NCBI RefSeq assembly: GCF_009392895.1 | Contig: NZ_CP045488.1 | Coordinates: 2,976,001-3,040,000, forward strand | Direction: 5' to 3' | DNA: 64,000 nt | Source of the DNA: Natronorubrum aibiense | GTDB lineage: Archaea; Halobacteriota; Halobacteria; Halobacteriales; Natrialbaceae | Part shown: piece after piece, positions 1 through 64,000 of the stretch | Layout: every line of letters starts with the position of its first letter | How positions within the stretch are numbered: position 1 is the stretch's first letter | The notes under the pieces: generated by a model | Told to the model about the DNA's origin: nothing | Databases searched by the model: none | What the model saw: only the letters and a program-made list of their open reading frames with translations | Program-made: the position numbers and the translations under genes

Positions 1-7
1 CGAGTCG

Positions 8-259
8 TCAGTTGTCGAAGCCGGGTTCCATGAAGAACGCGACGACGAGCGCGACAGTACCGACGAATCCGGCGAGCATGAGGCCAGCCGCACCGGAGAC
101 GACGTTCAACTCCGTCCCGGCGAGTGTCGATTCCTGAAAGCCCATCCAGCCGATGTATACGGCGATGAGGAAGCTAACGACAGAAAGCACTGCAGCACCG
201 GTCTGGAACGGGGTCTCGAACGGCCCGACACCACTCGAGTTTGCGGTCGAGCTCGTCAT
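8..259 (-). CDS. small two-helix membrane protein
   Basis: An 83-residue protein of unknown function. After a Ser/Thr-rich N-terminus of about 20 residues it shows two hydrophobic segments (about residues 21-41 and 52-76) joined by a short loop, so it is probably a small integral membrane protein. The reading frame extends upstream without a stop, but the ATG at 259 is preferred because the upstream extension looks like shadow translation and the hydrophobic core follows directly. It is divergent from asd. I do not recognise a named family. Confidence 0.7.
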   Translation of the reverse strand: MTSSTANSSGVGPFETPFQTGAAVLSVVSFLIAVYIGWMGFQESTLAGTELNVVSGAAGLMLAGFVGTVALVVAFFMEPGFDN

Positions 260-499
260 CGGGACCACCCCGCGTCCGACTCGAATCGAACCTGTTGTGA
301 GTGCATCGGCAGATAGATTTCGCTCCGTTTTCTTAATCGCTTCTATACTCTCGCACTCGAGACGCGCCACGGGATCGGCTAAATCGGTGACAGAGGCGGC
401 TTCGAGTACCGACGGCAGCCACAACTGGAGGGGGAGACACACGGTGACGAGCGACGGAAACCCAAACGGTTTTGCGGTCGCAACCCCGACTCCCGGAAA

Positions 500-1534
500 A
501 TGGCAGTACGAGTTGGCGTTCTCGGTGCGACCGGTGCCGTTGGACAGCGACTGATTCAGCTTCTCGACCCCCACCCGGAGTTCGAGATTGCAGCACTGAC
601 CGCGAGTGATTCCAGTGCCGGCAAGACGTACCGGCAGGCAGCCAAGTGGCGCGTCGACAGTCCGATCCCGGACGACGTCGCGGAGATGACCGTCACCGCG
701 ACCGACCCCGACGAGGTTCCAAGCGACGTCGACCTGTTGTTCTCGTCGCTTCCCTCGAGCGTCGGCGAGGCCGTCGAACCGGGCTTCTGTGAGGCCGGCT
801 ACGTCGTCTCGTCGAACTCCTCGAACGGACGGATGGCCGACGACATCCCGCTCGTCATCCCGGAGGTCAACGCCGACCACCTCGACCTGCTCGAGGTCCA
901 GCGCGACGAGCGCGGCTGGGACGGCGCGATGGTCAAAAACCCCAACTGCTCGACGATCACCTTCGTGCCCACGCTCGCCGCTCTCGAGGAGTACGGCTTA
1001 GAGAAAGTCCACGTCGCGACGCTGCAGGCCGTCTCCGGCGCTGGCTACGATGGCGTCACTTCGATGGAGATCATCGACAACGCCATCCCCCACATCGGCG
1101 GCGAAGAGGACAAACTCGAGACCGAATCGAAGAAACTGCTGGGTAGCTTCGACGGCGCGGCACTCTCGCTCAACGACGTCGAGGTCGGTGCCTCTTGTAA
1201 CCGCATCCCGACGATCGACGGCCACTTAGAGAACGTCTTCGTCGAGACCGCTGAGGAACTTTCCCCTGAGCAGGCAGCCGAAGCGATGCGCGAGTACCCA
1301 TCGCTCGACCTGCACTCCTCGCCGGACCAGCTGATCGAGGTCTTCGAGGACCCCGAGCGACCACAGCCACGTCTCGACCGCACCCTCGGCAACGGGATGT
1401 CCATCTCCGCCGGCGGCATCCGCGAGTCGACGTTCGGCCTGCAGTACAACTGTCTCGCCCACAACACGATGCGCGGCGCAGCCGGCGCGAGCGTGCTCAA
1501 CGGCGAACTGTTGCTCGAGAACGGCTACCTGTAA
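500..1534 (+). CDS. asd: aspartate-semialdehyde dehydrogenase
   Basis: Catalyses the NADPH-dependent reduction of aspartyl phosphate to aspartate semialdehyde, the branch point to lysine, threonine, methionine and isoleucine. The 344-residue protein has the N-terminal dinucleotide-binding motif GATGAVG (residues 9-15) and the catalytic cysteine in NPNCSTI (Cys150), followed by the conserved SGAGYDG segment. The length fits the archaeal/fungal-type family. A T-rich box (TTTTGCGG near 471) lies about 28 bp upstream of the ATG, consistent with a leaderless transcript. The gene stands alone, divergent from the small membrane protein. Confidence 0.96.
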   Translation: MAVRVGVLGATGAVGQRLIQLLDPHPEFEIAALTASDSSAGKTYRQAAKWRVDSPIPDDVAEMTVTATDPDEVPSDVDLLFSSLPSSVGEAVEPGFCEAGYVVSSNSSNGRMADDIPLVIPEVNADHLDLLEVQRDERGWDGAMVKNPNCSTITFVPTLAALEEYGLEKVHVATLQAVSGAGYDGVTSMEIIDNAIPHIGGEEDKLETESKKLLGSFDGAALSLNDVEVGASCNRIPTIDGHLENVFVETAEELSPEQAAEAMREYPSLDLHSSPDQLIEVFEDPERPQPRLDRTLGNGMSISAGGIRESTFGLQYNCLAHNTMRGAAGASVLNGELLLENGYL

Positions 1535-1695
1535 CCCGCCTCGAGCGAGACGCGTTTTTTGCCCCATCGAGGTTCCCAGCGCCGGTAGAATCCGCGTCGA
1601 GACGCATCCAGACGGTGAATTGCTCTCGTCGAGTCAGGGGGACATCCTGCACACTTTGGCAGCGGGTACAATTACGGTCGCTCCCAAGCGGAGGT

Positions 1696-2067
1696 ATGCT
1701 TCCACTCATCTCCGAGCCCGAATCGTTAACGGCGCCCGCGTCGCAATCACCCTCCGAGACGGACGTCGCACTCGAGTTACTGGCCGATCGACAACGTCGA
1801 GCCGTCCTCGAGTATCTGTGCGATCACGAGGACGAAACCACGTTGTCCGATCTAGCAGAGTACGTCGCCCTCGAGAACCGAGACGAATCGAGTGGAGCAC
1901 TCGCTGCAACCGGCGACGCCCTCTTTGGGACGCGTCGACGCGTCGAACTCTCGCTTCGTCACGTCCACCTGCCGAAGCTAGCGGCAGCCGACGCCATCGA
2001 CTACGACACCGACACGAACGCCGTTTCGCTGCGAGAGCGAGGAACCGACGTACTCGCACGGATCTAA
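1696..2067 (+). CDS. haloarchaeal winged-helix-type regulator (DUF7344-like)
   Basis: A 123-residue probable transcription factor. Residues about 22-105 read as a helical DNA-binding domain: an ELLADRQRRAVLEYL helix, then an acidic linker, then RRVELSLRHVHLPKLAAADAIDYD, the pattern of the large haloarchaeal DUF7344-type HTH families. The ATG at 1696 is chosen because a GGAGG ribosome-binding site lies just upstream (1690-1694). No neighbouring operon points to a target. Family assignment is from motif memory, not a search. Confidence 0.75.
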   Translation: MLPLISEPESLTAPASQSPSETDVALELLADRQRRAVLEYLCDHEDETTLSDLAEYVALENRDESSGALAATGDALFGTRRRVELSLRHVHLPKLAAADAIDYDTDTNAVSLRERGTDVLARI

Positions 2068-2086
2068 CGTCCCGAATCCGAGCACG

Positions 2087-3100
2087 TCAGGGCAGCACCT
2101 GATTCTCGAGGTCTGCGGTCGGCTCCTCGGCGACGCGTCGAACGTTTTCGGCAACGATGTCGGCGAGTCGCTCGTAGTACTTCGGCGTGTGGCCCGCGTT
2201 GTGGGGGGTGATCTGAACGTTCTCGAAGGTCCACAGCGGATGATCCTCGGGCAGCGGTTCGGGATCGGTGACGTCGAGCGATGCGCCACGGATCCAGTTC
2301 GAACGCAGAGCCTGGACGAGCGCATCGGTGTCGATGACCGGTCCGCGAGCGACGTTGACGAGGACGGCATCGGGATCGATCGTTACGAACGTCTCGTGGT
2401 CGATCAGGCCGCGGGTCGTCTCCGTAAGCGGACAGGCGAGCACGAGATAGTCGGTACGAGCCAGCGCCTCGTCGAACGCCGCCCCGTCGAAACCGATCAC
2501 CTCGTCGGTCGGGCCGCCTTTCTCTGGACTGTAGCGGACGCCGATCGTCTCGACGCCAAAGGGTTCGAGTCGCTCACAGACCGCCTGCCCGATCGCCCCC
2601 AGCCCGACGATCGTTACCGTCGATCCCTGCAACTCGTGGGCCTTGTAGTGGCGCCACTCACGGCGGCGCTGCTGGCGTGCACCGACGTGAAACCGACGCG
2701 TAAACCGGAGGATCGCCCCCAGAACGTGTTCGCCGATGTTCGGGCCGTGGACACCCGATGCGTTCGTGACCGTCACGTTCCGATCTTCGAGGGCCTCGAG
2801 TGGCAGGTGGCCGGTCCCCGCGTAGGCACACGCGAAGACCTCGAGAGCGTCGGCGGCCTCGAGCAAGTCCTCATCGAGGGTCATGCCGGTGACGAACCGT
2901 GCCGCCTCGATAGCCTCGCGCTCCTCGGACGGCGTTCGAGCGAGTTCGATCGTCGCGTTCGGCAACCGTTCGCGGATCGCAGCGACGTACTGTTCGACTG
3001 GCATCCCGTGGGTCCCGTTCCGAAGGACGAGCACGTCTGGTGCATCCGTCTCTGTGTCAGCGCTTGCAGCGGATTCGGCATCGCTCTCGCTATCGGTCAT
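2087..3100 (-). CDS. D-2-hydroxyacid dehydrogenase
   Basis: NAD(P)-dependent oxidoreductase of the D-isomer-specific 2-hydroxyacid dehydrogenase family (337 residues); the substrate cannot be told from sequence. The Rossmann motif GLGAIGQ is at residues 166-172. The active-site Arg252 (in ARGPVID), a Glu near 281 and His300 (in ITPHNAG) match the family triad. The first 20 residues are an acidic Ser/Asp tail. The ATG at 3100 is preferred over upstream starts, which would add a non-conserved extension. Divergently arranged with the flavoprotein at 3292. Confidence 0.93.
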   Translation of the reverse strand: MTDSESDAESAASADTETDAPDVLVLRNGTHGMPVEQYVAAIRERLPNATIELARTPSEEREAIEAARFVTGMTLDEDLLEAADALEVFACAYAGTGHLPLEALEDRNVTVTNASGVHGPNIGEHVLGAILRFTRRFHVGARQQRRREWRHYKAHELQGSTVTIVGLGAIGQAVCERLEPFGVETIGVRYSPEKGGPTDEVIGFDGAAFDEALARTDYLVLACPLTETTRGLIDHETFVTIDPDAVLVNVARGPVIDTDALVQALRSNWIRGASLDVTDPEPLPEDHPLWTFENVQITPHNAGHTPKYYERLADIVAENVRRVAEEPTADLENQVLP

Positions 3101-3260
3101 ATGCACTCCCTCGGACGGTGCGTTCAAAAGCGTTCGTCCATTGGGAGTCGATTCGGGGCGCGCCCGCGGGCGAATCACTCGGCAGTGTGCTCCAGCGACT
3201 GGCGCTGTCGTATCGGATCGAAGCCAGCCTCGAGTGTATCCCTGCAGGAATTTCACGCAG

Positions 3261-3267
3261 TTTAATA
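3261..3267 (+). promoter_or_regulatory. TATA box of the flavoprotein gene
   Basis: TTTAATA lies about 25-31 bp before the ATG at 3292, the spacing of haloarchaeal leaderless promoters. This supports the internal ATG at 3292 rather than upstream starts in the same frame. Confidence 0.6.
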
Positions 3268-3291
3268 CGCGCGACGGAGTCTCAATGGAGT

Positions 3292-4683
3292 ATGGAACGC
3301 GTTGATGTCGCGATCGTCGGTGGCGGTCCTGCGGGTGCGTCTGCAGCCGAACGGGCGGCTGCCCACGGCGCTGAGACCGTCCTCTTCGAACAGGGCGTCC
3401 CGCGAGAGGACCGCGATGGACTCGGCCCCGACTCGACCGACGCCGCCGGCATGCTCGATTACTGGATCGACATTATGGACTTCGACTACCGGGAGATTCC
3501 CGACGACGTCATCCACCGGGAGCTCGAAGCCACCGAGTTCGTCGGTCCCAACAGCAGCGTCGAACTGACCACGACGGGAATAGACGCCACGTACCCGAAA
3601 TTCGGGTACACTTTCCATCGCGCACGCATGGACGATTGGCTCTACGAACGCGCGACCGACGCCGGCGCCGACCTCCGCGTCGGCACGGGCGTCAAAGACC
3701 TCGAGACCGACCTTCGTGCCTCGAGCCCGAACGGCCCAACCCACACGTTGACGCTCTCGACCGGCGACCAACTCGAGGCCCAGTACGTCGTCCTCGCTGA
3801 TGGGCCACAGCGGCGGATCACCCTCGACGCGCTCGACCAGTTTACGGCCCCTGGCCGAAGCGTCTCCGATTACCTCTCGCCACCGAACGCCAACCACATC
3901 GCCTACCAGGAGTATCGTGAGTTCCCTCCCGAGTTGTTCGAAGAGTTCGAAGACACCCTCAAGTTCTGGTGGGGGTACATGCCCGGCGAGACCGCCTATC
4001 CGTGGGTGTTTCCAAACGACGGCACGGTCGCCCGCGTTGGCCTGACGATGCCTATCGGCATGGAACTCGAGGACGTCTCCAATCCCGCCGCCTACGCGCT
4101 GCTCGACCCATCCGACGAGCAACTCCCGACAGGATCGGAGTATATCACTCGTCTCCTCGAACACGAGTACGGCGACGAGTACGACATCGAAACGGACATC
4201 CCGATCGTCGAAGACCGCGGCAAATCGAAGGGAACCGAAACGTATCCGATCTCCTCGACGCGACCGATCGACTCTCCCGTCGGCGCGAACATCGCCGTCG
4301 CCGGCGGCGCGATGGGAACGACATCCGCCTTCCACGAAGGCGGTTACCACGTCGCCGTCCGGACGGGGAAAATCGCCGGGAGACTGGCCGCAACCGACTC
4401 GCTCGAAAACTACAACGACGTCTGGAAACGCGCGATCGGCGACGAAATCCGTCGGAACGTCTCGTTCGCCGATATCGTCAAAGACTACGAACCCGACGAC
4501 TGGGACTGGGCGTTCGACGTCATCAACGACATGCAGGGATCGACGGGCGACAACGTGTTGATCTCGAAGCGCTACTCCGCCGGCCTCGACGCCTCCAAAA
4601 TTCTGCTCGCCTACAAAAAGCGTAAGTTCGCGTATCGAAACGGCAGCTACGTTCAACTGTGCGAAGACGAGTACTTCTACTGA
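3292..4683 (+). CDS. geranylgeranyl reductase family flavoprotein
   Basis: FAD-dependent oxidoreductase of 463 residues related to the geranylgeranyl/digeranylgeranylglycerophospholipid reductases that saturate isoprenoid chains of archaeal lipids or quinones. The N-terminus carries the FAD motif VGGGPAGASAAERAA (from about residue 9) with an acidic strand end. A later GGAMGTTSAFHEGGYHVAVRTG segment fits the second FAD-contact region. It is longer than the roughly 400-residue canonical GGR and has its own C-terminal extension, so its exact substrate is uncertain. A TATA box at 3261 places the start at 3292. Confidence 0.85.
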   Translation: MERVDVAIVGGGPAGASAAERAAAHGAETVLFEQGVPREDRDGLGPDSTDAAGMLDYWIDIMDFDYREIPDDVIHRELEATEFVGPNSSVELTTTGIDATYPKFGYTFHRARMDDWLYERATDAGADLRVGTGVKDLETDLRASSPNGPTHTLTLSTGDQLEAQYVVLADGPQRRITLDALDQFTAPGRSVSDYLSPPNANHIAYQEYREFPPELFEEFEDTLKFWWGYMPGETAYPWVFPNDGTVARVGLTMPIGMELEDVSNPAAYALLDPSDEQLPTGSEYITRLLEHEYGDEYDIETDIPIVEDRGKSKGTETYPISSTRPIDSPVGANIAVAGGAMGTTSAFHEGGYHVAVRTGKIAGRLAATDSLENYNDVWKRAIGDEIRRNVSFADIVKDYEPDDWDWAFDVINDMQGSTGDNVLISKRYSAGLDASKILLAYKKRKFAYRNGSYVQLCEDEYFY

Positions 4684-4724
4684 ACTCGCCGACCAGTCTG
4701 CCGGTTGGGACGTTTCGAATCGAC

Positions 4725-4934
4725 TTACGACTCGCTTAGATCGGAATCCGTCTCGAGAACGTGCAGCGTCGCCGAGTCGCAGTCACAGACGGACGACTGG
4801 CCAAGCGGCTGTAGACTGCCGTCGGGTAATATCTGGACGACACCGATCTCTCCGTAGCGGTCGCATTTCGCTGCAGCACGTTGTTTCTCGTCGTCGTTTT
4901 CCACCAGGGTCACCTTGGGGCCGAGTCGTACCAC
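4725..4934 (-). CDS. small cysteine-containing protein, unknown function
   Basis: Short minus-strand gene of up to 69 residues with no ATG in frame. It would start with GTG at 4934 or with an internal GTG at the TLVEN segment. The readable part has one Cys in KCDRYGEIG and a second cluster CDCDS near the C-terminus, so it could bind one metal ion or be a degenerate zinc ribbon. It lies between the flavoprotein and the catalase remnant. I do not recognise a family. Codon use looks coding, but a decayed start is possible. Confidence 0.45.
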   Translation of the reverse strand: MVRLGPKVTLVENDDEKQRAAAKCDRYGEIGVVQILPDGSLQPLGQSSVCDCDSATLHVLETDSDLSES

Positions 4935-4985
4935 AGCCAGCGACGAAAAACCCCGTTCTGATCGATCACGAGTGGTGGGTCCGTC

Positions 4986-5420
4986 ATGGGGGATACTGAC
5001 TCCACATGGGTCCTCGCGTCATTCGAGGCCGACAGTAACGAATCATCGGCCGGTAGTCCAGGACGATCCCTGAACGGCCCCGACCCCGGCATGAAGGATC
5101 TGCTCTCGTATTTAATCGCTCGAGATACCATGCACCAGACTCAGTGGCTCGAGGCCCTGGAAACGCTCGACGATCCAGTGGCCAGTCCCCGCAAGCTTCC
5201 CACAGGAGCAAAAATTGGGACATCAACTACACATTCATTTCGACTCGACACGAGGCACAGCCGGATCCCGGCTATCCGTGGACCCAGGGCGAGTCGCCGG
5301 ACGGAAAGCGACAGGTCTCCTACGCCGCCGAACAGCCGGACGAGCGATGTCGTCGCGCTCGATCCGGACCCGATGACGAACAACGAGGCCAACAGAACCA
5401 CCACCAACTCAGACAAGTAA
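4986..5420 (+). pseudogene. manganese catalase remnant (5'-truncated, frameshifted)
   Basis: The C-terminal half of a dimanganese catalase (Mn_catalase family). In one frame (about 4998-5180) it reads DPGMKDLLSYLIARDTMHQ followed by WLEAL, the conserved metal-ligand helix with its His. The homology then moves to the next frame (about 5180-5330): NWDINYTFIS, then PWTQGESPDGKRQVSYAAE, the family's C-terminal signature. A return to the first frame gives a tail ending at 5420. At least one and probably two frameshifts are needed. The N-terminal half with the other metal ligands is absent upstream. It cannot encode an active enzyme. Confidence 0.75.
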
Positions 5421-5668
5421 GATCGACGCATCCGATTACTCCCTTCGATCGCGTCGTCTCTGTTCCCCGAATACGCCAGGTTCCGGTCCCACAAACGTGT
5501 CGAGGGTCTTCTGACGACAATCTGCGGCCGACCACGAAATCCCGTCCTCGAGATCGACGAGATTGCCACGAAATCGACCCTGTAAGAGTTAAACGGCCCG
5601 GGTTCCTAAGACAAGTGCGTGCCTTTAGTCCCCGTCCGAGCAAACCCATTTGGGTGCGATGACAGTAC

Positions 5669-5756
5669 GGCGAACCCGGGCACGCGACAGTAATTCGGTG
5701 GGCATCGCCCACCCGATTGAGAGGCGATACCTCTCCGCCCGGCACGAGGGTTAGCC
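5669..5756. ncRNA. candidate structured RNA, unknown function
   Basis: Nested complementary segments would fold to a compact structure of 88 nt. GGCGAAC (5669) pairs with GTTAGCC (5750) with one mismatch, and CCGGGC (5676) pairs with GCCCGG (5737). Two perfect hairpins lie inside: GGTGGGC/GCCCACC (5697-5713) and GAGAGG/CCTCTC (5719-5735). There is no T-arm consensus, so it is not a normal tRNA. It also lacks the SRP helix-8 core and RNase P conserved regions. The strand is undetermined; it could instead be a DNA-level or processing structure. Confidence 0.3.
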
Positions 5757-5876
5757 AGCTGACGCGGCATGCCGCCACGGAATGAGGCTGGACGTTAGTG
5801 TTCCGGGTGATACTATTCGTTAAGTCTGAGAGACAGGTCTAATAAGTTGGTTAGTTGCACTTGGATAATAACTACG

Positions 5877-5912
5877 AAAACCCCAGCCAGCCACAGCTGT
5901 GGCTCGTTGGGG
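5877..5912 (-). terminator. terminator-like hairpin after the rRNA operon
   Basis: Read on the minus strand, a nearly perfect 16-bp stem (CCCCA and AGCCACAG pairing with CTGTGGCT and TGGGG, 5881-5912) is followed directly by TTTT. It lies just downstream of 5S, where the operon transcript should end. It could also be a processing hairpin. Confidence 0.5.
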
Positions 5913-5928
5913 TAACTGAAGTATGAAT

Positions 5929-6050
5929 GGAGGCGGCGAAACGAGTTTCCCAGAGGCTCGCGCACTCCAGTACTCACCGTAACGCAGGCGGGCTTATCTT
6001 CCGTGTTCGGGATGGGTACGGGAGGAACCCCGCCGCTGTGGCCGCCGTAA
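5929..6050 (-). rRNA. rrf: 5S ribosomal RNA
   Basis: Minus-strand sequence of about 122 nt matching haloarchaeal 5S: it begins TTACGGCGGCCACAGCGGC, contains CCCGTACCCATCCCGAACAC and AGTACTGGAGTGCGCGAGCC, and ends in the complementary GCCGCC segment. Ends are set by the terminal stem and may be off by one or two bases. It is the last rRNA of the operon. Confidence 0.95.
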
Positions 6051-6099
6051 CGCCGATCAACGGAATCGAACCGTCGTCACACCAGTATCGGTGGTCTCC

Positions 6100-6156
6100 G
6101 ACCGTGTGTATGTGTAGTCCAGTTTGCGTCCGGACCCGTTCACGCGTCACGGATCC
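6100..6156 (-). other. 23S rRNA processing stem, 3' arm
   Basis: This segment is the inverted complement of 9119-9171, interrupted by short unequal bulges around GGACGC. The two arms bring the 23S ends together into the long stem with a bulge-helix-bulge that archaeal splicing endonuclease cuts during pre-rRNA maturation. It occupies most of the 23S-5S spacer. Confidence 0.75.
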
Positions 6157-6167
6157 AATGCGATGTA

Positions 6168-9083
<2,916 letters not shown>

Positions 9084-9118
9084 GTTCATCGGATCGGCGT
9101 TGCGACAGAGTCGCAACA

Positions 9119-9171
9119 TCGTGACCCGGGAACGGGTCCAGTGGACGCCTGGACTACACGTACACACGGTC
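9119..9171 (-). other. 23S rRNA processing stem, 5' arm
   Basis: Complement of 6100-6156; together they form the precursor 23S stem. The near-identical reversed segments include ACGGGTCC, GGACGC and TGGACTACAC; the small length differences between arms supply the bulges of a bulge-helix-bulge site. Confidence 0.75.
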
Positions 9172-9312
9172 GCATCTGCACGCCGGTAGACGGCCGGCCT
9201 GCATTGACCCTTCCCACTCACACTTGCGCGGAGTGGTGCATCAGTTCAGTCGTACTCAATCATCCCTTCGTCTCCCACTTAAGGGGAGCGATTCGATGAT
9301 TGGTACGAGTCA

Positions 9313-9384
9313 TGGACCCACAGGGATTCGAACCCTGGGCATCCTCCTTGCAAAGGAGGCACTCTACCACTGAGCTATGGGCCC
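9313..9384 (-). tRNA. tRNA-Ala (anticodon TGC)
   Basis: A 72-nt tRNA on the minus strand in the 16S-23S spacer, the standard archaeal position. Acceptor stem GGGCCCA pairs with TGGGTCC with discriminator A. The D-arm contains GCTCAGTGGTAGAGT, the anticodon arm is CTCCTTTGCAAGGAG (TGC), and the T-arm is CAGGGTTCGAATCCCTG. CCA is not encoded. A perfect 10-bp hairpin (9386-9407) abuts the 5' end. Confidence 0.98.
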
Positions 9385-9385
9385 A

Positions 9386-9407
9386 TGTCCGCCCAGATGG
9401 GCGGACA
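9386..9407. other. perfect 10-bp hairpin next to tRNA-Ala
   Basis: TGTCCGCCCA and TGGGCGGACA form a perfect stem with a 2-base loop, immediately upstream of the tRNA 5' end in the pre-rRNA. It may guide tRNA excision or separate 16S and 23S processing. It is direct sequence symmetry without a known name. Confidence 0.55.
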
Positions 9408-9460
9408 GAGACATATGTGTTAGCCTCGGTAGTTCTGAGGTGCCCGATCGGCCGCGCGAT

Positions 9461-9480
9461 GGGTCGATCGAACGTGAAAA
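9461..9480 (-). other. 16S rRNA processing stem, 3' arm
   Basis: Contains CGAACGTG (9469-9476) and GGTC, complementary to CACGTTCG (11066-11073) and GACC upstream of 16S. The pair forms the core of the 16S precursor stem with flanking bulges. Confidence 0.6.
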
Positions 9481-9518
9481 TCGCTGGTGGGTCAGGACAG
9501 CGTCCTGATCCCGGTCTG

Positions 9519-10989
<1,471 letters not shown>

Positions 10990-11060
10990 GCTATATACTC
11001 CCAACCATTGTTGGGAGGGTTCTTGGCGGTGAATGTTAAGATACACACTCACACATAAAT

Positions 11061-11079
11061 GGGTCCACGTTCGGTGACC
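11061..11079 (-). other. 16S rRNA processing stem, 5' arm
   Basis: GGGTCCACGTTCGGTGACC on the plus strand is largely complementary to 9461-9480. It marks where the primary transcript folds back around 16S. Confidence 0.6.
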
Positions 11080-11200
11080 CTAGATCGTCGACCGATCAGG
11101 CGACACCGAACTACCAAGGCTAACATCAGATCCCATCTGTACGGCGGACCGCAGGGGTAGGATCCTCATTTCCTTCGGATCTACTTCTAAGCCACCAGGA

Positions 11201-11217
11201 GTACATAACCCCTTCGG
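11201..11217 (-). promoter_or_regulatory. possible third rRNA promoter
   Basis: On the minus strand CCGAAGGGGTTATGTAC resembles a BRE plus TATA element upstream of 16S. It is weaker than the two boxes further upstream and is not an exact repeat of them. Confidence 0.35.
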
Positions 11218-11298
11218 ACTCAAGTGATCCATGCTGACGTGACGCCACGAGTTGAACGCGGCGTCAATCACGTCGTTTGCATTCACATCCGAGTTCCC

Positions 11299-11320
11299 TT
11301 ATGTATTTAAGGGCGTCGGA
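11299..11320 (-). promoter_or_regulatory. rRNA operon promoter, proximal copy
   Basis: Minus-strand GACGCCCTTAAATACATAAG gives a purine/GC-rich BRE-like lead and a TTAAATA TATA box. It repeats the distal promoter (GACGCCCTTATATGC) 82 bp away, the tandem arrangement typical of haloarchaeal rRNA operons. Confidence 0.7.
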
Positions 11321-11383
11321 TTGGAACGCCACCGGAATCGGCATCCGGCGAAGCGTTCTTCGTATTACTGCAGAAGCGTCGGG

Positions 11384-11400
11384 TGCATATAAGGGCGTCG
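11384..11400 (-). promoter_or_regulatory. rRNA operon promoter, distal copy
   Basis: Minus-strand CGACGCCCTTATATGC shares the GACGCCCTTA core with the proximal copy at 11299-11320. It is the most upstream rRNA promoter visible. Confidence 0.7.
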
Positions 11401-11498
11401 TCTCGAACGACTTTTGATCCGTGTTGATCAATGACGGTAGTGAGAGCGTCTGGAATGGTGACCGATACGATTTAGCGACGGCGGACGAACAGGGAGGT

Positions 11499-11720
11499 AT
11501 GGACCGAGAGGGGTTCGTCAGGCTCGCGGTCATCGGGATCGGACTCGTCATAGTGAGTTTTTTCGTCCGCGGATTCAGCCAGCTCGCGTTCGGGCGAGGC
11601 ATCGCGGACTTCCTGCAGGCACCGTTTGCGATCACGGGATTCCTGATCGTCGTCTATCTGTTCATCAGAGCGACACTCGATGCGACGGGGCTCTGGCCCA
11701 TCGAGAACACCGAGACGTAA
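11499..11720 (+). CDS. small two-helix membrane protein
   Basis: A 73-residue protein with two hydrophobic segments (about residues 7-23 and 40-59) separated by a short polar loop. The start at 11499 is supported by an adjacent GGGAGG ribosome-binding site at 11492-11497; longer in-frame starts add unrelated sequence. It lies between the rRNA promoters (divergent) and hisD (same strand, 59 bp downstream). Function unknown; no family recognised. Confidence 0.75.
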   Translation: MDREGFVRLAVIGIGLVIVSFFVRGFSQLAFGRGIADFLQAPFAITGFLIVVYLFIRATLDATGLWPIENTET

Positions 11721-11779
11721 CCGATCGGCACCGTCGTGGGAAGGAAACCGTTTTTCGAGCACCGACCGAATGGACAGGT

Positions 11780-13087
11780 ATGACAGTAGACGTGCGAGTA
11801 CTCGCCGATCTCAGGCCCGACGAGCGTGTCGCCTTTTTCGACCGAGATGCCGGCATCGAGGCAGTCAGGGGAGATGTCCGAGAGATCGTCGAGCGGGTCC
11901 GAGAGGAAGGTGACGTCGCCGTCCGAGAGTTTACGAGCGAGTTCGACGCCGTCGAACTCGGGAATATTACGATTACGGACGAGTGCGAGCGCGCGTACGA
12001 CGAACTCGAGGAGACGGATAATGAGTTGGTAGCTGCGATCGAGACCGCGGTCGAAAACGTCACCGAGTTTCACGAGGCACAACTGCCCGCCGATTGGCGT
12101 GAAGAGTTCAGCCCCGGCCGGGAACTGGGCCGACGGTTCCGACCACTCGAGCGAGTCGGTGTCTACGTCCCCGGTGGGTCGGCCGCCTATCCCTCGAGTG
12201 CGATTATGGGGGTCGTGCCGGCAGTCGTCGCTGGTGTTGAGCACGTCTCGGTCGTGACGCCGCCGGCCGACGAGTTGAATCCGGCAACGCTGGCGGCGAT
12301 TCACGCCGCCGGTGCGGACGCCGTCTACAGCGTCGGTGGTGCGCAGGCGATCGCTGGACTCGCCTACGGGACCGAGACGATCACGCGCGTCCAGAAGATC
12401 GTCGGTCCCGGAAACAAGTGGGTAACGGCAGCCAAAGCCGAGGTTCGCGGAGACGTCGAAATCGACTTCCTCGCAGGGCCGAGTGAGGTCGTCGTCGTCG
12501 CGGATTCGACGGCGGACCCCGAGTACGTTGCATCAGAGGTAGTCGCACAAGCCGAACACGACCCCAACACGTCGGTCGTCGCCGTTACAGACGACGAGGA
12601 GACGGCTGAAGCGATCACCACGGCCATCGACGAACAGGTTGCCTCACGCGAGCGCGAAGAAGTGATTCGAGCCGGCCTCGAGAACGACGCAAGCGGCGTC
12701 TTGTTGGCCCGGTCGATGAGCGAGGCGATCCTCTTTACCCAGGAGTACGCCCCGGAACACCTCTCGATCATCGCCGAGGATGACGAATCGATTCTCGAGC
12801 GAATCGACAGCGCGGGCAGCGTCTTCCTTGGACCGACCACGCCCGTCGCTGCGGGCGATTACGCCAGCGGAACCAATCACGTCCTGCCGACCAACGGCGG
12901 GGCGCACGTAACCGGTGGCCTCTCGGTCGAAACGTTCCTTCGGTCGACGACGGTCCAGCGACTCACGCCAGAAGGGTTAGACGCGCTCGGCGACACGATA
13001 ACGACCCTTGCGGATGCCGAAGGACTCGAGGCGCACGCAGCGAGCGTTCGCCGCCGACTCGAGGATATCGACGGCGACCGGACGTAA
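11780..13087 (+). CDS. hisD: histidinol dehydrogenase
   Basis: NAD- and zinc-dependent enzyme for the last two steps of histidine synthesis, L-histidinol to L-histidine. The 435-residue length is typical. The sequence shows VYVPGGSAAYPSSAIM, the GPGNKWVTAAKAEV segment, the GPSEVVVVAD signature, the metal/substrate-binding HDPNTS motif, and the catalytic YAPEHLS region. It starts at ATG 11780 after an AGGT. Other his genes are not in this window, as is usual for scattered haloarchaeal his genes. Confidence 0.97.
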   Translation: MTVDVRVLADLRPDERVAFFDRDAGIEAVRGDVREIVERVREEGDVAVREFTSEFDAVELGNITITDECERAYDELEETDNELVAAIETAVENVTEFHEAQLPADWREEFSPGRELGRRFRPLERVGVYVPGGSAAYPSSAIMGVVPAVVAGVEHVSVVTPPADELNPATLAAIHAAGADAVYSVGGAQAIAGLAYGTETITRVQKIVGPGNKWVTAAKAEVRGDVEIDFLAGPSEVVVVADSTADPEYVASEVVAQAEHDPNTSVVAVTDDEETAEAITTAIDEQVASREREEVIRAGLENDASGVLLARSMSEAILFTQEYAPEHLSIIAEDDESILERIDSAGSVFLGPTTPVAAGDYASGTNHVLPTNGGAHVTGGLSVETFLRSTTVQRLTPEGLDALGDTITTLADAEGLEAHAASVRRRLEDIDGDRT

Positions 13088-13164
13088 TCTCGGATTACGA
13101 ATCGGCCACGCCCCGCACATGACGACCTAGTTTTACGGTAATGGACGCTGGAGTAGTATTCGAG

Positions 13165-13413
13165 ATGTCACGACATGAGCACGAGCGTGACCGCGAGTCG
13201 GTCGTCGATCCGACTGAGAGACGTGTGCTCGAGCGAAATTACGATTACGCACAGAAAAACGTCCGACTCCTCTCGATGTGGTACGAGTGCGAGCCGCGAC
13301 GAATGCTCGAGTTACTGGCGGAACACGACATCGAACTCTCTCGGAACGATGAGCGGCAGTTCGGGACGTACTACCGATCGGTCCAGCGACACGCCAACAC
13401 GTACGGCGAGTGA
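13165..13413 (+). CDS. haloarchaeal hypothetical protein
   Basis: An 82-residue hydrophilic protein, rich in Arg, Glu and Tyr. Residues about 24-50 (RNYDYAQKNVRLLSMWYECEP) and 53-75 (MLELLAEHDIELSRNDERQF) look helical, and the protein could be a small DNA- or protein-binding domain. The start at 13165 is chosen because TTTTA at 13130-13134 lies about 32 bp upstream, as in leaderless genes; an in-frame ATG at 13141 is the alternative. Family not recognised. Confidence 0.65.
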   Translation: MSRHEHERDRESVVDPTERRVLERNYDYAQKNVRLLSMWYECEPRRMLELLAEHDIELSRNDERQFGTYYRSVQRHANTYGE

Positions 13414-13566
13414 GGCGGGCGAGGCGGGATCGGACGTGAATGCGAGTGTGGACTCCGGGCGAGGGAGTCCCCACTGGACAGAAAACGCAAACCGGTCACA
13501 AGCCCTCAAGGAGTGGGGGTTCCACGGGCGTCACAGTTAACATCGTTGCGACGGTAACGGATACGT

Positions 13567-13941
13567 ATGAGCACGGACAGTCTGGATGGCGGGAACACAG
13601 ACACGCGCCCCGAAATCGAAGTGACCGAGACGGCAGCCGAGCAGGCACTCGCGTTGCTCGAGGGCGAAGGACTCGACGCGACCGAGGCAGGGCTTCGGCT
13701 GTTCGTTCAGCAGGGCGGCTGTGCAGGGCTGTCGTACGGAATGCGATTCGACGACGCGCCTGACGAAGACGACACGATCTACGAACACCACGACCTGCGC
13801 GTCTTCGTCGACCCGGCCAGCCTGAAGTACATCGAGGGAAGTATCCTCGACTACGAGAGCGGACTACAGGCCGAAGGCTTCCACGTGGAAAACCCGAACG
13901 TCGTCAGCGAGTGTGGCTGTGGCGAATCGTTCCGAACGTAA
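13567..13941 (+). CDS. HesB/IscA-type iron-sulfur assembly protein
   Basis: A-type Fe-S carrier or scaffold of 124 residues. The three family cysteines are present: Cys52 in QGGCAGLSYGM, and Cys116 and Cys118 in ECGCGESF at the C-terminus. A roughly 15-residue polar extension precedes the domain. It probably binds and passes Fe-S clusters or iron to target proteins. The gene is monocistronic with no suf genes adjacent. Confidence 0.94.
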   Translation: MSTDSLDGGNTDTRPEIEVTETAAEQALALLEGEGLDATEAGLRLFVQQGGCAGLSYGMRFDDAPDEDDTIYEHHDLRVFVDPASLKYIEGSILDYESGLQAEGFHVENPNVVSECGCGESFRT

Positions 13942-14050
13942 CTCCTCGTTCTCGCCACCTGTCAACCGAGACTGTCGCTTCGGATTCGTCGGAGACACCA
14001 CTCCGAGCGCTGATCTTCGGCCGAGCACGCGCTAAAAAAGAGCGGGTCGG

Positions 14051-14251
14051 TTACTCCTCGAGTTTGAAGGCGACGGTGACCTCCGCCTGGTACTCCCGGT
14101 CGTCGGCGCTTGCGACTTCGACGCCGAGTTCGTCGACTTCGATCCAGTGGACGTTCTCGAGGGTCTCTTCGGCACGGTCGATGGCGTCGTCGGCGGCTGC
14201 GTCGAAGCTGTCTGGACTTGTTCCGATCAGAGTGATTTTTTTGAATACCAT
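14051..14251 (-). CDS. dodecin (flavin-binding dodecamer protein)
   Basis: A 66-residue dodecin, the small protein that forms a hollow dodecamer storing riboflavin or lumichrome in halophiles. It reads [19 protein letters not shown], then [19 protein letters not shown], with the flavin-stacking Trp36 and the C-terminal strand [11 protein letters not shown]. The start at 14251 matches the family length; the longer frame is an artefact. The upstream side is a 440-bp gap without a clear gene. Confidence 0.95.
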
Positions 14252-14694
14252 GTGTTTTGATGGGTCTCGTACTGCGTGGCGGTCCGATTCACCCGCTAGC
14301 CATGCGGGCCAGCGTCGTGAACGGTGCTGCCCACCGCAGGGACAGTCCCTGTGACTGGGCGCACAGCAGACGACCACGACGGGACGTATCAAAGTACCTC
14401 CTGCTGTGGCACCCCACTACCTGCAGAGTGTGCGACTCTCTTCGGGCAGAGAATTCAGCACGTATCTGCTTGCCGGCAGCTGATACCCCCGAAAATGCGT
14501 TCTTGTGTGGATCAACCAGTGCGTGTACGGTCAGGCTACGATCTGAGTCGCTGGCCAAATCTCGCTGAACTGGGCAGAACGGATGGATGAATGATACGAT
14601 CTCGATACGGGTGCATACGTGGAACGGAGGAAAACGTTCACGTGATCAGTAAAGTGTATTAGAATGATCAAAGTGGCTACGGGTGTGAAGAGAG
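14252..14694. other. intergenic region without a supported gene
   Basis: Open frames exist on both strands but show no coherent domain, start site or coding bias. A T-rich TGTATTA near 14656 could be the promoter of the gene at 14695. Base composition is lower in GC than the neighbouring genes. Confidence 0.5.
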
Positions 14695-15063
14695 ATGAGA
14701 TGCACAGCTAACAGCAGGGATAGTGTACTTAATCAGCTCGACAAACTGGTCGATCCCATCCAGTTGGACGGGGATGAAACGGGGATAGACGCGTGTATAT
14801 TTGCCCTGGAAAAGATGGCATCATCGGCCATGAAAGCGGATGCGCTCCGAGACGCCCACCGACTTCATACGCTTCGAGACGAGATCACGCAGGCAGGAAC
14901 GCAGGGTGGACCTGTTGAGATCCCACCATCGTACGCACTCCGTCTATCAGTGACGCTTCACGAATATCGGGAGAACCTTTGTGAGAGTGACGATATGGAG
15001 GGTGCCGAAAGCGTAGCGCAGGTGATTCAGGTAATCGACGGGAAGATCGCTGGCCGTGAGTAA
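14695..15063 (+). CDS. hypothetical protein, possibly acquired
   Basis: A 122-residue mostly helical protein without a recognised domain. Helical stretches include the segment from CIFALEKMASSAMKADALRD to ITQA (residues 34-67) and YALRLSVTLHEYRENLCESDD (78-98). It is less acidic than neighbours, and its codons are less GC-rich, suggesting later acquisition or a fast-evolving gene. Possible TATA sequence lies about 35 bp upstream. No neighbour suggests a role. Confidence 0.55.
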   Translation: MRCTANSRDSVLNQLDKLVDPIQLDGDETGIDACIFALEKMASSAMKADALRDAHRLHTLRDEITQAGTQGGPVEIPPSYALRLSVTLHEYRENLCESDDMEGAESVAQVIQVIDGKIAGRE

Positions 15064-15244
15064 CGGTATCCGTGTTCCAACGTGGCGAAAGACTATGCCA
15101 GCGCACTCGTTTCTCCGTCGTGTCCCAGCGTAAACTACGCGTCGTCTCCGGACTGGGAGAGAGTAGTCACCGTTCGGTACTGGACGTCGATTCACACCGC
15201 CATCGAATCACCGTCGTGTAATACGAAAGACGTCGGTTCGAAGT

Positions 15245-15913
15245 TCAGTTGTCACGGGAGTCGGCATGCGCCTCGAGCCGGTCGCGAATCGCCCCGGAGA
15301 CGTCGGTGAGGTAGGCACCGCCCCAGAGTGCGACGACGAGTCCACCGATCAGATCGAACACGAGATCGAGCATCGTGTCGGCGAGTCCGTACTGGGTGAG
15401 GACAGCGTCGATACCGAGCGCATCGGCCGATAGTGCGATGGCGAACTCGAGGATCTCCCAGAGGACGCCGAACGCGAGGACAAAAAGCAGGATGAAGACG
15501 GCGACGAACCGCTGGGGAAAGTGGATGCCGTCGGCGTGCTCGTCGAGTGCGCGAACGGTGGCATAGCCCACGCCGGCGACCAGCGACGCCGACAGCGCGT
15601 GGGTCATGTGATCCCACCACCAGACCTGACTGTAGAGATTCGCAGTGGCACCCGGAAGGCCGACGGTGCCGAAGGCGTGGAGGAACACGGCGGTGGTGAT
15701 CCACAGGGTGAGACGCGGATCCATCGGGATTCCGTAGTCGCGCTCGAGGATCGGCGGGAGTTGGGTCACAGCCAACGCGACGCCGGTGTTGAGGACGATT
15801 CCCGCGTTCCCGCGCTCGAGGCCGACGAACAGCATGCCAACCAGTCCGAGTTCCATGAAATAGGAGAGCTGGCGCTGGCGCTGCTGGGACGGGAGCAACG
15901 AGTGGCTACGCAT
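15245..15913 (-). CDS. YjdF/DUF2238-like membrane protein
   Basis: A 222-residue integral membrane protein with about six hydrophobic segments. The motif WWWDHMTHALSASLVAGVGYA and the later WEILEFAIA segment with DLVFDLIGG resemble the conserved charged and His residues of the DUF2238/YjdF family. It overlaps the upstream membrane protein gene by 8 bp (15906-15913), so the two are translated as a pair. The ATG at 15913 is favoured over an upstream one because of this overlap. Role unknown. Confidence 0.75.
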   Translation of the reverse strand: MRSHSLLPSQQRQRQLSYFMELGLVGMLFVGLERGNAGIVLNTGVALAVTQLPPILERDYGIPMDPRLTLWITTAVFLHAFGTVGLPGATANLYSQVWWWDHMTHALSASLVAGVGYATVRALDEHADGIHFPQRFVAVFILLFVLAFGVLWEILEFAIALSADALGIDAVLTQYGLADTMLDLVFDLIGGLVVALWGGAYLTDVSGAIRDRLEAHADSRDN

Positions 15914-16523
15914 CGTCACTCTCCGCGATCGATGCTCCATCAGCAGGCCGATACGGCTCGGAGCGGCCGAGTCGCCTGAAGTACAGTTCGAACACGACGC
16001 CGGCACCGAGACCGGCGACCGCCGAGTAGACGAACTCCCACATCACTGCGTCGTGGTCGGACGGAAACGGGACGCCGAGGAAACCGGCGGCACTCCACCG
16101 AAAGAGCGCCCACAGAGCCGCGGCAGCCATCGTCGTGACGGCGACGAAGACGACCGCGAAACTCGGGATCATCCGCACGGTCGTAAACGTCTGCAGTTCG
16201 ACGGCGACGACGAGTGCGATCGCCGCGACCGAGAGGTACGAGACGAAATCGCCCGTCAACCGGTCGAACTCGAGGGCCATTCCGAGGACGGGCAACGCCG
16301 CGAGTACGAGCACTTCCCAGGGGAGCATCGCCAACCACGATCGAACGGCAAGCGGTGGCAACACCACCAGCACGACGAGCGCTGCGGCAAACGTCGTCCA
16401 GAGGAGGCCGCCGGTCACGAACTCGCTGAGACCGATCAGCGCGATTGCGACGACCAGCAGCCACGAGAGGACTGCATTGAAGCGATCGTCGGCGATCAGT
16501 TTCTCGAGTGGCGTCTGGGACAC
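15906..16523 (-). CDS. six-helix membrane protein, unknown function
   Basis: A 205-residue protein with about six transmembrane segments after a short N-terminal helix (EKLIADDRFNAVLSWLL). The C-terminal part ends in a cytoplasmic, polar tail after VFELYFRRLG. It is the first gene of a two-gene unit with the YjdF-like protein. The segment WEFVYSAVAGLGAGVVFELYF faintly echoes the second gene's WEILEF motif, so the two may be distant paralogues. No family name is offered. Confidence 0.7.
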   Translation of the reverse strand: MSQTPLEKLIADDRFNAVLSWLLVVAIALIGLSEFVTGGLLWTTFAAALVVLVVLPPLAVRSWLAMLPWEVLVLAALPVLGMALEFDRLTGDFVSYLSVAAIALVVAVELQTFTTVRMIPSFAVVFVAVTTMAAAALWALFRWSAAGFLGVPFPSDHDAVMWEFVYSAVAGLGAGVVFELYFRRLGRSEPYRPADGASIAESDDA

Positions 16524-16579
16524 GTTCGAACATACTAACCGCCGTCACAAAAGCGCCTAGAGAGCGAGTCGCGGAGTCG

Positions 16580-17581
16580 TCAGGTCGGCACGGCAACGAG
16601 ATAGACGGCGAGATACGCGAAGAGTGCAATCGTCACAGCCGCGAGTGCCGTAAGCGCGACCTCGAGCGTCGATTCGAAGGCGGGCACCACTCGGGAGCGC
16701 AAGCGCGAGCGCGGGCGCACAAGCGAGGCGGTCTCGGGAGCGACGCTACAGAGGAGCCCGACGCCGAGGATGGAGAAGACGAAGTGATAGGAGACCTCGA
16801 GCGTCGGCGGCGTCACCGCAAGCGCGGCGACACCGTAGACTGCGCCGACGGCAGCCCGGCGGTCGACGGACGTGAGGATCGAGCGACCGGTAAGCCGGTA
16901 GCCGACGGCGAGCGCGAACCAGACGGTCGCGAGTTCGACCGCGAATGCGCCGAGTAAGTGCAGCGTCGGATCCGGGTGGAGGACGAGACGCGACTCGAGG
17001 ACGGGAGCGCCGAACGGGAAGAGCCAGTCGGGTGGCGAACCGGTCAGGAGGTCGCCCCACGGATGCGACCAGAGACCCCAGAGTGCCGCAATGGCGACCG
17101 TCGACGGCGCGAGTCGTGACAGTCGCGCGGTCCCGCGAGTGACGACGATACCGCCGACCGCGAACAGGGCCATGACGAACGCGGCGAGCGGGCCACTCCA
17201 GACCAGCGCGACCCCGACGAGCGTCGCGAGGATGGAGAGTCCAGCGATGTGTGCGACTCGAGCGCGTCCGCTCTGACTACGAACGCGAACGGCGAGAAAT
17301 CCAAACGCCGAGGCAGCGACCGCACCGACGACAAGCGAGTGGGTGACCGACCGGTGTACGACCCGGCTCGCGCCCCAGAAGGCCGCTGGGGCACCGAGGT
17401 CGCCGCCGAGCGCCCGCCACTCGAGCAGGCCGACGAGCGCGTACGCGACGTCGAGATCCGGAATCGTGGCGAACGCACCCGCGACAGCACCGACGAGCAA
17501 AGCTGGTCGGCGCTCCCAGCCACGCCAGTCGGCGACCAGCGCCGCGACGGCGAACGCGAAGAGCGCATGTCCGACGAACAC
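16580..17581 (-). CDS. membrane-bound metal-dependent hydrolase (YdjM/DUF457-like)
   Basis: A 333-residue protein with about nine hydrophobic segments. N-terminal features MFVGHALFAFAVAALVADW, IPDLDVAYALVG and the HRSVTHSLVVG motif provide the His/Asp residues typical of the YdjM/DUF457 membrane hydrolase family. A third cluster, LWSHPWGDLLTG, completes the putative metal site. Substrate unknown. Its start lies 135 bp from the divergent aminotransferase gene. Confidence 0.8.
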   Translation of the reverse strand: MFVGHALFAFAVAALVADWRGWERRPALLVGAVAGAFATIPDLDVAYALVGLLEWRALGGDLGAPAAFWGASRVVHRSVTHSLVVGAVAASAFGFLAVRVRSQSGRARVAHIAGLSILATLVGVALVWSGPLAAFVMALFAVGGIVVTRGTARLSRLAPSTVAIAALWGLWSHPWGDLLTGSPPDWLFPFGAPVLESRLVLHPDPTLHLLGAFAVELATVWFALAVGYRLTGRSILTSVDRRAAVGAVYGVAALAVTPPTLEVSYHFVFSILGVGLLCSVAPETASLVRPRSRLRSRVVPAFESTLEVALTALAAVTIALFAYLAVYLVAVPT

Positions 17582-17716
17582 GATATATCGGATATGTGGT
17601 GGCTCAGCTTAAGCGACTCGCAAGAGTGTCAATAACACCCATATACCGGCTTGGGAGGGGCAACTCCATTGGTCGATGTCGGTAGGCATTTGCAAGTGGC
17701 AGGCGAGCACACCCGT

Positions 17717-18934
17717 ATGGCTCAGCAACCGTCGACATCGACCGATGCGGATCACGCACCGTCCGTTGACGAACTCACACCACCGGACCGTACCCTGATG
17801 GGGCCCGGACCGAGCGACGTGAATCCACGGGTGCTGCGAGCGATGAGCACGCCGCTCATTGGCCATCTCGACCCCTCGTTCGTCGAGATCATGAACGAAG
17901 TTCAGGAGCTGTTGCGCTATACGTTCCGGACGGACAACCAGTGGACGATCCCCGTCTCGGGGACCGGATCGGCAGCCATGGAGGCGGCGATCGGCAACGT
18001 CATCGAGCCGGGTGAGACGATGCTCGTTCCGACGAACGGCTACTTCGGCGGCCGAATGGCGTCGATGGCTCGTCGTGCGGGCGGCGACGTCGTCGAAGTC
18101 GATGCGCCGTGGGGGGAGCCGCTCGATCCGGCCGACGTATCCGATGCGCTCGCCGAACACGATCCCGACGTCTTCGGTTTCGTCCACGCCGAGACGAGTA
18201 CGGGCGTGCTCCAGCCCGACGTCCCGGAGCTGACCGCCGCCGCACACGACCACGACACGCTCGTGATCGCCGACACCGTCACGTCGCTCGGCGGGGTTGA
18301 ACTTCGCGTCGACGACTGGGATATCGACGTCGCCTACTCGGGCCCACAGAAGTGTCTCTCCTGTCCGCCGGGTGCGAGCCCGCTGACGCTCTCCGACGAG
18401 GCGATGGAGAAAGTCCTCTCCCGCGAGGAAGCCCCTCGCTCGTGGTATCTCGACCTCTCCTTGCTCGAGGGCTACTGGGGCGACGAACGTGCCTACCACC
18501 ACACGGCACCGATCACGAACGTCTACGCGATCCGTGAAGCGCTGCGACTGGTCGCTGAAGAAGGCATCGAAGAACGCTGGGCACGCCACGAGCGCGTTGC
18601 CGGCGCGTTGAAAGCCGGTATGGAAGGACTGGGACTCGAGATGAACGCGCCCGACGAGTACTGGCTGCCGAGTCTCAACGCCGTTCGCGTCCCCGAGGGC
18701 GTCGACGACGGCGAAGTCTGTGACGCCCTGCTCGAGCGCTACGACTTAGAGGTCGCAGGCGGTCTTGGCGATCTGGCCGGCGACATCTTCCGGATCGGCT
18801 GTATGGGTCACTCCGCACGCCCGAAGAACGTCATTTACGTCGTGACGGCGCTGGGTGACGTCTTAGAATCGATGGGAGCGGACGTCGACCCCGGTGCCGG
18901 CGTCTCGGCGGCACGAAACACACTCGAAGAATAA
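17717..18934 (+). CDS. class V aminotransferase (alanine-glyoxylate type)
   Basis: PLP-dependent aminotransferase of 405 residues, fold type I class V, related to alanine/serine-glyoxylate aminotransferase. It begins with the family's MGPGPSDVNPRVLRAM segment. SGTGSAAMEA binds the cofactor phosphate, ADTVTSLGG holds the Asp against the PLP nitrogen, and Lys212 in YSGPQKCLSCPPG is the Schiff-base lysine. Serine-pyruvate specificity cannot be excluded. Starts at ATG 17717; the longer frame adds shadow sequence. Confidence 0.93.
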   Translation: MAQQPSTSTDADHAPSVDELTPPDRTLMGPGPSDVNPRVLRAMSTPLIGHLDPSFVEIMNEVQELLRYTFRTDNQWTIPVSGTGSAAMEAAIGNVIEPGETMLVPTNGYFGGRMASMARRAGGDVVEVDAPWGEPLDPADVSDALAEHDPDVFGFVHAETSTGVLQPDVPELTAAAHDHDTLVIADTVTSLGGVELRVDDWDIDVAYSGPQKCLSCPPGASPLTLSDEAMEKVLSREEAPRSWYLDLSLLEGYWGDERAYHHTAPITNVYAIREALRLVAEEGIEERWARHERVAGALKAGMEGLGLEMNAPDEYWLPSLNAVRVPEGVDDGEVCDALLERYDLEVAGGLGDLAGDIFRIGCMGHSARPKNVIYVVTALGDVLESMGADVDPGAGVSAARNTLEE

Positions 18935-18984
18935 GGCAAGACGCGGTTTTACGGGCGGTACGAGGCGAATACCACGGGGTCGTC

Positions 18985-19032
18985 CGGAAGATCGAAGATC
19001 TTCCGTGATGACGAGACGCCTCCGGCGTCTCG
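18985..19032. terminator. two tandem perfect hairpins between convergent genes
   Basis: CGGAAGATC-GAA-GATCTTCCG (18985-19005) and CGAGACGCC-TCC-GGCGTCTCG (19012-19032) are two 9-bp perfect stems with 3-base loops, 6 bp apart. They lie between the ends of the aminotransferase (plus) and the gene at 19080 (minus), the place for bidirectional transcript ends. Confidence 0.55.
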
Positions 19033-19079
19033 AACCACTTGATCCCGAGCGCGTCACGGCACGAAGCGCTGTTCGGCTG

Positions 19080-19400
19080 TTATGCCGAGACTCGTGGTCC
19101 TGGCGGGGCACGTTCGACCTGATAATCGTCCCCGTCGACGACGATAATCGCCCACTCGTAGGCTGGATTGACACTCTGAAGTGTATTCTCGAGATCATCG
19201 GCATCTTCTGGCTGGGCGACGAAACAGTGGAACTGTCCGGATTCACGCGGAAGTTCTCCCGTCTCGAGGACAGTACTGACGTGGACGACTTTCCAGTCAC
19301 GTTCGGCACGGAACTTCGGACCGTTCCCTTCGACGGTGTACCCGAGCTCTGCGAAGATCGACCTGGCCTGCTCGACGAGTCGCATGTTAACAGGACCCAT
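19080..19400 (-). CDS. haloarchaeal small protein (DUF7116-like)
   Basis: A 106-residue alpha/beta protein. It opens with MRLVEQARSIFAELGYTVEG and continues with ERDWKVVHVST and the strand EWAIIVVDGDDYQVER, resembling a conserved haloarchaeal family I associate with DUF7116. Function is not known. Start may be ATG 19400 (used) or ATG 19385, five codons downstream. The name is from memory and needs a profile search. Confidence 0.7.
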   Translation of the reverse strand: MGPVNMRLVEQARSIFAELGYTVEGNGPKFRAERDWKVVHVSTVLETGELPRESGQFHCFVAQPEDADDLENTLQSVNPAYEWAIIVVDGDDYQVERAPPGPRVSA

Positions 19401-19606
19401 TCGAAATAAGCGTACGTTGGCCGTCGTTATAAATGTTGGCACGGAACAAAAACTCGCGAGTATGGTCAAAATAGTTGGCACTCAGCAGGGAAAATAAGTT
19501 ACAATCGGCAGCAATCTCGGGTAGCTGATCCGCGATCGTCAGCACCGATGTTACGCTGTCTTCGTATGGGGTGTGTCAGATGATGGCAACACACGCCGCC
19601 GATCCG

Positions 19607-19843
19607 TCACTCGTGAGCAGCGTCCCACTCGGTCGGCTTTCGGAAGTTCCCGCAGCGATTGCATTTGATGCGTCCCATCGAATCCATCGCGTTGTCGAAA
19701 CTCTCACAGTTCGTACAGAACCAGCCATACCGCTGAGTCGCGTCTCGAGACTCGTAGGCAACGAGAAATGGGCCCTTAGATCCCGTATCGCCGTCTCGCT
19801 CGGACACGTAGACGGTACCATCCTCGGTAGACCGTGGTTGCAT
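19607..19843 (-). CDS. small zinc-ribbon protein (DUF5816-like)
   Basis: A 78-residue protein with a C-terminal four-cysteine zinc ribbon: CTNC at about residues 50-53 and CNRC at about 68-71, within YGWFCTNCESFDNAMD and IKCNRCGNFRKPTEWDAA. The pattern matches the haloarchaeal DUF5816 family. The N-terminal half (VYVSERDGDTGSKGPFLVAYES) is likely a beta structure. Start at 19843 gives the compact form; an ATG at 19924 would add 27 basic residues. Confidence 0.8.
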   Translation of the reverse strand: MQPRSTEDGTVYVSERDGDTGSKGPFLVAYESRDATQRYGWFCTNCESFDNAMDSMGRIKCNRCGNFRKPTEWDAAHE

Positions 19844-19998
19844 GTCCCAGTCTAGCCGCGCTCGCGGTAAATGACTGTCTGTCCGATATCGGCGACGATA
19901 CGCGTGTTCGACTCGTCCCGGCATGCTATGGTAACCCCTCACAGTCTTGACTGTCCTAACTGAAAGGTTTACCCGGCAGGGTACCGTTCGATTGGGTA

Positions 19999-20409
19999 AT
20001 GTCGTTGGTCGTGGTTCCCGTTCGATATCCTTTGTCAAAGCACTCGCGGCGGACGCTCGAGCGGGCGATCGAAGTCGCTCGTGAGCGAGACGCGGCGTTG
20101 ACGGTTCTTCACGTCGACCTCTATCAGAACGGGAAGAAAGTGACCCGAATCGATCTCAAAAACGCCGTCGAAAACACGTTCGGCCGACTCGAGAACACGC
20201 GCTACGTCGTTCGAACCGGGTTTCTAGTCGAGGAAAGCATTCTCGACGAGGTGGCGGCAGAGGATGCCGACGTCGTCGTCATCGGGAACAAACAGGCGAG
20301 TCGATTGCGCCGGATCTTCCAGCGGTTTACCGACAACCCGAACATCGACCGGTACCTGCGGACGCACCTCGATTGTGAGGTCATCACGGTCGAAAGTGCA
20401 CGCTCGTAA
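19999..20409 (+). CDS. universal stress protein family protein
   Basis: A 136-residue UspA-fold protein: N-terminal strand VVVPVRYPLSKHSRRTLERAIEVA, central VLHVDLY, and DADVVVIGNKQASRL. The nucleotide-binding glycine motif of ATP-binding Usps is absent: after IGNK come basic residues and no GS/GT, so it probably does not bind ATP. It converges with a second Usp gene at 20422; the stop codons are about 12 bp apart. Confidence 0.85.
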   Translation: MSLVVVPVRYPLSKHSRRTLERAIEVARERDAALTVLHVDLYQNGKKVTRIDLKNAVENTFGRLENTRYVVRTGFLVEESILDEVAAEDADVVVIGNKQASRLRRIFQRFTDNPNIDRYLRTHLDCEVITVESARS

Positions 20410-20421
20410 GCAGTGCTTACG

Positions 20422-20865
20422 TTAGGCGTCCGCGCCCGCATCGCGGACGACGAAGACTGGAATCGAAGCGTTGTCGACCACTCGTTCCGAGACGCTGCCC
20501 AGTGACGTGACTTTCTCCCGCGGGCTTTTGCCGCGCGTGCCGATTACGATCAGATCGATGTCGTGGTCGTCGGCGTACTCGAGAATAGTCTTCGCCGGCG
20601 TCCCTTTCTGAACGTCGCTGACGGTGTCGAGCCCTCGTTGTTCGGCTGCGTCCTCGACAGCAGCGACGGCGTCGTCGCCCTCGGCTTCGAGTGAGTGCTC
20701 GAGGTCGGTACTGGTCTCGCCGGTTGCCGCGGCGGTCATCCGGCTATCGACGACGTACAGCGAGTGTACCGTCGCGTCGTTGCTCTCGGCGATGGGCAAT
20801 CCGTGGGCCAGCGTTTCGGCGATCGTCTCGCTCCCGTCCGTCGGAATGAGGATGTCGTCGTACAT
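20422..20865 (-). CDS. universal stress protein, ATP-binding type
   Basis: A 147-residue UspA-family protein beginning MYDDILIPTDGSETIAETL. It carries the G-x2-G-x9-G-S ATP-binding motif in GTRGKSPREKVTSLGSVSE, followed by the C-terminal strand IPVFVVRD. Expected to act as a soluble dimer in stress adaptation. It is convergent with the first Usp, which lacks this motif, so the two are unlikely to be redundant. Confidence 0.93.
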   Translation of the reverse strand: MYDDILIPTDGSETIAETLAHGLPIAESNDATVHSLYVVDSRMTAAATGETSTDLEHSLEAEGDDAVAAVEDAAEQRGLDTVSDVQKGTPAKTILEYADDHDIDLIVIGTRGKSPREKVTSLGSVSERVVDNASIPVFVVRDAGADA

Positions 20866-20993
20866 CGGTTCGCTACCGGATGCTTGGCGTGGAAGTCGTA
20901 TAAAACATCACCACAATCCCACGACGTCGAGAGCACGTCGCCTCGAGTCGCGGACAGTGAGACGGCGATCGGTTGCGTCGTCAGGGTCCCCCG

Positions 20994-22001
20994 TTACTGA
21001 TCTGGCTGCCTTTCGGTTTCGGCCGCACTCGGTGGGGTGGTCGAGTGAACGTTCGAGTCGGCGTTCGGACGGTCGGCTTCGGGGCCGTTGACGGCCAGTC
21101 GGGCGACGCCGCTGGTGTCGTCGAAGACGTGATGACGGCGCGGGTAGGCGAACTCGACGTCGATGTCCGCGAACCGCTGGCGGATCGCCGACTGGACGTC
21201 CGACCGAGCGATGGACTGTTTGTAGGGGTGTTTGATCCAGAAGAACAACTCGAGGACGATACCGTTGTCGCCGTACTCGGCGATGTTACAGACCGGTGCA
21301 GCGGCGTAACGAGCACTGCCAATGCGGATGTCCGGACCGCCGGAGATGACGGTGTCGATGCTTCTGGCTGCCCGTTCGGCCTGCTTTCGCGCGACCTCGA
21401 GGTCGCTGTCGTAGGTAACCTCAAACGTAACCGAGATCCGGGTTCGCTCGTCCTCGGCGGAGTAGTTGACCACGTCTCGTTCGTGAATATCGGCGTTCGG
21501 GATGACAATGAACGTGTTCTGGAGCGTGAAGATCTTCGTATAGCGGATCGTGATGTCCTCGACGAATCCCGTGTGACCCTCGTCGGTGATCTCGATCATG
21601 TCGCCGATTTCGTAGGGGCGGTCGGCGAGGACGAAAAAGCCGTTGATCAGACTCCCCACGAGCGGGGCGAGAACGACGGCGATCACGGCCGAGATGACGG
21701 TCACCGAGAGGAGGATCTGCGTGTCACCAACTCCGAGAATCCACGCGGCGATGACGAACGCGAACAGCAGTGTGGTGATTCTGACGCCACGCAGTACCGT
21801 CCGGGTCACGCTGGGCCGGTCGATCCGACGGGCGACCGTCCGACCGGCGATCCGGACGATGAGTTTCGAGAGGTACCACCCGACGACCACGACGAGAGCG
21901 GCGAGCACGAGATCGACGGTGAGTTGAGAGACGTCGAACGGAAGTGCGCCCCGGATCTCCTCAGGCGCCTCGCTCTCGTTTACCTGCAGTACCCCGCGCA
22001 T
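20994..22001 (-). CDS. MscS-family mechanosensitive channel
   Basis: A 335-residue small-conductance mechanosensitive channel homologue. About three N-terminal membrane segments (residues 29-135) include the pore-lining stretch APLVGSLINGFFVLADRPYEIGD, followed by the MscS beta domain (EITDEGHTGFVEDITIRYTKIFT and FIVIPNADIHERDVVNYS) and an alpha/beta C-terminal domain. The last 40 residues are polar and disordered. It probably releases solutes during hypo-osmotic shock. Start at ATG 22001 in preference to a longer frame. Confidence 0.9.
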   Translation of the reverse strand: MRGVLQVNESEAPEEIRGALPFDVSQLTVDLVLAALVVVVGWYLSKLIVRIAGRTVARRIDRPSVTRTVLRGVRITTLLFAFVIAAWILGVGDTQILLSVTVISAVIAVVLAPLVGSLINGFFVLADRPYEIGDMIEITDEGHTGFVEDITIRYTKIFTLQNTFIVIPNADIHERDVVNYSAEDERTRISVTFEVTYDSDLEVARKQAERAARSIDTVISGGPDIRIGSARYAAAPVCNIAEYGDNGIVLELFFWIKHPYKQSIARSDVQSAIRQRFADIDVEFAYPRRHHVFDDTSGVARLAVNGPEADRPNADSNVHSTTPPSAAETERQPDQ

Positions 22002-22126
22002 AGCAAGACACTCTTGCCCGCGGTGGTTAAGCGTTCTGACCGTCCCGTTGGGTCGGTTGAGTCGGGAGCCCACGTGCCGAGATCGAAAACAACCTAATTT
22101 CGAAAACAGGTGCTACTCAGTGCATA

Positions 22127-22139
22127 ATAAATCATTTAT
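22127..22139 (+). promoter_or_regulatory. TATA palindrome of the TrmB-type regulator
   Basis: ATAAAT-C-ATTTAT is a perfect inverted repeat lying 24-36 bp before the ATG at 22163. It can serve as TATA box and, by its symmetry, as an autoregulatory operator. Its half ATCATTTAT recurs at 23566-23574 before the ABC transporter operon. Confidence 0.5.
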
Positions 22140-22162
22140 CCGTCGGGAGCGTACGTGGTCGT

Positions 22163-23230
22163 ATGGCACCAGACGAACTCCGCTCGACCGTCGAGCAGGT
22201 CGGGGAGCGGTTCAATCTCGGCGAGTACGAGATCGACGCCTATCTGACCGTCTTAGAACAGGGCCAGCTCACGGCCAGCGAGATCGCCGACCGAACCGAC
22301 ATCCCACAGCCACGGGTCTACGATACGGTGCGTAGTCTGAGCGACCGCGGCCTGGTCGAACTCCGCGAATCCCGCCCGATGAAAGTCGTCGCAATCAATC
22401 CGGAAGAGGCCTTCGAGAACGTCCAGACCTCGCTGGCGGAGATGATCGACGAACTCGAGAGTCGCTACACCGCTCCAGCACGCGACACCGAGGCCGTCTC
22501 GTTGGTCAAATCCCGCTCGACGATTCTGCGTTACCTCGAGGAAGTCATCGATGACGCCGACTACGAACTGTCACTGTCGCTGACGCCGGATCTGCTGACC
22601 CGGTTCGAGGACGACCTGAAAGCGGTCGTCGAGGCGGGCGTCAGCGTCGACCTGATCGTGACGCCGGCAAACGAAGCGCCCGATCCCGACGAGTTCGACT
22701 ACCGAGCGGTCGCGACGACGGCCCGTGCTCGCCGCGGCATCACGACGCCGGTCATCGCCGTCGCCGACGGAAACTACTCGATGTACGCAACTCAGGATGC
22801 GCTGCGCGACGATCAGGATCGATACGGCGTGATCTTCAACCGCTCGGCGCTCGGATTCCTCGTTTCCGGTTTCTTTGGAACCGTTCTCTGGACGACCGCA
22901 GAGCAGACGCTCGGCGAGGACGGCAGCGCGCGGACCTACCCGCGCAAGTACGCCTCGATCCGCCGCTGTGTCAAGGACATCATGGAGGAAGGCGGCGAGT
23001 TCTACGCGACGATCGAGGGCCGAGACGTCGAAGTCGGCGGCCCACGCGTCGTTCGCGGCCGCATTCTCGACGTCTCCTTCGAAGTGAGCGAGGAGGTCGC
23101 GTCGCTCACGCTGGTCAACGACGACGGCGAAGAGGTCACCGTCGGTGGCCGCGTCGCCGCCCTCGAGGACGTCGAAGCTCACGAGATCCACATCGGTCGC
23201 CACGAACCGCCGATTCTCGAGGACGAGTGA
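22163..23230 (+). CDS. TrmB-family sugar-sensing transcriptional regulator
   Basis: A 355-residue regulator with an N-terminal winged helix ([21 protein letters not shown], then [22 protein letters not shown], residues about 20-72), a short coiled coil, a PLD-like middle domain (about 110-260) and the C-terminal TrmB sugar-binding domain (about 270-350). TrmB proteins bind sugars and control carbohydrate uptake and central carbon genes. It lies 385 bp upstream of a complete sugar ABC transporter operon on the same strand, its likely target. A TATA palindrome sits at -24 to -36. Confidence 0.92.
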
Positions 23231-23615
23231 TCGCGTCCCTCGAGCAAAAGCGGCCGGGTTGAATCGACCGGCCAATGTGATCCCAGGCGATCGTGTCGTC
23301 TCTCGTATGGCCTGCTGTACCGGTGCAACCGCGACCGTCCTGCGAGTGCATTCAGCACTTGACGGGAGTCCGTATCGCTGCCCCAACATTTTCTCGTTGC
23401 CAGCTAATTGTTCGTCTGCAGGCACCTGCCGACCGCGGATTTCAATGACGTATTGGCACCGATAGCGACCCCTATTGATATCGAGTCCGTCTCGCGGGAT
23501 CGATTCGCGTTTACGAACAAGGGGACCGTAATTCGATCGATATCCGGACATTTACGGTTTATTACATCATTTATTACCAATATATAAGTCCCATGACGTG
23601 GACGAGTTACTGGCC
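23231..23615. other. intergenic region upstream of the sugar transporter operon
   Basis: No gene is supported here. The right half is AT-rich and holds the operon promoter (23558-23588). The left half contains only a short inverted repeat, CGGTTGAATCGACCG, just after trmB. Confidence 0.6.
23558..23588 (+). promoter_or_regulatory. promoter and candidate TrmB operator of the sugar operon
   Basis: Two direct copies of TTTATTAC (23558-23565 and 23570-23577) are followed by the TATA-like AATATATAAG at 23579-23588, about 28 bp before the ATG at 23616. ATCATTTAT (23566-23574) is shared with the regulator's own promoter. Together these suggest co-regulation by the TrmB-type protein; this is inference. 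Confidence 0.5.
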
Positions 23616-25073
23616 ATGGGACGTGATACCGCCGGTCGGCGCGACCGTCCTCGCTTCGGACGTCGGTCGTTCCTGAAGACCGCGTCAGTCGCAACCGCAA
23701 CCGGGACGGTCGCTGTCGCCGGCTGTCTCGGTGGGACCCGAAGCCCGGGAACCGTGGTGATGACGGCTGCAACGGACGTCGAGGGCATTATGTACAGCGA
23801 CGGTGACGAGCCCTCGGTCCAGCAGGCGCTCTGGGATGCCGGACTCGACGAGGACATTCGCGTCGAGATTCAGACCGTCGTCAGCGACTCCGCAGCACGG
23901 ATGCAGACCACCCAGTCGGCGCTCGAGGCGGGCCGTTCCCCACCCGACATCCACATGATGGACAGCGGCTGGACGGTTCCGTTCATCCTGCGAAATCAGA
24001 CGGTCAACCTGAGCGAAGAGTTCTCGGACGAGACGCTTCAGTACGTCAATGATACCTACCTCGAGGCGATCCTCGAGACGGCGCGCGACCCCGAGAGCGG
24101 CGATCTCCACGCCCTGCCCCTGTTTCCGGACCTCGGCTTTACCCTGTACCGGCAGGATCTCATCGAGGACGCCGGCTACGATACGAGCGGCTGGGGGACC
24201 GATCCGCCGCACTGGGAGGAGTTTTCGGCCGCGGTTCGCGATGCGAGGGACCAAGCCGACCTCAACTACGGGTACACGACGCAGGCGGCCGCCTACGAGG
24301 GACTGTCCTGCTGTACGTTCAACGAGGTGATGACCTCGTGGGGCGGGGCGTACTACGGTGGGACCGAGAACCTGTTTACCGCCGGGGAGCGACCGATCAC
24401 CGTCAACGAGCAGCCGGTCATCGACGCGATCCGGATGATGCGCTCGTTCATCGAGGGAGAGGAGGACAACACTCTCGAGGGGTACACGCAGATCTGTCCG
24501 TCGCCGATTGTCCAGTGGACGGAACAACAGTCGCTTAATCCGTTTGCCGGCGGCAACGCCGTCTCGAACCGCAACTGGTCGTATGCCATCGCGGCGACGG
24601 GGACGGAGGACGCCTTCGGCGAGGACCTCGGAGTCATGACGGGACCGTACGCGGTCTCCCAGGAGGACGCCGAGTACGAGGGCACCGGCGGCACGACCGC
24701 GGCACTTGGCGGCTGGAACCTCGCCGTGAGCCCGTTTTCGAACCGTCAGGAAGAGGCACTGCAGGTGCTCGAAGCCTTTGCCACCGAGGAGGTCATGCTC
24801 ACCATCTTCGAAGTCGGCGGGTTCCTCCCGCCGAACCTCGAGCTGGTCGCGGAAGCCGATCCGGACGACGTCGGCCCCGTTGCTCGCTACGGCGACGTGG
24901 TTCAGTCGGCCAGCGAGAACGCGATCCCGCGGCCGGCGACCGACCTCTGGCCGGAACAGTCGGCGCTGATCTCGCAGTCGGTCAACGCAGCCTACCGCGG
25001 CGAGCAAGCGCCCGAGACGGCAATGAACGACCTCGCGAACGAACTCGAGCAGAGCGAAGCGGAGGTACAATAA
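23616..25073 (+). CDS. sugar ABC transporter substrate-binding lipoprotein (Tat)
   Basis: A 485-residue extracellular solute-binding protein, family 1 (CUT1). It has a twin-arginine signal (RRSFLK at 16-21), a hydrophobic stretch and lipobox VAGC with Cys37, so it is exported folded and lipid-anchored. The remainder fits the two-lobe binding fold (DIHMMDSGWTVPFI; GTGGTTAALGGWNLAVSP, typical of sugar-binding proteins). ATG 23616 follows a TATA box by about 28 bp; a GTG at 23598 is less likely. The next gene starts right at the stop codon. Substrate is unassigned. Confidence 0.92.
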   Translation: MGRDTAGRRDRPRFGRRSFLKTASVATATGTVAVAGCLGGTRSPGTVVMTAATDVEGIMYSDGDEPSVQQALWDAGLDEDIRVEIQTVVSDSAARMQTTQSALEAGRSPPDIHMMDSGWTVPFILRNQTVNLSEEFSDETLQYVNDTYLEAILETARDPESGDLHALPLFPDLGFTLYRQDLIEDAGYDTSGWGTDPPHWEEFSAAVRDARDQADLNYGYTTQAAAYEGLSCCTFNEVMTSWGGAYYGGTENLFTAGERPITVNEQPVIDAIRMMRSFIEGEEDNTLEGYTQICPSPIVQWTEQQSLNPFAGGNAVSNRNWSYAIAATGTEDAFGEDLGVMTGPYAVSQEDAEYEGTGGTTAALGGWNLAVSPFSNRQEEALQVLEAFATEEVMLTIFEVGGFLPPNLELVAEADPDDVGPVARYGDVVQSASENAIPRPATDLWPEQSALISQSVNAAYRGEQAPETAMNDLANELEQSEAEVQ

Positions 25074-26117
25074 ATGGCAGCTGATACGGATACGGACGGA
25101 TTGATCGGCGGTGAATCCGAACGGAGACCGGATCGTGAGCGGACGGGCAATGCAGTCATCAACTGGATGGAAGGCCTGAGCGAGGCGGCCTACGCGTACC
25201 TGTTGTTGTTGCCGGCCTTTGCGCTGCTGACGCTGATCGCGTTCTATCCGATGGTGCGGACGTTCTTCATGTCGCTTCGCGCAAACCAGACGCGGGGACT
25301 GGACCCGCTCGGTGGCTTCGTCGGCATCGAGAACTACGTCGACATCCTCGCCGGGAACGCGCGGCTCGCCCGACAGTTCCTCGACGTGGGGCTGACATCC
25401 TCGTTCCCCTTTATCGAGCTCGGTACCCCGTTCTTCCAGCAGGCGCTGTTCGTCACGCTCGCGTTCGCGGTCATCAGCGTCGTCGTCGAGACGGTGATTG
25501 GGTTCGGGCAGGCCTACGTCCTCGATCAGGACTTTCGGGGGCGGCGCTGGGTCCGCGTGGCGATCATCCTCCCGTGGGCGGTGCCGATCGTCATTCAGGG
25601 GATGATCTTCTTCCTGCTGTTCCAGCCGACGGTCGGGTTCGGCTCCGACCTCATGCAGAGTCTGGGGCTCTTCAGTGCGACGCCGCTGGCCAACAGCCGG
25701 GATGCCTTCATCATCATCCTGGTGGCCGACATCTGGAAGTCGTCGGCGTTCATGGCCCTGCTGATCCTCGCGGGGCTCCAGAGCGTCGACCGGAGCCTGT
25801 ACGACGTCGCCCGCGTCGCCGGGGCCTCGCCATGGCAACGGTTCAAACTGATCACGCTCCCGCTGGTGATGCCGGCTTTGCTGGTCGCAATGTTGTTCCG
25901 GACGATGGACGCGATGCGCGTCTTCGGGCTGATCGAGTCAACGGCCGGCTGTACGACCGTGCCCTCGCTGAGCTGCCTCGTCGTCGAGGCGATGTTCGGC
26001 GGCACTCGCATCTACGCCACGGCCGCCGCCGTAGCTTTCGCGACGGCACTGGTGATCGGCCTGATCATCGGCGCGTACGTACTGCTCTTCCGCGATACTG
26101 AAGGAGGGATGTACTGA
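25074..26117 (+). CDS. sugar ABC transporter permease (MalF type)
   Basis: A 347-residue CUT1-type permease with a cytoplasmic N-terminus of about 35 residues and about six to seven membrane segments. The EAA loop that docks on the ATPase is clear: YDVARVAGASPWQRFKLITL, then PLVMPAL. The ATG directly follows the stop of the binding-protein gene, and the stop overlaps the next ATG by one base (TGATG), showing tight translational coupling. Confidence 0.94.
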   Translation: MAADTDTDGLIGGESERRPDRERTGNAVINWMEGLSEAAYAYLLLLPAFALLTLIAFYPMVRTFFMSLRANQTRGLDPLGGFVGIENYVDILAGNARLARQFLDVGLTSSFPFIELGTPFFQQALFVTLAFAVISVVVETVIGFGQAYVLDQDFRGRRWVRVAIILPWAVPIVIQGMIFFLLFQPTVGFGSDLMQSLGLFSATPLANSRDAFIIILVADIWKSSAFMALLILAGLQSVDRSLYDVARVAGASPWQRFKLITLPLVMPALLVAMLFRTMDAMRVFGLIESTAGCTTVPSLSCLVVEAMFGGTRIYATAAAVAFATALVIGLIIGAYVLLFRDTEGGMY

Positions 26118-27244
26118 TGACCGACCCTACAGATTCCACTGAGTCGACCAATCCACCCGATCCGTCAGGCGCTACCGAACCGAACAACACCGGCAACAAC
26201 AGCGAGACTGGCGAGACCGACAGCGAACTACCGCGAGATATGACGCTCCGCCGACCCGATGGCGGCGAATCAGAGGAGTCGCCCGTGCGCCGCCCTGACG
26301 GGGGAACCACGGTCCTCGAGGACGACCGCGACGCGGACCTCGACCGCGGCCCGCTCCAGCAGTGGGTAGCTAGTTCCATCTCCCACCCCGAGCGGGCCTA
26401 CCGGGCGATGTTCTACGTCGCGGCGATCTTCTTCCTGTTTACGACGCTGTTTCCCTTCTACTGGCTGCTCATGGTCGCGCTGACGCCAGAAGGACAGCTT
26501 CAGGACATCGTCTTCACGCCTAACGGCTTCAATCCGGGCGCGTTCGTCGAGGTCTTCGAAGTCATCCCCTTCCACATCTACATGTTCAACAGCTTCGTGA
26601 TCGCGCTGGCGTCGACGATCGTCGTCCTCGTCATCGCCAGCCTTGCGGGGTATGCCTTCGGCCGCCTCGAGTTCCCCGGCCGGACGCCACTGATGCTTCT
26701 GGTGTTGGTGATCTCCTTCTTCCCACCGGCAGCCTTCTTCATCCCGCTGAACGACCTCTTCAACACGTCGTTCGCGATCCTCGAGCCGGTCACCGGTGAC
26801 GGCACCCTCTACAACACGCCCTTCGCGCTGGTGACCCCGCTATCGGCGATTTTCATGCCGCTGGCGATCTTTATCCTCACGACGTTCTACTCACAGATCC
26901 CGGACGGACTCGAAGACGCGGCCCGCGTGGAGGGGACGACCCGACTCGGCGCGCTGTTCAGGGTCATCATCCCGTTGTCGGCCCCCGGCGTCGCGACCGC
27001 CGGCGTGCTGACGTTCATCGCGGTCTACAACGAGTTCTTTTTCTCGTTCCTGATGACCGACGGCCAGCCCGAAAACTGGGCGCCGATCCTCGACGGCATC
27101 CTCGCCTATCAGGGGCAGTATCAGGTGTTGTACAACCTCATGGCTGCTGCGAGCATCCTCGGGGTGATCCCCGTCGCGATTCTCGTAGTGATCGCACAGG
27201 AAAAGATCGTCAGCGGACTGACTGCAGGCGCACTCAAGGAGTAA
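26117..27244 (+). CDS. sugar ABC transporter permease (MalG type)
   Basis: A 375-residue CUT1-type permease. Six membrane segments follow an unusual N-terminal extension of about 95 residues, which is Asp/Glu/Ser/Thr-rich and has two RRPDGG repeats; this part is probably disordered and cytoplasmic. The EAA loop reads LEDAARVEGTTRLGALFRVI, then IPLSAPGV. It overlaps the MalF-type gene by one base and is followed after 9 bp by the ATPase gene. Confidence 0.94.
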   Translation: MTDPTDSTESTNPPDPSGATEPNNTGNNSETGETDSELPRDMTLRRPDGGESEESPVRRPDGGTTVLEDDRDADLDRGPLQQWVASSISHPERAYRAMFYVAAIFFLFTTLFPFYWLLMVALTPEGQLQDIVFTPNGFNPGAFVEVFEVIPFHIYMFNSFVIALASTIVVLVIASLAGYAFGRLEFPGRTPLMLLVLVISFFPPAAFFIPLNDLFNTSFAILEPVTGDGTLYNTPFALVTPLSAIFMPLAIFILTTFYSQIPDGLEDAARVEGTTRLGALFRVIIPLSAPGVATAGVLTFIAVYNEFFFSFLMTDGQPENWAPILDGILAYQGQYQVLYNLMAAASILGVIPVAILVVIAQEKIVSGLTAGALKE

Positions 27245-27253
27245 GACAAGATA

Positions 27254-28441
27254 ATGGCACGAGTACGACTCGAGAACATCACGAAACGGTACGGAGAGGA
27301 AACGGCGGTCGACGACATCAGCCTCGAGGTCGAAGACGGCGAGTTCGTCACCTTCGTCGGCCCCTCCGGCTGTGGGAAGTCGACGACGATGGAGACCGTC
27401 GCCGGCCTGACCCAGCCGACCGAGGGCCAAGTATACATCGGCGACGACGATGTCACGACCCTCGCACCGAAAGATCGGGGCATCGCAATGGTCTTCCAGA
27501 ACATCGCTTTGTTCCCCCACATGGACGTCTACGAGAACATCTCCTTCGGGTTGCGGCTCCGGACGTACGATGACGAGGAGGTCCGGCGTCGCGTCGAACA
27601 GGCCGCCGATATCGTCCAGCTCGAGGAGATGTTAGACCGGATGCCGGCAGAGATGTCCGGCGGCCAGCAACAGCGGGTCGGCATCGCCCGCGCGATCGTC
27701 CGCAACCCGGACGTGTTCCTGATGGACGAACCGCTGGCGAACCTGGACGCGAAGCTACGGGTCCACATGCGCACGGAACTCCAGCGGCTCCATCGGGAAC
27801 TGGACGCGACGATCATCTACGTCACCCACGATCAAGCCGAGGCGATGACGATGTCTAACCGGATCGCCGTCTTAAACGACGGTAAGCTCCAGCAGATCGC
27901 CCCGCCGCTGGTCTGCTACAACGAGCCCAAAAACCGGTTCGTCGCGGGCTTTATTGGCTCCCCATCGATGAACTTCGTCGACGGAACACTCATCGAGAGC
28001 GGCCTCGAGACGGACAACTTCACCGTGGATTTCGAACCGTCCCAGATTCCCGGACTGACCGTCGGCGACGACGTCACACTCGGTATCAGACCGGAGGACG
28101 TCCACCTGACACGGAACGCCGAATCACTTACCTCGTCGACGGACCCCATCAACGCCCGAACCGACGTTCTCGAGCCGATGGGCGACGAGGTCTTCGTCTA
28201 CATTCTGCTGTCCGAGGCTGGAGTAAGATCGATGGAACAGGATCCCGCCATGTCGCCGAACCAGTTGCTGATGAGCGTTACCCCGGACACGGAAATCGAG
28301 GCAAATCAGGACATCAACGTCGTACTGGACCGATCGAAGATCCACCTCTTCGATACAGCCACTGGCGATGCACTCGTCCACGGTGTCACCGATCTTTCAG
28401 AGCAAGAACCCGGAACGACCGCAACGGAAGCGGATAGCTGA
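27254..28441 (+). CDS. sugar ABC transporter ATP-binding protein (MalK/UgpC type)
   Basis: A 395-residue ATPase that powers the importer. Walker A is GPSGCGKST (36-44), the signature is MSGGQQQRVGIARA, Walker B is VFLMDEPLANLD, and the switch His is in YVTHDQAEAM. Residues beyond about 240 form the MalK-type regulatory region with TOBE/OB strands (TLGIRPEDVHLT). It closes the four-gene importer operon. Promiscuous energising of other permeases is possible, as known for this family. Confidence 0.95.
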   Translation: MARVRLENITKRYGEETAVDDISLEVEDGEFVTFVGPSGCGKSTTMETVAGLTQPTEGQVYIGDDDVTTLAPKDRGIAMVFQNIALFPHMDVYENISFGLRLRTYDDEEVRRRVEQAADIVQLEEMLDRMPAEMSGGQQQRVGIARAIVRNPDVFLMDEPLANLDAKLRVHMRTELQRLHRELDATIIYVTHDQAEAMTMSNRIAVLNDGKLQQIAPPLVCYNEPKNRFVAGFIGSPSMNFVDGTLIESGLETDNFTVDFEPSQIPGLTVGDDVTLGIRPEDVHLTRNAESLTSSTDPINARTDVLEPMGDEVFVYILLSEAGVRSMEQDPAMSPNQLLMSVTPDTEIEANQDINVVLDRSKIHLFDTATGDALVHGVTDLSEQEPGTTATEADS

Positions 28442-28607
28442 CTGACCCGGAACCGATCCAATGGGTCCCAGACGGCGTCTCAACGAGTCGGAACCGTCGT
28501 CGAGGTCGTTTGGCAACGGACAAAAGACCCTCCAGCCCCCATGATTTAGTATAGCAGTATTAACTGTATCAGCACGATAACGGACACCCTCTCATGACAG
28601 CACGCCA

Positions 28608-29675
28608 ATGACAATGGATCGAAGCGACATCAAAACAGGTATCGTCGGCCTGGGAAATATCGGCCAGTATCACGCGGAGCGACTCGCCGAGCTTGGCGTG
28701 CCGCTCGTCGGTGGTATGGACGTCGCGAGCGAGGCCCGATCGCGATTCGCTCGCCGGTACGACGTCGAGGTCTACGAGGACCACCACGAACTGTACGACA
28801 GCGTCGACGCCATCATCATTACCACGCCGAACAAGTACCACGAACAGTACGCCGTCGACGCCTTCGAGCGCGACCTTCACGTTCTCTTAGAGAAGCCGCT
28901 GGCGCACTCGATCGAGAGCGCGACGCGAATCGCCGACGCGGCGGCCGAGTCGGAGGGCCACGCGATGGTCGGCTTCAACAATCGGTTCGCGAACACGGTC
29001 CGGATCGTCCACAACAGAATCGAGCGCGGCGATCTCGGCGAGGTGACCCACATCGAAGCCAACTACGTCCGCCGTCGGGGCATTCCGGGTCGCGGGTCGT
29101 GGTTCACTCGACGGCAGATCGCCGGCGGCGGCGCCCTCATCGATCTCGGCGTGCACGCGATCGATCTCGCACTGTTCCTGCTCGGCTATCCGGCAGTCAA
29201 CGAGGTCAACGGCGTCGCACGCGGCGAGTTCGGCTCGAGTGAGGAGTACGCGTACCTCGAGATGTGGGGCGAAGACGCCGGCCCGGCGGGCTTCGACGTC
29301 GACGATTCCGCCAGCGCCTTCATCCGCTGTATGGGCGACCGAACGATCTCGCTGGAGGTAGCGTGGGCGACGAACCGGCCGGCAACCCACGAGTTCGTCA
29401 TCCGCGGGACGAAATCGGCCGCCCGCTTCGATCTGCTCGAGGGCGATCTCACCTTTCACTCGGCGAGCAACGTCGGGCCGGACCACCTCGAGAACACGGC
29501 CGTCGAAACGCGTCAAAACGATACGCACGCGGACGAACAGCAGGCGTTTTTCGACCGGATCAGTCGAAGCGACGTGGACGACGAAAGCGTCCAGCAGGCG
29601 ATCACCGTCCAGCGCGTGATCGACGCGATCTATCGCTCGAGCGACGAAGGCCACACCATCGCCGTCGACGAGTGA
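28608..29675 (+). CDS. Gfo/Idh/MocA-family oxidoreductase
   Basis: A 355-residue NAD(P)-dependent dehydrogenase. The N-terminal Rossmann fold shows GIVGLGNIGQYHAERLAELG (11-30), and the family EKP motif (about 95-97) carries the catalytic Lys. A C-terminal alpha/beta domain follows. Such enzymes oxidise sugar or polyol carbons. Two ATGs (28608 and 28614) are possible. It sits 166 bp after the sugar importer and before a TIM-barrel isomerase, so it likely processes the imported compound. Confidence 0.9.
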   Translation: MTMDRSDIKTGIVGLGNIGQYHAERLAELGVPLVGGMDVASEARSRFARRYDVEVYEDHHELYDSVDAIIITTPNKYHEQYAVDAFERDLHVLLEKPLAHSIESATRIADAAAESEGHAMVGFNNRFANTVRIVHNRIERGDLGEVTHIEANYVRRRGIPGRGSWFTRRQIAGGGALIDLGVHAIDLALFLLGYPAVNEVNGVARGEFGSSEEYAYLEMWGEDAGPAGFDVDDSASAFIRCMGDRTISLEVAWATNRPATHEFVIRGTKSAARFDLLEGDLTFHSASNVGPDHLENTAVETRQNDTHADEQQAFFDRISRSDVDDESVQQAITVQRVIDAIYRSSDEGHTIAVDE

Positions 29676-29735
29676 GTGCTGGATGCGGGAACGCGCAAGG
29701 CGATGTTTTTCTGCATCGGCGTGGTAGCAATCGAC

Positions 29736-30044
29736 ATGCAAGTCGAACGGCCACTCGTCCTCGAGATCAGTCGTCACGAAGTGACCGTTGGACGCCCGAT
29801 CGCCGTCCGCGTTCGAGATCGCGGGGGCCACCCGATCGACGAGGCACTCGTTGAGGGTGGCTCGAAACGAACGCGAACCGACGAGCGCGGGCGGTGTGAA
29901 CTGACGTTTCACTCGCCCGGATTCTGGAAGATCATCGCGACCAAATCACCGACCGAACGGGTCGCGTACGAACCGGATGCGACGCTCGTGCGGGTGCTAC
30001 CGCGATCGTCGACGGTCCGAACCGCACGACGACTCGAGCCCTGA
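29736..30044 (+). CDS. small beta-sandwich protein (carboxypeptidase-regulatory-like)
   Basis: A 102-residue protein resembling Ig-like or carboxypeptidase-regulatory repeats: VGRPIAVRVRDRGGHPIDEA, then VEGG followed by RTDERGRCELTFHSPGFWKI. No signal peptide is visible, so it may act in the cytoplasm or be a fragment of a larger family. ATG 29736 is preferred because a T-run at 29704-29710 sits about 28 bp upstream; the frame start at 29676 would add a hydrophobic non-signal segment. Confidence 0.6.
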   Translation: MQVERPLVLEISRHEVTVGRPIAVRVRDRGGHPIDEALVEGGSKRTRTDERGRCELTFHSPGFWKIIATKSPTERVAYEPDATLVRVLPRSSTVRTARRLEP

Positions 30045-30149
30045 TACCCTGCTATCCCGAGTTTCCGGTGCAGATGTCGGTCTGAACTGGACCGCAGTCC
30101 CCGTATGCCGGCCCCCGTTTTATTTCGCCCGTCGATGTTCGTCCCTCAT

Positions 30150-31118
30150 ATGGAGATCGGTGTTCACACCCCACCGCTGGCGGACGAATCGCTCGAGGGC
30201 GTCCTGTCGTATCTGTCCGACCTCGGTGTCGGCGCGATCGAACCGGGCGTCGGCGGCCATCCCGGGCAGGCCCACTTGCCGCGAGCGGAGTTCCTCGACG
30301 ACGACAGCGCCCAACAGACGATCAGTAATCAACTCGAGGAGTACGACATGCGGATTAGCGCGCTCGCAACCCACAACAACCCGCTGCATCCGGACGACGA
30401 GCGAGCCGAAACCGCGGATACGGAACTCCGGGAGGCGATCCAGCTCGCGAGTCAACTCGAGGTCGGCGTCGTCACCTGTTTCTCGGGCCTGCCCGCGGGC
30501 GGGCCGACCGACGAGGTACCGAACTGGATCACCGCGCCGTGGCCGCCGGAACACGCCGACGCGCTCGAGTATCAGTGGGAGACGGCCGTCGATTACTGGG
30601 CCAACCTCGAGTCGTACGCCGACGACCACGACGTCGATATCGCAATCGAGATGCACCCAAACATGCTGGTCTACGAGCCACACGGGATGGTGCGGCTACG
30701 CGAGGAAACCGGCGAGCGGATTGGCGCCAACTTCGATCCCTCGCATCTGTACTGGCAGGGCATTACGATCACCGACGCGATCCGCTATCTCGGCGACCGC
30801 GATGCGATCCACCATGTCCACGCCAAAGACACCAAGATCTACGAGCCACAGGCGCGCGAGAAGGGTGTCCTCGATACGACGGCCTACGACGACGAGCCGA
30901 ATCGGTCGTGGCTCTTTCGTTCGGTGGGCTATGGCCACGGCGAATCCCACTGGAAGGACCTCGTCTCGACGCTGCGGATGGTCGGCTACGACGGCGCGCT
31001 GAGCATCGAACACGAGGACTCGCTGACCAGTTCGCGGGAAGGCTTAGAGAAGGCCGTCGACCTCCTCGAGCGAGCCGTCTTCGAGACGGAACCGGGCGAG
31101 GCGTACTGGGCCGAGTGA
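30150..31118 (+). CDS. sugar phosphate isomerase/epimerase (xylose-isomerase-like TIM barrel)
   Basis: A 322-residue AP-endonuclease-2/xylose-isomerase-like TIM barrel. Metal ligands are visible in order: Glu in DIAIEMHPNM, Asp and His in ANFDPSHLYW, His in HHVHAKDTK, and Glu in LSIEHEDS. Enzymes of this type isomerise or epimerise keto/aldo sugars and inositol derivatives and often accompany Gfo/Idh dehydrogenases. A T-rich box (TTTTATTT, 30117-30124) lies about 28 bp before the ATG at 30150, so it has its own promoter. Confidence 0.92.
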   Translation: MEIGVHTPPLADESLEGVLSYLSDLGVGAIEPGVGGHPGQAHLPRAEFLDDDSAQQTISNQLEEYDMRISALATHNNPLHPDDERAETADTELREAIQLASQLEVGVVTCFSGLPAGGPTDEVPNWITAPWPPEHADALEYQWETAVDYWANLESYADDHDVDIAIEMHPNMLVYEPHGMVRLREETGERIGANFDPSHLYWQGITITDAIRYLGDRDAIHHVHAKDTKIYEPQAREKGVLDTTAYDDEPNRSWLFRSVGYGHGESHWKDLVSTLRMVGYDGALSIEHEDSLTSSREGLEKAVDLLERAVFETEPGEAYWAE

Positions 31119-31154
31119 GTGCGGTGTCTGCCTGCAATCGGCCGACGGGTCGTT

Positions 31155-31264
31155 ATACTGTCAGACAGAAGTCAGTGAGATGTCGGTCGCGAATTCGCGG
31201 CCGTCGTCAGGGGAGACGGCCGCAGTAGCGCGACCGATCTTCAAATAGTTCTGTCCGACAGTAT
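31155..31264. repeat. 110-bp MITE-like inverted repeat
   Basis: Terminal inverted repeats of 16 bp with one mismatch: ATACTGTCAGACAGAA (31155-31170) and TTCTGTCCGACAGTAT (31249-31264). The interior is also nearly self-complementary: CGGTCGCG/CGCGACCG and GGCCGTC/GACGGCC. The right end supplies the last base of the HalOD1 gene's stop codon. No protein is encoded, so it looks like a non-autonomous element or long hairpin between two convergent genes. No clear target duplication was seen. Confidence 0.65.
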
Positions 31265-31608
31265 CAGTCCACATTCCCGTCGGCGAGCGGGTCGTCAACT
31301 CCGTCTGCGGATCGGTCGTCGCTCGAGTCTGCCGACGGCGATAGCTCGCGCAGTTCGACGGACCCGTCGCTTTCGACGGTGATCTCGTACCCCTCGTACT
31401 CGAGGACGACGCGGACGGTCGCCGAGTTCGGTGACGACGGCTGGAATAGGGCATCGAGCGCCGTCGGGTCGAGAACGGAGTACAGCGGCTCGTACGCCGG
31501 CGGCTCGACGTCGGTGACGTCGACGCCCTCACGAGCGGCGACGGCCTCGATGATGCGCTGGGTCGGCGCCGCCACCTCGTCGGACGGACGCTCACGCGCC
31601 GGAGTCAT
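31264..31608 (-). CDS. HalOD1 output-domain protein
   Basis: A 114-residue protein of the haloarchaeal HalOD1 family, a small domain found alone or at the end of two-component receivers. Characteristic segments are PTQRIIEAVAAREGVDVTDV, then EPPAYEPLYSVLDPTALDAL and VVLEYEGYEITVESDGSVEL. The C-terminal 25 residues are Asp/Ser rich. Partner unknown. Its stop codon abuts the 110-bp inverted repeat. Confidence 0.88.
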   Translation of the reverse strand: MTPARERPSDEVAAPTQRIIEAVAAREGVDVTDVEPPAYEPLYSVLDPTALDALFQPSSPNSATVRVVLEYEGYEITVESDGSVELRELSPSADSSDDRSADGVDDPLADGNVD

Positions 31609-31677
31609 AGCTGCTGGTACGTCGTTCCCTCAGATAAACGTAGTGTCACGCATACGTATGTGAGAACGCTCGAGGCG

Positions 31678-33081
31678 TCATTCGCCACGAGCCTGCTCGA
31701 ACGCGGCGATGGCGCGTTCCCGGCGCTCGCCGTGGTCGACGATCGGCGCCGGATACGACGGCGCGAGCGTGACGCGGCGATCCGACTCGAGGGCGGGCCA
31801 GTCGTGGATCGTGTCGGCCGGAACGGCCTCGAGTTCGGGGACGTACTCGCGGATGTAATCGGCGTTCGGATCGTACTCGCGGCCCTGTTTGACGGGGTTG
31901 AACACCCGGAAGTACGGCTGGGCGTCGGTCCCGGTCGAGCCAGCCCACTGCCAGCCGCCGACGTCGTTGGCCGTCTCGTGGTCGGCCAGATTTCGACGGA
32001 ACCAGTCGTACCCTTCGCGCCAGTCGATCAGAAGGTCTTTCGTCAGGAAAGAGGCGACGAGCATCCGGACGCGGTTGTGCATCCACCCTTCGGATCGGAG
32101 CTGTCGCATCCCTGCGTCGACGATCGGATACCCCGTCTCGCCAGCTTTCCAGGCCTCGAGTTCGTCGGGGTCGTTGCGCCACGGAATGGCGTGTTCGTAC
32201 CCGCTGAAGTTCTCGGTGACTGTTTCGGGGTTGAACGCGAGGACGTGAGCGTAGAACTCCCGCCACGCGAGTTGACGCTGGAACGCGGTGACGCTCTCGC
32301 GGTCGTCGTCCGTCTCTGCTCGCTCGGCCGCCCGCTCTGTGGCCTCGTACACCTCTCGGATCCCGATCGTCCCCCATTTGAGATGGGGCGACAGCCGCGA
32401 CGTGCCGTCGATAGCCGGTTTGTCACGGTCGTCGGCGTACCGGTAGATCGGTTCCGAACAGAACTCGGTGACGCGCTCGCGGGCCGCCGCTTGCGTGACC
32501 GACTGTGGCGTCGCGGTCGGCTCGTCGAACCCCAACTCCGAGCGCGACGGCAGCGGCTCACCCATCACGTCAGCGAGCGCGTCCGCGGCAGGCGGCTCGA
32601 CTGGCTCGCGTTTCTCGCGGTCGCGCCACTTCTTCCAGAAGTACGAAAACACCGAGTAGTGGTCGCCCTCGTTGGGCGTGATCGACCCCGGCTCGTGGTG
32701 AATCGCGTCGTGGACTGTCTCACAGGCGACGCCGTCGTCCTCGAGCGCCGCCGTCACGGCCCGGTCGCGCTCGCGCGCGAGGCCGCTGTAGTCCTCGGCC
32801 CAGACGACGGCGTCAATGTCGTGCTCGGCAGCGAGTCGCGGAAGCACGTCGCTGGCCTCGCCACGGGCGACGAGCAGGTCGCTGCCGCGCTCGCGATACC
32901 ACTCGCGCAGCCCCTCGAGGGCCTCGAGGAGACAGGCGACACGGACGGGCGATGCGTGCTCGAGGATGATCGGATCGAAGACGAAGACGGGAACGACGGG
33001 ATCCGCTGATAAGGACACGGCACGGGCGAGCCCCCGGTTGTCGGTCCCGCGGAGATCGCGGCGGTGCCAGTAGAGGATCAT
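31678..33081 (-). CDS. deoxyribodipyrimidine photolyase (cryptochrome/photolyase family)
   Basis: A 467-residue FAD-dependent DNA repair enzyme that splits cyclobutane pyrimidine dimers with light. The N-terminal alpha/beta antenna domain begins MILYWHRRDLRGTDNRGLA. The FAD domain holds RLSPHLKWGTIGIREVY, WREFYAHVLAFN, MHNRVRMLVASFLTKDLLID and DVGGWQWAGSTGTDAQPYFR. All major FAD contacts seem intact. Start at ATG 33081 matches the family; the longer frame adds 17 residues. Confidence 0.95.
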   Translation of the reverse strand: MILYWHRRDLRGTDNRGLARAVSLSADPVVPVFVFDPIILEHASPVRVACLLEALEGLREWYRERGSDLLVARGEASDVLPRLAAEHDIDAVVWAEDYSGLARERDRAVTAALEDDGVACETVHDAIHHEPGSITPNEGDHYSVFSYFWKKWRDREKREPVEPPAADALADVMGEPLPSRSELGFDEPTATPQSVTQAAARERVTEFCSEPIYRYADDRDKPAIDGTSRLSPHLKWGTIGIREVYEATERAAERAETDDDRESVTAFQRQLAWREFYAHVLAFNPETVTENFSGYEHAIPWRNDPDELEAWKAGETGYPIVDAGMRQLRSEGWMHNRVRMLVASFLTKDLLIDWREGYDWFRRNLADHETANDVGGWQWAGSTGTDAQPYFRVFNPVKQGREYDPNADYIREYVPELEAVPADTIHDWPALESDRRVTLAPSYPAPIVDHGERRERAIAAFEQARGE

Positions 33082-33191
33082 GGCCGAACTGACGACCCGA
33101 GCATCGAAAATGTCGGGGTAGCGGCGAGCCACACCCGCAACACAGGATCGGCCGTCTCGGTGGTCCTTGGGCGGTTACGCCAAGACAGCCG

Positions 33192-34064
33192 TCACTCGCC
33201 GTCGGCGTTTGGTGGCCCAAGTCGGTTCTCGAAAAAGCGCCGAATCGACGCGACGAGTTCTTCGACCGTGTAGTTGTTCCCGACGTAGACGCTGGCGAGG
33301 GCGAGTACAGTACCGGCGACGACGTCGGAAAACCAGTGAATGCCGAGATACATCGTCGAAATCGCGATGCTGATCGCGAGAAAACCGGCGACGGGAAGCC
33401 ACAGCGGGTACTTCTCTCGAGTCACCCACGCGAGTGCGAAGACTGTCATCGACAGCGAGGTGTGCAACGAGGGAAAGACGTTCGTGCTCTGGTTGATCGT
33501 GTTCGTCAGCGTCCGCGACTGGGGAAACGCGTCGTACAACAGCCCCTCGAAAAGCAGCGGATCGACGTTTCGCGGTCCAAAGGCCATAAACAGGGTGTAA
33601 CAGACCAGCCCGATCGCGTAGTTCGCCGTAAACGAGCGGACGAGCGTCGACAACTCGTCCATCTCATCGAGCGCGAAGTACGCGATAAACGGGAAGATGA
33701 GCAAGAACGCGTAGCCGTAGATGTAGATGAAGACGAAAAACGACGTCAGCAGTTCGGTCTGAAAGGATTGAATGACGGCCACCGGGCTCGTCCCGAACAG
33801 CAGCTGGTCGAGTTCGAACAGATACGGCGTGATGTTGTTCCGGAGGACGCGTCGCTCGAGTCGCTGGACGATGTCCTGTGTCGACCATCGAAAGACGAGC
33901 ACGACTGCGAGCGCCGCAAACGCCGGCACACAGGCTTCGAGCCGCCATCGAAAGTCCCGAATCGCAGACACGATGGTTCGTGGGCCGACGATGACGACCG
34001 TCGCGGTCACGAGCATCGCCGCTACGATGAGGGCGAGTTCGAGGAGTACTTCAGCGAGTGCCAT
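33192..34064 (-). CDS. PAP2-family membrane phosphatase
   Basis: A 290-residue integral membrane protein with about six helices, related to the type 2 phosphatidic acid phosphatase/DUF2152-like inositol phosphorylceramide synthase group. Family residues appear in NVFPSLHTSLSMTVFALAW (Ser and catalytic His) and MYLGIHWFSDVVAGTVLAL (second His and Asp). The classical KxxxxxxRP first motif is not obvious. Likely acts on isoprenoid or lipid phosphates at the membrane. Confidence 0.85.
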   Translation of the reverse strand: MALAEVLLELALIVAAMLVTATVVIVGPRTIVSAIRDFRWRLEACVPAFAALAVVLVFRWSTQDIVQRLERRVLRNNITPYLFELDQLLFGTSPVAVIQSFQTELLTSFFVFIYIYGYAFLLIFPFIAYFALDEMDELSTLVRSFTANYAIGLVCYTLFMAFGPRNVDPLLFEGLLYDAFPQSRTLTNTINQSTNVFPSLHTSLSMTVFALAWVTREKYPLWLPVAGFLAISIAISTMYLGIHWFSDVVAGTVLALASVYVGNNYTVEELVASIRRFFENRLGPPNADGE

Positions 34065-34160
34065 AGAGCGGAGTACCCATAGTACAGTCTGCGAGCCATT
34101 AACTCTTTCAAACACGTCTTTCGGTTGCCGCGGCGTGAGTGGCGTCGACCGCTTCGTGAG

Positions 34161-35915
34161 TTACTCGAGGAGAACGTCGTCCTCGTAGCTGTAACCGATC
34201 TCGGTGAACAGCGACTGGACTCGAGATGTGTCCAATTCACCGGCAGTACCCGGGAACGAAAGCGGCTCGGTCACACGAGCCGACTCGAGATCGGCGTCGA
34301 CGTCCCAGTCGCGAATGCCGACGAGTTCGCTCGGCGTCGTCGCCGGCCGTGCGAGACCGCCGAAGAACTCCGAGACGGCGTGCTCGCGGTCGACGAGCCG
34401 CGAGCAAAGTCGCCGAAAGTTCGGGTTCCCCAGATCGTCCTGCTGGCTGTTGTAGCCGATCATGTAGAACGCGTCGGTCGACTGGGAGACCGTCGAGGTG
34501 TTCGGGGCGTTGCGAACGTTGCGAGCGGTTTCGGGCGGGAGGTCGCTCGCCGTCACGTCGATCTCGCCGTCGACGAGCGAATCAGCCATCGAACCCGGGT
34601 TCGGAGAGATCCGAAACGTGAGCCCGTCGAACCGTGGGAACTGCTCGAACACGTCGGGCCGGTCCGACGCCTCCCGGAGGACGTGTGCGTCGAATGACTC
34701 AAGTTCGACCATGCCACCGGCGGTTGCGTCCGAGAACGCGAACAGCCCGGAGCCGACGAGGTCTTCGTTAGGGTCCGTAAGTGCCTGTGTCTGGCGGTCG
34801 GCGACGACTGCCGACCGCTCGCGCCAGATATGTGCCGGTAACAGGGGGATCGTCAGGAGCCGACGGGCAACGGGCTGGCTCGTCTCGACGAAATAGAGGT
34901 CGATCGTTCGATCATCGTCGTCAGGTATCTCCGTCCGATCGAGCAGCGTCTGTCGACCTCGATAGCGCGGTGCGGGGACGCCGCTCTCGACGTCATCCAT
35001 CGACGTGTCCTCGAGAAATGAGAACGTAAACGCCACGTCCTCAACGTCGAGCTGCTCGCCGTCGTGCCACTCGAGGCCCGGCCGGAGCGTGACAGTGGCC
35101 CGGAGCTGGCCGCGTTCGGTCCACTCGACGTCGTCGGCCAGCCATGGCACGTCCTCGTCGTCGATGCGTCGGACCAGCGGGTCGTACACCAGATCCAACA
35201 GGCCATCGATCCGGTTTCGGTCGACCGTCAACGGATTGCGTTGCTCGGTGAGGTGCTCGCCGAAGACGCCGACCTCGAGTGGCCCGTCTCGAGGGCCGTT
35301 CTCCGGATGCGCCATGACCTCGAGATAGTCGTGCGGACGACGCAGCGGCGTCGGGACTGTTAACGGCTCGGCCACGCCGCTTACCGTGCGAGGGAACGCG
35401 ACGGCAGTGTACGGCGTCGTCTGCAAGAGATGCTCGACCAGCGCCGCGAGCGCGTCCGACCGTTTCGAACCGTCGGCCGCTCGCTGGGTCTCGAGATAGT
35501 TGTCCGCCGTCACGTCCGAGAAGTGAAACGGATTCTGCCAGCCGCGCTCACTGTAAAAATTGGAGTGTAACAGCCCGTAGAGGGCGTCGTACTCGTCGAA
35601 CCCGGCGTGTCTGATGACGAAGACGTCGTACTCTCCCTCGAGGAGGATATCCCGGTACAGTTCCGCCTTTGGTAGCGTTTCGTGTGTCGCGTTGATGCCG
35701 ACTGCAGTGTAGTTCTCGCGGAGTCGACTCGCGATCGTGGCAGCGAGCCGGTCGTCGTCAGCCGAGATGGTTTTGATCGTCAGCGAGACTTGCTTCGAGT
35801 CGGCGGTCTCGGCCTGTGACCAGAGTCGCTCCGAACACCCGGCGAGGGCACTGGCTCCGACACCCAGTGTTGCGAGCAGCCCTCGACGAGTCGTCGACGA
35901 AGCGACGTCGTCCAT
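34161..35915 (-). CDS. family-5 ABC substrate-binding lipoprotein (orphan)
   Basis: A 584-residue extracellular binding protein, bacterial family 5 (peptide/nickel/oligosaccharide type). It has a twin-arginine signal (TRRGLLATLGVGASALAGCS; RR at 10-11) with lipobox Cys27. The body shows VTLRPGLEWHDGEQLDVEDV, then AFTF, the family's signature region. No permease or ATPase gene is adjacent, so it may work with a transporter elsewhere or have another role. TATA-like CCTATACGC lies about 28 bp upstream on the minus strand. Confidence 0.87.
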   Translation of the reverse strand: MDDVASSTTRRGLLATLGVGASALAGCSERLWSQAETADSKQVSLTIKTISADDDRLAATIASRLRENYTAVGINATHETLPKAELYRDILLEGEYDVFVIRHAGFDEYDALYGLLHSNFYSERGWQNPFHFSDVTADNYLETQRAADGSKRSDALAALVEHLLQTTPYTAVAFPRTVSGVAEPLTVPTPLRRPHDYLEVMAHPENGPRDGPLEVGVFGEHLTEQRNPLTVDRNRIDGLLDLVYDPLVRRIDDEDVPWLADDVEWTERGQLRATVTLRPGLEWHDGEQLDVEDVAFTFSFLEDTSMDDVESGVPAPRYRGRQTLLDRTEIPDDDDRTIDLYFVETSQPVARRLLTIPLLPAHIWRERSAVVADRQTQALTDPNEDLVGSGLFAFSDATAGGMVELESFDAHVLREASDRPDVFEQFPRFDGLTFRISPNPGSMADSLVDGEIDVTASDLPPETARNVRNAPNTSTVSQSTDAFYMIGYNSQQDDLGNPNFRRLCSRLVDREHAVSEFFGGLARPATTPSELVGIRDWDVDADLESARVTEPLSFPGTAGELDTSRVQSLFTEIGYSYEDDVLLE

Positions 35916-36255
35916 ATGCACACCCGCCTATGCCACCACAGCGTATAGGACTTACTCTCGGATCGACATCTCGACGAGACGAATACCCAGCGTCGTCACA
36001 GCAGACCGAAACGGAGCGGGCGAGTGGAGAAAACAGTTCGGCCAATTTAGTATATAAATATGACAGTTATGAGCGAGATGTTCGGTTTTCGAAGACAGTG
36101 ATGAGTCTCTGAATGTCTATTAGTACAGACTATTGGATACATAACAATAGGTTATCGTATGGGGGCTTTCGCACGTGGACTCCGTTTCGATCGGTTGGCT
36201 GCCGATCAGTCGTCGAGCGGCACGAACACACCGAGAAACGGCCACGGAAAACACC
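35916..36255. other. AT-rich divergent intergenic region
   Basis: Holds the presumed promoter of the binding-protein gene (minus) and a strong plus-strand TATA (TATATAAATA, 36051-36060). The cetZ ATG is about 195 bp beyond that TATA, which is unusually far for a haloarchaeal promoter. Only a 13-codon open frame follows it. The stretch 36110-36170 is also AT-rich. Confidence 0.55.
36051..36060 (+). promoter_or_regulatory. strong isolated TATA box
   Basis: TATATAAATA is one of the best TATA matches in the window. Transcription would begin near 36085, giving either a long cetZ leader (about 170 nt) or a separate small RNA. Confidence 0.5.
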
Positions 36256-37426
36256 ATGAAACTCGCACTCATCGGTTTCGGGCAAGCAGGCGGCAAGGTA
36301 GTTGACCGATTTCTGACGTACGACGACGCGACCGACGGCGGCTTCGTCGAGAGCGGGATCGCGATCAACACCGCGACCACGGACCTCCGGGGCCTCGAGC
36401 GCGTCCCACAGGAGAATCGCGTCCTCATCGGTCAGGCCCGCGTCAACGGCCACGGCGTCGGCGCCGACAACGAACTCGGGGCCGAGGTCACCGAGGCGGA
36501 TATCGACGAGATTCAACACGCGATCGATCGGGTTCCGACCCACGAGATCGACGCGTTCCTCGTCGTCGCCGGCATGGGCGGTGGCACCGGCTCTGGCGGC
36601 GCACCCGTCCTCGCAAAACACCTGCGACGGATCTACACCCAGCCCGTCTACGGGCTCGGAATCCTCCCGGCGACGGACGAGGGCGGAATATACACGCTCA
36701 ACGCGGCTCGATCGTTCCGGACGTTCGTCCGCGAAGTGGACAACCTGCTCGTCTTCGACAACGACGACTGGCGCAGCGCCGGCGAATCGGTCGGAAGCGG
36801 CTACGACCGGATCAACCGCGAAATCGTCGAACGATTCGGCCTGCTGTTCGCCGCCGGCGAGGTCAGTCACGGCGACCACGTCGCCGAGAGTGTCGTGGAC
36901 TCTTCCGAGATCATCAACACCCTCTCGGGCGGCGGCGTCTCGACGATCGGCTACGCCACTGAAACCGTCGAGACCGACAGCGGCGGCCTGCTCAGTTCGT
37001 TCACCGGTTCGAGCAACAGCGACCTCGAGGATGGCGCGGCGACCAACCGGTTGACGAGCCTCGTCCGAAAGGCGACGCTGGGCCGGCTCACGCTACCGTG
37101 TGACGTCGCCAGCGCGGATCGGGGGCTCGTACGTCGCGACGGGCCAACCTGAACAGCTGAGCCGCAAAGGCGTCGAACGCGGGCGACAGTGGCTCGAGGA
37201 CGAGACAGGAAGCATGGAGATCCGTGGCGGCGACTCTCCGCGCCCCGACACCGACGAGGTCGGCGCCGTCGTCCTCCTGTCGGGCGTGACCACCGTCCCG
37301 CGGATCGACCAGCTCCAGCAGGTCGCCCTCGAGGCCAAGGAGACGACCGCGGACGTCCAAGCGAACGCTCGAGACGAGTTCGCGTCGCTCGTCGATACCG
37401 GCGGCGAACTCGACGCGCTCTTTTGA
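36256..37426 (+). pseudogene. cetZ: CetZ tubulin-like GTPase, frameshifted near residue 290
   Basis: CetZ proteins are archaeal tubulin/FtsZ-superfamily GTPases controlling cell shape. The first frame (36256 to about 37130) begins MKLALIGFGQAGGKVVDRFL and contains the GTP-binding loop GMGGGTGSGG. It then runs out of homology after DVASADRGLV, with a stop at 37150-37152. Homology continues in the next frame as VATGQPEQLSRKGVERG, then TGSMEIRGGD and VVLLSGVTTVPRI, to the stop at 37424-37426. A single extra base or two missing bases near 37130 accounts for the break. Otherwise the gene is full-length (about 390 codons). It may be a real mutation or a sequencing error. Confidence 0.85.
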
Positions 37427-37650
37427 CTCACGCGTGGCAGGCCGTCGTGGAGCAGCCGAGCCGTCGACTCGATTCGCAGCCATTTGGATTCGTAGTTGTT
37501 TTCAGGCCTCGAGACACGTCCCTCGAGCCGGAAACGTATGGCCGTCAGGACGTGAAGACGGGCGCTATCAGGCGGTAAATCGGTCCATTACGGCCCTCCC
37601 GATCGTCGACGAGAAGCCGCGCTCATTTCAGTTTTCGTGAGTATCTTGGT

Positions 37651-37887
37651 ATGCGTACAATAACGAAACGTGATATTCGTGGAACGGTAGACATGCGACG
37701 CCACCACCGATCGACCCAGAAATCGACAGGATCGCGACTACGAACGGCATTGACGGCAGTGTTCGTCCGAGACGACGGCCAGACGACGGTCGTCGAGTGT
37801 CGCCGGTGTGGGACGACACTCGAGACGACGGACACGACCTGTCAGACCTGCGGGTGTGACGAGCTCGCTCGCTATCGACTCGAGTGA
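37651..37887 (+). CDS. small zinc-ribbon protein
   Basis: A 78-residue protein with a basic N-terminal half (multiple Arg/His/Lys) and a C-terminal four-cysteine zinc ribbon: CRRCGTTLETTDTTCQTCGC. The basic half could bind nucleic acid. An ATG at 37693 (MRRHHRSTQ) is an alternative start. Typical of the many haloarchaeal small zinc-finger proteins; function unknown. Confidence 0.7.
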   Translation: MRTITKRDIRGTVDMRRHHRSTQKSTGSRLRTALTAVFVRDDGQTTVVECRRCGTTLETTDTTCQTCGCDELARYRLE

Positions 37888-37939
37888 GCGCGAGCTCGGA
37901 AGACGAGCGAGTCGGGCATCAACTGACCGGAGCGCCCCG

Positions 37940-38638
37940 TCACTCGAGCGGCAGCGCCTGCGTCTCGATCTCGTTCCGACGACCGTCGAGCACCGCAAAT
38001 CGCTCGCCGCGGCGCGTCTCGAGCCAGTACAGCAGCCGTTCGGCCCACTCGAGTTTTCGGGCCTTCTCAGGGCCCACCGACGGGTCGTCGAAGTCCCAGC
38101 CGACGAAGACGAGTCGCGACGCGCCGAGGTGATCCGCGAGAAACGCCGTCCGGTCGCCGTCGGTGAACCCGCCGACGTTCCGGACCGGCCCCCGTGGCGC
38201 AGCCTGCGTCGTCGCCAGCACGGCCTCGACCGCACAGTCGGGCACGACCGATCGAAGCGCCGGGATGTTGTCGCCGTGGGCGTGGATCGCGACCGGCACG
38301 CCCTCGTGGGTCAACCGGCGGACCGTCTCGGGGTTCTTGTCGAGGTCGGTCACCATACAGTCGACGGCGACGTCGTGGTCGACGAGTACGTCGACGGCCG
38401 TCGAGGCCGCGAAAACGAGGTCGGCCGCACGAATCCGCTCGAGCGCCGATTCGTCCGTAAGCGAGGGGCCAGCGCCGGCGATCGCGACCGTCGCGTCACG
38501 AGCGCTCGAGAGGCGCTCGAAGTCGAACGCGTCGGTTAGCGAGGCCAACACGTCGCGTGCTCGCTCATCACCGACTCGATCGTATCCGAACTCGCGCAGG
38601 ATCGCCTCGTAAACGGGCTCCCACTCGTCGAACTCCAT
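37940..38638 (-). CDS. mptE: 6-hydroxymethylpterin diphosphokinase MptE-like
   Basis: A 232-residue protein of the DUF115/MptE family, which transfers pyrophosphate to 6-hydroxymethyl-dihydropterin in archaeal pterin or folate synthesis. Visible family segments are VAIAGAGPSLTDESALERIR, AASTAVDVLVDHDVAVDCMV followed by TDLD, HAHGDN and FVGWDFDDPSVGPEKARKL. Downstream of a dihydropteroate-synthase-like gene on the same strand, separated by 227 bp, which fits a shared pathway. Confidence 0.9.
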   Translation of the reverse strand: MEFDEWEPVYEAILREFGYDRVGDERARDVLASLTDAFDFERLSSARDATVAIAGAGPSLTDESALERIRAADLVFAASTAVDVLVDHDVAVDCMVTDLDKNPETVRRLTHEGVPVAIHAHGDNIPALRSVVPDCAVEAVLATTQAAPRGPVRNVGGFTDGDRTAFLADHLGASRLVFVGWDFDDPSVGPEKARKLEWAERLLYWLETRRGERFAVLDGRRNEIETQALPLE

Positions 38639-38778
38639 ACGCGACGTGTGGCGCGGAGTCGTATCTGTGTTCGGCTTCGGTCGGTACGGTTTCGACGTGA
38701 TGAGAACGCTATTTCCGGCCGACCGGTGTGCTCGAGTTGTCACTCATCGTTCAGGAGCCACAATAATTCGTGATATGG

Positions 38779-38824
38779 GCCGGGGGTCGCCTCCAAAGTA
38801 CCCCTACCCGGGAGGCCGCCCGGC
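38779..38824. other. GC-rich imperfect hairpin
   Basis: GCCGGGGGTCGCCTCC (38779-38794) pairs with GGAGGCCGCCCGGC (38811-38824) with two bulged bases. It lies between the dihydropteroate-synthase-like gene and mptE, downstream of the former. It could be a terminator without a T-run, or a small structured RNA. Confidence 0.4.
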
Positions 38825-38865
38825 GTCCACCGTCCTCTTTCGAATCCTTCGGCATAAGCTTTCTC

Positions 38866-40059
38866 TTACTCAATCATTTCTGCGAACGATTCTGCGAGCG
38901 CTCCTGTATCGTCGGTTTCCGCCCGAAGACGGGTCACCACGTCCGAAATATCCGTTTTCGAACCAACGACCAACGGTTGTTCACTGTCCACATACTGCAC
39001 ACCTGGGCTGGCATCTTCGACGACTGCCGCAACCGTGGCTCGAGCGTCGGTGTCGAGGCCATCGATCTCGAGAGCGATCGTCGACCAGTCGTCCGCAACC
39101 GATGGATCGACGCCACGCTCCGAAAGATAGGCTCGGAGGTCGCTACTCGAGCAGACGTCGAGCCGGGAGACCGACACGCCGTCCGTGACTGCGCACGCGC
39201 GCTCGGTGAATGCATTTCCGATCAGGGCGGCATCCCGGGTCGCGGCGACGTCGTGAGTCCGGATCACGTGTGCGCCGCGCTCGACGGCCATCGACGTGGC
39301 CGCGAGGCTAACCGGTAGTCGCTCGTCGGTGTCGCGGCCGGCGAGTTCACCCAAGAAGTTCTTCCGGTTGATCGAAACCAGCATGGGCTGGCCGAGCGCG
39401 CGGAACTCCCGCAGTCGGCGGAACGTCTCCCGATCATCCGCGAGCGTCTGAGCCTCGCTCCAGCCGCCGAAGGCCGGATCGACGATCGTCTTGTCGGTCA
39501 TGCCATTCTGTTTCAGCGCTTCGTACACCTGGTCGACGTAGCCCGCCTGTTCGGCCCACTCCGGCGATTTCCGTTCGGACCACGGAGTCTCCTCGACGGC
39601 ACCCGGCCGCTCGAGGTCCGGCGGACTCGCCATCTTCGCGACGGCCACGTCGTGGTCTGCACAGACGACTGGCATCTCCGGATCGGCGAAGCCAGCGATG
39701 TCGTTGACCATGTCGAATCCTCGCTCGAGTGCTTCCTCGGCGACCGACGCATAGCGCGTCTCGATCGAAAAAATCGCCTCACCCGACACGTGATCGATCG
39801 TCTCGAGGGCGATGTGGAGTCGATCGAGTTCTTCCTCGGCAGAGAGCACGTCAAAGCGTTTGTTCGCCGACTCGAGGCCGATATCGACGATGTCGGCCCC
39901 CGCACCGATCAGTTCCTCGTCGACGTACTGAGCCGCCTCCCCGGGGTCGTCGTAGACGCTCGGATCGTAGGGCGACTCCTCACTGACGTTGAGAACCCCC
40001 ATGATTCGAGGCGGGTGGTCGTCGCCGATTCCCAGCCCCGCCGCGTCGACACTGTTCAT
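38866..40059 (-). CDS. dihydropteroate synthase-like protein
   Basis: A 397-residue pterin-binding TIM barrel. It starts PPRIMGVLNVSEESPYDPSV (compare the DHPS ILNVTPDSF motif) and continues with GADIVDIGLESANKR where classic DHPS has DIGGESTRPG, then MVNDIAGFADPEM and LVSINRKNFLG. The barrel is followed by a unique region of about 110 residues. The altered motifs suggest it may use a different acceptor from p-aminobenzoate or be a variant enzyme. Adjacent to mptE, supporting a pterin role. Start ATG 40059. Confidence 0.82.
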   Translation of the reverse strand: MNSVDAAGLGIGDDHPPRIMGVLNVSEESPYDPSVYDDPGEAAQYVDEELIGAGADIVDIGLESANKRFDVLSAEEELDRLHIALETIDHVSGEAIFSIETRYASVAEEALERGFDMVNDIAGFADPEMPVVCADHDVAVAKMASPPDLERPGAVEETPWSERKSPEWAEQAGYVDQVYEALKQNGMTDKTIVDPAFGGWSEAQTLADDRETFRRLREFRALGQPMLVSINRKNFLGELAGRDTDERLPVSLAATSMAVERGAHVIRTHDVAATRDAALIGNAFTERACAVTDGVSVSRLDVCSSSDLRAYLSERGVDPSVADDWSTIALEIDGLDTDARATVAAVVEDASPGVQYVDSEQPLVVGSKTDISDVVTRLRAETDDTGALAESFAEMIE

Positions 40060-40182
40060 ACGCCCTCTGTGGATGGCAGCCTGAAATGTACCGCGGTTGC
40101 GGAGAATCGCACACCGTCCAACCCCGCCCGGCTGCGTGGCGATCAGCTCCGGAGACCGCAAGCGAGGTGAGTCACGGACGGG

Positions 40183-40552
40183 TCACGGCTGGTTCGGTAC
40201 AGCGCCGGCGACATCCGTTCGAATCCACCGCGTGCCGTCGGCCCGTTCGATTCGCTCGTCGATCGGCTCCGGACGGTCGACGTAGCCGTCCATCGCGGCC
40301 GGACTGTATACGGCGAGTTCGTCGCCGCGCTCGCCCTCGAGAACGCGGGGCTCGACTCTCGGCAACGTCTCGCCGAGTCGCGGTCGCAGTGTCTCGTCGG
40401 CGGTTGGTGTCCGAACGTGCGTCAGCCCCGTCTCCGGCCGGTCACGGAGACGTGTGACGTCGCCAGTCCGGTTCCTCGAGGCCGCATCGTCGTTCGATAA
40501 CGGCGATAGTCTCGGAGATACCGGCCTCGAACGTTGCGGGCGGCTCGTACAA
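40183..40552 (-). pseudogene. small haloarchaeal gene with a frameshift
   Basis: Read from about 40552 the minus strand gives (TTG)YEPPATFEAGISETIAV, then IERRCGLEEPDWRRH, which ends at a stop near 40440. In the next frame homology-like sequence continues as RPETGLTHVRTPTADETLRP to GERGDELAVYSPAAMDGYVD and ends at 40183. Both halves have strongly coding third positions, so a one-base indel near 40440 is inferred in a gene of about 123 codons. Start would be TTG. It follows cdc6/orc1 on the same strand by about 8 bp. Function not recognised. Confidence 0.45.
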
Positions 40553-40560
40553 AAGATCGG

Positions 40561-41799
40561 TTACTCAGACGTTCCGTCGTCCTCGAGGACGGCCAATCGC
40601 GAGTCCCGCAGGAGGACTTTCCTGACGATCGAGGGGTTCTCGAGCAGTCGGTGTTTGGCGTGAGCGCCGCGGCCGCGGCCGCGACCCTCGCGTTCGGACT
40701 GGATTACGTTGAGGAAGTTCTGCTCTTGAAGGATCTCCTGGACGCGACGTTCCGAGAGGACATCGAAGTCGAGTCTGCGAGCGACCTCCTTGTACTGGTT
40801 GTAGATGATCTTTGTCGGGAACTCCTTCTCGCTGCTGTTCTCAGTCAGCAGCGTCAGCGAGTAGAGGATCGCTTTGGCCTGCTGTGGAGAGCCTTCGATC
40901 AACTCGTTGAACCGGTCGGCTTCGGTCTTCTCTTTGGCGTCGCGGACGTGGTCGGCGGTGACCTGCGTGTCGTTTCGCTTTTTCGCGATGCGACCCGCGT
41001 TCCGGAGAATATCGATCGCCTTACGGGCGTCGCCGTGTTCCTGAGCGGCGAGCGCGGCAGTCAGCGGAATTACGTCGTCTGAGAGGACGTCGTCGTGGAA
41101 CGCATCCCGTCGCTTCTCTAGAATTTCGACGAGCTGGTTGGCATCGTACGGCGAGAAGACGAGTTCGTCCCGGGAGAGACTCGATTTGACGCGTTCGGAG
41201 AGATGATCCGGGAAATCGATCTTGTTCGAGATGCCGATAATGCCGATACTCGAGTCCGAAATCCGACGATTCTCGCCGGCACGGGAGAGTTTCCGGAGGA
41301 CTTCGTCGTCCTCGAGCATGTCGATTTCGTCCAAGATGACGATGGTAACGTCGGTGCAGTGGTCGACGGCCTGCCAGAGTCGTTTGTAGTAGTCGCCGGT
41401 GCCAAGACCGCGGTCGGGAACGGTGACGCCGCTTTTTTCGGAGTCGTTGACGATCTGGGCGATCGTCTTGACGATCGACGCTTCAGTGTTCTGTTCCCCG
41501 CAGTCGATGAAGGCGTACTTGACGGTGACGTCGTCGCGTCGGGCTTCCGAGATCACCCGCTGTGTGACCGACCGCGAGATGAGCGACTTCCCGGTCCCGG
41601 TCTTGCCGAAAATGAACAGGTGGTTGGGCTCGCTCCCGAAAATAGCGGGATTCAGGGCGTCCGCAACCCGTTGCATCTGCTCGTCGCGTCCGACGATCCG
41701 GTCCGGACCGGGTAGGTGTGTGATCTCGAGCAAGCGCTCGTCGGCGAAGACCGGATCGTCGTACCGAAAGAGTGGATCACGATCGTCGTTAGCGGACAT
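40561..41799 (-). CDS. orc1/cdc6: Orc1/Cdc6 family replication initiator
   Basis: A 412-residue AAA+ origin-binding initiator. Walker A is FGKTGTGKSLI, Walker B is VTIVILDEIDMLE, sensor 1 is IGIISNK-like (GIIGISNKIDF), and sensor 2 lies in HGDARKAIDILRNAGRIA. The C-terminal winged helix (residues about 300-400) carries the ORB-recognising helix. Start ATG 41799. The gene lies right beside a cluster of ORB-like repeats (41989-42360), the usual haloarchaeal pairing of initiator and cognate origin. Confidence 0.95.
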   Translation of the reverse strand: MSANDDRDPLFRYDDPVFADERLLEITHLPGPDRIVGRDEQMQRVADALNPAIFGSEPNHLFIFGKTGTGKSLISRSVTQRVISEARRDDVTVKYAFIDCGEQNTEASIVKTIAQIVNDSEKSGVTVPDRGLGTGDYYKRLWQAVDHCTDVTIVILDEIDMLEDDEVLRKLSRAGENRRISDSSIGIIGISNKIDFPDHLSERVKSSLSRDELVFSPYDANQLVEILEKRRDAFHDDVLSDDVIPLTAALAAQEHGDARKAIDILRNAGRIAKKRNDTQVTADHVRDAKEKTEADRFNELIEGSPQQAKAILYSLTLLTENSSEKEFPTKIIYNQYKEVARRLDFDVLSERRVQEILQEQNFLNVIQSEREGRGRGRGAHAKHRLLENPSIVRKVLLRDSRLAVLEDDGTSE

Positions 41800-41988
41800 T
41801 TCGTTACCCCGTGGCTTCCAACTGAACTGAAATAAAGGTATGGAGATCGATCGCGGATGTAAATATCGAACGATAGCCGATGAAGCCCTAAATATTACGG
41901 GATGCGCGAAGGAGAAGTCAAACAGCGGTCTCGCGTTTCTAAACGGGAAGCGATCGATCCGGAATCGACTCGAGTGTGTGAACCACCG

Positions 41989-42009
41989 ACACCCCCGTCG
42001 CGGATGTAA
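41989..42009 (-). repeat. ORB-like repeat 1
   Basis: Minus strand reads TTACATCCGCGAC followed by GGGGGTGT. Outer copy on the orc1 side; G-run points toward orc1. Confidence 0.7.
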
Positions 42010-42193
42010 CACGACTGGAGCGGACCAGCACGCGGCCGGTAGCAAGTCGAGATAGCCGCCACAATACGCGATGTGGATTATGGTTACAAGAGAGACACGA
42101 TGTTGGACGGAGTCGAGGGACGCTCCGTAAACGCCGGCGAAGCGGGCGGTACGCCTGCGACTCGAGGGAACTGGCAGTCGCTGGAGGGGGGAC

Positions 42194-42214
42194 ACACCCC
42201 CCTCGCGTTTGTAA
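42194..42214 (-). repeat. ORB-like repeat 2
   Basis: Minus strand reads TTACAAACGCGAG followed by GGGGGTGT. It is the exact inverse of repeat 4 over the full 21 bp; G-run points toward orc1. Confidence 0.75.
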
Positions 42215-42284
42215 CGGCGAATGGGTGGGATGGGTGTTCGATTATTCCCGAATTCATGTCGATTCGAGACTCAAAAGCCCGGTT

Positions 42285-42305
42285 TTACATCCGCGAAGGA
42301 GGTGT
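42285..42305 (+). repeat. ORB-like repeat 3
   Basis: Plus strand reads TTACATCCGCGAA followed by GGAGGTGT; shares TTACATCCGCGA with repeat 1. G-run points away from orc1. Confidence 0.65.
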
Positions 42306-42339
42306 GTTCCACGTAGAGACCCCCCCTACCATTGTGGCG

Positions 42340-42360
42340 TTACAAACGCGAGGGGGGTGT
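42340..42360 (+). repeat. ORB-like repeat 4
   Basis: Plus strand reads TTACAAACGCGAG followed by GGGGGTGT; identical to repeat 2 in opposite orientation. Confidence 0.75.
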
Positions 42361-42510
42361 GTGTCCCCTCCGGCGCCGAATAACCACAGGCCATCATCGA
42401 AACGAATACACGAAACACCCGTTCAATCACCTTAGACCAAAGATTTCGTCACTAAATCGGAGACTACTCGAGGGAAGGAGCGAAAGCGGACCCCGAACAG
42501 GGTGGAACCA

Positions 42511-42590
42511 CTATTCATTCTAGTACTAGACTACTATTTACTACTAGAGTTTGTTCTAGTACCAGAGTGACTACTAGAGTGAGTGTCAAA
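42511..42590. repeat. AT-rich tract with direct repeats beside the origin
   Basis: CTACTAGAGT occurs at 42541-42550 and 42571-42580 (30-bp period), TTCTAGTAC at 42518-42526 and 42554-42562, and CTAGTACTAG is palindromic. The tract is far more AT-rich than its surroundings. It may be an unwinding element or a binding-site array. Confidence 0.5.
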
Positions 42591-42719
42591 ATCTACCATT
42601 GCGGTCCCAGAGACTCCGTCACTCGAGCCCACCTTCCCGACGTCGTGTCCCGTCTCTGTCTATCTGCAGCCGTCCGTGACGAACACGTTCCTTTTGACTG
42701 CCCACTCCTTACCTCCGAT

Positions 42720-42845
42720 ATGCACGCTTTGACTCCCATTTCGCCCCCTCTCGAGCCAACGGATCCGCTCGGACCCACAGCCAGAACCGACAGACGCGAA
42801 CCGAATCACACCGCTCTCGAGTTCGGTGTTCTCGACGACCAATGA
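42720..42845 (+). CDS. possible 41-residue leader peptide coupled to trmJ
   Basis: A short frame from ATG 42720 (MHALTPISPPLEPTDPLGPT, then further to VLDDQ) ends in TGA overlapping the next gene's ATG (ATGA at 42842-42845). CCTTTTGAC lies about 28 bp before its start, and no such box precedes the methyltransferase ATG. It may couple translation of the downstream gene. The sequence is Pro/Thr rich and not recognised; it may also simply be untranslated leader. Confidence 0.3.
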   Translation: MHALTPISPPLEPTDPLGPTARTDRREPNHTALEFGVLDDQ

Positions 42846-43615
42846 CGGCTGACTCGTCCGCATCCGATGACTCGAGCAAGCTGACACGGACGCCGCCATC
42901 GGTCGCCGTCGTCGACGCACAGTCGCCGGGCAACGTCGGAACGATCGCTCGCGCGATGAAGAATTTCGGATTCGATGATCTCCTGTTGGTCGATCCGCCA
43001 GAACTCGATCCCGACGGCCCCGCCTACGGCTTCGCCGGGCACGCTCGAGACGATATTCTCCCGAACGCGACGGAGATTTCGTTCGACCGCCTCGTCGAAA
43101 ACTACCACACGATCGGCTGTACGGCGGTGACCAACGAAGACGATCACAGCCACGTTCGGTTCCCGTACTCGACGCCGGCCGAACTGGTCGACCGGTTAGC
43201 GACCGTCGAGGCACCCACTGCACTCGTCTTCGGCCGTGAACGGATCGGCCTCACCAACGAGGAACTCGCCCGAATCGACGAGATCTGCTCGATTCCGGCC
43301 GCCGCGGAGTATCCCGTGCTCAATCTCGGGCAGGCCGCGACGATCACTCTCTACGAACTGCAGTCGCTCACGCTCGCCGCCGACGAGACCCAACTGCCGG
43401 ATGTCGAGCGCGTTCGGGCTCCCGAACCGACGATAGACCGCGTTTACGACCAGTGGGCCGCGCTACTCGAGGAACTCAACCATCCCGAGGAGAAACGCGC
43501 AAAGACGATGCGTATGCTCCGGCGCGTCTACGGGCGGGCGGACCTAACGACGGGCGAAGCGAACACCCTGCTCGGGCTCCTCCGTCGAGCGACGGAACGG
43601 CCGGCAGAGGACTGA
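42842..43615 (+). CDS. trmJ: tRNA 2'-O-methyltransferase, TrmJ-type SPOUT family
   Basis: A 257-residue SPOUT methyltransferase that modifies the ribose of tRNA, in archaea at position 32. The N-terminal segment VAVVDAQSPGNVGTIARAMK and the knot motifs ALVFGRERIGLTNEEL and YPVLNLGQAATITLYELQS provide the S-adenosylmethionine-binding trefoil knot. The C-terminal helical part (about 190-257) resembles TrmJ's extension. Start overlaps a possible 41-residue leader frame by ATGA. Confidence 0.92.
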   Translation: MTADSSASDDSSKLTRTPPSVAVVDAQSPGNVGTIARAMKNFGFDDLLLVDPPELDPDGPAYGFAGHARDDILPNATEISFDRLVENYHTIGCTAVTNEDDHSHVRFPYSTPAELVDRLATVEAPTALVFGRERIGLTNEELARIDEICSIPAAAEYPVLNLGQAATITLYELQSLTLAADETQLPDVERVRAPEPTIDRVYDQWAALLEELNHPEEKRAKTMRMLRRVYGRADLTTGEANTLLGLLRRATERPAED

Positions 43616-43705
43616 GATGGGCGGCGGTTCGTCAGTTCCGGCTCGTTCGAGACGATCGACGAGAGGCCAGCACACTGATATGGGCAGCGTCACCAGCAGT
43701 AGGAA

Positions 43706-44743
43706 ATGACTGCACTGCACCGACGGAACGCACTCGGGTTGTTGGGCGCGGGAATGGCGCTGCTGGCCGGCTGTTCGGAAACGGCCGACGACGATGAGGA
43801 CTCCACTGCCGACGATGAAGGGTCGACTCCCGAAACCGACTCAAGCGATGGCGAGCTCCCGTCGTACGCCTCGATTCTCCCGGCGACTGAAGAGTCGACG
43901 TTCTTCTACGGCGCGATCGATGTCGAGACAATGGGGATACTGCTCGACGATCAAGGGGCAAGCGAGGGTGCAGAGCCGACTGATCCGCTCGTTGGTAACC
44001 CTGTCGTCGTCGCCCTCCTGTGTTCGTTCGGCCTCGAGTTACTCGGTCGCTCGGCTGGATTCGAGGCGTACGTTACGAACAACGAGACGGCCGACGGCGA
44101 CGAACAGTTCGTCTACGCCGAGGGCGTTTACGTGCTCGTCGGCTCGTACGACCGCGACGGTCTCGCCGCCGACCTCGAGCGCGCGGGTTACACGCTCGAG
44201 ACCGAGACGGACGCCTACGGAGTCTACGCCGCGGACGAGGGTGGCGAAATCGTCGGAATCTCGAACGAGGTCTACGCTTACTCCGCTCCTAACGGCAGCG
44301 ACAGCGAATTCGACCCGGTGGCCGCCGTCGAGCGAACGGTCGCGACTGCAGCCGGCGACCGCGAGCCCAAACACGACGCAGACGACGACTTCGAACGCCT
44401 CCTTCGCGCCGGCGACACTCGCGGTATCGGCTGCTGTCTCTACACCGACGCCGATGCGTTCGATTCAGCGACCCTCTCGGACGATCGGGCGAGCGACAGC
44501 GACAATCTGGAGTTCGCCTTCAACGCCTTCGAAGGCGCGTACGGAGCCTATCAGGGGCTTCGCGTTTCCGGTGACGCGGCCGCGACTGCACGGGCGACTG
44601 TCGTCTACAGCGGCGACGACCGTGTCGACGAGGACCGTCTCGAGTCAGCACTCGGAACGGAGGCCGAGACGGTCGCGTTCGATCGCGATGGACCGACGGT
44701 TACGATCGATGCCGAGTACGGCGGCGAGTTCGCACGCGAGTAA
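43706..44743 (+). CDS. haloarchaeal lipoprotein, unknown function
   Basis: A 345-residue secreted lipoprotein. The signal has a twin-arginine pair (HRRNALGLLG, RR at 6-7), a hydrophobic run and lipobox LLAGC with Cys23. A disordered Asp/Ser/Thr linker of about 30 residues follows. The mature domain (about 50-345) shows repeated alpha/beta units (EGVYVLVGSYDRDGLAADLE; GEIVGISNEVYAYSA). No enzyme motif is evident. Confidence 0.75.
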   Translation: MTALHRRNALGLLGAGMALLAGCSETADDDEDSTADDEGSTPETDSSDGELPSYASILPATEESTFFYGAIDVETMGILLDDQGASEGAEPTDPLVGNPVVVALLCSFGLELLGRSAGFEAYVTNNETADGDEQFVYAEGVYVLVGSYDRDGLAADLERAGYTLETETDAYGVYAADEGGEIVGISNEVYAYSAPNGSDSEFDPVAAVERTVATAAGDREPKHDADDDFERLLRAGDTRGIGCCLYTDADAFDSATLSDDRASDSDNLEFAFNAFEGAYGAYQGLRVSGDAAATARATVVYSGDDRVDEDRLESALGTEAETVAFDRDGPTVTIDAEYGGEFARE

Positions 44744-44745
44744 GC

Positions 44746-45420
44746 CTACTGGTTCACCGACTGCGCGGTCCGCGCCTTCAACGGCTGTTCGGACCAGGAT
44801 TCGTACTGTCCGGTTTCGCTGACGGTCCCGACCCAGCCACAGTCGCCACAGGCGAACAGTCCCTGCCCGTCGACGACGGGCCCACCACAGTCAGGACAGG
44901 CGTTCGATGCGACTGATTCGCGGGTGGCTTCTGCACCATCCGTCGAGTCACGCGGCGTCGGCACCGCATCGACCGATCCGAGCGGCGTCGGCACCTCGCC
45001 GGTCCGAAGCGTGGCGATCGCTTCGTCGGTCGTGTACGTCTCCTCGAGTTCTTCGTCGGTGTGGGGGAACACGCCCACCAGCTCGTCGTCGACGTAGACC
45101 TCGAGACACGCCAGTGGCATCACGAGTCGCTCCGTGGTCTTCCCGGAGAGCTGCGACGTCGTTTCCCGCTTCGTAAACGGCGGTCGAATGCTCACGCCTT
45201 GCTGTGTGGCCCACTCGTCGAACCGCTCGAAACTTTCGAGAGCCTCCTGATACGGGCTGTTGTCGGTGAGTGCGATTTCCTGTGGCCAACTGCGCAATAA
45301 CAGGTCGTCGATCGTTCCCTCCGCCGCACAGGCTCGCAGCGTTTCGACCTGTCTATCGACCGGTTCGAGCAACAGCGGTGCGCGAACGTGACACACGGTT
45401 GTGACTGATGGCTCCGTCAT
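44746..45420 (-). CDS. HTH-domain-like protein with C-terminal zinc ribbon
   Basis: A 224-residue protein. The N-terminal half (residues about 1-120) reads like a haloarchaeal helix-turn-helix or sensory domain: TVCHVRAPLLLEPVDRQVET, SFERFDEWATQQGVSIRPPF. The C-terminus has four zinc-binding cysteines, CPDCGG and CGDCG, about 175-200. Its stop codon lies 2 bp from the stop of the convergent lipoprotein gene. Role probably regulatory; family name not certain. Confidence 0.7.
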   Translation of the reverse strand: MTEPSVTTVCHVRAPLLLEPVDRQVETLRACAAEGTIDDLLLRSWPQEIALTDNSPYQEALESFERFDEWATQQGVSIRPPFTKRETTSQLSGKTTERLVMPLACLEVYVDDELVGVFPHTDEELEETYTTDEAIATLRTGEVPTPLGSVDAVPTPRDSTDGAEATRESVASNACPDCGGPVVDGQGLFACGDCGWVGTVSETGQYESWSEQPLKARTAQSVNQ

Positions 45421-45523
45421 TGTTCGTAGCGCCCACGTTCTAGCCGATAAACTTTCCGCGACTTCCAACGAACCGATTCACACAGGGTTGTGAATGCAGT
45501 TCGATCAGTCCAACTCCACGTGA

Positions 45524-46675
45524 TTACTCTCGCGTCTCGATCGACGGCGGTTCACCGGCCGACACGCGAACGTCGGCGGTAGAAACCGTCTCATCTGTCG
45601 TACCGCCATCTGTCCGGGTATCGACATCCGTCTCGAGCGGCGTCCCACCATCGGTCCGAGCGCCGGTATCCGCCTCGAGCGGCGTTCCGCCGTCGGTTTG
45701 CGCGTCGACCTGTCGTCCCGCCGTCGATCGTCGTTCGACCACCGTCGGCTCGAGTTTCGATCGCACGAGCGAGCGAATCGCGCGCCGCTTGATGATGAGG
45801 AAGCCAGCGAGAATCGTCAGCAGGCCGACGATCGTCAGCGAGTCGACGAGCGAGTCGAGGACGAGCCAACTCACGCCGATCGCGACCGCCGGCTCGGCGT
45901 AGCCGACGAGGTTGACCTGCGTCGGCCCGCTCTCCTCGAGCAGTTCGAAGTAGAGCAGGAACGCGAAGACGCCGGAGACGAACGTCAGGTAGGCGTATGA
46001 GAGCAGCGCCGTCGTCGTCAACTCGATCGCGGCGACCGATTCGCCGCGCAGGGCAGCCCAGCCGAACAAGACGCCTGCGCCGAGCAGCATCGCCCACGCT
46101 TGCAGCGTCTCGATCGGAAGCTCCGACTCGATCGGGCGGACGAGCACGCCACCGAGGGCGAACGCGACGGCAGAGGCGAAGACGATCGCCGCGCCGACGA
46201 TCGTGTCACCGCCGAGCGCCGCCGGCGACGGCTGGACGACGAGGATCACGCCGAGCAGGCCGAGGACGAAACCGGCGATGCCGACAGGCCCGAGTCGTTC
46301 GTTCGGGAGCACCGCGCCGGCGAACGCGACTGTCAGAATCGGCGCAGTACTGACGACTGTGGCAGCGACGGCACCGGAGACGTACAGTTCGCCGATATAC
46401 AACAGGCCGTGATAGAGCGCGATGACGAATACGCCAGCAATGGTGACGACGAGCCATTCCGCGCGTCCGACGGGGCGGACGCGGTCGGTGACGACGGCTG
46501 CGTACCCGAGGACGATCGCACCCGCCAGCGCATAGCGCAGGCCGGCGAACAGGATCGGTGGAACGTGCTCGAGGCCGACTTCGATCGCGACGAACGAACT
46601 CCCCCAGCAGAGTGCAAGCATCGAAAAGAGTACCGATTGACGGTACTCAGATGGAACCGAATCGAGGATCTTCAT
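45524..46675 (-). CDS. EamA/DMT-family transporter
   Basis: A 383-residue drug/metabolite transporter with ten transmembrane helices in two EamA repeats (residues about 13-145 and 160-298). Repeat signatures are ALCWGSSFVAIEVGLEHVPP and FAFLLYFELLEESGPTQVNL followed by VGYAEP. The last 85 residues are an unusual polar tail with three copies of a TDGGT motif. A minus-strand TATA (CTAAATA near 46700) lies about 25 bp upstream of ATG. It is divergent from an Lrp-family regulator. Confidence 0.92.
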   Translation of the reverse strand: MKILDSVPSEYRQSVLFSMLALCWGSSFVAIEVGLEHVPPILFAGLRYALAGAIVLGYAAVVTDRVRPVGRAEWLVVTIAGVFVIALYHGLLYIGELYVSGAVAATVVSTAPILTVAFAGAVLPNERLGPVGIAGFVLGLLGVILVVQPSPAALGGDTIVGAAIVFASAVAFALGGVLVRPIESELPIETLQAWAMLLGAGVLFGWAALRGESVAAIELTTTALLSYAYLTFVSGVFAFLLYFELLEESGPTQVNLVGYAEPAVAIGVSWLVLDSLVDSLTIVGLLTILAGFLIIKRRAIRSLVRSKLEPTVVERRSTAGRQVDAQTDGGTPLEADTGARTDGGTPLETDVDTRTDGGTTDETVSTADVRVSAGEPPSIETRE

Positions 46676-46826
46676 ATCCGATTCGAAACTGACGGTCGTA
46701 TTTAGATCCTTCTACAAGCAACCCGAGAATACAGAATCAAGAACCACACATATGGATCTGATCCGAAGAGGCTTCCATATCGAACGTCTGTTTTGTAGAG
46801 ATCTCCAATATACTCAGACGAAGGAC

Positions 46827-46835
46827 ATATATTTT
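46827..46835 (+). promoter_or_regulatory. TATA box of the Lrp-family regulator
   Basis: ATATATTTT lies 22-30 bp before ATG 46857, pointing to a leaderless transcript. The opposite-strand box CTAAATA (about 46699-46705) serves eamA, so the 181-bp gap holds two divergent promoters. Confidence 0.55.
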
Positions 46836-46856
46836 GGCCGCGCCGAGCACTTGTGT

Positions 46857-47339
46857 ATGGACGACCGCGACGTGCGCCTGCTGAAAGCCATCTCGGAACT
46901 CGAGACCGGGAGCCCCGAACGACTCCACGAAGCGACCGGCATCCCAGTGTCGACGATCCACTATCGGCTCTCGAGTCTCCGCGAAGAGGGGATCATCACG
47001 AACGACCGCTACGACGTCGACCTCGAGGAACTCGGTCTCGGCGTGACCGTCCTCGTCGAGATCCATGCCGACTACCAGGGCTCCTACGAGGAGTTCGCGG
47101 ATCGACTGCTGACCGTCGAAGGCGTCACGAACGTCTACTTCACGATGGGTGAGACCGACTTCATCGTCGTCGCCCGTCTGAGTAGCAGCGAGATGGTCGA
47201 GCGCCTGATCGCCGAGTTCGAACAACTCGAGGGCGTCGACCGGACCGACTCGACGTTCGTCATCTCGGCGATCGAAGAACGCGACGCCTTGCAGAGTTAC
47301 AGCCTCGAGACGTTACTCGAGGAGTTGGTCGACGAATAG
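46857..47339 (+). CDS. Lrp/AsnC-family transcriptional regulator
   Basis: A 160-residue Lrp/AsnC regulator. The N-terminal HTH reads DVRLLKAISELETGSPERLH, then IPVSTIHYRLSSLREEGIIT. The C-terminal RAM/ACT-like ligand domain includes VTVLVEIHADYQGSYEEFAD, TNVYFTMGETDFIVVARL and the dimerisation strands. Divergent to an EamA exporter, its probable target. Start at 46857 is fixed by the TATA box. Confidence 0.93.
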   Translation: MDDRDVRLLKAISELETGSPERLHEATGIPVSTIHYRLSSLREEGIITNDRYDVDLEELGLGVTVLVEIHADYQGSYEEFADRLLTVEGVTNVYFTMGETDFIVVARLSSSEMVERLIAEFEQLEGVDRTDSTFVISAIEERDALQSYSLETLLEELVDE

Positions 47340-47708
47340 GGCTGTGAGTGTTCAGGAGGGACGTGTTCCACAGCTGTGAGCGGCTTGCATATACTGTCTA
47401 AGCGTATTCATGCTGATAATTTCATAGGTAGGTTCACAAAAACGAAATCGTGGTGCTAATTACATCACGTGTATTCGGTATTTTCAAACGGGATCGGGTA
47501 GGGGCATCCCGAGTGATACTCCGGGAGAAAACCAGCTCAAATACGAAACTGTGAGTACTCTTATAGACGGACGATTGGTGGATGCTCTGCGTAAATTATG
47601 AATTCTTTTCCCAAAAAAACAACTAAGTACCGTATCGGGGTAGTAGTTCTGATGTTTGGTAGCAGTGGGCCTGCTATCGAGCACCCAGCGGAACAAGGGA
47701 GAGAGACC
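47340..47708. other. AT-rich intergenic region
   Basis: No gene supported. The sequence is lower in GC than flanking genes. It contains TATTATGAATTC-like AT-rich patches and a T-rich stretch before the DUF1059 gene. A longer in-frame start for that gene (ATG 47598) would cross this area but adds non-conserved residues. Confidence 0.5.
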
Positions 47709-47882
47709 ATGGCACAAGCACACAAACTCGATTGTGAATCGGTGTCGGATACGTGCCGATTCATTATTCAATCGGAAAACGAAGAAGAGGCGGTCGAACT
47801 AGCTCAAAAACACATGAAGGAGGTTCACGAGCAAGAGTACACGGAGGACGAACTCCGGGACGAACATATGCAAGTCGTCTGA
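47709..47882 (+). CDS. DUF1059 domain protein
   Basis: A 57-residue DUF1059 family protein. It reads HKLDCESVSDTCRFIIQSEN then EEAVELAQKHMKEVHEQEYT, with the two conserved cysteines (at about 9 and 16) and the central helix. These are small soluble proteins of unknown role in archaea and bacteria. ATG 47709 is chosen because the domain begins there. Confidence 0.9.
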   Translation: MAQAHKLDCESVSDTCRFIIQSENEEEAVELAQKHMKEVHEQEYTEDELRDEHMQVV

Positions 47883-48226
47883 CGACCACCGATGCCGGGC
47901 TACTACCGCTTTCTGCTGCGTTTTTTACGCCGGCCTCTATGAATGCTGAAAATAATCCGCTGACGCGGTACCAGAATCCTCTGGACTGATCGAATCAGGA
48001 CACGCCCATAGTCGGTTTGTGAACCGTTTATAACATCCTCCACTCTGGCAACACTGATGACCACGTCCTCCCCAGCCGATTCGCTCGTTCACGAGTTCAC
48101 TCGCTCATCCCTCGCGCGGCTTCGAATCGTAGTTCGCTCATCGCTCACCACGATTCAGCGCGCGCCACCGCACGTGATCACTGTGGAACGACGCGTCCCG
48201 CAAAGAACGATGGTCAGTCGCCTGCG
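47883..48226. other. intergenic region with repeat-like sequence
   Basis: No gene supported. From about 48060 to 48165 the sequence is built of reiterated TCGCTC and CACGATT/AATCGTAG-like motifs. I think it resembles dispersed repetitive sequence of Natrinema-type genomes, but only a genome search can show that. Confidence 0.4.
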
Positions 48227-50095
48227 TTAGGCTCGCTTCTTGATCTCCTCGCGCAGCAACTGACTCACGAGGTCACCGTCGGCCTTGCCACGGAGTGCGC
48301 CCATACACTCGCCCATGAGGCCCGAAAACGCCTGCATGCCTTCTTCTTCGACCTGCGCCTCGTTCCGTTCGACGACCTCGGCGATGGCCTCGCGGACCTC
48401 GTCCTCGTCGGCACCGCCGAGTCCGGCGTCTTCGGCTGCTTCCTCGGCCGTCTGATCTGGCTTCTCGGCCAACACCGTGAGTAAGTCCGGCACGCCCTCG
48501 TTCGGCAGGTCGCCGTCTTCGACCATCTCGAGGACGTCCTCGATGTGCGTCTCGGTGAGCGCTTCGACCGGGACGTCGTCACGCCGGAGTTCGGTCAGCG
48601 TCGACTCGAGCGTCGTCGCGGCCAGCGTCGGGTCGATACCCTCGGCGACGACGGACTCGAACAGTGGCATGTGTGTGCCGTAGGCGACCTGTTCAGCCAG
48701 CCCGGCACCGAGGTCGAACTCGTCTTGATAGCGTTCGACCTTCTCGGTCAGCAGTTCCGGTTCGGGCACCTCGCTCGGGTCCGGTTCGACGGGTGGGACG
48801 TCCGTCTCGGGGTACATCCGCGCCGCACCGGGGAGCGGACGGAGATAGCGCGTCGTCCCGTCATCGAGTGCGTCGCGTGTCTCCTCGGGGACGCCCTCGA
48901 GTGCGGTTTCGGCGCGCTCGGCGACGGCCTCGATCGATGCCTCGGCGACGTCGGTGTCGGCGGCGACGATCGCCACCGCATCCTCGGAGCCGGCTCCTAC
49001 AGCGTCCCGAAGGGCTGCGACTTCGTCCTCGGTGACGCCGTAGGCCGGCAGTTCGTCAGTGTGGAAGATCCCGCCCGCGCCGTGGCGTTTGGCGTGGTCG
49101 GAGAACTCGGTGCCGAGGCGGCGGTCGGGTGCGATTTCCCGGCCGACCAGCCCGTCGAAGCCGTACAGTGGGACGGCCATCACGGAGCCGCCCGAGCTGA
49201 GTGCGCCGCCGATAACGCCGCTGTCGGTGCCCTCGAAGACGTCGGTAACGTCCTGCGTTTCGCCGACAGAGGCCTCGCGGACCTCGAGTTCGGCTTTGAT
49301 CTCGAGGAGTTCGACCTGCCGTGCGGCCTCGTTGCGGACGATGTCGTCGATGTCGTCGAGGCTCTGGACGCCCTTGATCTCGACGCGCGCGCCGTCGGCG
49401 ATGGAGACGTTGACGTCCTGTCGGATCGTCCCCAACCCGCGTTTGACCTTCCCGGTCGAGCGAAGCAGCATGCCGATCCGTTCTGCGGCCTCGAGGGCCT
49501 GCTCCGGCGTTGAGATGTCGGGTTTCGTCCCGATTTCGACGAGCGGGATGCCCAGTCGGTCGAGACTGAATCGGACGCCGTCGTCGGTCTCTTCGACGCG
49601 CTGGGCGCTCTCTTCCTCGAGCATGAGGTCTTCGATCCCCACCGCTCCTTCGCTGGTTTCGATCGCGCCGCCGGTGGCGATCAACGACGAACGCTGGAAG
49701 CCGGTGGTGTTCGAGCCGTCGACGACGATCTTTCGCATGACGTGAGCCTGATCGACCGGCTCCATATCCATGAGCTGGGCGATCTCGAGGGTCGTCTCGA
49801 GGGCTTCGTCGTCGAGCGTGGCTGGCGGCTCGTCGTCTTCCTCGACCAGACAGGTCGTATCGTACGCGAGGTACTCGAACTCGCGATCGACACGACTCTC
49901 TTCTAGGGCGGCCTGATCGATCTCGCCGAGTTCACTCCGCGTCGGGTGGAGATAGCGGGTGAACGTCCGCGTCGACGCCTCGGGCTCGCGAAGCTCGGTT
50001 GGACACTGACAGAACAGCTTCGTCGCCGTATCGAGTTGCTGGTGGATCTCCAGCCCGGCGACGAGTCCGAGCTCGTCGTAATCGTACTCGCTCAT
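48227..50095 (-). CDS. gatE: glutamyl-tRNA(Gln) amidotransferase subunit E
   Basis: A 622-residue archaeal GatE, which with GatD converts Glu-tRNA(Gln) to Gln-tRNA(Gln). It begins EYDYDELGLVAGLEIHQQLD, the GatB/GatE signature with the Cys-containing TKLFCQCPTEL. It continues with the kinase/amidotransferase core (VPLVEIGTKPDISTPEQALE), the GAD insertion (about 300-420) and the helical YqeY-like tail. Start ATG 50095; the longer frame is discarded. gatD is not in the window. Confidence 0.95.
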   Translation of the reverse strand: MSEYDYDELGLVAGLEIHQQLDTATKLFCQCPTELREPEASTRTFTRYLHPTRSELGEIDQAALEESRVDREFEYLAYDTTCLVEEDDEPPATLDDEALETTLEIAQLMDMEPVDQAHVMRKIVVDGSNTTGFQRSSLIATGGAIETSEGAVGIEDLMLEEESAQRVEETDDGVRFSLDRLGIPLVEIGTKPDISTPEQALEAAERIGMLLRSTGKVKRGLGTIRQDVNVSIADGARVEIKGVQSLDDIDDIVRNEAARQVELLEIKAELEVREASVGETQDVTDVFEGTDSGVIGGALSSGGSVMAVPLYGFDGLVGREIAPDRRLGTEFSDHAKRHGAGGIFHTDELPAYGVTEDEVAALRDAVGAGSEDAVAIVAADTDVAEASIEAVAERAETALEGVPEETRDALDDGTTRYLRPLPGAARMYPETDVPPVEPDPSEVPEPELLTEKVERYQDEFDLGAGLAEQVAYGTHMPLFESVVAEGIDPTLAATTLESTLTELRRDDVPVEALTETHIEDVLEMVEDGDLPNEGVPDLLTVLAEKPDQTAEEAAEDAGLGGADEDEVREAIAEVVERNEAQVEEEGMQAFSGLMGECMGALRGKADGDLVSQLLREEIKKRA

Positions 50096-50141
50096 TGGCC
50101 GCCACTCGGAGGCGGAGGGGTAAAAAACCGTCCAGTTGCGG

Positions 50142-51572
50142 TCAGTCGGACGAGGACTCGGCTGCCAGTCCCGCCCCCGACTCTCCATCCGAGTCGATCG
50201 AGTCGGTGGCCGCCTCGTCTGAGCCCGGCTGGCGCTCGAGGACAGCCTCGATCGTCTCGAGAACCGTCTCCGTCGTCGCCTCGAGGGCGTGAGCTAGGTC
50301 GGCGTCGGTCGCAACGGATCGGCCAGACGCCGTTGTGTCGCCGGAGTCGGCTGTCAATTCGCACTCGACGAGCACGACCGCATCCGCTGTGGCCTCGAGT
50401 GACTCGACCAGTCGCCTCGTCCCGACGCCGTCACCTGCGAGAGCGGACGCCGTGATCACCGTCACGTCGGCGTCCGCAACGTGGTTCTCGAACGCGACCA
50501 GCGTCGCGTCCGAGAGCGACTCGAACGGCGATATCTCGAGACAGTCGATCTCGAGCGTTCGAGCGGTCTCGGCTGCCGTGTCCCCGCTCGTGACGGGGCC
50601 AAGGGAGAGCGCCGTCTCGGCCCGTGCGCTCTCGAGTTGGGCGAGCACGCACGCCGTCGTCGTTCCGGTGCCGAGGACGTGAATCCGGGCGTCTTGGAGC
50701 TGCGTCTCCTCGTCCGTCTCGTCGCCGTCGGTCCGATGGCCCGGCAGCGCGGTCACTGTCTCCGTCCCCGTAATCGGATTCGGCGTCACCGTCGCGGTCG
50801 CATCGAAAACGTCAGCGAGTGATTCTCCGGTTAGGACCTCTGCCGGTGGCCCGCTCCGGTAGACCTCGCCGTCGGCGAGCATCACGAGCCGATCACAGTA
50901 GCGCGCGGCCAGATCCAGATCGTGGATCGCCGCACAGACGGTCCGTCCCTCGTCGACCAGTTCTCGAACTAACTCGAGGGTCTCGAGTTGGTGATTGATG
51001 TCGAGACTTGCGGTCGGCTCGTCCAGTAACATCGCGGGTGTCTCCTGTGCGACCGCGCGTGCGAGGACGACCCGCTGGCGTTGCCCGCCACTGATCGCGT
51101 CGATCGGTCGGTCGGCGAGCTCGGTCGTCCGCGTTCGCTCGAGGGCCCGTTCGACCGCCGCGTGGTCCGCCTGCGTCGGCGAGGAAAACCGCGAGCGATG
51201 CGGATGACGCCCCATCTCGACGACGTCGCGGACGGGAAACGAAAACGAGAGCGTCGTATCCTGCGGGACGACCGAGACGAGCTGGCTCGAGCGCTTCGAG
51301 GAAACGCTGTGAATGTCGACGCCGTCGATCGACACCGTCCCGGAATCGGGCTCGAGCGCCCCGCTGATCGCCCGCAAGAGCGTCGTCTTCCCGGCGCCGT
51401 TGGGGCCGACGAAGCCGACGAACTCGCCGGGATCGACGCGCATGGAGACGTCCTCGAGCACCGAGAGGTCGCCGAACGACAGCGAGCAGTTCTCGACGGT
51501 GATCGCCGCTGGCTTGACGTCCGTGGGCTGTGCAGCGTCCGTCTCGTCTGGTGTCCTGTTGAATGGTATCAT
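50142..51572 (-). CDS. btuD: corrinoid ABC transporter ATPase with extra C-terminal domain
   Basis: A 476-residue ATPase of the BtuD/FhuC type. Walker A GPNGAGKTT (56-64), Q-loop VVPQDTT, signature ISGGQRQRVVLARA, Walker B AMLLDEPTASLD and switch His in AAIHDLDLAARY are intact. After about residue 280 an extra domain of about 190 residues follows, with Rossmann-like strands (IHVLGTGTTTACVLAQLESA; DVTVITASALAGDGVGTRRL). The start overlaps the stop of btuC by 4 bp. Together with btuC and the divergent btuF it forms a corrinoid-type importer. Confidence 0.9.
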   Translation of the reverse strand: MIPFNRTPDETDAAQPTDVKPAAITVENCSLSFGDLSVLEDVSMRVDPGEFVGFVGPNGAGKTTLLRAISGALEPDSGTVSIDGVDIHSVSSKRSSQLVSVVPQDTTLSFSFPVRDVVEMGRHPHRSRFSSPTQADHAAVERALERTRTTELADRPIDAISGGQRQRVVLARAVAQETPAMLLDEPTASLDINHQLETLELVRELVDEGRTVCAAIHDLDLAARYCDRLVMLADGEVYRSGPPAEVLTGESLADVFDATATVTPNPITGTETVTALPGHRTDGDETDEETQLQDARIHVLGTGTTTACVLAQLESARAETALSLGPVTSGDTAAETARTLEIDCLEISPFESLSDATLVAFENHVADADVTVITASALAGDGVGTRRLVESLEATADAVVLVECELTADSGDTTASGRSVATDADLAHALEATTETVLETIEAVLERQPGSDEAATDSIDSDGESGAGLAAESSSD

Positions 51573-52666
51573 ACTGAGTTGACCTCCCGGCGGACGAGCA
51601 AGAAGAGGAAAAACGGCGCGCCGACGAACGCTGTGATGATGCCGACCGGCACTTCGGCGGGTCCCGCTCGAGCGATGGTGTCCGAAATCACGAGAAACGA
51701 GGCACCCGCGAGGGCGCTGGTCGGCAGCAAAATTCGGTGATCGGGGCCGACGATCAGTCGCATAATGTGGGGGACGACGAGGCCGACGAAGCCGATGACA
51801 CCGGCGACGGCGACGCCCGCAGCGGTGACAATGCTCGCAATCGCGAGCAGGAGGAACTTCGTCCGCTCGACCTCGGTTCCGAGGTGGTGGGCATCCTCTT
51901 CGCCCAGCAGGAGGACGTTCAGATCCCGTGTGTAACTCCCAAGGACGAGGACACCGATGAGTACCACCGGGAGGGCAAAGCCGACGTCGCTCCACGTGCT
52001 GTTGCTGAGATGGCCCATCATCCAGACGATGGCCTGTCGGAGGCTGTCGCCGCTGTGGACGAGCATATACGAGATGACTGCGCCGAGAAACGCCTGCATG
52101 GCGACCCCCGCGAGCAACAGCGTGGCGACGGGTGTGCGCCCACCCTCAGTGGCGATCGAGTAGACGAGAAACGCCGTCACGAGCGCGCCGGCAAACGCCG
52201 AGAGATGCAGACTACCGAACGGCACGAGCATCGGAAACGCGATGGCGGCGACGGCACCTGCGGCAGCGCCGGTCGAGACGCCGATGATCGAGGGGTCAGC
52301 GAGTGGATTCCGGAAAAAGCCTTGCATCACCGTCCCCGCGGCGGCGAGTGCGAACCCAACCGTCGCGGCAAGCGCGATCCGGGGTAGCCGGATGTCTGCG
52401 ACGATAATCTGGTGGGTGTTTGGTACGTCGAACGCGAAGACCGACGTGTACTCGAAACTCGGGACCGGCACCCCCACGCCGAGTATGGGGACTGTCAGAC
52501 TTCCGGCTGTAACACTCGAGGGGACGACAACGGCGTTTAAAATCGCCATCGCGACGGTCGATGGCTCGACTCTGACTGGTCCGAGCGCTGCACTGGCGAC
52601 GACGACGGCGACGAGCAACGCTACCAACCCCGTCGACCACGAGAGGGTCCGGACCGAGTGCGTCAT
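51569..52666 (-). CDS. btuC: corrinoid/iron-chelate ABC transporter permease
   Basis: A 365-residue FecCD/BtuC-family permease with about ten membrane segments. Typical segments are RLPRIALAATVGFALAAAGT, then VMQGFFRNPLADPSIIGVST, and GVIGFVGLVVPHIMRLIVGP. It overlaps btuD by 4 bp (stop and start share ATGA). Transcription starts from the palindromic TATA at 52691-52702, which lies exactly 25-36 bp upstream of its ATG. Confidence 0.93.
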   Translation of the reverse strand: MTHSVRTLSWSTGLVALLVAVVVASAALGPVRVEPSTVAMAILNAVVVPSSVTAGSLTVPILGVGVPVPSFEYTSVFAFDVPNTHQIIVADIRLPRIALAATVGFALAAAGTVMQGFFRNPLADPSIIGVSTGAAAGAVAAIAFPMLVPFGSLHLSAFAGALVTAFLVYSIATEGGRTPVATLLLAGVAMQAFLGAVISYMLVHSGDSLRQAIVWMMGHLSNSTWSDVGFALPVVLIGVLVLGSYTRDLNVLLLGEEDAHHLGTEVERTKFLLLAIASIVTAAGVAVAGVIGFVGLVVPHIMRLIVGPDHRILLPTSALAGASFLVISDTIARAGPAEVPVGIITAFVGAPFFLFLLVRREVNSV

Positions 52667-52690
52667 ACACTACAACCACGATTGGGTTAG

Positions 52691-52702
52691 ACAAATATTT
52701 GT
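52691..52702. promoter_or_regulatory. shared palindromic TATA of btuCD and btuF
   Basis: ACAAATATTTGT is a perfect 12-bp palindrome centred between the two divergent ATGs (52666 minus, 52727 plus). Each ATG is 25 bp from its nearest edge. A single symmetrical TATA element can thus fire leaderless transcripts in both directions. Confidence 0.7.
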
Positions 52703-52726
52703 TGAAGAGTCTCTACCTAGCGGACG

Positions 52727-53794
52727 ATGCGACAGACACTCGTCCTGTTACTCACCGCGTTGCTCACGCTCTCGTTAGTCGCCCCGATCGCGACGGCCAG
52801 CAGCGCGTCGGCAACGCCCGACGCGACAGCAGACTGTGCGTACCCGATCGAACTGACTGATGCGACTGGCGAAACGATCACACTCGAGGAAGCACCCGAC
52901 TCCGTCGTCGCCTTGCAGCCAAGCGACGCACAGACGGTTTTCGAAATCGGTGCCGAGGATCGACTCGTTGGAATGCCGGACGAGGAGGCAACGAGTGACC
53001 TAGAGATGGGCGATCGCGTGGACGTGACTGATAACTACGAGATCAACCACGAGCGCGTGATCGATCTCGATCCAGACGTCGTCTTGGCGGCGAACATCAC
53101 GCCCGACGAAGACGTTGAAACGCTTCGCGAGGCTGGCCTCACCGTCTACCACTTTAACAGCGCAGCGTCGATCGACGACGTCCGTGACAACGTGCTTCGA
53201 ACGGGTGAACTGACCGGCGAATGTGAGGGGGCCACTGAAACCGCTGACTGGATGGACGACCGTCTCGAAGTCGTCGAAACGGCACTCGAGAACGCGGACC
53301 GCCCGCTTGCATACTACGCCATGGGTGAGGACGGCATGACTGCTGGAACCGACACGTTCATCCACGAAGTGTTGACGACCGCCGGTGTCGAGAATTTGGC
53401 CGAACGTGCAGACATCGGCTTCTACCAGCCACTCAGTAGCGAAACGATCATCGAGGAAGACCCCGAGTGGATCATCTACTCCGATGACCGATCGGAAGCG
53501 CCGATCCCAGAAGCGGCCGAGGCGACGACTGCCTACCAGAACGATAACGTCCTCGCGGTCAACGCGAACCAGCTCAACCAGCCTGCCCCACAGGTGATCT
53601 ACGCCGTCGTCGAGATCGTCGAGACGGTCCACCCTGACGCCTACGAGCAAGCGGTTGACGGACTCGAGGACGCAGACGGAACCGAGGAGAACGATGCCGA
53701 CGAAACCGACGACAGCGACACGATCCCCGGCTTCGGCGTGCCGGCAGCCGTCGCTGCACTCGTCGCCGCCGTGTTCCTCGCGCGCCGTCGCTAA
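52727..53794 (+). CDS. btuF: PGF-CTERM-anchored corrinoid-type binding protein
   Basis: A 355-residue periplasmic-binding-type protein of the helical backbone family (BtuF/FhuD). A Sec signal peptide (about 1-24) precedes the binding domain: [40 protein letters not shown]. An Asp/Glu-rich linker leads to the C-terminal PGF-CTERM signal ([20 protein letters not shown] followed by RRR), cleaved by archaeosortase. It is divergent from btuCD and shares their promoter element. Heme or siderophore substrates cannot be excluded. Confidence 0.92.
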
Positions 53795-53856
53795 CCACCA
53801 CCGTACAGCCACGTTTTTTGAAAAGCGTTTACCCGTCGGCCCGTCGAGATGGGTGT

Positions 53857-54138
53857 ATGGTCGAGAACGTCATCTGGCCCGCCTATCTCGATGCGGCACT
53901 GTCACGGGCCGAGGGCCGGCGCGTGTCCCAAGAACTCGCAGTTGAGGAACCGACGGTCGACGAAATCGCGAAAGCGGTCCAGCAGATCGGGTACGACGCC
54001 ACGATCGAGCGGGACAAATCCTACTCGCGAGAGCACTGGGCCGACCGCGGCCGCGTCGTCGTCCGCGGGGCCGACGATTCGTCGAAAAACGACCTCGTCC
54101 AAGCCGTCGCGGCCTACGTCGTCGCGATGCGCGAGTAA
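53857..54138 (+). CDS. srp19: signal recognition particle protein SRP19
   Basis: A 93-residue SRP19, which binds helices 6 and 8 of SRP RNA and helps SRP54 assemble. Family features: [20 protein letters not shown], then [20 protein letters not shown] and the Ser/Tyr-rich KSYSREHW segment, ending in basic-loop [11 protein letters not shown] 53857 gives the usual length. Gar1 follows one base after its stop codon. Confidence 0.93.
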
Positions 54139-54139
54139 C

Positions 54140-54391
54140 GTGCGCCGCGTTGGCTCAGTCGTCCGCACCGCACAGGGATTGGCCGTGTTGCGGGCGGACG
54201 AGCGCGACGACGCCGAGTCGGACGACCAACTCCGCCACGAGATCGGCACGATGGTCCTCGACGACTCACTCGAGGAGGTCGGCCGCGTCGTCGACGTCTT
54301 CGGCCCGGTTGACCACCCCTATCTCGCGGTGACGCCTGACGCCGGCGTCCACCTGCCGTCACTCGTGGGCTCGACGCTGTACGCCCGCTGA
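54140..54391 (+). CDS. gar1: H/ACA ribonucleoprotein subunit Gar1
   Basis: An 83-residue Gar1, part of the pseudouridylation guide complex with Cbf5, Nop10 and L7Ae. It starts with GTG at 54140, one base after the SRP19 stop (TAACGTG). The beta-barrel strands read VRRVGSVVRTAQGLAVLRAD, IGTMVLDDSLEEVGRVVDVF and GPVDHPYLAVTP. The start codon choice is fixed by the gene spacing; there is no ATG in frame upstream. Confidence 0.9.
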   Translation: MRRVGSVVRTAQGLAVLRADERDDAESDDQLRHEIGTMVLDDSLEEVGRVVDVFGPVDHPYLAVTPDAGVHLPSLVGSTLYAR

Positions 54392-54465
54392 GGTCGCTCC
54401 CGCGGTACAACGGTCCTCGAGTGAAGACGAAAACACCCATACGAACGGGGGACAAACCCCGCGCT

Positions 54466-55512
54466 ATGAACCATCGGACACGGATCCTTCTCGCCGTCGG
54501 CGTTACCGTGGTGCTCTTTCTCGGCGTCCAGCTCGGTTCGCTGGCGTTGGTCGAGCCGTTCCACGAATCGGAGCGTCAAGCCGTCGAGAACCCCGACGAC
54601 CCGACGAACAGTGTGGTCTACTTCGGCATTATTCTCGTCGCGACTGCGTTCATGCTCGTGACGTTCAAATACGACGCCGAGTGGTTGATCAAAGCCCTGA
54701 TACTCGGCGTCAGCGTGATGCTCGCGTGGTTCGTCTTCGCAGAACTCGTCCCGTCCGTCGTAACCGTCGGCTCGATCAACGTTCTCGCCGCCCTCGGCGC
54801 TGGCGCCGTCGGTGCGGGACTGTTGTTCTATCCGGAGTGGTACGTCATCGACAGCACCGGCGTGGTGATGGGGGCCGGCGCTGCGGCCCTGTTCGGGATC
54901 AGTTTCGGCCTACTGCCCGCAATCCTGCTGCTCGCCGTTCTCGCGATCTACGACGCGATCAGCGTCTACCGCACCGAGCACATGCTCGATCTCGCCGAGG
55001 GCGTCATGGACCTCAAAATTCCCGTCGTCCTCGTGATCCCGACGTCGCTTTCGTTTTCGTACCTCGAGTCGGGCAGTACCGACGGCGTCCTCGACGGCGA
55101 AGCCGACTCGAGTGCTGCCGAAGCCGACGCGACTTCCGACTCGTCGACCGACACTGACACCGACGACGCGGCTGCGGGTGCTGCCGGCTCGGATGCGGAG
55201 GCGGACGCAGGTGCGCTCGAGCGAGATGCCCTGTTCATCGGTCTCGGGGACGCCGTGATCCCGACGATTCTCGTCGCGAGTGCGGCGTACTTCCTCGAGG
55301 TCGAGCCGATCGCGGTTCCCGGGCTCTCGTTGAACGTCCCCGCACTCGGCGCACTCGTCGGGACGATCGCTGGACTGCTCGTGCTCATGCACATGGTCCT
55401 CAAAGGAAAGCCCCACGCCGGGTTGCCACTGTTGAACGGCGGGGCGATCGGCGGCTACCTGCTCGGCGCGGTCGCCAGCGGACTGTCACTTGCGACGGCG
55501 CTCGGCCTCTGA
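54466..55512 (+). CDS. presenilin-type intramembrane aspartyl protease
   Basis: A 348-residue presenilin/PSH family protease with about nine membrane segments. The catalytic pair is visible: Tyr-Asp in IYDAISVYRT (Asp163) and Gly-Leu-Gly-Asp in FIGLGDAVIP (Asp262). The PAL-like region is near GKPHAGLPLLNGG. The intracellular loop between the two Asp (about 200-250) is a long Asp/Ser/Ala low-complexity stretch. It cleaves substrates within membranes; natural substrate unknown. It lies downstream of gar1. Confidence 0.93.
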   Translation: MNHRTRILLAVGVTVVLFLGVQLGSLALVEPFHESERQAVENPDDPTNSVVYFGIILVATAFMLVTFKYDAEWLIKALILGVSVMLAWFVFAELVPSVVTVGSINVLAALGAGAVGAGLLFYPEWYVIDSTGVVMGAGAAALFGISFGLLPAILLLAVLAIYDAISVYRTEHMLDLAEGVMDLKIPVVLVIPTSLSFSYLESGSTDGVLDGEADSSAAEADATSDSSTDTDTDDAAAGAAGSDAEADAGALERDALFIGLGDAVIPTILVASAAYFLEVEPIAVPGLSLNVPALGALVGTIAGLLVLMHMVLKGKPHAGLPLLNGGAIGGYLLGAVASGLSLATALGL

Positions 55513-55558
55513 TCAGGGGTGGCCGTGATCGACGTCCCGTCCGAAACGCGCCCTCGAG

Positions 55559-56359
55559 TTACTCGCTGTCCTCGTCGGTTTCGTTGCTGTCGGTGTCGGT
55601 ACTGTTCTCGTCGTCGCTGTCGCTGCCACCATCGTCGCCATCATCGTCACTGCTCCCGCGGCCAAACTCCTCGACGAGATCGACGTCGACGGTTTCGCCG
55701 TGCTCGAGGCCGGTGGCCATCGTGTTGACCCGCTCCCGTTCGTCCTCGAAAACCGCATCGGCGGCGGGGTAGACCGCAGCGACGACGAGGTACTCGTAGT
55801 TGTGCTCCGGCAGGGCGATGTCGAGGTAGACGTCGAGTTCGGTCCCACCCTCTAACGTCGCCGTCGCCTCGTAGGTATCGAACGAGACCATCGTCTCGGG
55901 TTCGTCCGGTTCGATGGCCCGGCCGCCGATGTTGTCGCCGAGTTCGAGGCTCTCGTACCGATCCTGAATCTGCTCGGCCAACTCCTCGGTGGTGAGGTCG
56001 CCGACGGGGTTGAACTCCTCCTCTGCGACGCGGATCTGTGGCGTCGATATGAGCGAGAACACGCCGGCATCCGTCTCTCCCTCGACGCCCTCGAGTGGGA
56101 GCTCGATCGACCGAGTGTACTCGGTGTGGTAGCTCGTCAGCTCGACGGTTTGGCCGCCGAACTCCCGTTCTTCGGTCTGTTCTGTAGTCCCCAGATATTC
56201 GTAGCCGGTCTCGTCTGCCGCAGTCTCCGAGACGCGAATCGGTGACGCTTCGAACGTCGTTTCCTCGTCGATCATGTCCTCGAGAACGCCGCTGAGACAG
56301 CCCGCCGACGCGCTCACAGCGCCGGCTGTAACGGTGGCAACGAACAATCGTCGGTTCAT
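55559..56359 (-). CDS. DUF6517-like lipoprotein
   Basis: A 266-residue secreted lipoprotein: signal MNRRLFVATVTAGAVSASAG with Cys21 in the lipobox. The domain shows YEYLGTTEQTEEREFGGQTV, then YHTEYTRSIEL and FSLISTPQIRVAEEEFNPVG, as in haloarchaeal DUF6517 proteins. The last 40 residues are an Asp/Ser/Asn/Thr tail. Function unknown. Confidence 0.82.
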   Translation of the reverse strand: MNRRLFVATVTAGAVSASAGCLSGVLEDMIDEETTFEASPIRVSETAADETGYEYLGTTEQTEEREFGGQTVELTSYHTEYTRSIELPLEGVEGETDAGVFSLISTPQIRVAEEEFNPVGDLTTEELAEQIQDRYESLELGDNIGGRAIEPDEPETMVSFDTYEATATLEGGTELDVYLDIALPEHNYEYLVVAAVYPAADAVFEDERERVNTMATGLEHGETVDVDLVEEFGRGSSDDDGDDGGSDSDDENSTDTDSNETDEDSE

Positions 56360-56467
56360 CTATCCCGTTCGACCGTATTCTCGAGCATAACGTTCGTGGT
56401 CGTTATCACGTCGTGCAACCCGCTGGCTCGACCGCCCACCCGCTCGAGACCGTCCGCCGCACTGCCG

Positions 56468-57568
56468 TTACCGATTCGAGCGTTCGCTCGTCCCCGACTC
56501 GAGGGACGGGTTCGTTCGAATCTCGAATCTGGCACCGCCGGCGTCGCTTTCGGTCACGGCGACTGACCAGCCGTGGGCGTCGACGACGCGTTTGACGATC
56601 GCCAGTCCGAAGCCGGTTCCCGCCGCTTCGGTCGTGTATCCGGACTCGAAGATCCGGTCGCGATCCGCGGGCGGAATTCCCGGACCGTCGTCCGCGACGT
56701 AAAACCCTTCGACGGTCGGTTCCGATCCGTCTCCCGACTCGAGCACGCCGGCCTCGATCGTCGACTGGTCGACGCCGTGTTCCACGGCGTTGCGAAACAG
56801 GTTCTCGAGCAGACTCGCGAGCAGGGACGGATCCGCCCGAATCGGAGCCGACTCGACGACCCGAACCGTTGCATCGTCCGTCTCGACGTGTGCCCACGCC
56901 CGCTCGACGGCCGTCGCGAGGTCGATTGGCTCCGGGTGCTCGACGTCGTCGGCCGTCGCGAGCACCAGCGCGTCGTCGATGATCGTCTCCATGCGCTCGA
57001 GCGACGATCGAAGCACCTCCTCGGCGGATCCGTCCGCCGACACGTCCGCTGCCGGATCGAGCTCGACGTCCTCGAGCGACTGCGCCGTTGCGAGGGCGAT
57101 CGACAGCGGGTTTCGGAGGTCGTGTGAGAGCAACGTGGCGAACGCTTCCATCCGCTCGGCCTGCTCGCGAGCCTGCTGCTCGAGGCGTCGTCGCTCTGTG
57201 ATCTCGACGTGCATCACGAGGACGTACCGCTCGCCGTCGTGGCGATATCCCATCGCATCCATCGTGAACCAGTGCTTTTCGGACGGCGTGTGACACGGAT
57301 ACTCGAGTGAGAACGTCTCTCGTTTGCCAGCGGCGACCGCACGAATGCCACGCGCCGCGGTGGCCGCGTCTTCGCCGGAACTGGCGTCACAGATCTCGAG
57401 ATAGTTGACGCCGACGTCGGCCGCTCCCGCTGCCAACCTCTGTTCGTCGCCGAACGCGCTCCACGCTCGGTTCGTGTAGACGATCACGCCGTCCGAATCG
57501 AGGATCGCGACGTGTGCCGGAAGCGCGTCGAACCCAGCACCGACGAACGAGCCGGAGGTGTCCATCAT
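56468..57568 (-). CDS. PAS-domain sensor histidine kinase
   Basis: A 366-residue soluble histidine kinase. A PAS domain (about 13-130: [20 protein letters not shown]) senses an unknown cue. The phosphoacceptor His149 sits in [10 protein letters not shown], and the ATPase domain has [13 protein letters not shown] (N box), DDGPGIP (G1) and [14 protein letters not shown] (G2). There is no response regulator beside it. Start is ATG 57568 or 57565; the longer frame adds 33 atypical residues. The protein has no membrane segment. Confidence 0.9.
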
Positions 57569-57733
57569 CGGATACTGAGTGCTCGTGCTACTTGAACGAT
57601 TTCGCTGTCGGGCCGGACGAACCGACGACGCGAGCGCGGTGCTAACGTAACTATTGAAACGATTCATGCACCCATCACACAGCCGTCGTGCGGTGGGGTG
57701 TGCATCGATTTCAGTGGCTCCGATACTCGAATC

Positions 57734-59227
57734 TCACTCGCTGGACGGCAACCGGTAGGTCGCGCCGTCGTCGGTGTCCTGCACCTCGATGCCCAGCGCC
57801 TCGAGTTCGTCGCGCAGTTCGTCGGCGCGCTCGTAGTTGCCCGCCTCGCGCTCCTGTTCGCGTACGTCGAGAACGAGGTCGACCACGTCACCCGCCAGCG
57901 CGGCTGTGCCGGTCGTCTCGCCGCCGAACGAGAGGCCGAGAATCGCCCCGAACTCCTCGAGCGTCTCGACGGCTCGACGGAGGCCGCGGTAGTCGTACTC
58001 CTCGCGGCCGTCGACGTGGGCGTTGATCACCGTCGCGATCGACAGCAGCGCCGACTGCGCCTCGCGCGTGTTGAAGTCGTCGTTCATCGCCTCGACGAAC
58101 GACGTTCGGGCATCATCGACCGCCTCGCGGAGCGCTTCGGCTTCGACTTTCGTCCGGGCATCGGGCGAGTCGACTGCTTCGACGGCCGCCTCGTAGGCGC
58201 GCTCGAGCCGGTCCCAGCGCTCTTCGGCCTCGGCGATCGTCTCGTCGCTGTAGAGTTGCTGGCTGTTGTACGAGCCCGCAGTGAGGAAGGTTCGAAGGAC
58301 GTTGGTACCCCACTGGTCGACGGCCTCGTCGACGGTGACGAAGTTGCCGAGACTCGAGGACATCTTCTCCTCGCCCATCTGGAACAGTTCACAGTGCAAC
58401 CAGTAGTTGGCGAAGCGCTGGCTCGTCGCGGCCTCGGATTGGGCGATCTCGTTTTCGTGGTGGGGGAAGACGAGGTCCCGGCCGCCGACGTGGATGTCGA
58501 GGGTCTCGCCCAAGTGGGTCATGCTCATCGCCGAGCACTCGATGTGCCAGCCGGGGCGGCCCTCGCCCCACGGCGACTCCCACATCTGTCCCGTCGGTGT
58601 CGCACAGCCGTGGTCGACGCCCTCGTGGCGATGTTCGGCGACCGCGTCCGCGTCGACGCCGCCGGCTTTCCAAAGCGCGAAGTCCGCCGGATTGCGCTTC
58701 TCCGAGCGCTCGTCCGGATCGCCCTGAGACTCGATCTCCTCGAGTTCCTGATTCGAGAGTTTGCCGTACTCCTCGAAGCTGGCGACGTCGAAGTAGACCG
58801 AGCCGTTGGATTCGTAGGCGTAGCCGTTCTCGATCAGCGTCTCGACGAGGTCGATGATCTCGGGGACGTGTTCTGAGACGCGCGGGTACACTTCCGCGCG
58901 CAGGAGGTTGAGCGCGCGCATATCCGCGAGCGTCCGTTCGATGTAGGTTTCTGCGACGTCGGCTTCGTCCTCGCCTAAGTCGTCTTCGCCCACGCGGGCG
59001 ACGATTTTCTCGTTGATATCGGTGAAGTTCTCGACGTGGCGGACGTCGTAGCCGAGGTACTCGAGCCAGCGGTGCATGACGTCGACGTGGACCCACGAGC
59101 GTGCGTGGCCCAGGTGTGGCGGATCCGAAACCGTCAGGCCACAGTAGTAGAGCAAGACGTTCTCCGGGTCCTGTGGCTCGAACGGCTCTTTCTCGCCCGT
59201 CAACGTGTTCGTCACGTGCAGGGTCAT
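57734..59227 (-). CDS. cysS: cysteinyl-tRNA synthetase
   Basis: A 497-residue class I synthetase charging tRNA-Cys. Zinc ligand Cys29 ([18 protein letters not shown]) precedes the HLGH (HIGH) motif, other ligands lie near HIECSAMS and FPHHENE, and KMSSS (in [10 protein letters not shown]) is the KMSKS-type loop. The DALR domain and C-terminal helical part end [20 protein letters not shown] 59227 fits the family length. Confidence 0.95.
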
Positions 59228-59307
59228 GACGCTCAGTTCCCGCGGCCGGTAGTTAAACCGTGTGGTGGCCGCTCGAGCGGTCTGGACCGGTTGCGCCCCC
59301 GAGACCG

Positions 59308-59799
59308 TTACTCGACCGGCACGGCCTCGAGTGCGCGCTCGACTGCCCGTAACGCGTTGGCCCCCTCGAGTCTGTCGACGACGACGAGCAATACCCCGTC
59401 GCCGACGGCTGCCGAATTCGGCACGAGCCCCTCGAGCGACAGGTGCTCGATGGCTTCGGCGAGCACCCTCGCGTCGACGTCGCCGGTCGCGAGGATCGCG
59501 GTCCGCTCGCCGCTGCTGGGACCGACTGCGGTGTCGCCGAGCGCGAGCAGCGCCTCGTCCGTCCCCGTCTCGATCGGGCCGATACCGCTCTCCATTCGAA
59601 CCTGCACGTCGCGCGACTTGGTCTCGTAGGTCGACAGCTCCTCGGCGTACCGTCGCAGGGCCGTCGCGATCGCGTCCGTCTCCCCGTCGACCTCGAGAAA
59701 CCGGGCAGCGGCGGTGTAGTTGACGACGCCCGCTCGAAGCGCCGCGACGAGAAACGGATTCGCATCGGCGGCGCGGCGGGTCTCGGCTGCCAGTGACAT
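59308..59799 (-). CDS. haloarchaeal hypothetical protein (DUF7523-like)
   Basis: A 163-residue protein starting MSLAAETRRAADANPFLVAA. An N-terminal helical region resembling a DNA-binding domain (LRAGVVNYTAAARFLEVDGE) precedes two possible ACT-like units: LATGDVDARVLAEAIEHLSL and LLVVVDRLEGANALRAVERA. I associate this family with DUF7523, often next to cysS. A regulatory role is plausible. Start ATG 59799. The assignment is from memory. Confidence 0.65.
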   Translation of the reverse strand: MSLAAETRRAADANPFLVAALRAGVVNYTAAARFLEVDGETDAIATALRRYAEELSTYETKSRDVQVRMESGIGPIETGTDEALLALGDTAVGPSSGERTAILATGDVDARVLAEAIEHLSLEGLVPNSAAVGDGVLLVVVDRLEGANALRAVERALEAVPVE

Positions 59800-59920
59800 A
59801 CCGATATCCGCGGACTGCGCCGGTATAAAGTCGACGACCGTCGCGCCCACCTCGCCAACGACGCCACCCGATACCATCCGGGACCGCGGCGTTTTTGCCG
59901 CGAGCGCCCAACTCCAGCAT

Positions 59921-60169
59921 ATGGATCTCTCCGACATCGAAGCGCTCATCGAGGCGGAACTCGAGGACGCCGACGCGACAGTCACGCACGCACGCGACAA
60001 ACACGACGACGATCACCTCGCGGCGACGGTCGTCTCGCCCGAGTTCGAGGGCCTGTCGCTGGTCCAGCAACACCAGGCGGTGTACGACGCCCTCGGCGAC
60101 CACATGACCACCGACATTCACGCCCTCGAACTCTCGACGTACACGCCCGAAGAGTACGACGAGGCCTGA
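59921..60169 (+). CDS. BolA family protein
   Basis: An 82-residue BolA-like protein. It reads MDLSDIEALIEAELEDADAT, HDDDHLAATVVSPEFEGLSL, then VQQHQAVYDAL, with the class II KH-like fold and the invariant His in the C-terminal DIHALELSTYTPEEY. BolA proteins pair with monothiol glutaredoxins in iron-sulfur trafficking. A T-run (GTTTTTGCC at 59890) lies about 27 bp upstream of ATG 59921. Divergent from the gene at 59308. Confidence 0.9.
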   Translation: MDLSDIEALIEAELEDADATVTHARDKHDDDHLAATVVSPEFEGLSLVQQHQAVYDALGDHMTTDIHALELSTYTPEEYDEA

Positions 60170-60334
60170 TACGGACTGTTGTCGTCAATCCTCACCAATC
60201 ACCGACCCCGCCGCTGGTGATCGGCGGTACATCGTACAGCCGACCGTATGAGGCCCGTCCCGAATCGCTCGAGTGGCCGATGCGCTGTCCACCGGAACCG
60301 CAGCTTTATCCTTCGTTCCTGATAGGATATGTGT

Positions 60335-60796
60335 ATGGAATCGCTGCATCCCCGCATCAGACTGCTCTGGATCGTCAGCTGGGCGATCGGCGCGGTCATC
60401 CTCGGCGTCGCGCTCGCTGCCGTCGACCAGTGGCTCACCGACGTGCCCACGGTCGCGATCGCCGGCGTCGTCGCCCTCGCACTCGTTCTCGGCATTGCCT
60501 ACGCCGTTCGGCGCTATCAGGTCTGGCGGTTCGAACTCCAACCCGATGCGCTCTACCTCGAGCGTGGCGTCATCACGTTCGTCGAAACCGCGGTGCCGTT
60601 CGTTCGCGTCCAGCACGTCGACACCCAGTTCGGCCCCGTCGAACGGGTGCTCGGGCTCTCGAGCGTCGTCGTCTATACGGCGGGAACGCGCAACGCTGAC
60701 GTTCGGATCCCGGGGCTGACGCCCGCCCGCGCCCGGGATCTGCAGGACACGCTTCGTGAACTCGCCGTCGAGAGTGAAGCCGACGACGCGGTGTAA
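60335..60796 (+). CDS. PH-domain membrane protein (YdbS-like)
   Basis: A 153-residue protein with two N-terminal membrane helices (about 11-28 and 38-58) followed by a bacterial pleckstrin-homology domain (bPH2): WRFELQPDALYLERGVITFV, VPFVRVQHVDTQFGPVERVL and SSVVVYTAGTRNADVRIPGL. ATG 60335 is favoured because TTTATCC (60304-60310) is 25-31 bp upstream; an ATG at 60329 is close. It is 8 bp upstream of a larger PH-domain protein, so the pair forms an operon. Confidence 0.88.
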   Translation: MESLHPRIRLLWIVSWAIGAVILGVALAAVDQWLTDVPTVAIAGVVALALVLGIAYAVRRYQVWRFELQPDALYLERGVITFVETAVPFVRVQHVDTQFGPVERVLGLSSVVVYTAGTRNADVRIPGLTPARARDLQDTLRELAVESEADDAV

Positions 60797-60804
60797 GCCC
60801 CGAT

Positions 60805-62469
60805 ATGAACCGACTCCACCCACTCAGCGCGGTTACTTACGCCCTCCAGTACGGGTTCGTGTGGCTGTGGGCCCCGATCGTGCTCGTCTTGGTCCTCGGC
60901 GGCATTTTCGATCCGATCGATCCGGCCTGGACATCCGTCGCGGCCCCGCTTGGTTTTCTCGCCGGCGTGGCCTACGGCATCGTCTACTACTACCGATTCG
61001 AGTACGGCATCACGCCGGACACGTTCGACGTCGCTTCTGGCGTGGTCGCCCGCCGATCGCGGGAGATCCCCTACGGACGAATCCAGAACGTCGACGTCAA
61101 ACAGGGCGTCGTCCAACGACTGCTCGGCCTCGCTGTCGTCTCGATCGAGACTGCCGGCGGCGGAGACACCGAGGCGTCGTTGAACTTCGTCAGCGAATCG
61201 GAAGCGAACCGACTTCAGGAACAGATCCGGCAGCGAACGGCCGAAGTGAAAGATCGTCGACGCCGGCGCGAGCAGTCGACCGCCGAGCACGACTCCCCGG
61301 TCGACGAGCACGGCCACGACGTCGAGTCGACCGAGCCGTCTCCGGACGCATCCGTCTCGAGCACCCCCGAGCTCGGCCCGGAGCAGGCAGCCGATGACCG
61401 CACCCGATCCGGCCGAGCAGGGCGAACCCGCCGACAGCGACTGTTTGCCCTCGAGGCGCGGGAACTCCTGTTGTACTCGTTTACGTCGTTTCGACCCGCC
61501 GCGGTGGCAGCGGCGACGTTCGTCTTCTTCCTCGCAACCGACAGGGTCATCAACCTGTTCATCATGACGGCCCAGCCCTTCGGCGGTCCGGCAGCGCTCG
61601 GCGAAGGGACGCCGACCAGTTACGGCATCTTGACGATCGTGTCGGCGATAAACGGGGTTCTCATCACCTACCTGTTGAGCGTCGCGTACACGTTCGCCAC
61701 CTACTACGACTTCCAGCTCGGTCGTACTGGTGAAGACTTCGTCTACGAACGGGGGCTCCTCCAGCGCTACAGCGGCTCGATCCCCGTCGAAAAAGTGCAG
61801 TCGGTGACGGTGATCGAAAACCCGCTCCAGCGGCTGATCGGCTACGCCGGGCTGTGGGTCGAAACGGCCGGCTACGGCCCCGAAAGCAGCGGCGGCAGCC
61901 AGTCGGCCGTCCCGCTCGCCAGACATCGTCGCGTCCACCAGTTCACCGAGAACCTCACGGGCGTCGAGACGCCGACATTCGAGAGCCCGCCACCGCTCGC
62001 CCGCCGGCGCTATCTCGTTCGATACTCGCTGGTCGCCGCACTGATCGTCGCGGCCGTCTTCGCCGTGACGCGAGTGACTGTTCTCGAGCGCTGGTATCTC
62101 GCCGCAATCGTCTTCGCGGCGGTGCCGCCAGCGGCCCACCTCAAGTACGTTCATCTCGGATACTACGTCGGTGACGACCATCTGGTCATCCGGCGTGGTT
62201 TCTGGAAGCGCCGAACGACCGTGATTCCCTACTACCGAATCCAGACGGTCTCGACGCGACGGTCGATCTTCCAGCGCCGTCTCGGGTTGGCCTCGCTGGT
62301 CGTCGACACTGCGAGTTCCCAGACGTTCGTCTGGGAGACGCCGACGATCTACGACGTCTATCTCGAGGACGCTCGAGACGTAAACAGTACGGGCCGTAGA
62401 CGCCTCCAGTCGGCGCTTCGCGAACGCGCACACGATGACGACCTCGGGCTGTCGGCCGACTTCACCTGA
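60805..62469 (+). CDS. multi-PH-domain membrane protein (YdbT-like)
   Basis: A 554-residue protein with three bPH2 domains: FEYGITPDTFDVASGVVARR and the PYGRIQNVDVKQGVVQRLLG segment (about 70-130), RTGEDFVYERGLLQRYSGSI (about 310-380) and VGDDHLVIRRGFWKRRTTVI (about 455-530). Membrane helix pairs lie near 18-60, 225-300 and 410-450. The paired YdbS/YdbT arrangement is common in bacteria and archaea. Function unresolved; the bacterial pair affects antimicrobial peptide resistance. Confidence 0.88.
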   Translation: MNRLHPLSAVTYALQYGFVWLWAPIVLVLVLGGIFDPIDPAWTSVAAPLGFLAGVAYGIVYYYRFEYGITPDTFDVASGVVARRSREIPYGRIQNVDVKQGVVQRLLGLAVVSIETAGGGDTEASLNFVSESEANRLQEQIRQRTAEVKDRRRRREQSTAEHDSPVDEHGHDVESTEPSPDASVSSTPELGPEQAADDRTRSGRAGRTRRQRLFALEARELLLYSFTSFRPAAVAAATFVFFLATDRVINLFIMTAQPFGGPAALGEGTPTSYGILTIVSAINGVLITYLLSVAYTFATYYDFQLGRTGEDFVYERGLLQRYSGSIPVEKVQSVTVIENPLQRLIGYAGLWVETAGYGPESSGGSQSAVPLARHRRVHQFTENLTGVETPTFESPPPLARRRYLVRYSLVAALIVAAVFAVTRVTVLERWYLAAIVFAAVPPAAHLKYVHLGYYVGDDHLVIRRGFWKRRTTVIPYYRIQTVSTRRSIFQRRLGLASLVVDTASSQTFVWETPTIYDVYLEDARDVNSTGRRRLQSALRERAHDDDLGLSADFT

Positions 62470-62523
62470 GTCCGTCGCGGGGTTTTCGGTGGGTTTTACC
62501 TGACACGCCCCAACGGCTCACCT

Positions 62524-63942
62524 ATGGGTGACGAAGACACGGATTACCGTATCGAGGAGGACAGTCTCGGTGAGATGCAGGTTCCGACGGACGCCTACTG
62601 GGGCGCACAGACCCAGCGTGCGATCCAAAACTTCCCTATCTCGGGAATCACGTTCAGTCGCCGCTTCGTCCGCGCGCTCGGTGTCGTGAAAAAGGCCGCC
62701 GCACAGGCCAACCGCGACCTCGGACTGGTCGACGACGACGTTGCGGAGGCCATCATCGAGGCCGCAGACGAGGTCATCGCTGGCGAACACGACGAGCAGT
62801 TCCCAGTCGACGTCTTCCAGACCGGTTCCGGCACATCCTCGAACATGAACGCAAACGAGGTCATCGCCAACCGTGCCGCCGAACTCATGGGTGCGGAGAT
62901 CGGCGACCGCGTCGTTCACCCGAACGACCACGTCAACTACGGCCAGTCGAGCAACGACGTCATCCCGACCGCGATGCACGTCGCCGCCCTCGAGGCCGTC
63001 GAGAAAGACGTCATCCCAGCCCTCGACACGCTGCGTGAGGCACTCGAGGAGAAAGAGGAGGAGTTCGACGACGTCGTCAAGACCGGCCGTACGCACCTGC
63101 AGGACGCGACGCCGGTCACGCTCGGCCAGGAGTTCGGTGGCTACCGCACTCAGGTCGAGAAGGGACTCGGTCGCGTCGACAACGCTCGCGACCACCTCGC
63201 CGAACTCGCCCTCGGCGGCACCGCGACCGGGACGGGACTCAACACCCACGAGGAGTTCCCCGGCCGCGCCGCCGAATACATCACCAAAGAGACCGGCGTC
63301 CAGTTCCGCGAAGCCGACAACCACTTCGAAGCCCAGGCTGCCCACGACGCCATGTCCGAGGCCCACGGCGCGCTCCGCGTCGTCGCCGGCTCGCTGAACA
63401 AGATCGCTAACGACCTGCGCCTGCTCGCCTCCGGTCCGCGCAATGGCCTCGGTGAGATCGAACAGCCGGAAAACCAACCCGGTTCGTCGATCATGCCCGG
63501 CAAGATCAACCCCGTGATCGCCGAAGCCGTCAACCAGGTCCACAAGCAGGTCGTCGGCAACGACGCCGCCGTCTCCGCCGGCGCAGCCGAGGGTCAGATC
63601 GACCTCAACCTCTACAAGCCCGTGCTGGCGCACAACTTCCTCGAGTCCGCCGAACTGATTTCGAACTCGAGTCAGGTCTTCGCCGAGCGCTTCGTCGCGC
63701 CGCTCGAAGCCAACGCGGAGTACTGCGCCGAGCAGGTCGAGCAGTCGATGGCGATGGCGACGTCGCTGAACGTCCACATCGGCTACGACAAGGCCAGCGA
63801 GGTCGCAAAGACCGCGCTCAAAGAGGGCAAGACGGTCCGCGAAGTCGTCCTCGAGAAGGGCTACCTCGACGAGGACGAAGCCGACGAAGTGCTCGACCCT
63901 CGCAAGATGGCCCAGCGCGGTATCCTCGGGCAGGACGACTGA
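62524..63942 (+). CDS. fumC: class II fumarate hydratase
   Basis: A 472-residue fumarase of the TCA cycle, converting fumarate to malate. Superfamily signatures are GSGTSSNMNANEVIANRA, QSSNDVIPTAMHVAAL, the TGRTHLQDATPVTLGQE active-site segment with its His, and GSSIMPGKINPVIAE with the signature Ser loop. Aspartate ammonia-lyase is closely related, but the overall sequence fits fumarase better. A TTTTACC box (62494-62500) lies about 27 bp upstream of ATG. Confidence 0.92.
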   Translation: MGDEDTDYRIEEDSLGEMQVPTDAYWGAQTQRAIQNFPISGITFSRRFVRALGVVKKAAAQANRDLGLVDDDVAEAIIEAADEVIAGEHDEQFPVDVFQTGSGTSSNMNANEVIANRAAELMGAEIGDRVVHPNDHVNYGQSSNDVIPTAMHVAALEAVEKDVIPALDTLREALEEKEEEFDDVVKTGRTHLQDATPVTLGQEFGGYRTQVEKGLGRVDNARDHLAELALGGTATGTGLNTHEEFPGRAAEYITKETGVQFREADNHFEAQAAHDAMSEAHGALRVVAGSLNKIANDLRLLASGPRNGLGEIEQPENQPGSSIMPGKINPVIAEAVNQVHKQVVGNDAAVSAGAAEGQIDLNLYKPVLAHNFLESAELISNSSQVFAERFVAPLEANAEYCAEQVEQSMAMATSLNVHIGYDKASEVAKTALKEGKTVREVVLEKGYLDEDEADEVLDPRKMAQRGILGQDD

Positions 63943-64000
63943 CTCGAGTCACCGCCGCCGACTGAGACGGTCTGCTGTACCGATTTACCGGTGCGACCGC

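Follow-up and report, generated by a model that had tools for sequence, protein, structure and literature searches.

A probable orc1/cdc6-linked chromosomal replication origin between folP and trmJ in Natronorubrum aibiense and its relatives

Described haloarchaeal origins and the folP-trmJ locus

Independent replication has been reported for pFJ5 (ARS-5/oriC9 of Natrinema sp. J7) at fewer than 10 cfu/ug, compared with about 2000 cfu/ug for ARS-1, -4 and -6 (PMC5350488). We analyzed a 64-kb window (the whole stretch of Natronorubrum aibiense DNA under study) in which the orthologous locus lies between folP and trmJ. The two primers used to clone ARS-5 have exact matches in the Natrinema gari ortholog, on either side of its orc gene, its ORBs and the start of trmJ, so that ARS-5 and the locus described here are orthologous. 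Given this match and the replication of pFJ5, the kind of locus, and in effect the locus itself, was already known. Ori-Finder 2 gave one ORB for ARS-5, whereas we recognise four ORBs in the ortholog of N. gari and in related genomes, along with mini-ORBs and a CTAG array. What is new beyond the ARS-5 work is the full anatomy of the locus, its history and the CTAG array.

The origin families of Wu et al. (2012) resemble this locus in having inverted, G-string-ended ORBs in the intergenic region upstream of a cognate orc/cdc6 gene; membership of the families oriC1, oriCa and oriCb requires an Orc identity of at least 80% (PMC3528665), whereas the Orc studied here shares 69% identity with its relatives in Haloferax. 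Published H. volcanii primers for orc1 to orc5 and orc9 gave no good match to the Haloferax loci with this Orc type, and we therefore dropped an identity with H. volcanii orc2 or orc5 (oriCa/oriCb). The Haloferax relative (410 aa) might be orc6 of pHV3, a guess from the equal length that we recomputed from the published gene table.

Also similar are oriC1-cdc6A of Haloarcula hispanica and the oriC1 of N. aibiense itself, both of which have inverted ORBs with outward G-strings; a G-rich tract inside the ORB pair is common to the Haloarcula oriC1 and the folP-trmJ origin. Both use a TTCCA..GAAAC box and another Orc paralog, whereas the box here is TTACA..CGCGA. The N. aibiense oriC1 also has a CTAG cluster, which lies between its ORBs and not beside an outer one. 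The oriC1 family is marked by the TTCCA..GAAAC box and by an Orc that all haloarchaea conserve; the folP-trmJ locus is outside it, as its box is not TTCCA..GAAAC and oriC1 is found elsewhere on the chromosome (C1:1.257 Mb).

The sequence-only reading had proposed a haloarchaeal orc1/cdc6-linked origin at this place. This assignment of kind stood, by the inverted ORBs, the cognate Orc, the conservation of the locus, its plasmid relatives and the weakly replicating ARS ortholog; two companion ideas, a lineage-specific box and a GC-skew test, did not. We consider it very likely that the locus is a chromosomal origin which was captured once, and at which Orc would bind the ORBs, DNA would melt and orc expression would be autoregulated; this view is drawn from the sequence, and firing in vivo is what we infer from it.

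ORB layout and its pairing with one Orc family

The initiator gene (40561-41799, minus strand, 412 aa) is transcribed away from the origin, as had been proposed. Its product is a complete Orc1/Cdc6 that matches TIGR02928 over the full length (411.9 bits against a cut-off of 181.3, E 2e-123), and its best PDB matches are the archaeal Cdc6 homologs 2v1u and 2qby. The intergenic region holding the repeats directly adjoins this full-length gene, with the ORBs at 190-560 bp from it.

All four 21-bp repeats claimed from the letters alone were recovered at the expected positions and strands, each matching TTACANNCGCGANGGNGGTGT with no mismatch: ORB1 (41989-42009) and ORB2 (42194-42214) on the minus strand, and ORB3 (42285-42305) and ORB4 (42340-42360) on the plus strand. 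ORB2 and ORB4 are indeed exact inverse copies, both being TTACAAACGCGAGGGGGGTGT, and at ORB4 the exact 21-mer is kept by most relatives. When the 21-mer search that had been suggested was run over the 4.35-Mb genome, the four repeats were the sole exact matches and the next best had two mismatches, which excludes a chance occurrence. The G-strings of all four ORBs, including the outward one of ORB1, face away from the core, as they do at oriC1 of the same genome, so that at least two inverted, G-string-ended ORBs are present. The G-string of ORB3 is weak, and in relatives its box is conserved while the G-string is degenerate.

The symmetric arrangement described earlier holds for the inner three repeats, which are fixed in 15 genomes (offsets of 90-92 bp for ORB2-ORB3, 54-56 bp for ORB3-ORB4 and 144-148 bp for ORB2-ORB4), but not for the gap between ORB1 and ORB2, which differs between species. 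In the alignment of relatives, the sequence between ORB2, ORB3 and ORB4 drifts while the boxes and their spacing stay constant.

Beyond the four ORBs first noticed, the 12-bp box occurs twice more in conserved form but lacking a G-string (mini-ORBs). The first (41851-41862, minus strand) adjoins the orc promoter and has the form TTACA-N2-CGCGA in 19/19 aligned regions; the second, TTAGAAACGCGA (41931-41942, minus strand), is degenerate but its CGCGA core is present in all 19 as well. Seven copies of TTANANNCGCGA occur in the 64-kb window, six of them inside the 500-bp origin region. One more 12-bp box, TTACATCCGCGA, stands isolated at 31847 (minus strand), 10 kb away from the origin.

A TATA-like box, TTTATTTCA, lies about 30 bp before the ATG of orc (41828-41836, minus strand); it reads TTTATTTCA in 18 of the 19 aligned orthologous regions and TTTATTTCG in the remaining one, and it stands in near-fixed register with the first mini-ORB. 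This mini-ORB is probably an autoregulatory site, to judge from its place at the promoter. One could go further and suppose that the repeats as a whole chiefly regulate orc expression or titrate Orc and start no replication, since the promoter mini-ORB is present in 19/19 genomes and initiator-titrating ORB clusters are known downstream of Haloarcula cdc6E. However, four inverted G-string ORBs at their distance from the gene, together with an AT-rich segment, exceed what an operator calls for, plasmid relatives have the same layout, and ARS-5 replicates; we regard this explanation as improbable.

The TTACA-N2-CGCGA box was correctly described as unlike the TTCCA/GAAAC form, which we located at oriC1 of the same genome. 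The suggestion that it is a lineage-specific ORB had to be rejected in that simple form, because the box spans several families and is also found in Haloferax, in Haladaptatus and in further haloarchaea; it follows the Orc family. In a survey of 292 genomes of the class, in which at least 64% identity was required of an Orc ortholog, the exact ORB was found in 82 genomes and the ortholog in 87, with 81 having both. The ORB was thus carried by 81/87 genomes with the ortholog against 1/205 without it, and within Natrialbaceae by 58/58 against 0/17, while a reversed control pattern gave no exact match in any listed genome of the survey. ORB presence tracks ortholog presence, so this ORB belongs to a single Orc family and is not confined to one lineage; Wu et al. 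(2012) likewise report that haloarchaeal ORB type follows Orc family (PMC3528665).

Within the genome collection, 29 contigs contain the exact 21-mer of ORB2 and ORB4; they belong to Natrialbaceae, Haloferax and Halobium. Most of these contigs have four to six related repeats in an inverted arrangement, and the ortholog stands beside the repeats wherever the contig reaches far enough, at 95-97% identity in Natrialbaceae and about 69% in Haloferax. The other orc genes of the N. aibiense genome mostly have different boxes of their own, as would be expected of cognate Orc-ORB pairs. The single genome in which an exact ORB occurs with no close Orc ortholog has it at G275:C1:2529000-2541000. Two viral contigs have one exact ORB match each, with no more in viral contigs; these could be initiator decoys or chance matches.

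Candidate unwinding elements and the CTAG array

In the proposed mechanism, Orc from the adjoining gene would bind the inverted G-string ORBs at their fixed spacing and distort AT-rich DNA, which could be the core or else the stretch rich in AT and CTAG that adjoins ORB4; it would then load the MCM helicase, and through the mini-ORB at its promoter the same Orc would limit its own synthesis.

The core inside the inner repeat pair is 70 bp long, as had been stated (42215-42284), and is a candidate unwinding element. It holds a local stability minimum in the mean of 15 genomes, but at 51% GC it shows no strong AT-richness, with a G-rich left part and an AT-richer centre. By nearest-neighbour duplex energy, the least stable 50 bp of the entire window lies at 42511-42560, which is outside ORB4 and not between the ORBs, and this segment is a second candidate. 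The earlier picture was of an unwinding element flanked by ORBs; one possible interpretation of the stability profile is that the element lies beside the ORBs rather than within the core.

The least stable segment overlaps an array of five CTAG in 58 bp (42520-42577) beside ORB4, upstream of orc1/cdc6. CTAG is rare here (141 in 400 kb), and the array is the densest cluster in those 400 kb. Three or more CTAG within about 70 bp occur at just five places on the 3.35-Mb chromosome C1, three of which are at orc-linked regions, namely oriC1, the orc at 2.483 Mb and the folP-trmJ origin; a rough binomial estimate for this coincidence is 6e-7. At oriC1 (cluster C1:1256375) and at the 2.483 Mb orc the cluster lies between inverted ORBs. 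In each of the 17 relatives examined, at least two CTAG lie past ORB4 towards trmJ. Tight CTAG triples occur at one to about six places per complete genome, and in seven of eight complete genomes one lies no more than about 2 kb upstream of orc, the G029 genome being the exception.

A CTAG-type methylase homolog is encoded at C1:3173171, 49.5% identical over 92% to a Methanothermobacter plasmid methylase, which we take to be M.MthZI. The array is a candidate m4C-methylation cluster and is probably methylated. Blow et al. (2016) described clusters of CTAG where haloarchaeal orc1/cdc6 genes start and reported that they correlate with an orphan m4C methylase (PMC4752239). The present locus is alike in its CTAG cluster upstream of orc and in the methylase homolog, but unlike in that study the cluster is assigned to a single, named origin and is conserved across relatives. 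In H. volcanii, CTAG enrichment was found at one origin only, oriC2, and a role was doubted (Ouellette et al. 2018, PMC5867850).

The array may serve in unwinding, as a methylation switch, in both ways or in neither. By analogy with Dam/SeqA at E. coli oriC, it might be a working part of the origin: methylated by the conserved orphan m4C methylase, hemimethylated once the fork has passed, and sitting in the melting segment, it might govern re-firing; we offer this as a speculation that is rather unlikely to be right. If it were true, CTAG clusters would tell real chromosomal origins among the many orc-linked loci. The array in any case gives a concrete site at which to test the role of the orphan CTAG methylase in replication control, which has been both proposed and doubted in print.

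Chromosomal position, possible dormancy and descent

The origin lies at C1:3.018 Mb, almost opposite oriC1; the arc between the two is 0.475 of the circle here and 0.39-0.50 across 19 genomes. An rRNA operon (5S, 23S, tRNA-Ala and 16S, by Rfam matches; 5928-10989, minus strand) is transcribed away from the origin at a distance of 33 kb in the window. In 19/19 genomes, that of the window included, an outward rRNA operon lies 23-107 kb from the origin, whereas in nine genomes lacking the cassette the distance from trmJ to the nearest rRNA operon is 191-1882 kb. The 19 genomes share ancestry, and neither the rRNA nor the arc counts are independent. Outward rRNA operons close to origins are known in Haloferax and Haloarcula (PMC4441112). 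The window also encodes an FtsZ/CetZ-like tubulin family protein (36175-37152), about 4 kb from orc, which scores below the FtsZ cut-off.

The GC-skew flip expected at 42.2 kb was absent. Over 400 kb around the origin and around oriC1, the skew was flat at both and gene-strand bias gave no signal at either; as oriC1 shows no flip, GC skew is uninformative as an origin test in this genome.

Since the Natrinema ortholog showed very weak ARS activity, this origin, too, could be a weak one or lie dormant. In that case the machinery would be intact and Orc would bind, with rare firing while oriC1 is active, a situation that overlaps with our preferred explanation. The gap between the ARS-5 yield (fewer than 10 cfu/ug) and that of ARS-1, -4 and -6 (about 2000) speaks for this, and ORB-bearing dormant origins are documented, such as oriC4-cdc6H of Haloferax mediterranei (PMC4595724). 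However, the H. mediterranei oriC4 is patchy and lies in a variable region (PMC4595724), whereas the conserved ORB spacing, the outward rRNA operon and the position nearly opposite oriC1 suggest use. Few transformants may also be the result of incompatibility between the plasmid and the copy on the chromosome, an effect that has been reported for Haloarcula oriC2. Dormancy seems to us a real but lesser possibility, and the reading we prefer remains an orc1/cdc6-linked chromosomal origin.

The cassette is flanked on the left by a folP-type dihydropteroate synthase gene (38866-40161, minus strand; TIGR01496 above cut-off) and on the right by a trmJ-type RNA methyltransferase gene (42842-43615, plus strand; TIGR00050 above cut-off). 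The order folP, orc, origin, trmJ is found in a clade around Natronorubrum, Natrinema, Natronococcus and Halopiger. In Natrialbaceae lacking the cassette, orc is absent and folP adjoins trmJ where the stretch shows both, and relic ORBs sought at the empty folP-trmJ sites of these relatives were not found. In the trmJ tree, presence of the cassette occupies one side of a single branch (support 89/89) with the lineages lacking it opposite, and trmJ of the window is closest to that of Natronorubrum sulfidifaciens; in the Orc tree, the syntenic copies group together as a single clade (support 100/99). That one clade has the cassette at the folP-trmJ spot and relatives lack it there suggests a single capture.

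The copies nearest to the syntenic Orc clade are either carried by megaplasmids (768 kb in Natrononativus, 417 kb in Natronosalvus) or located elsewhere on chromosomes. The related megaplasmids share the Orc type and ORBs in the same layout, and on the 417-kb Natronosalvus plasmid this Orc type is at the sole Orc place found. The simplest reading of the trees and gene orders is that the cassette was probably captured once between folP and trmJ from a megaplasmid-type replicon and then inherited vertically; the direction of transfer, from megaplasmid type to chromosome, is likewise what we infer. The megaplasmid kinship might also be taken to mean that the locus is a functionless, decaying relic of an integrated plasmid. 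This is extremely improbable, as Orc is intact and highly conserved in many genera, and the ORBs and their spacing are clearly constrained.

The 987-kb CP031304.1 of Natrinema thermotolerans A29 (‘plasmid unnamed6’) carries trmJ-origin-orc-folP together with a CTAG methylase homolog, and it may therefore be a chromosome fragment, or a chromosome that has split and replicates from this origin.

The cassette bears on the question of how archaeal chromosomes acquire extra origins. It appears to have entered one time at a defined spot, with relatives that have the empty site, and to have been retained since, with an outward rRNA operon nearby.
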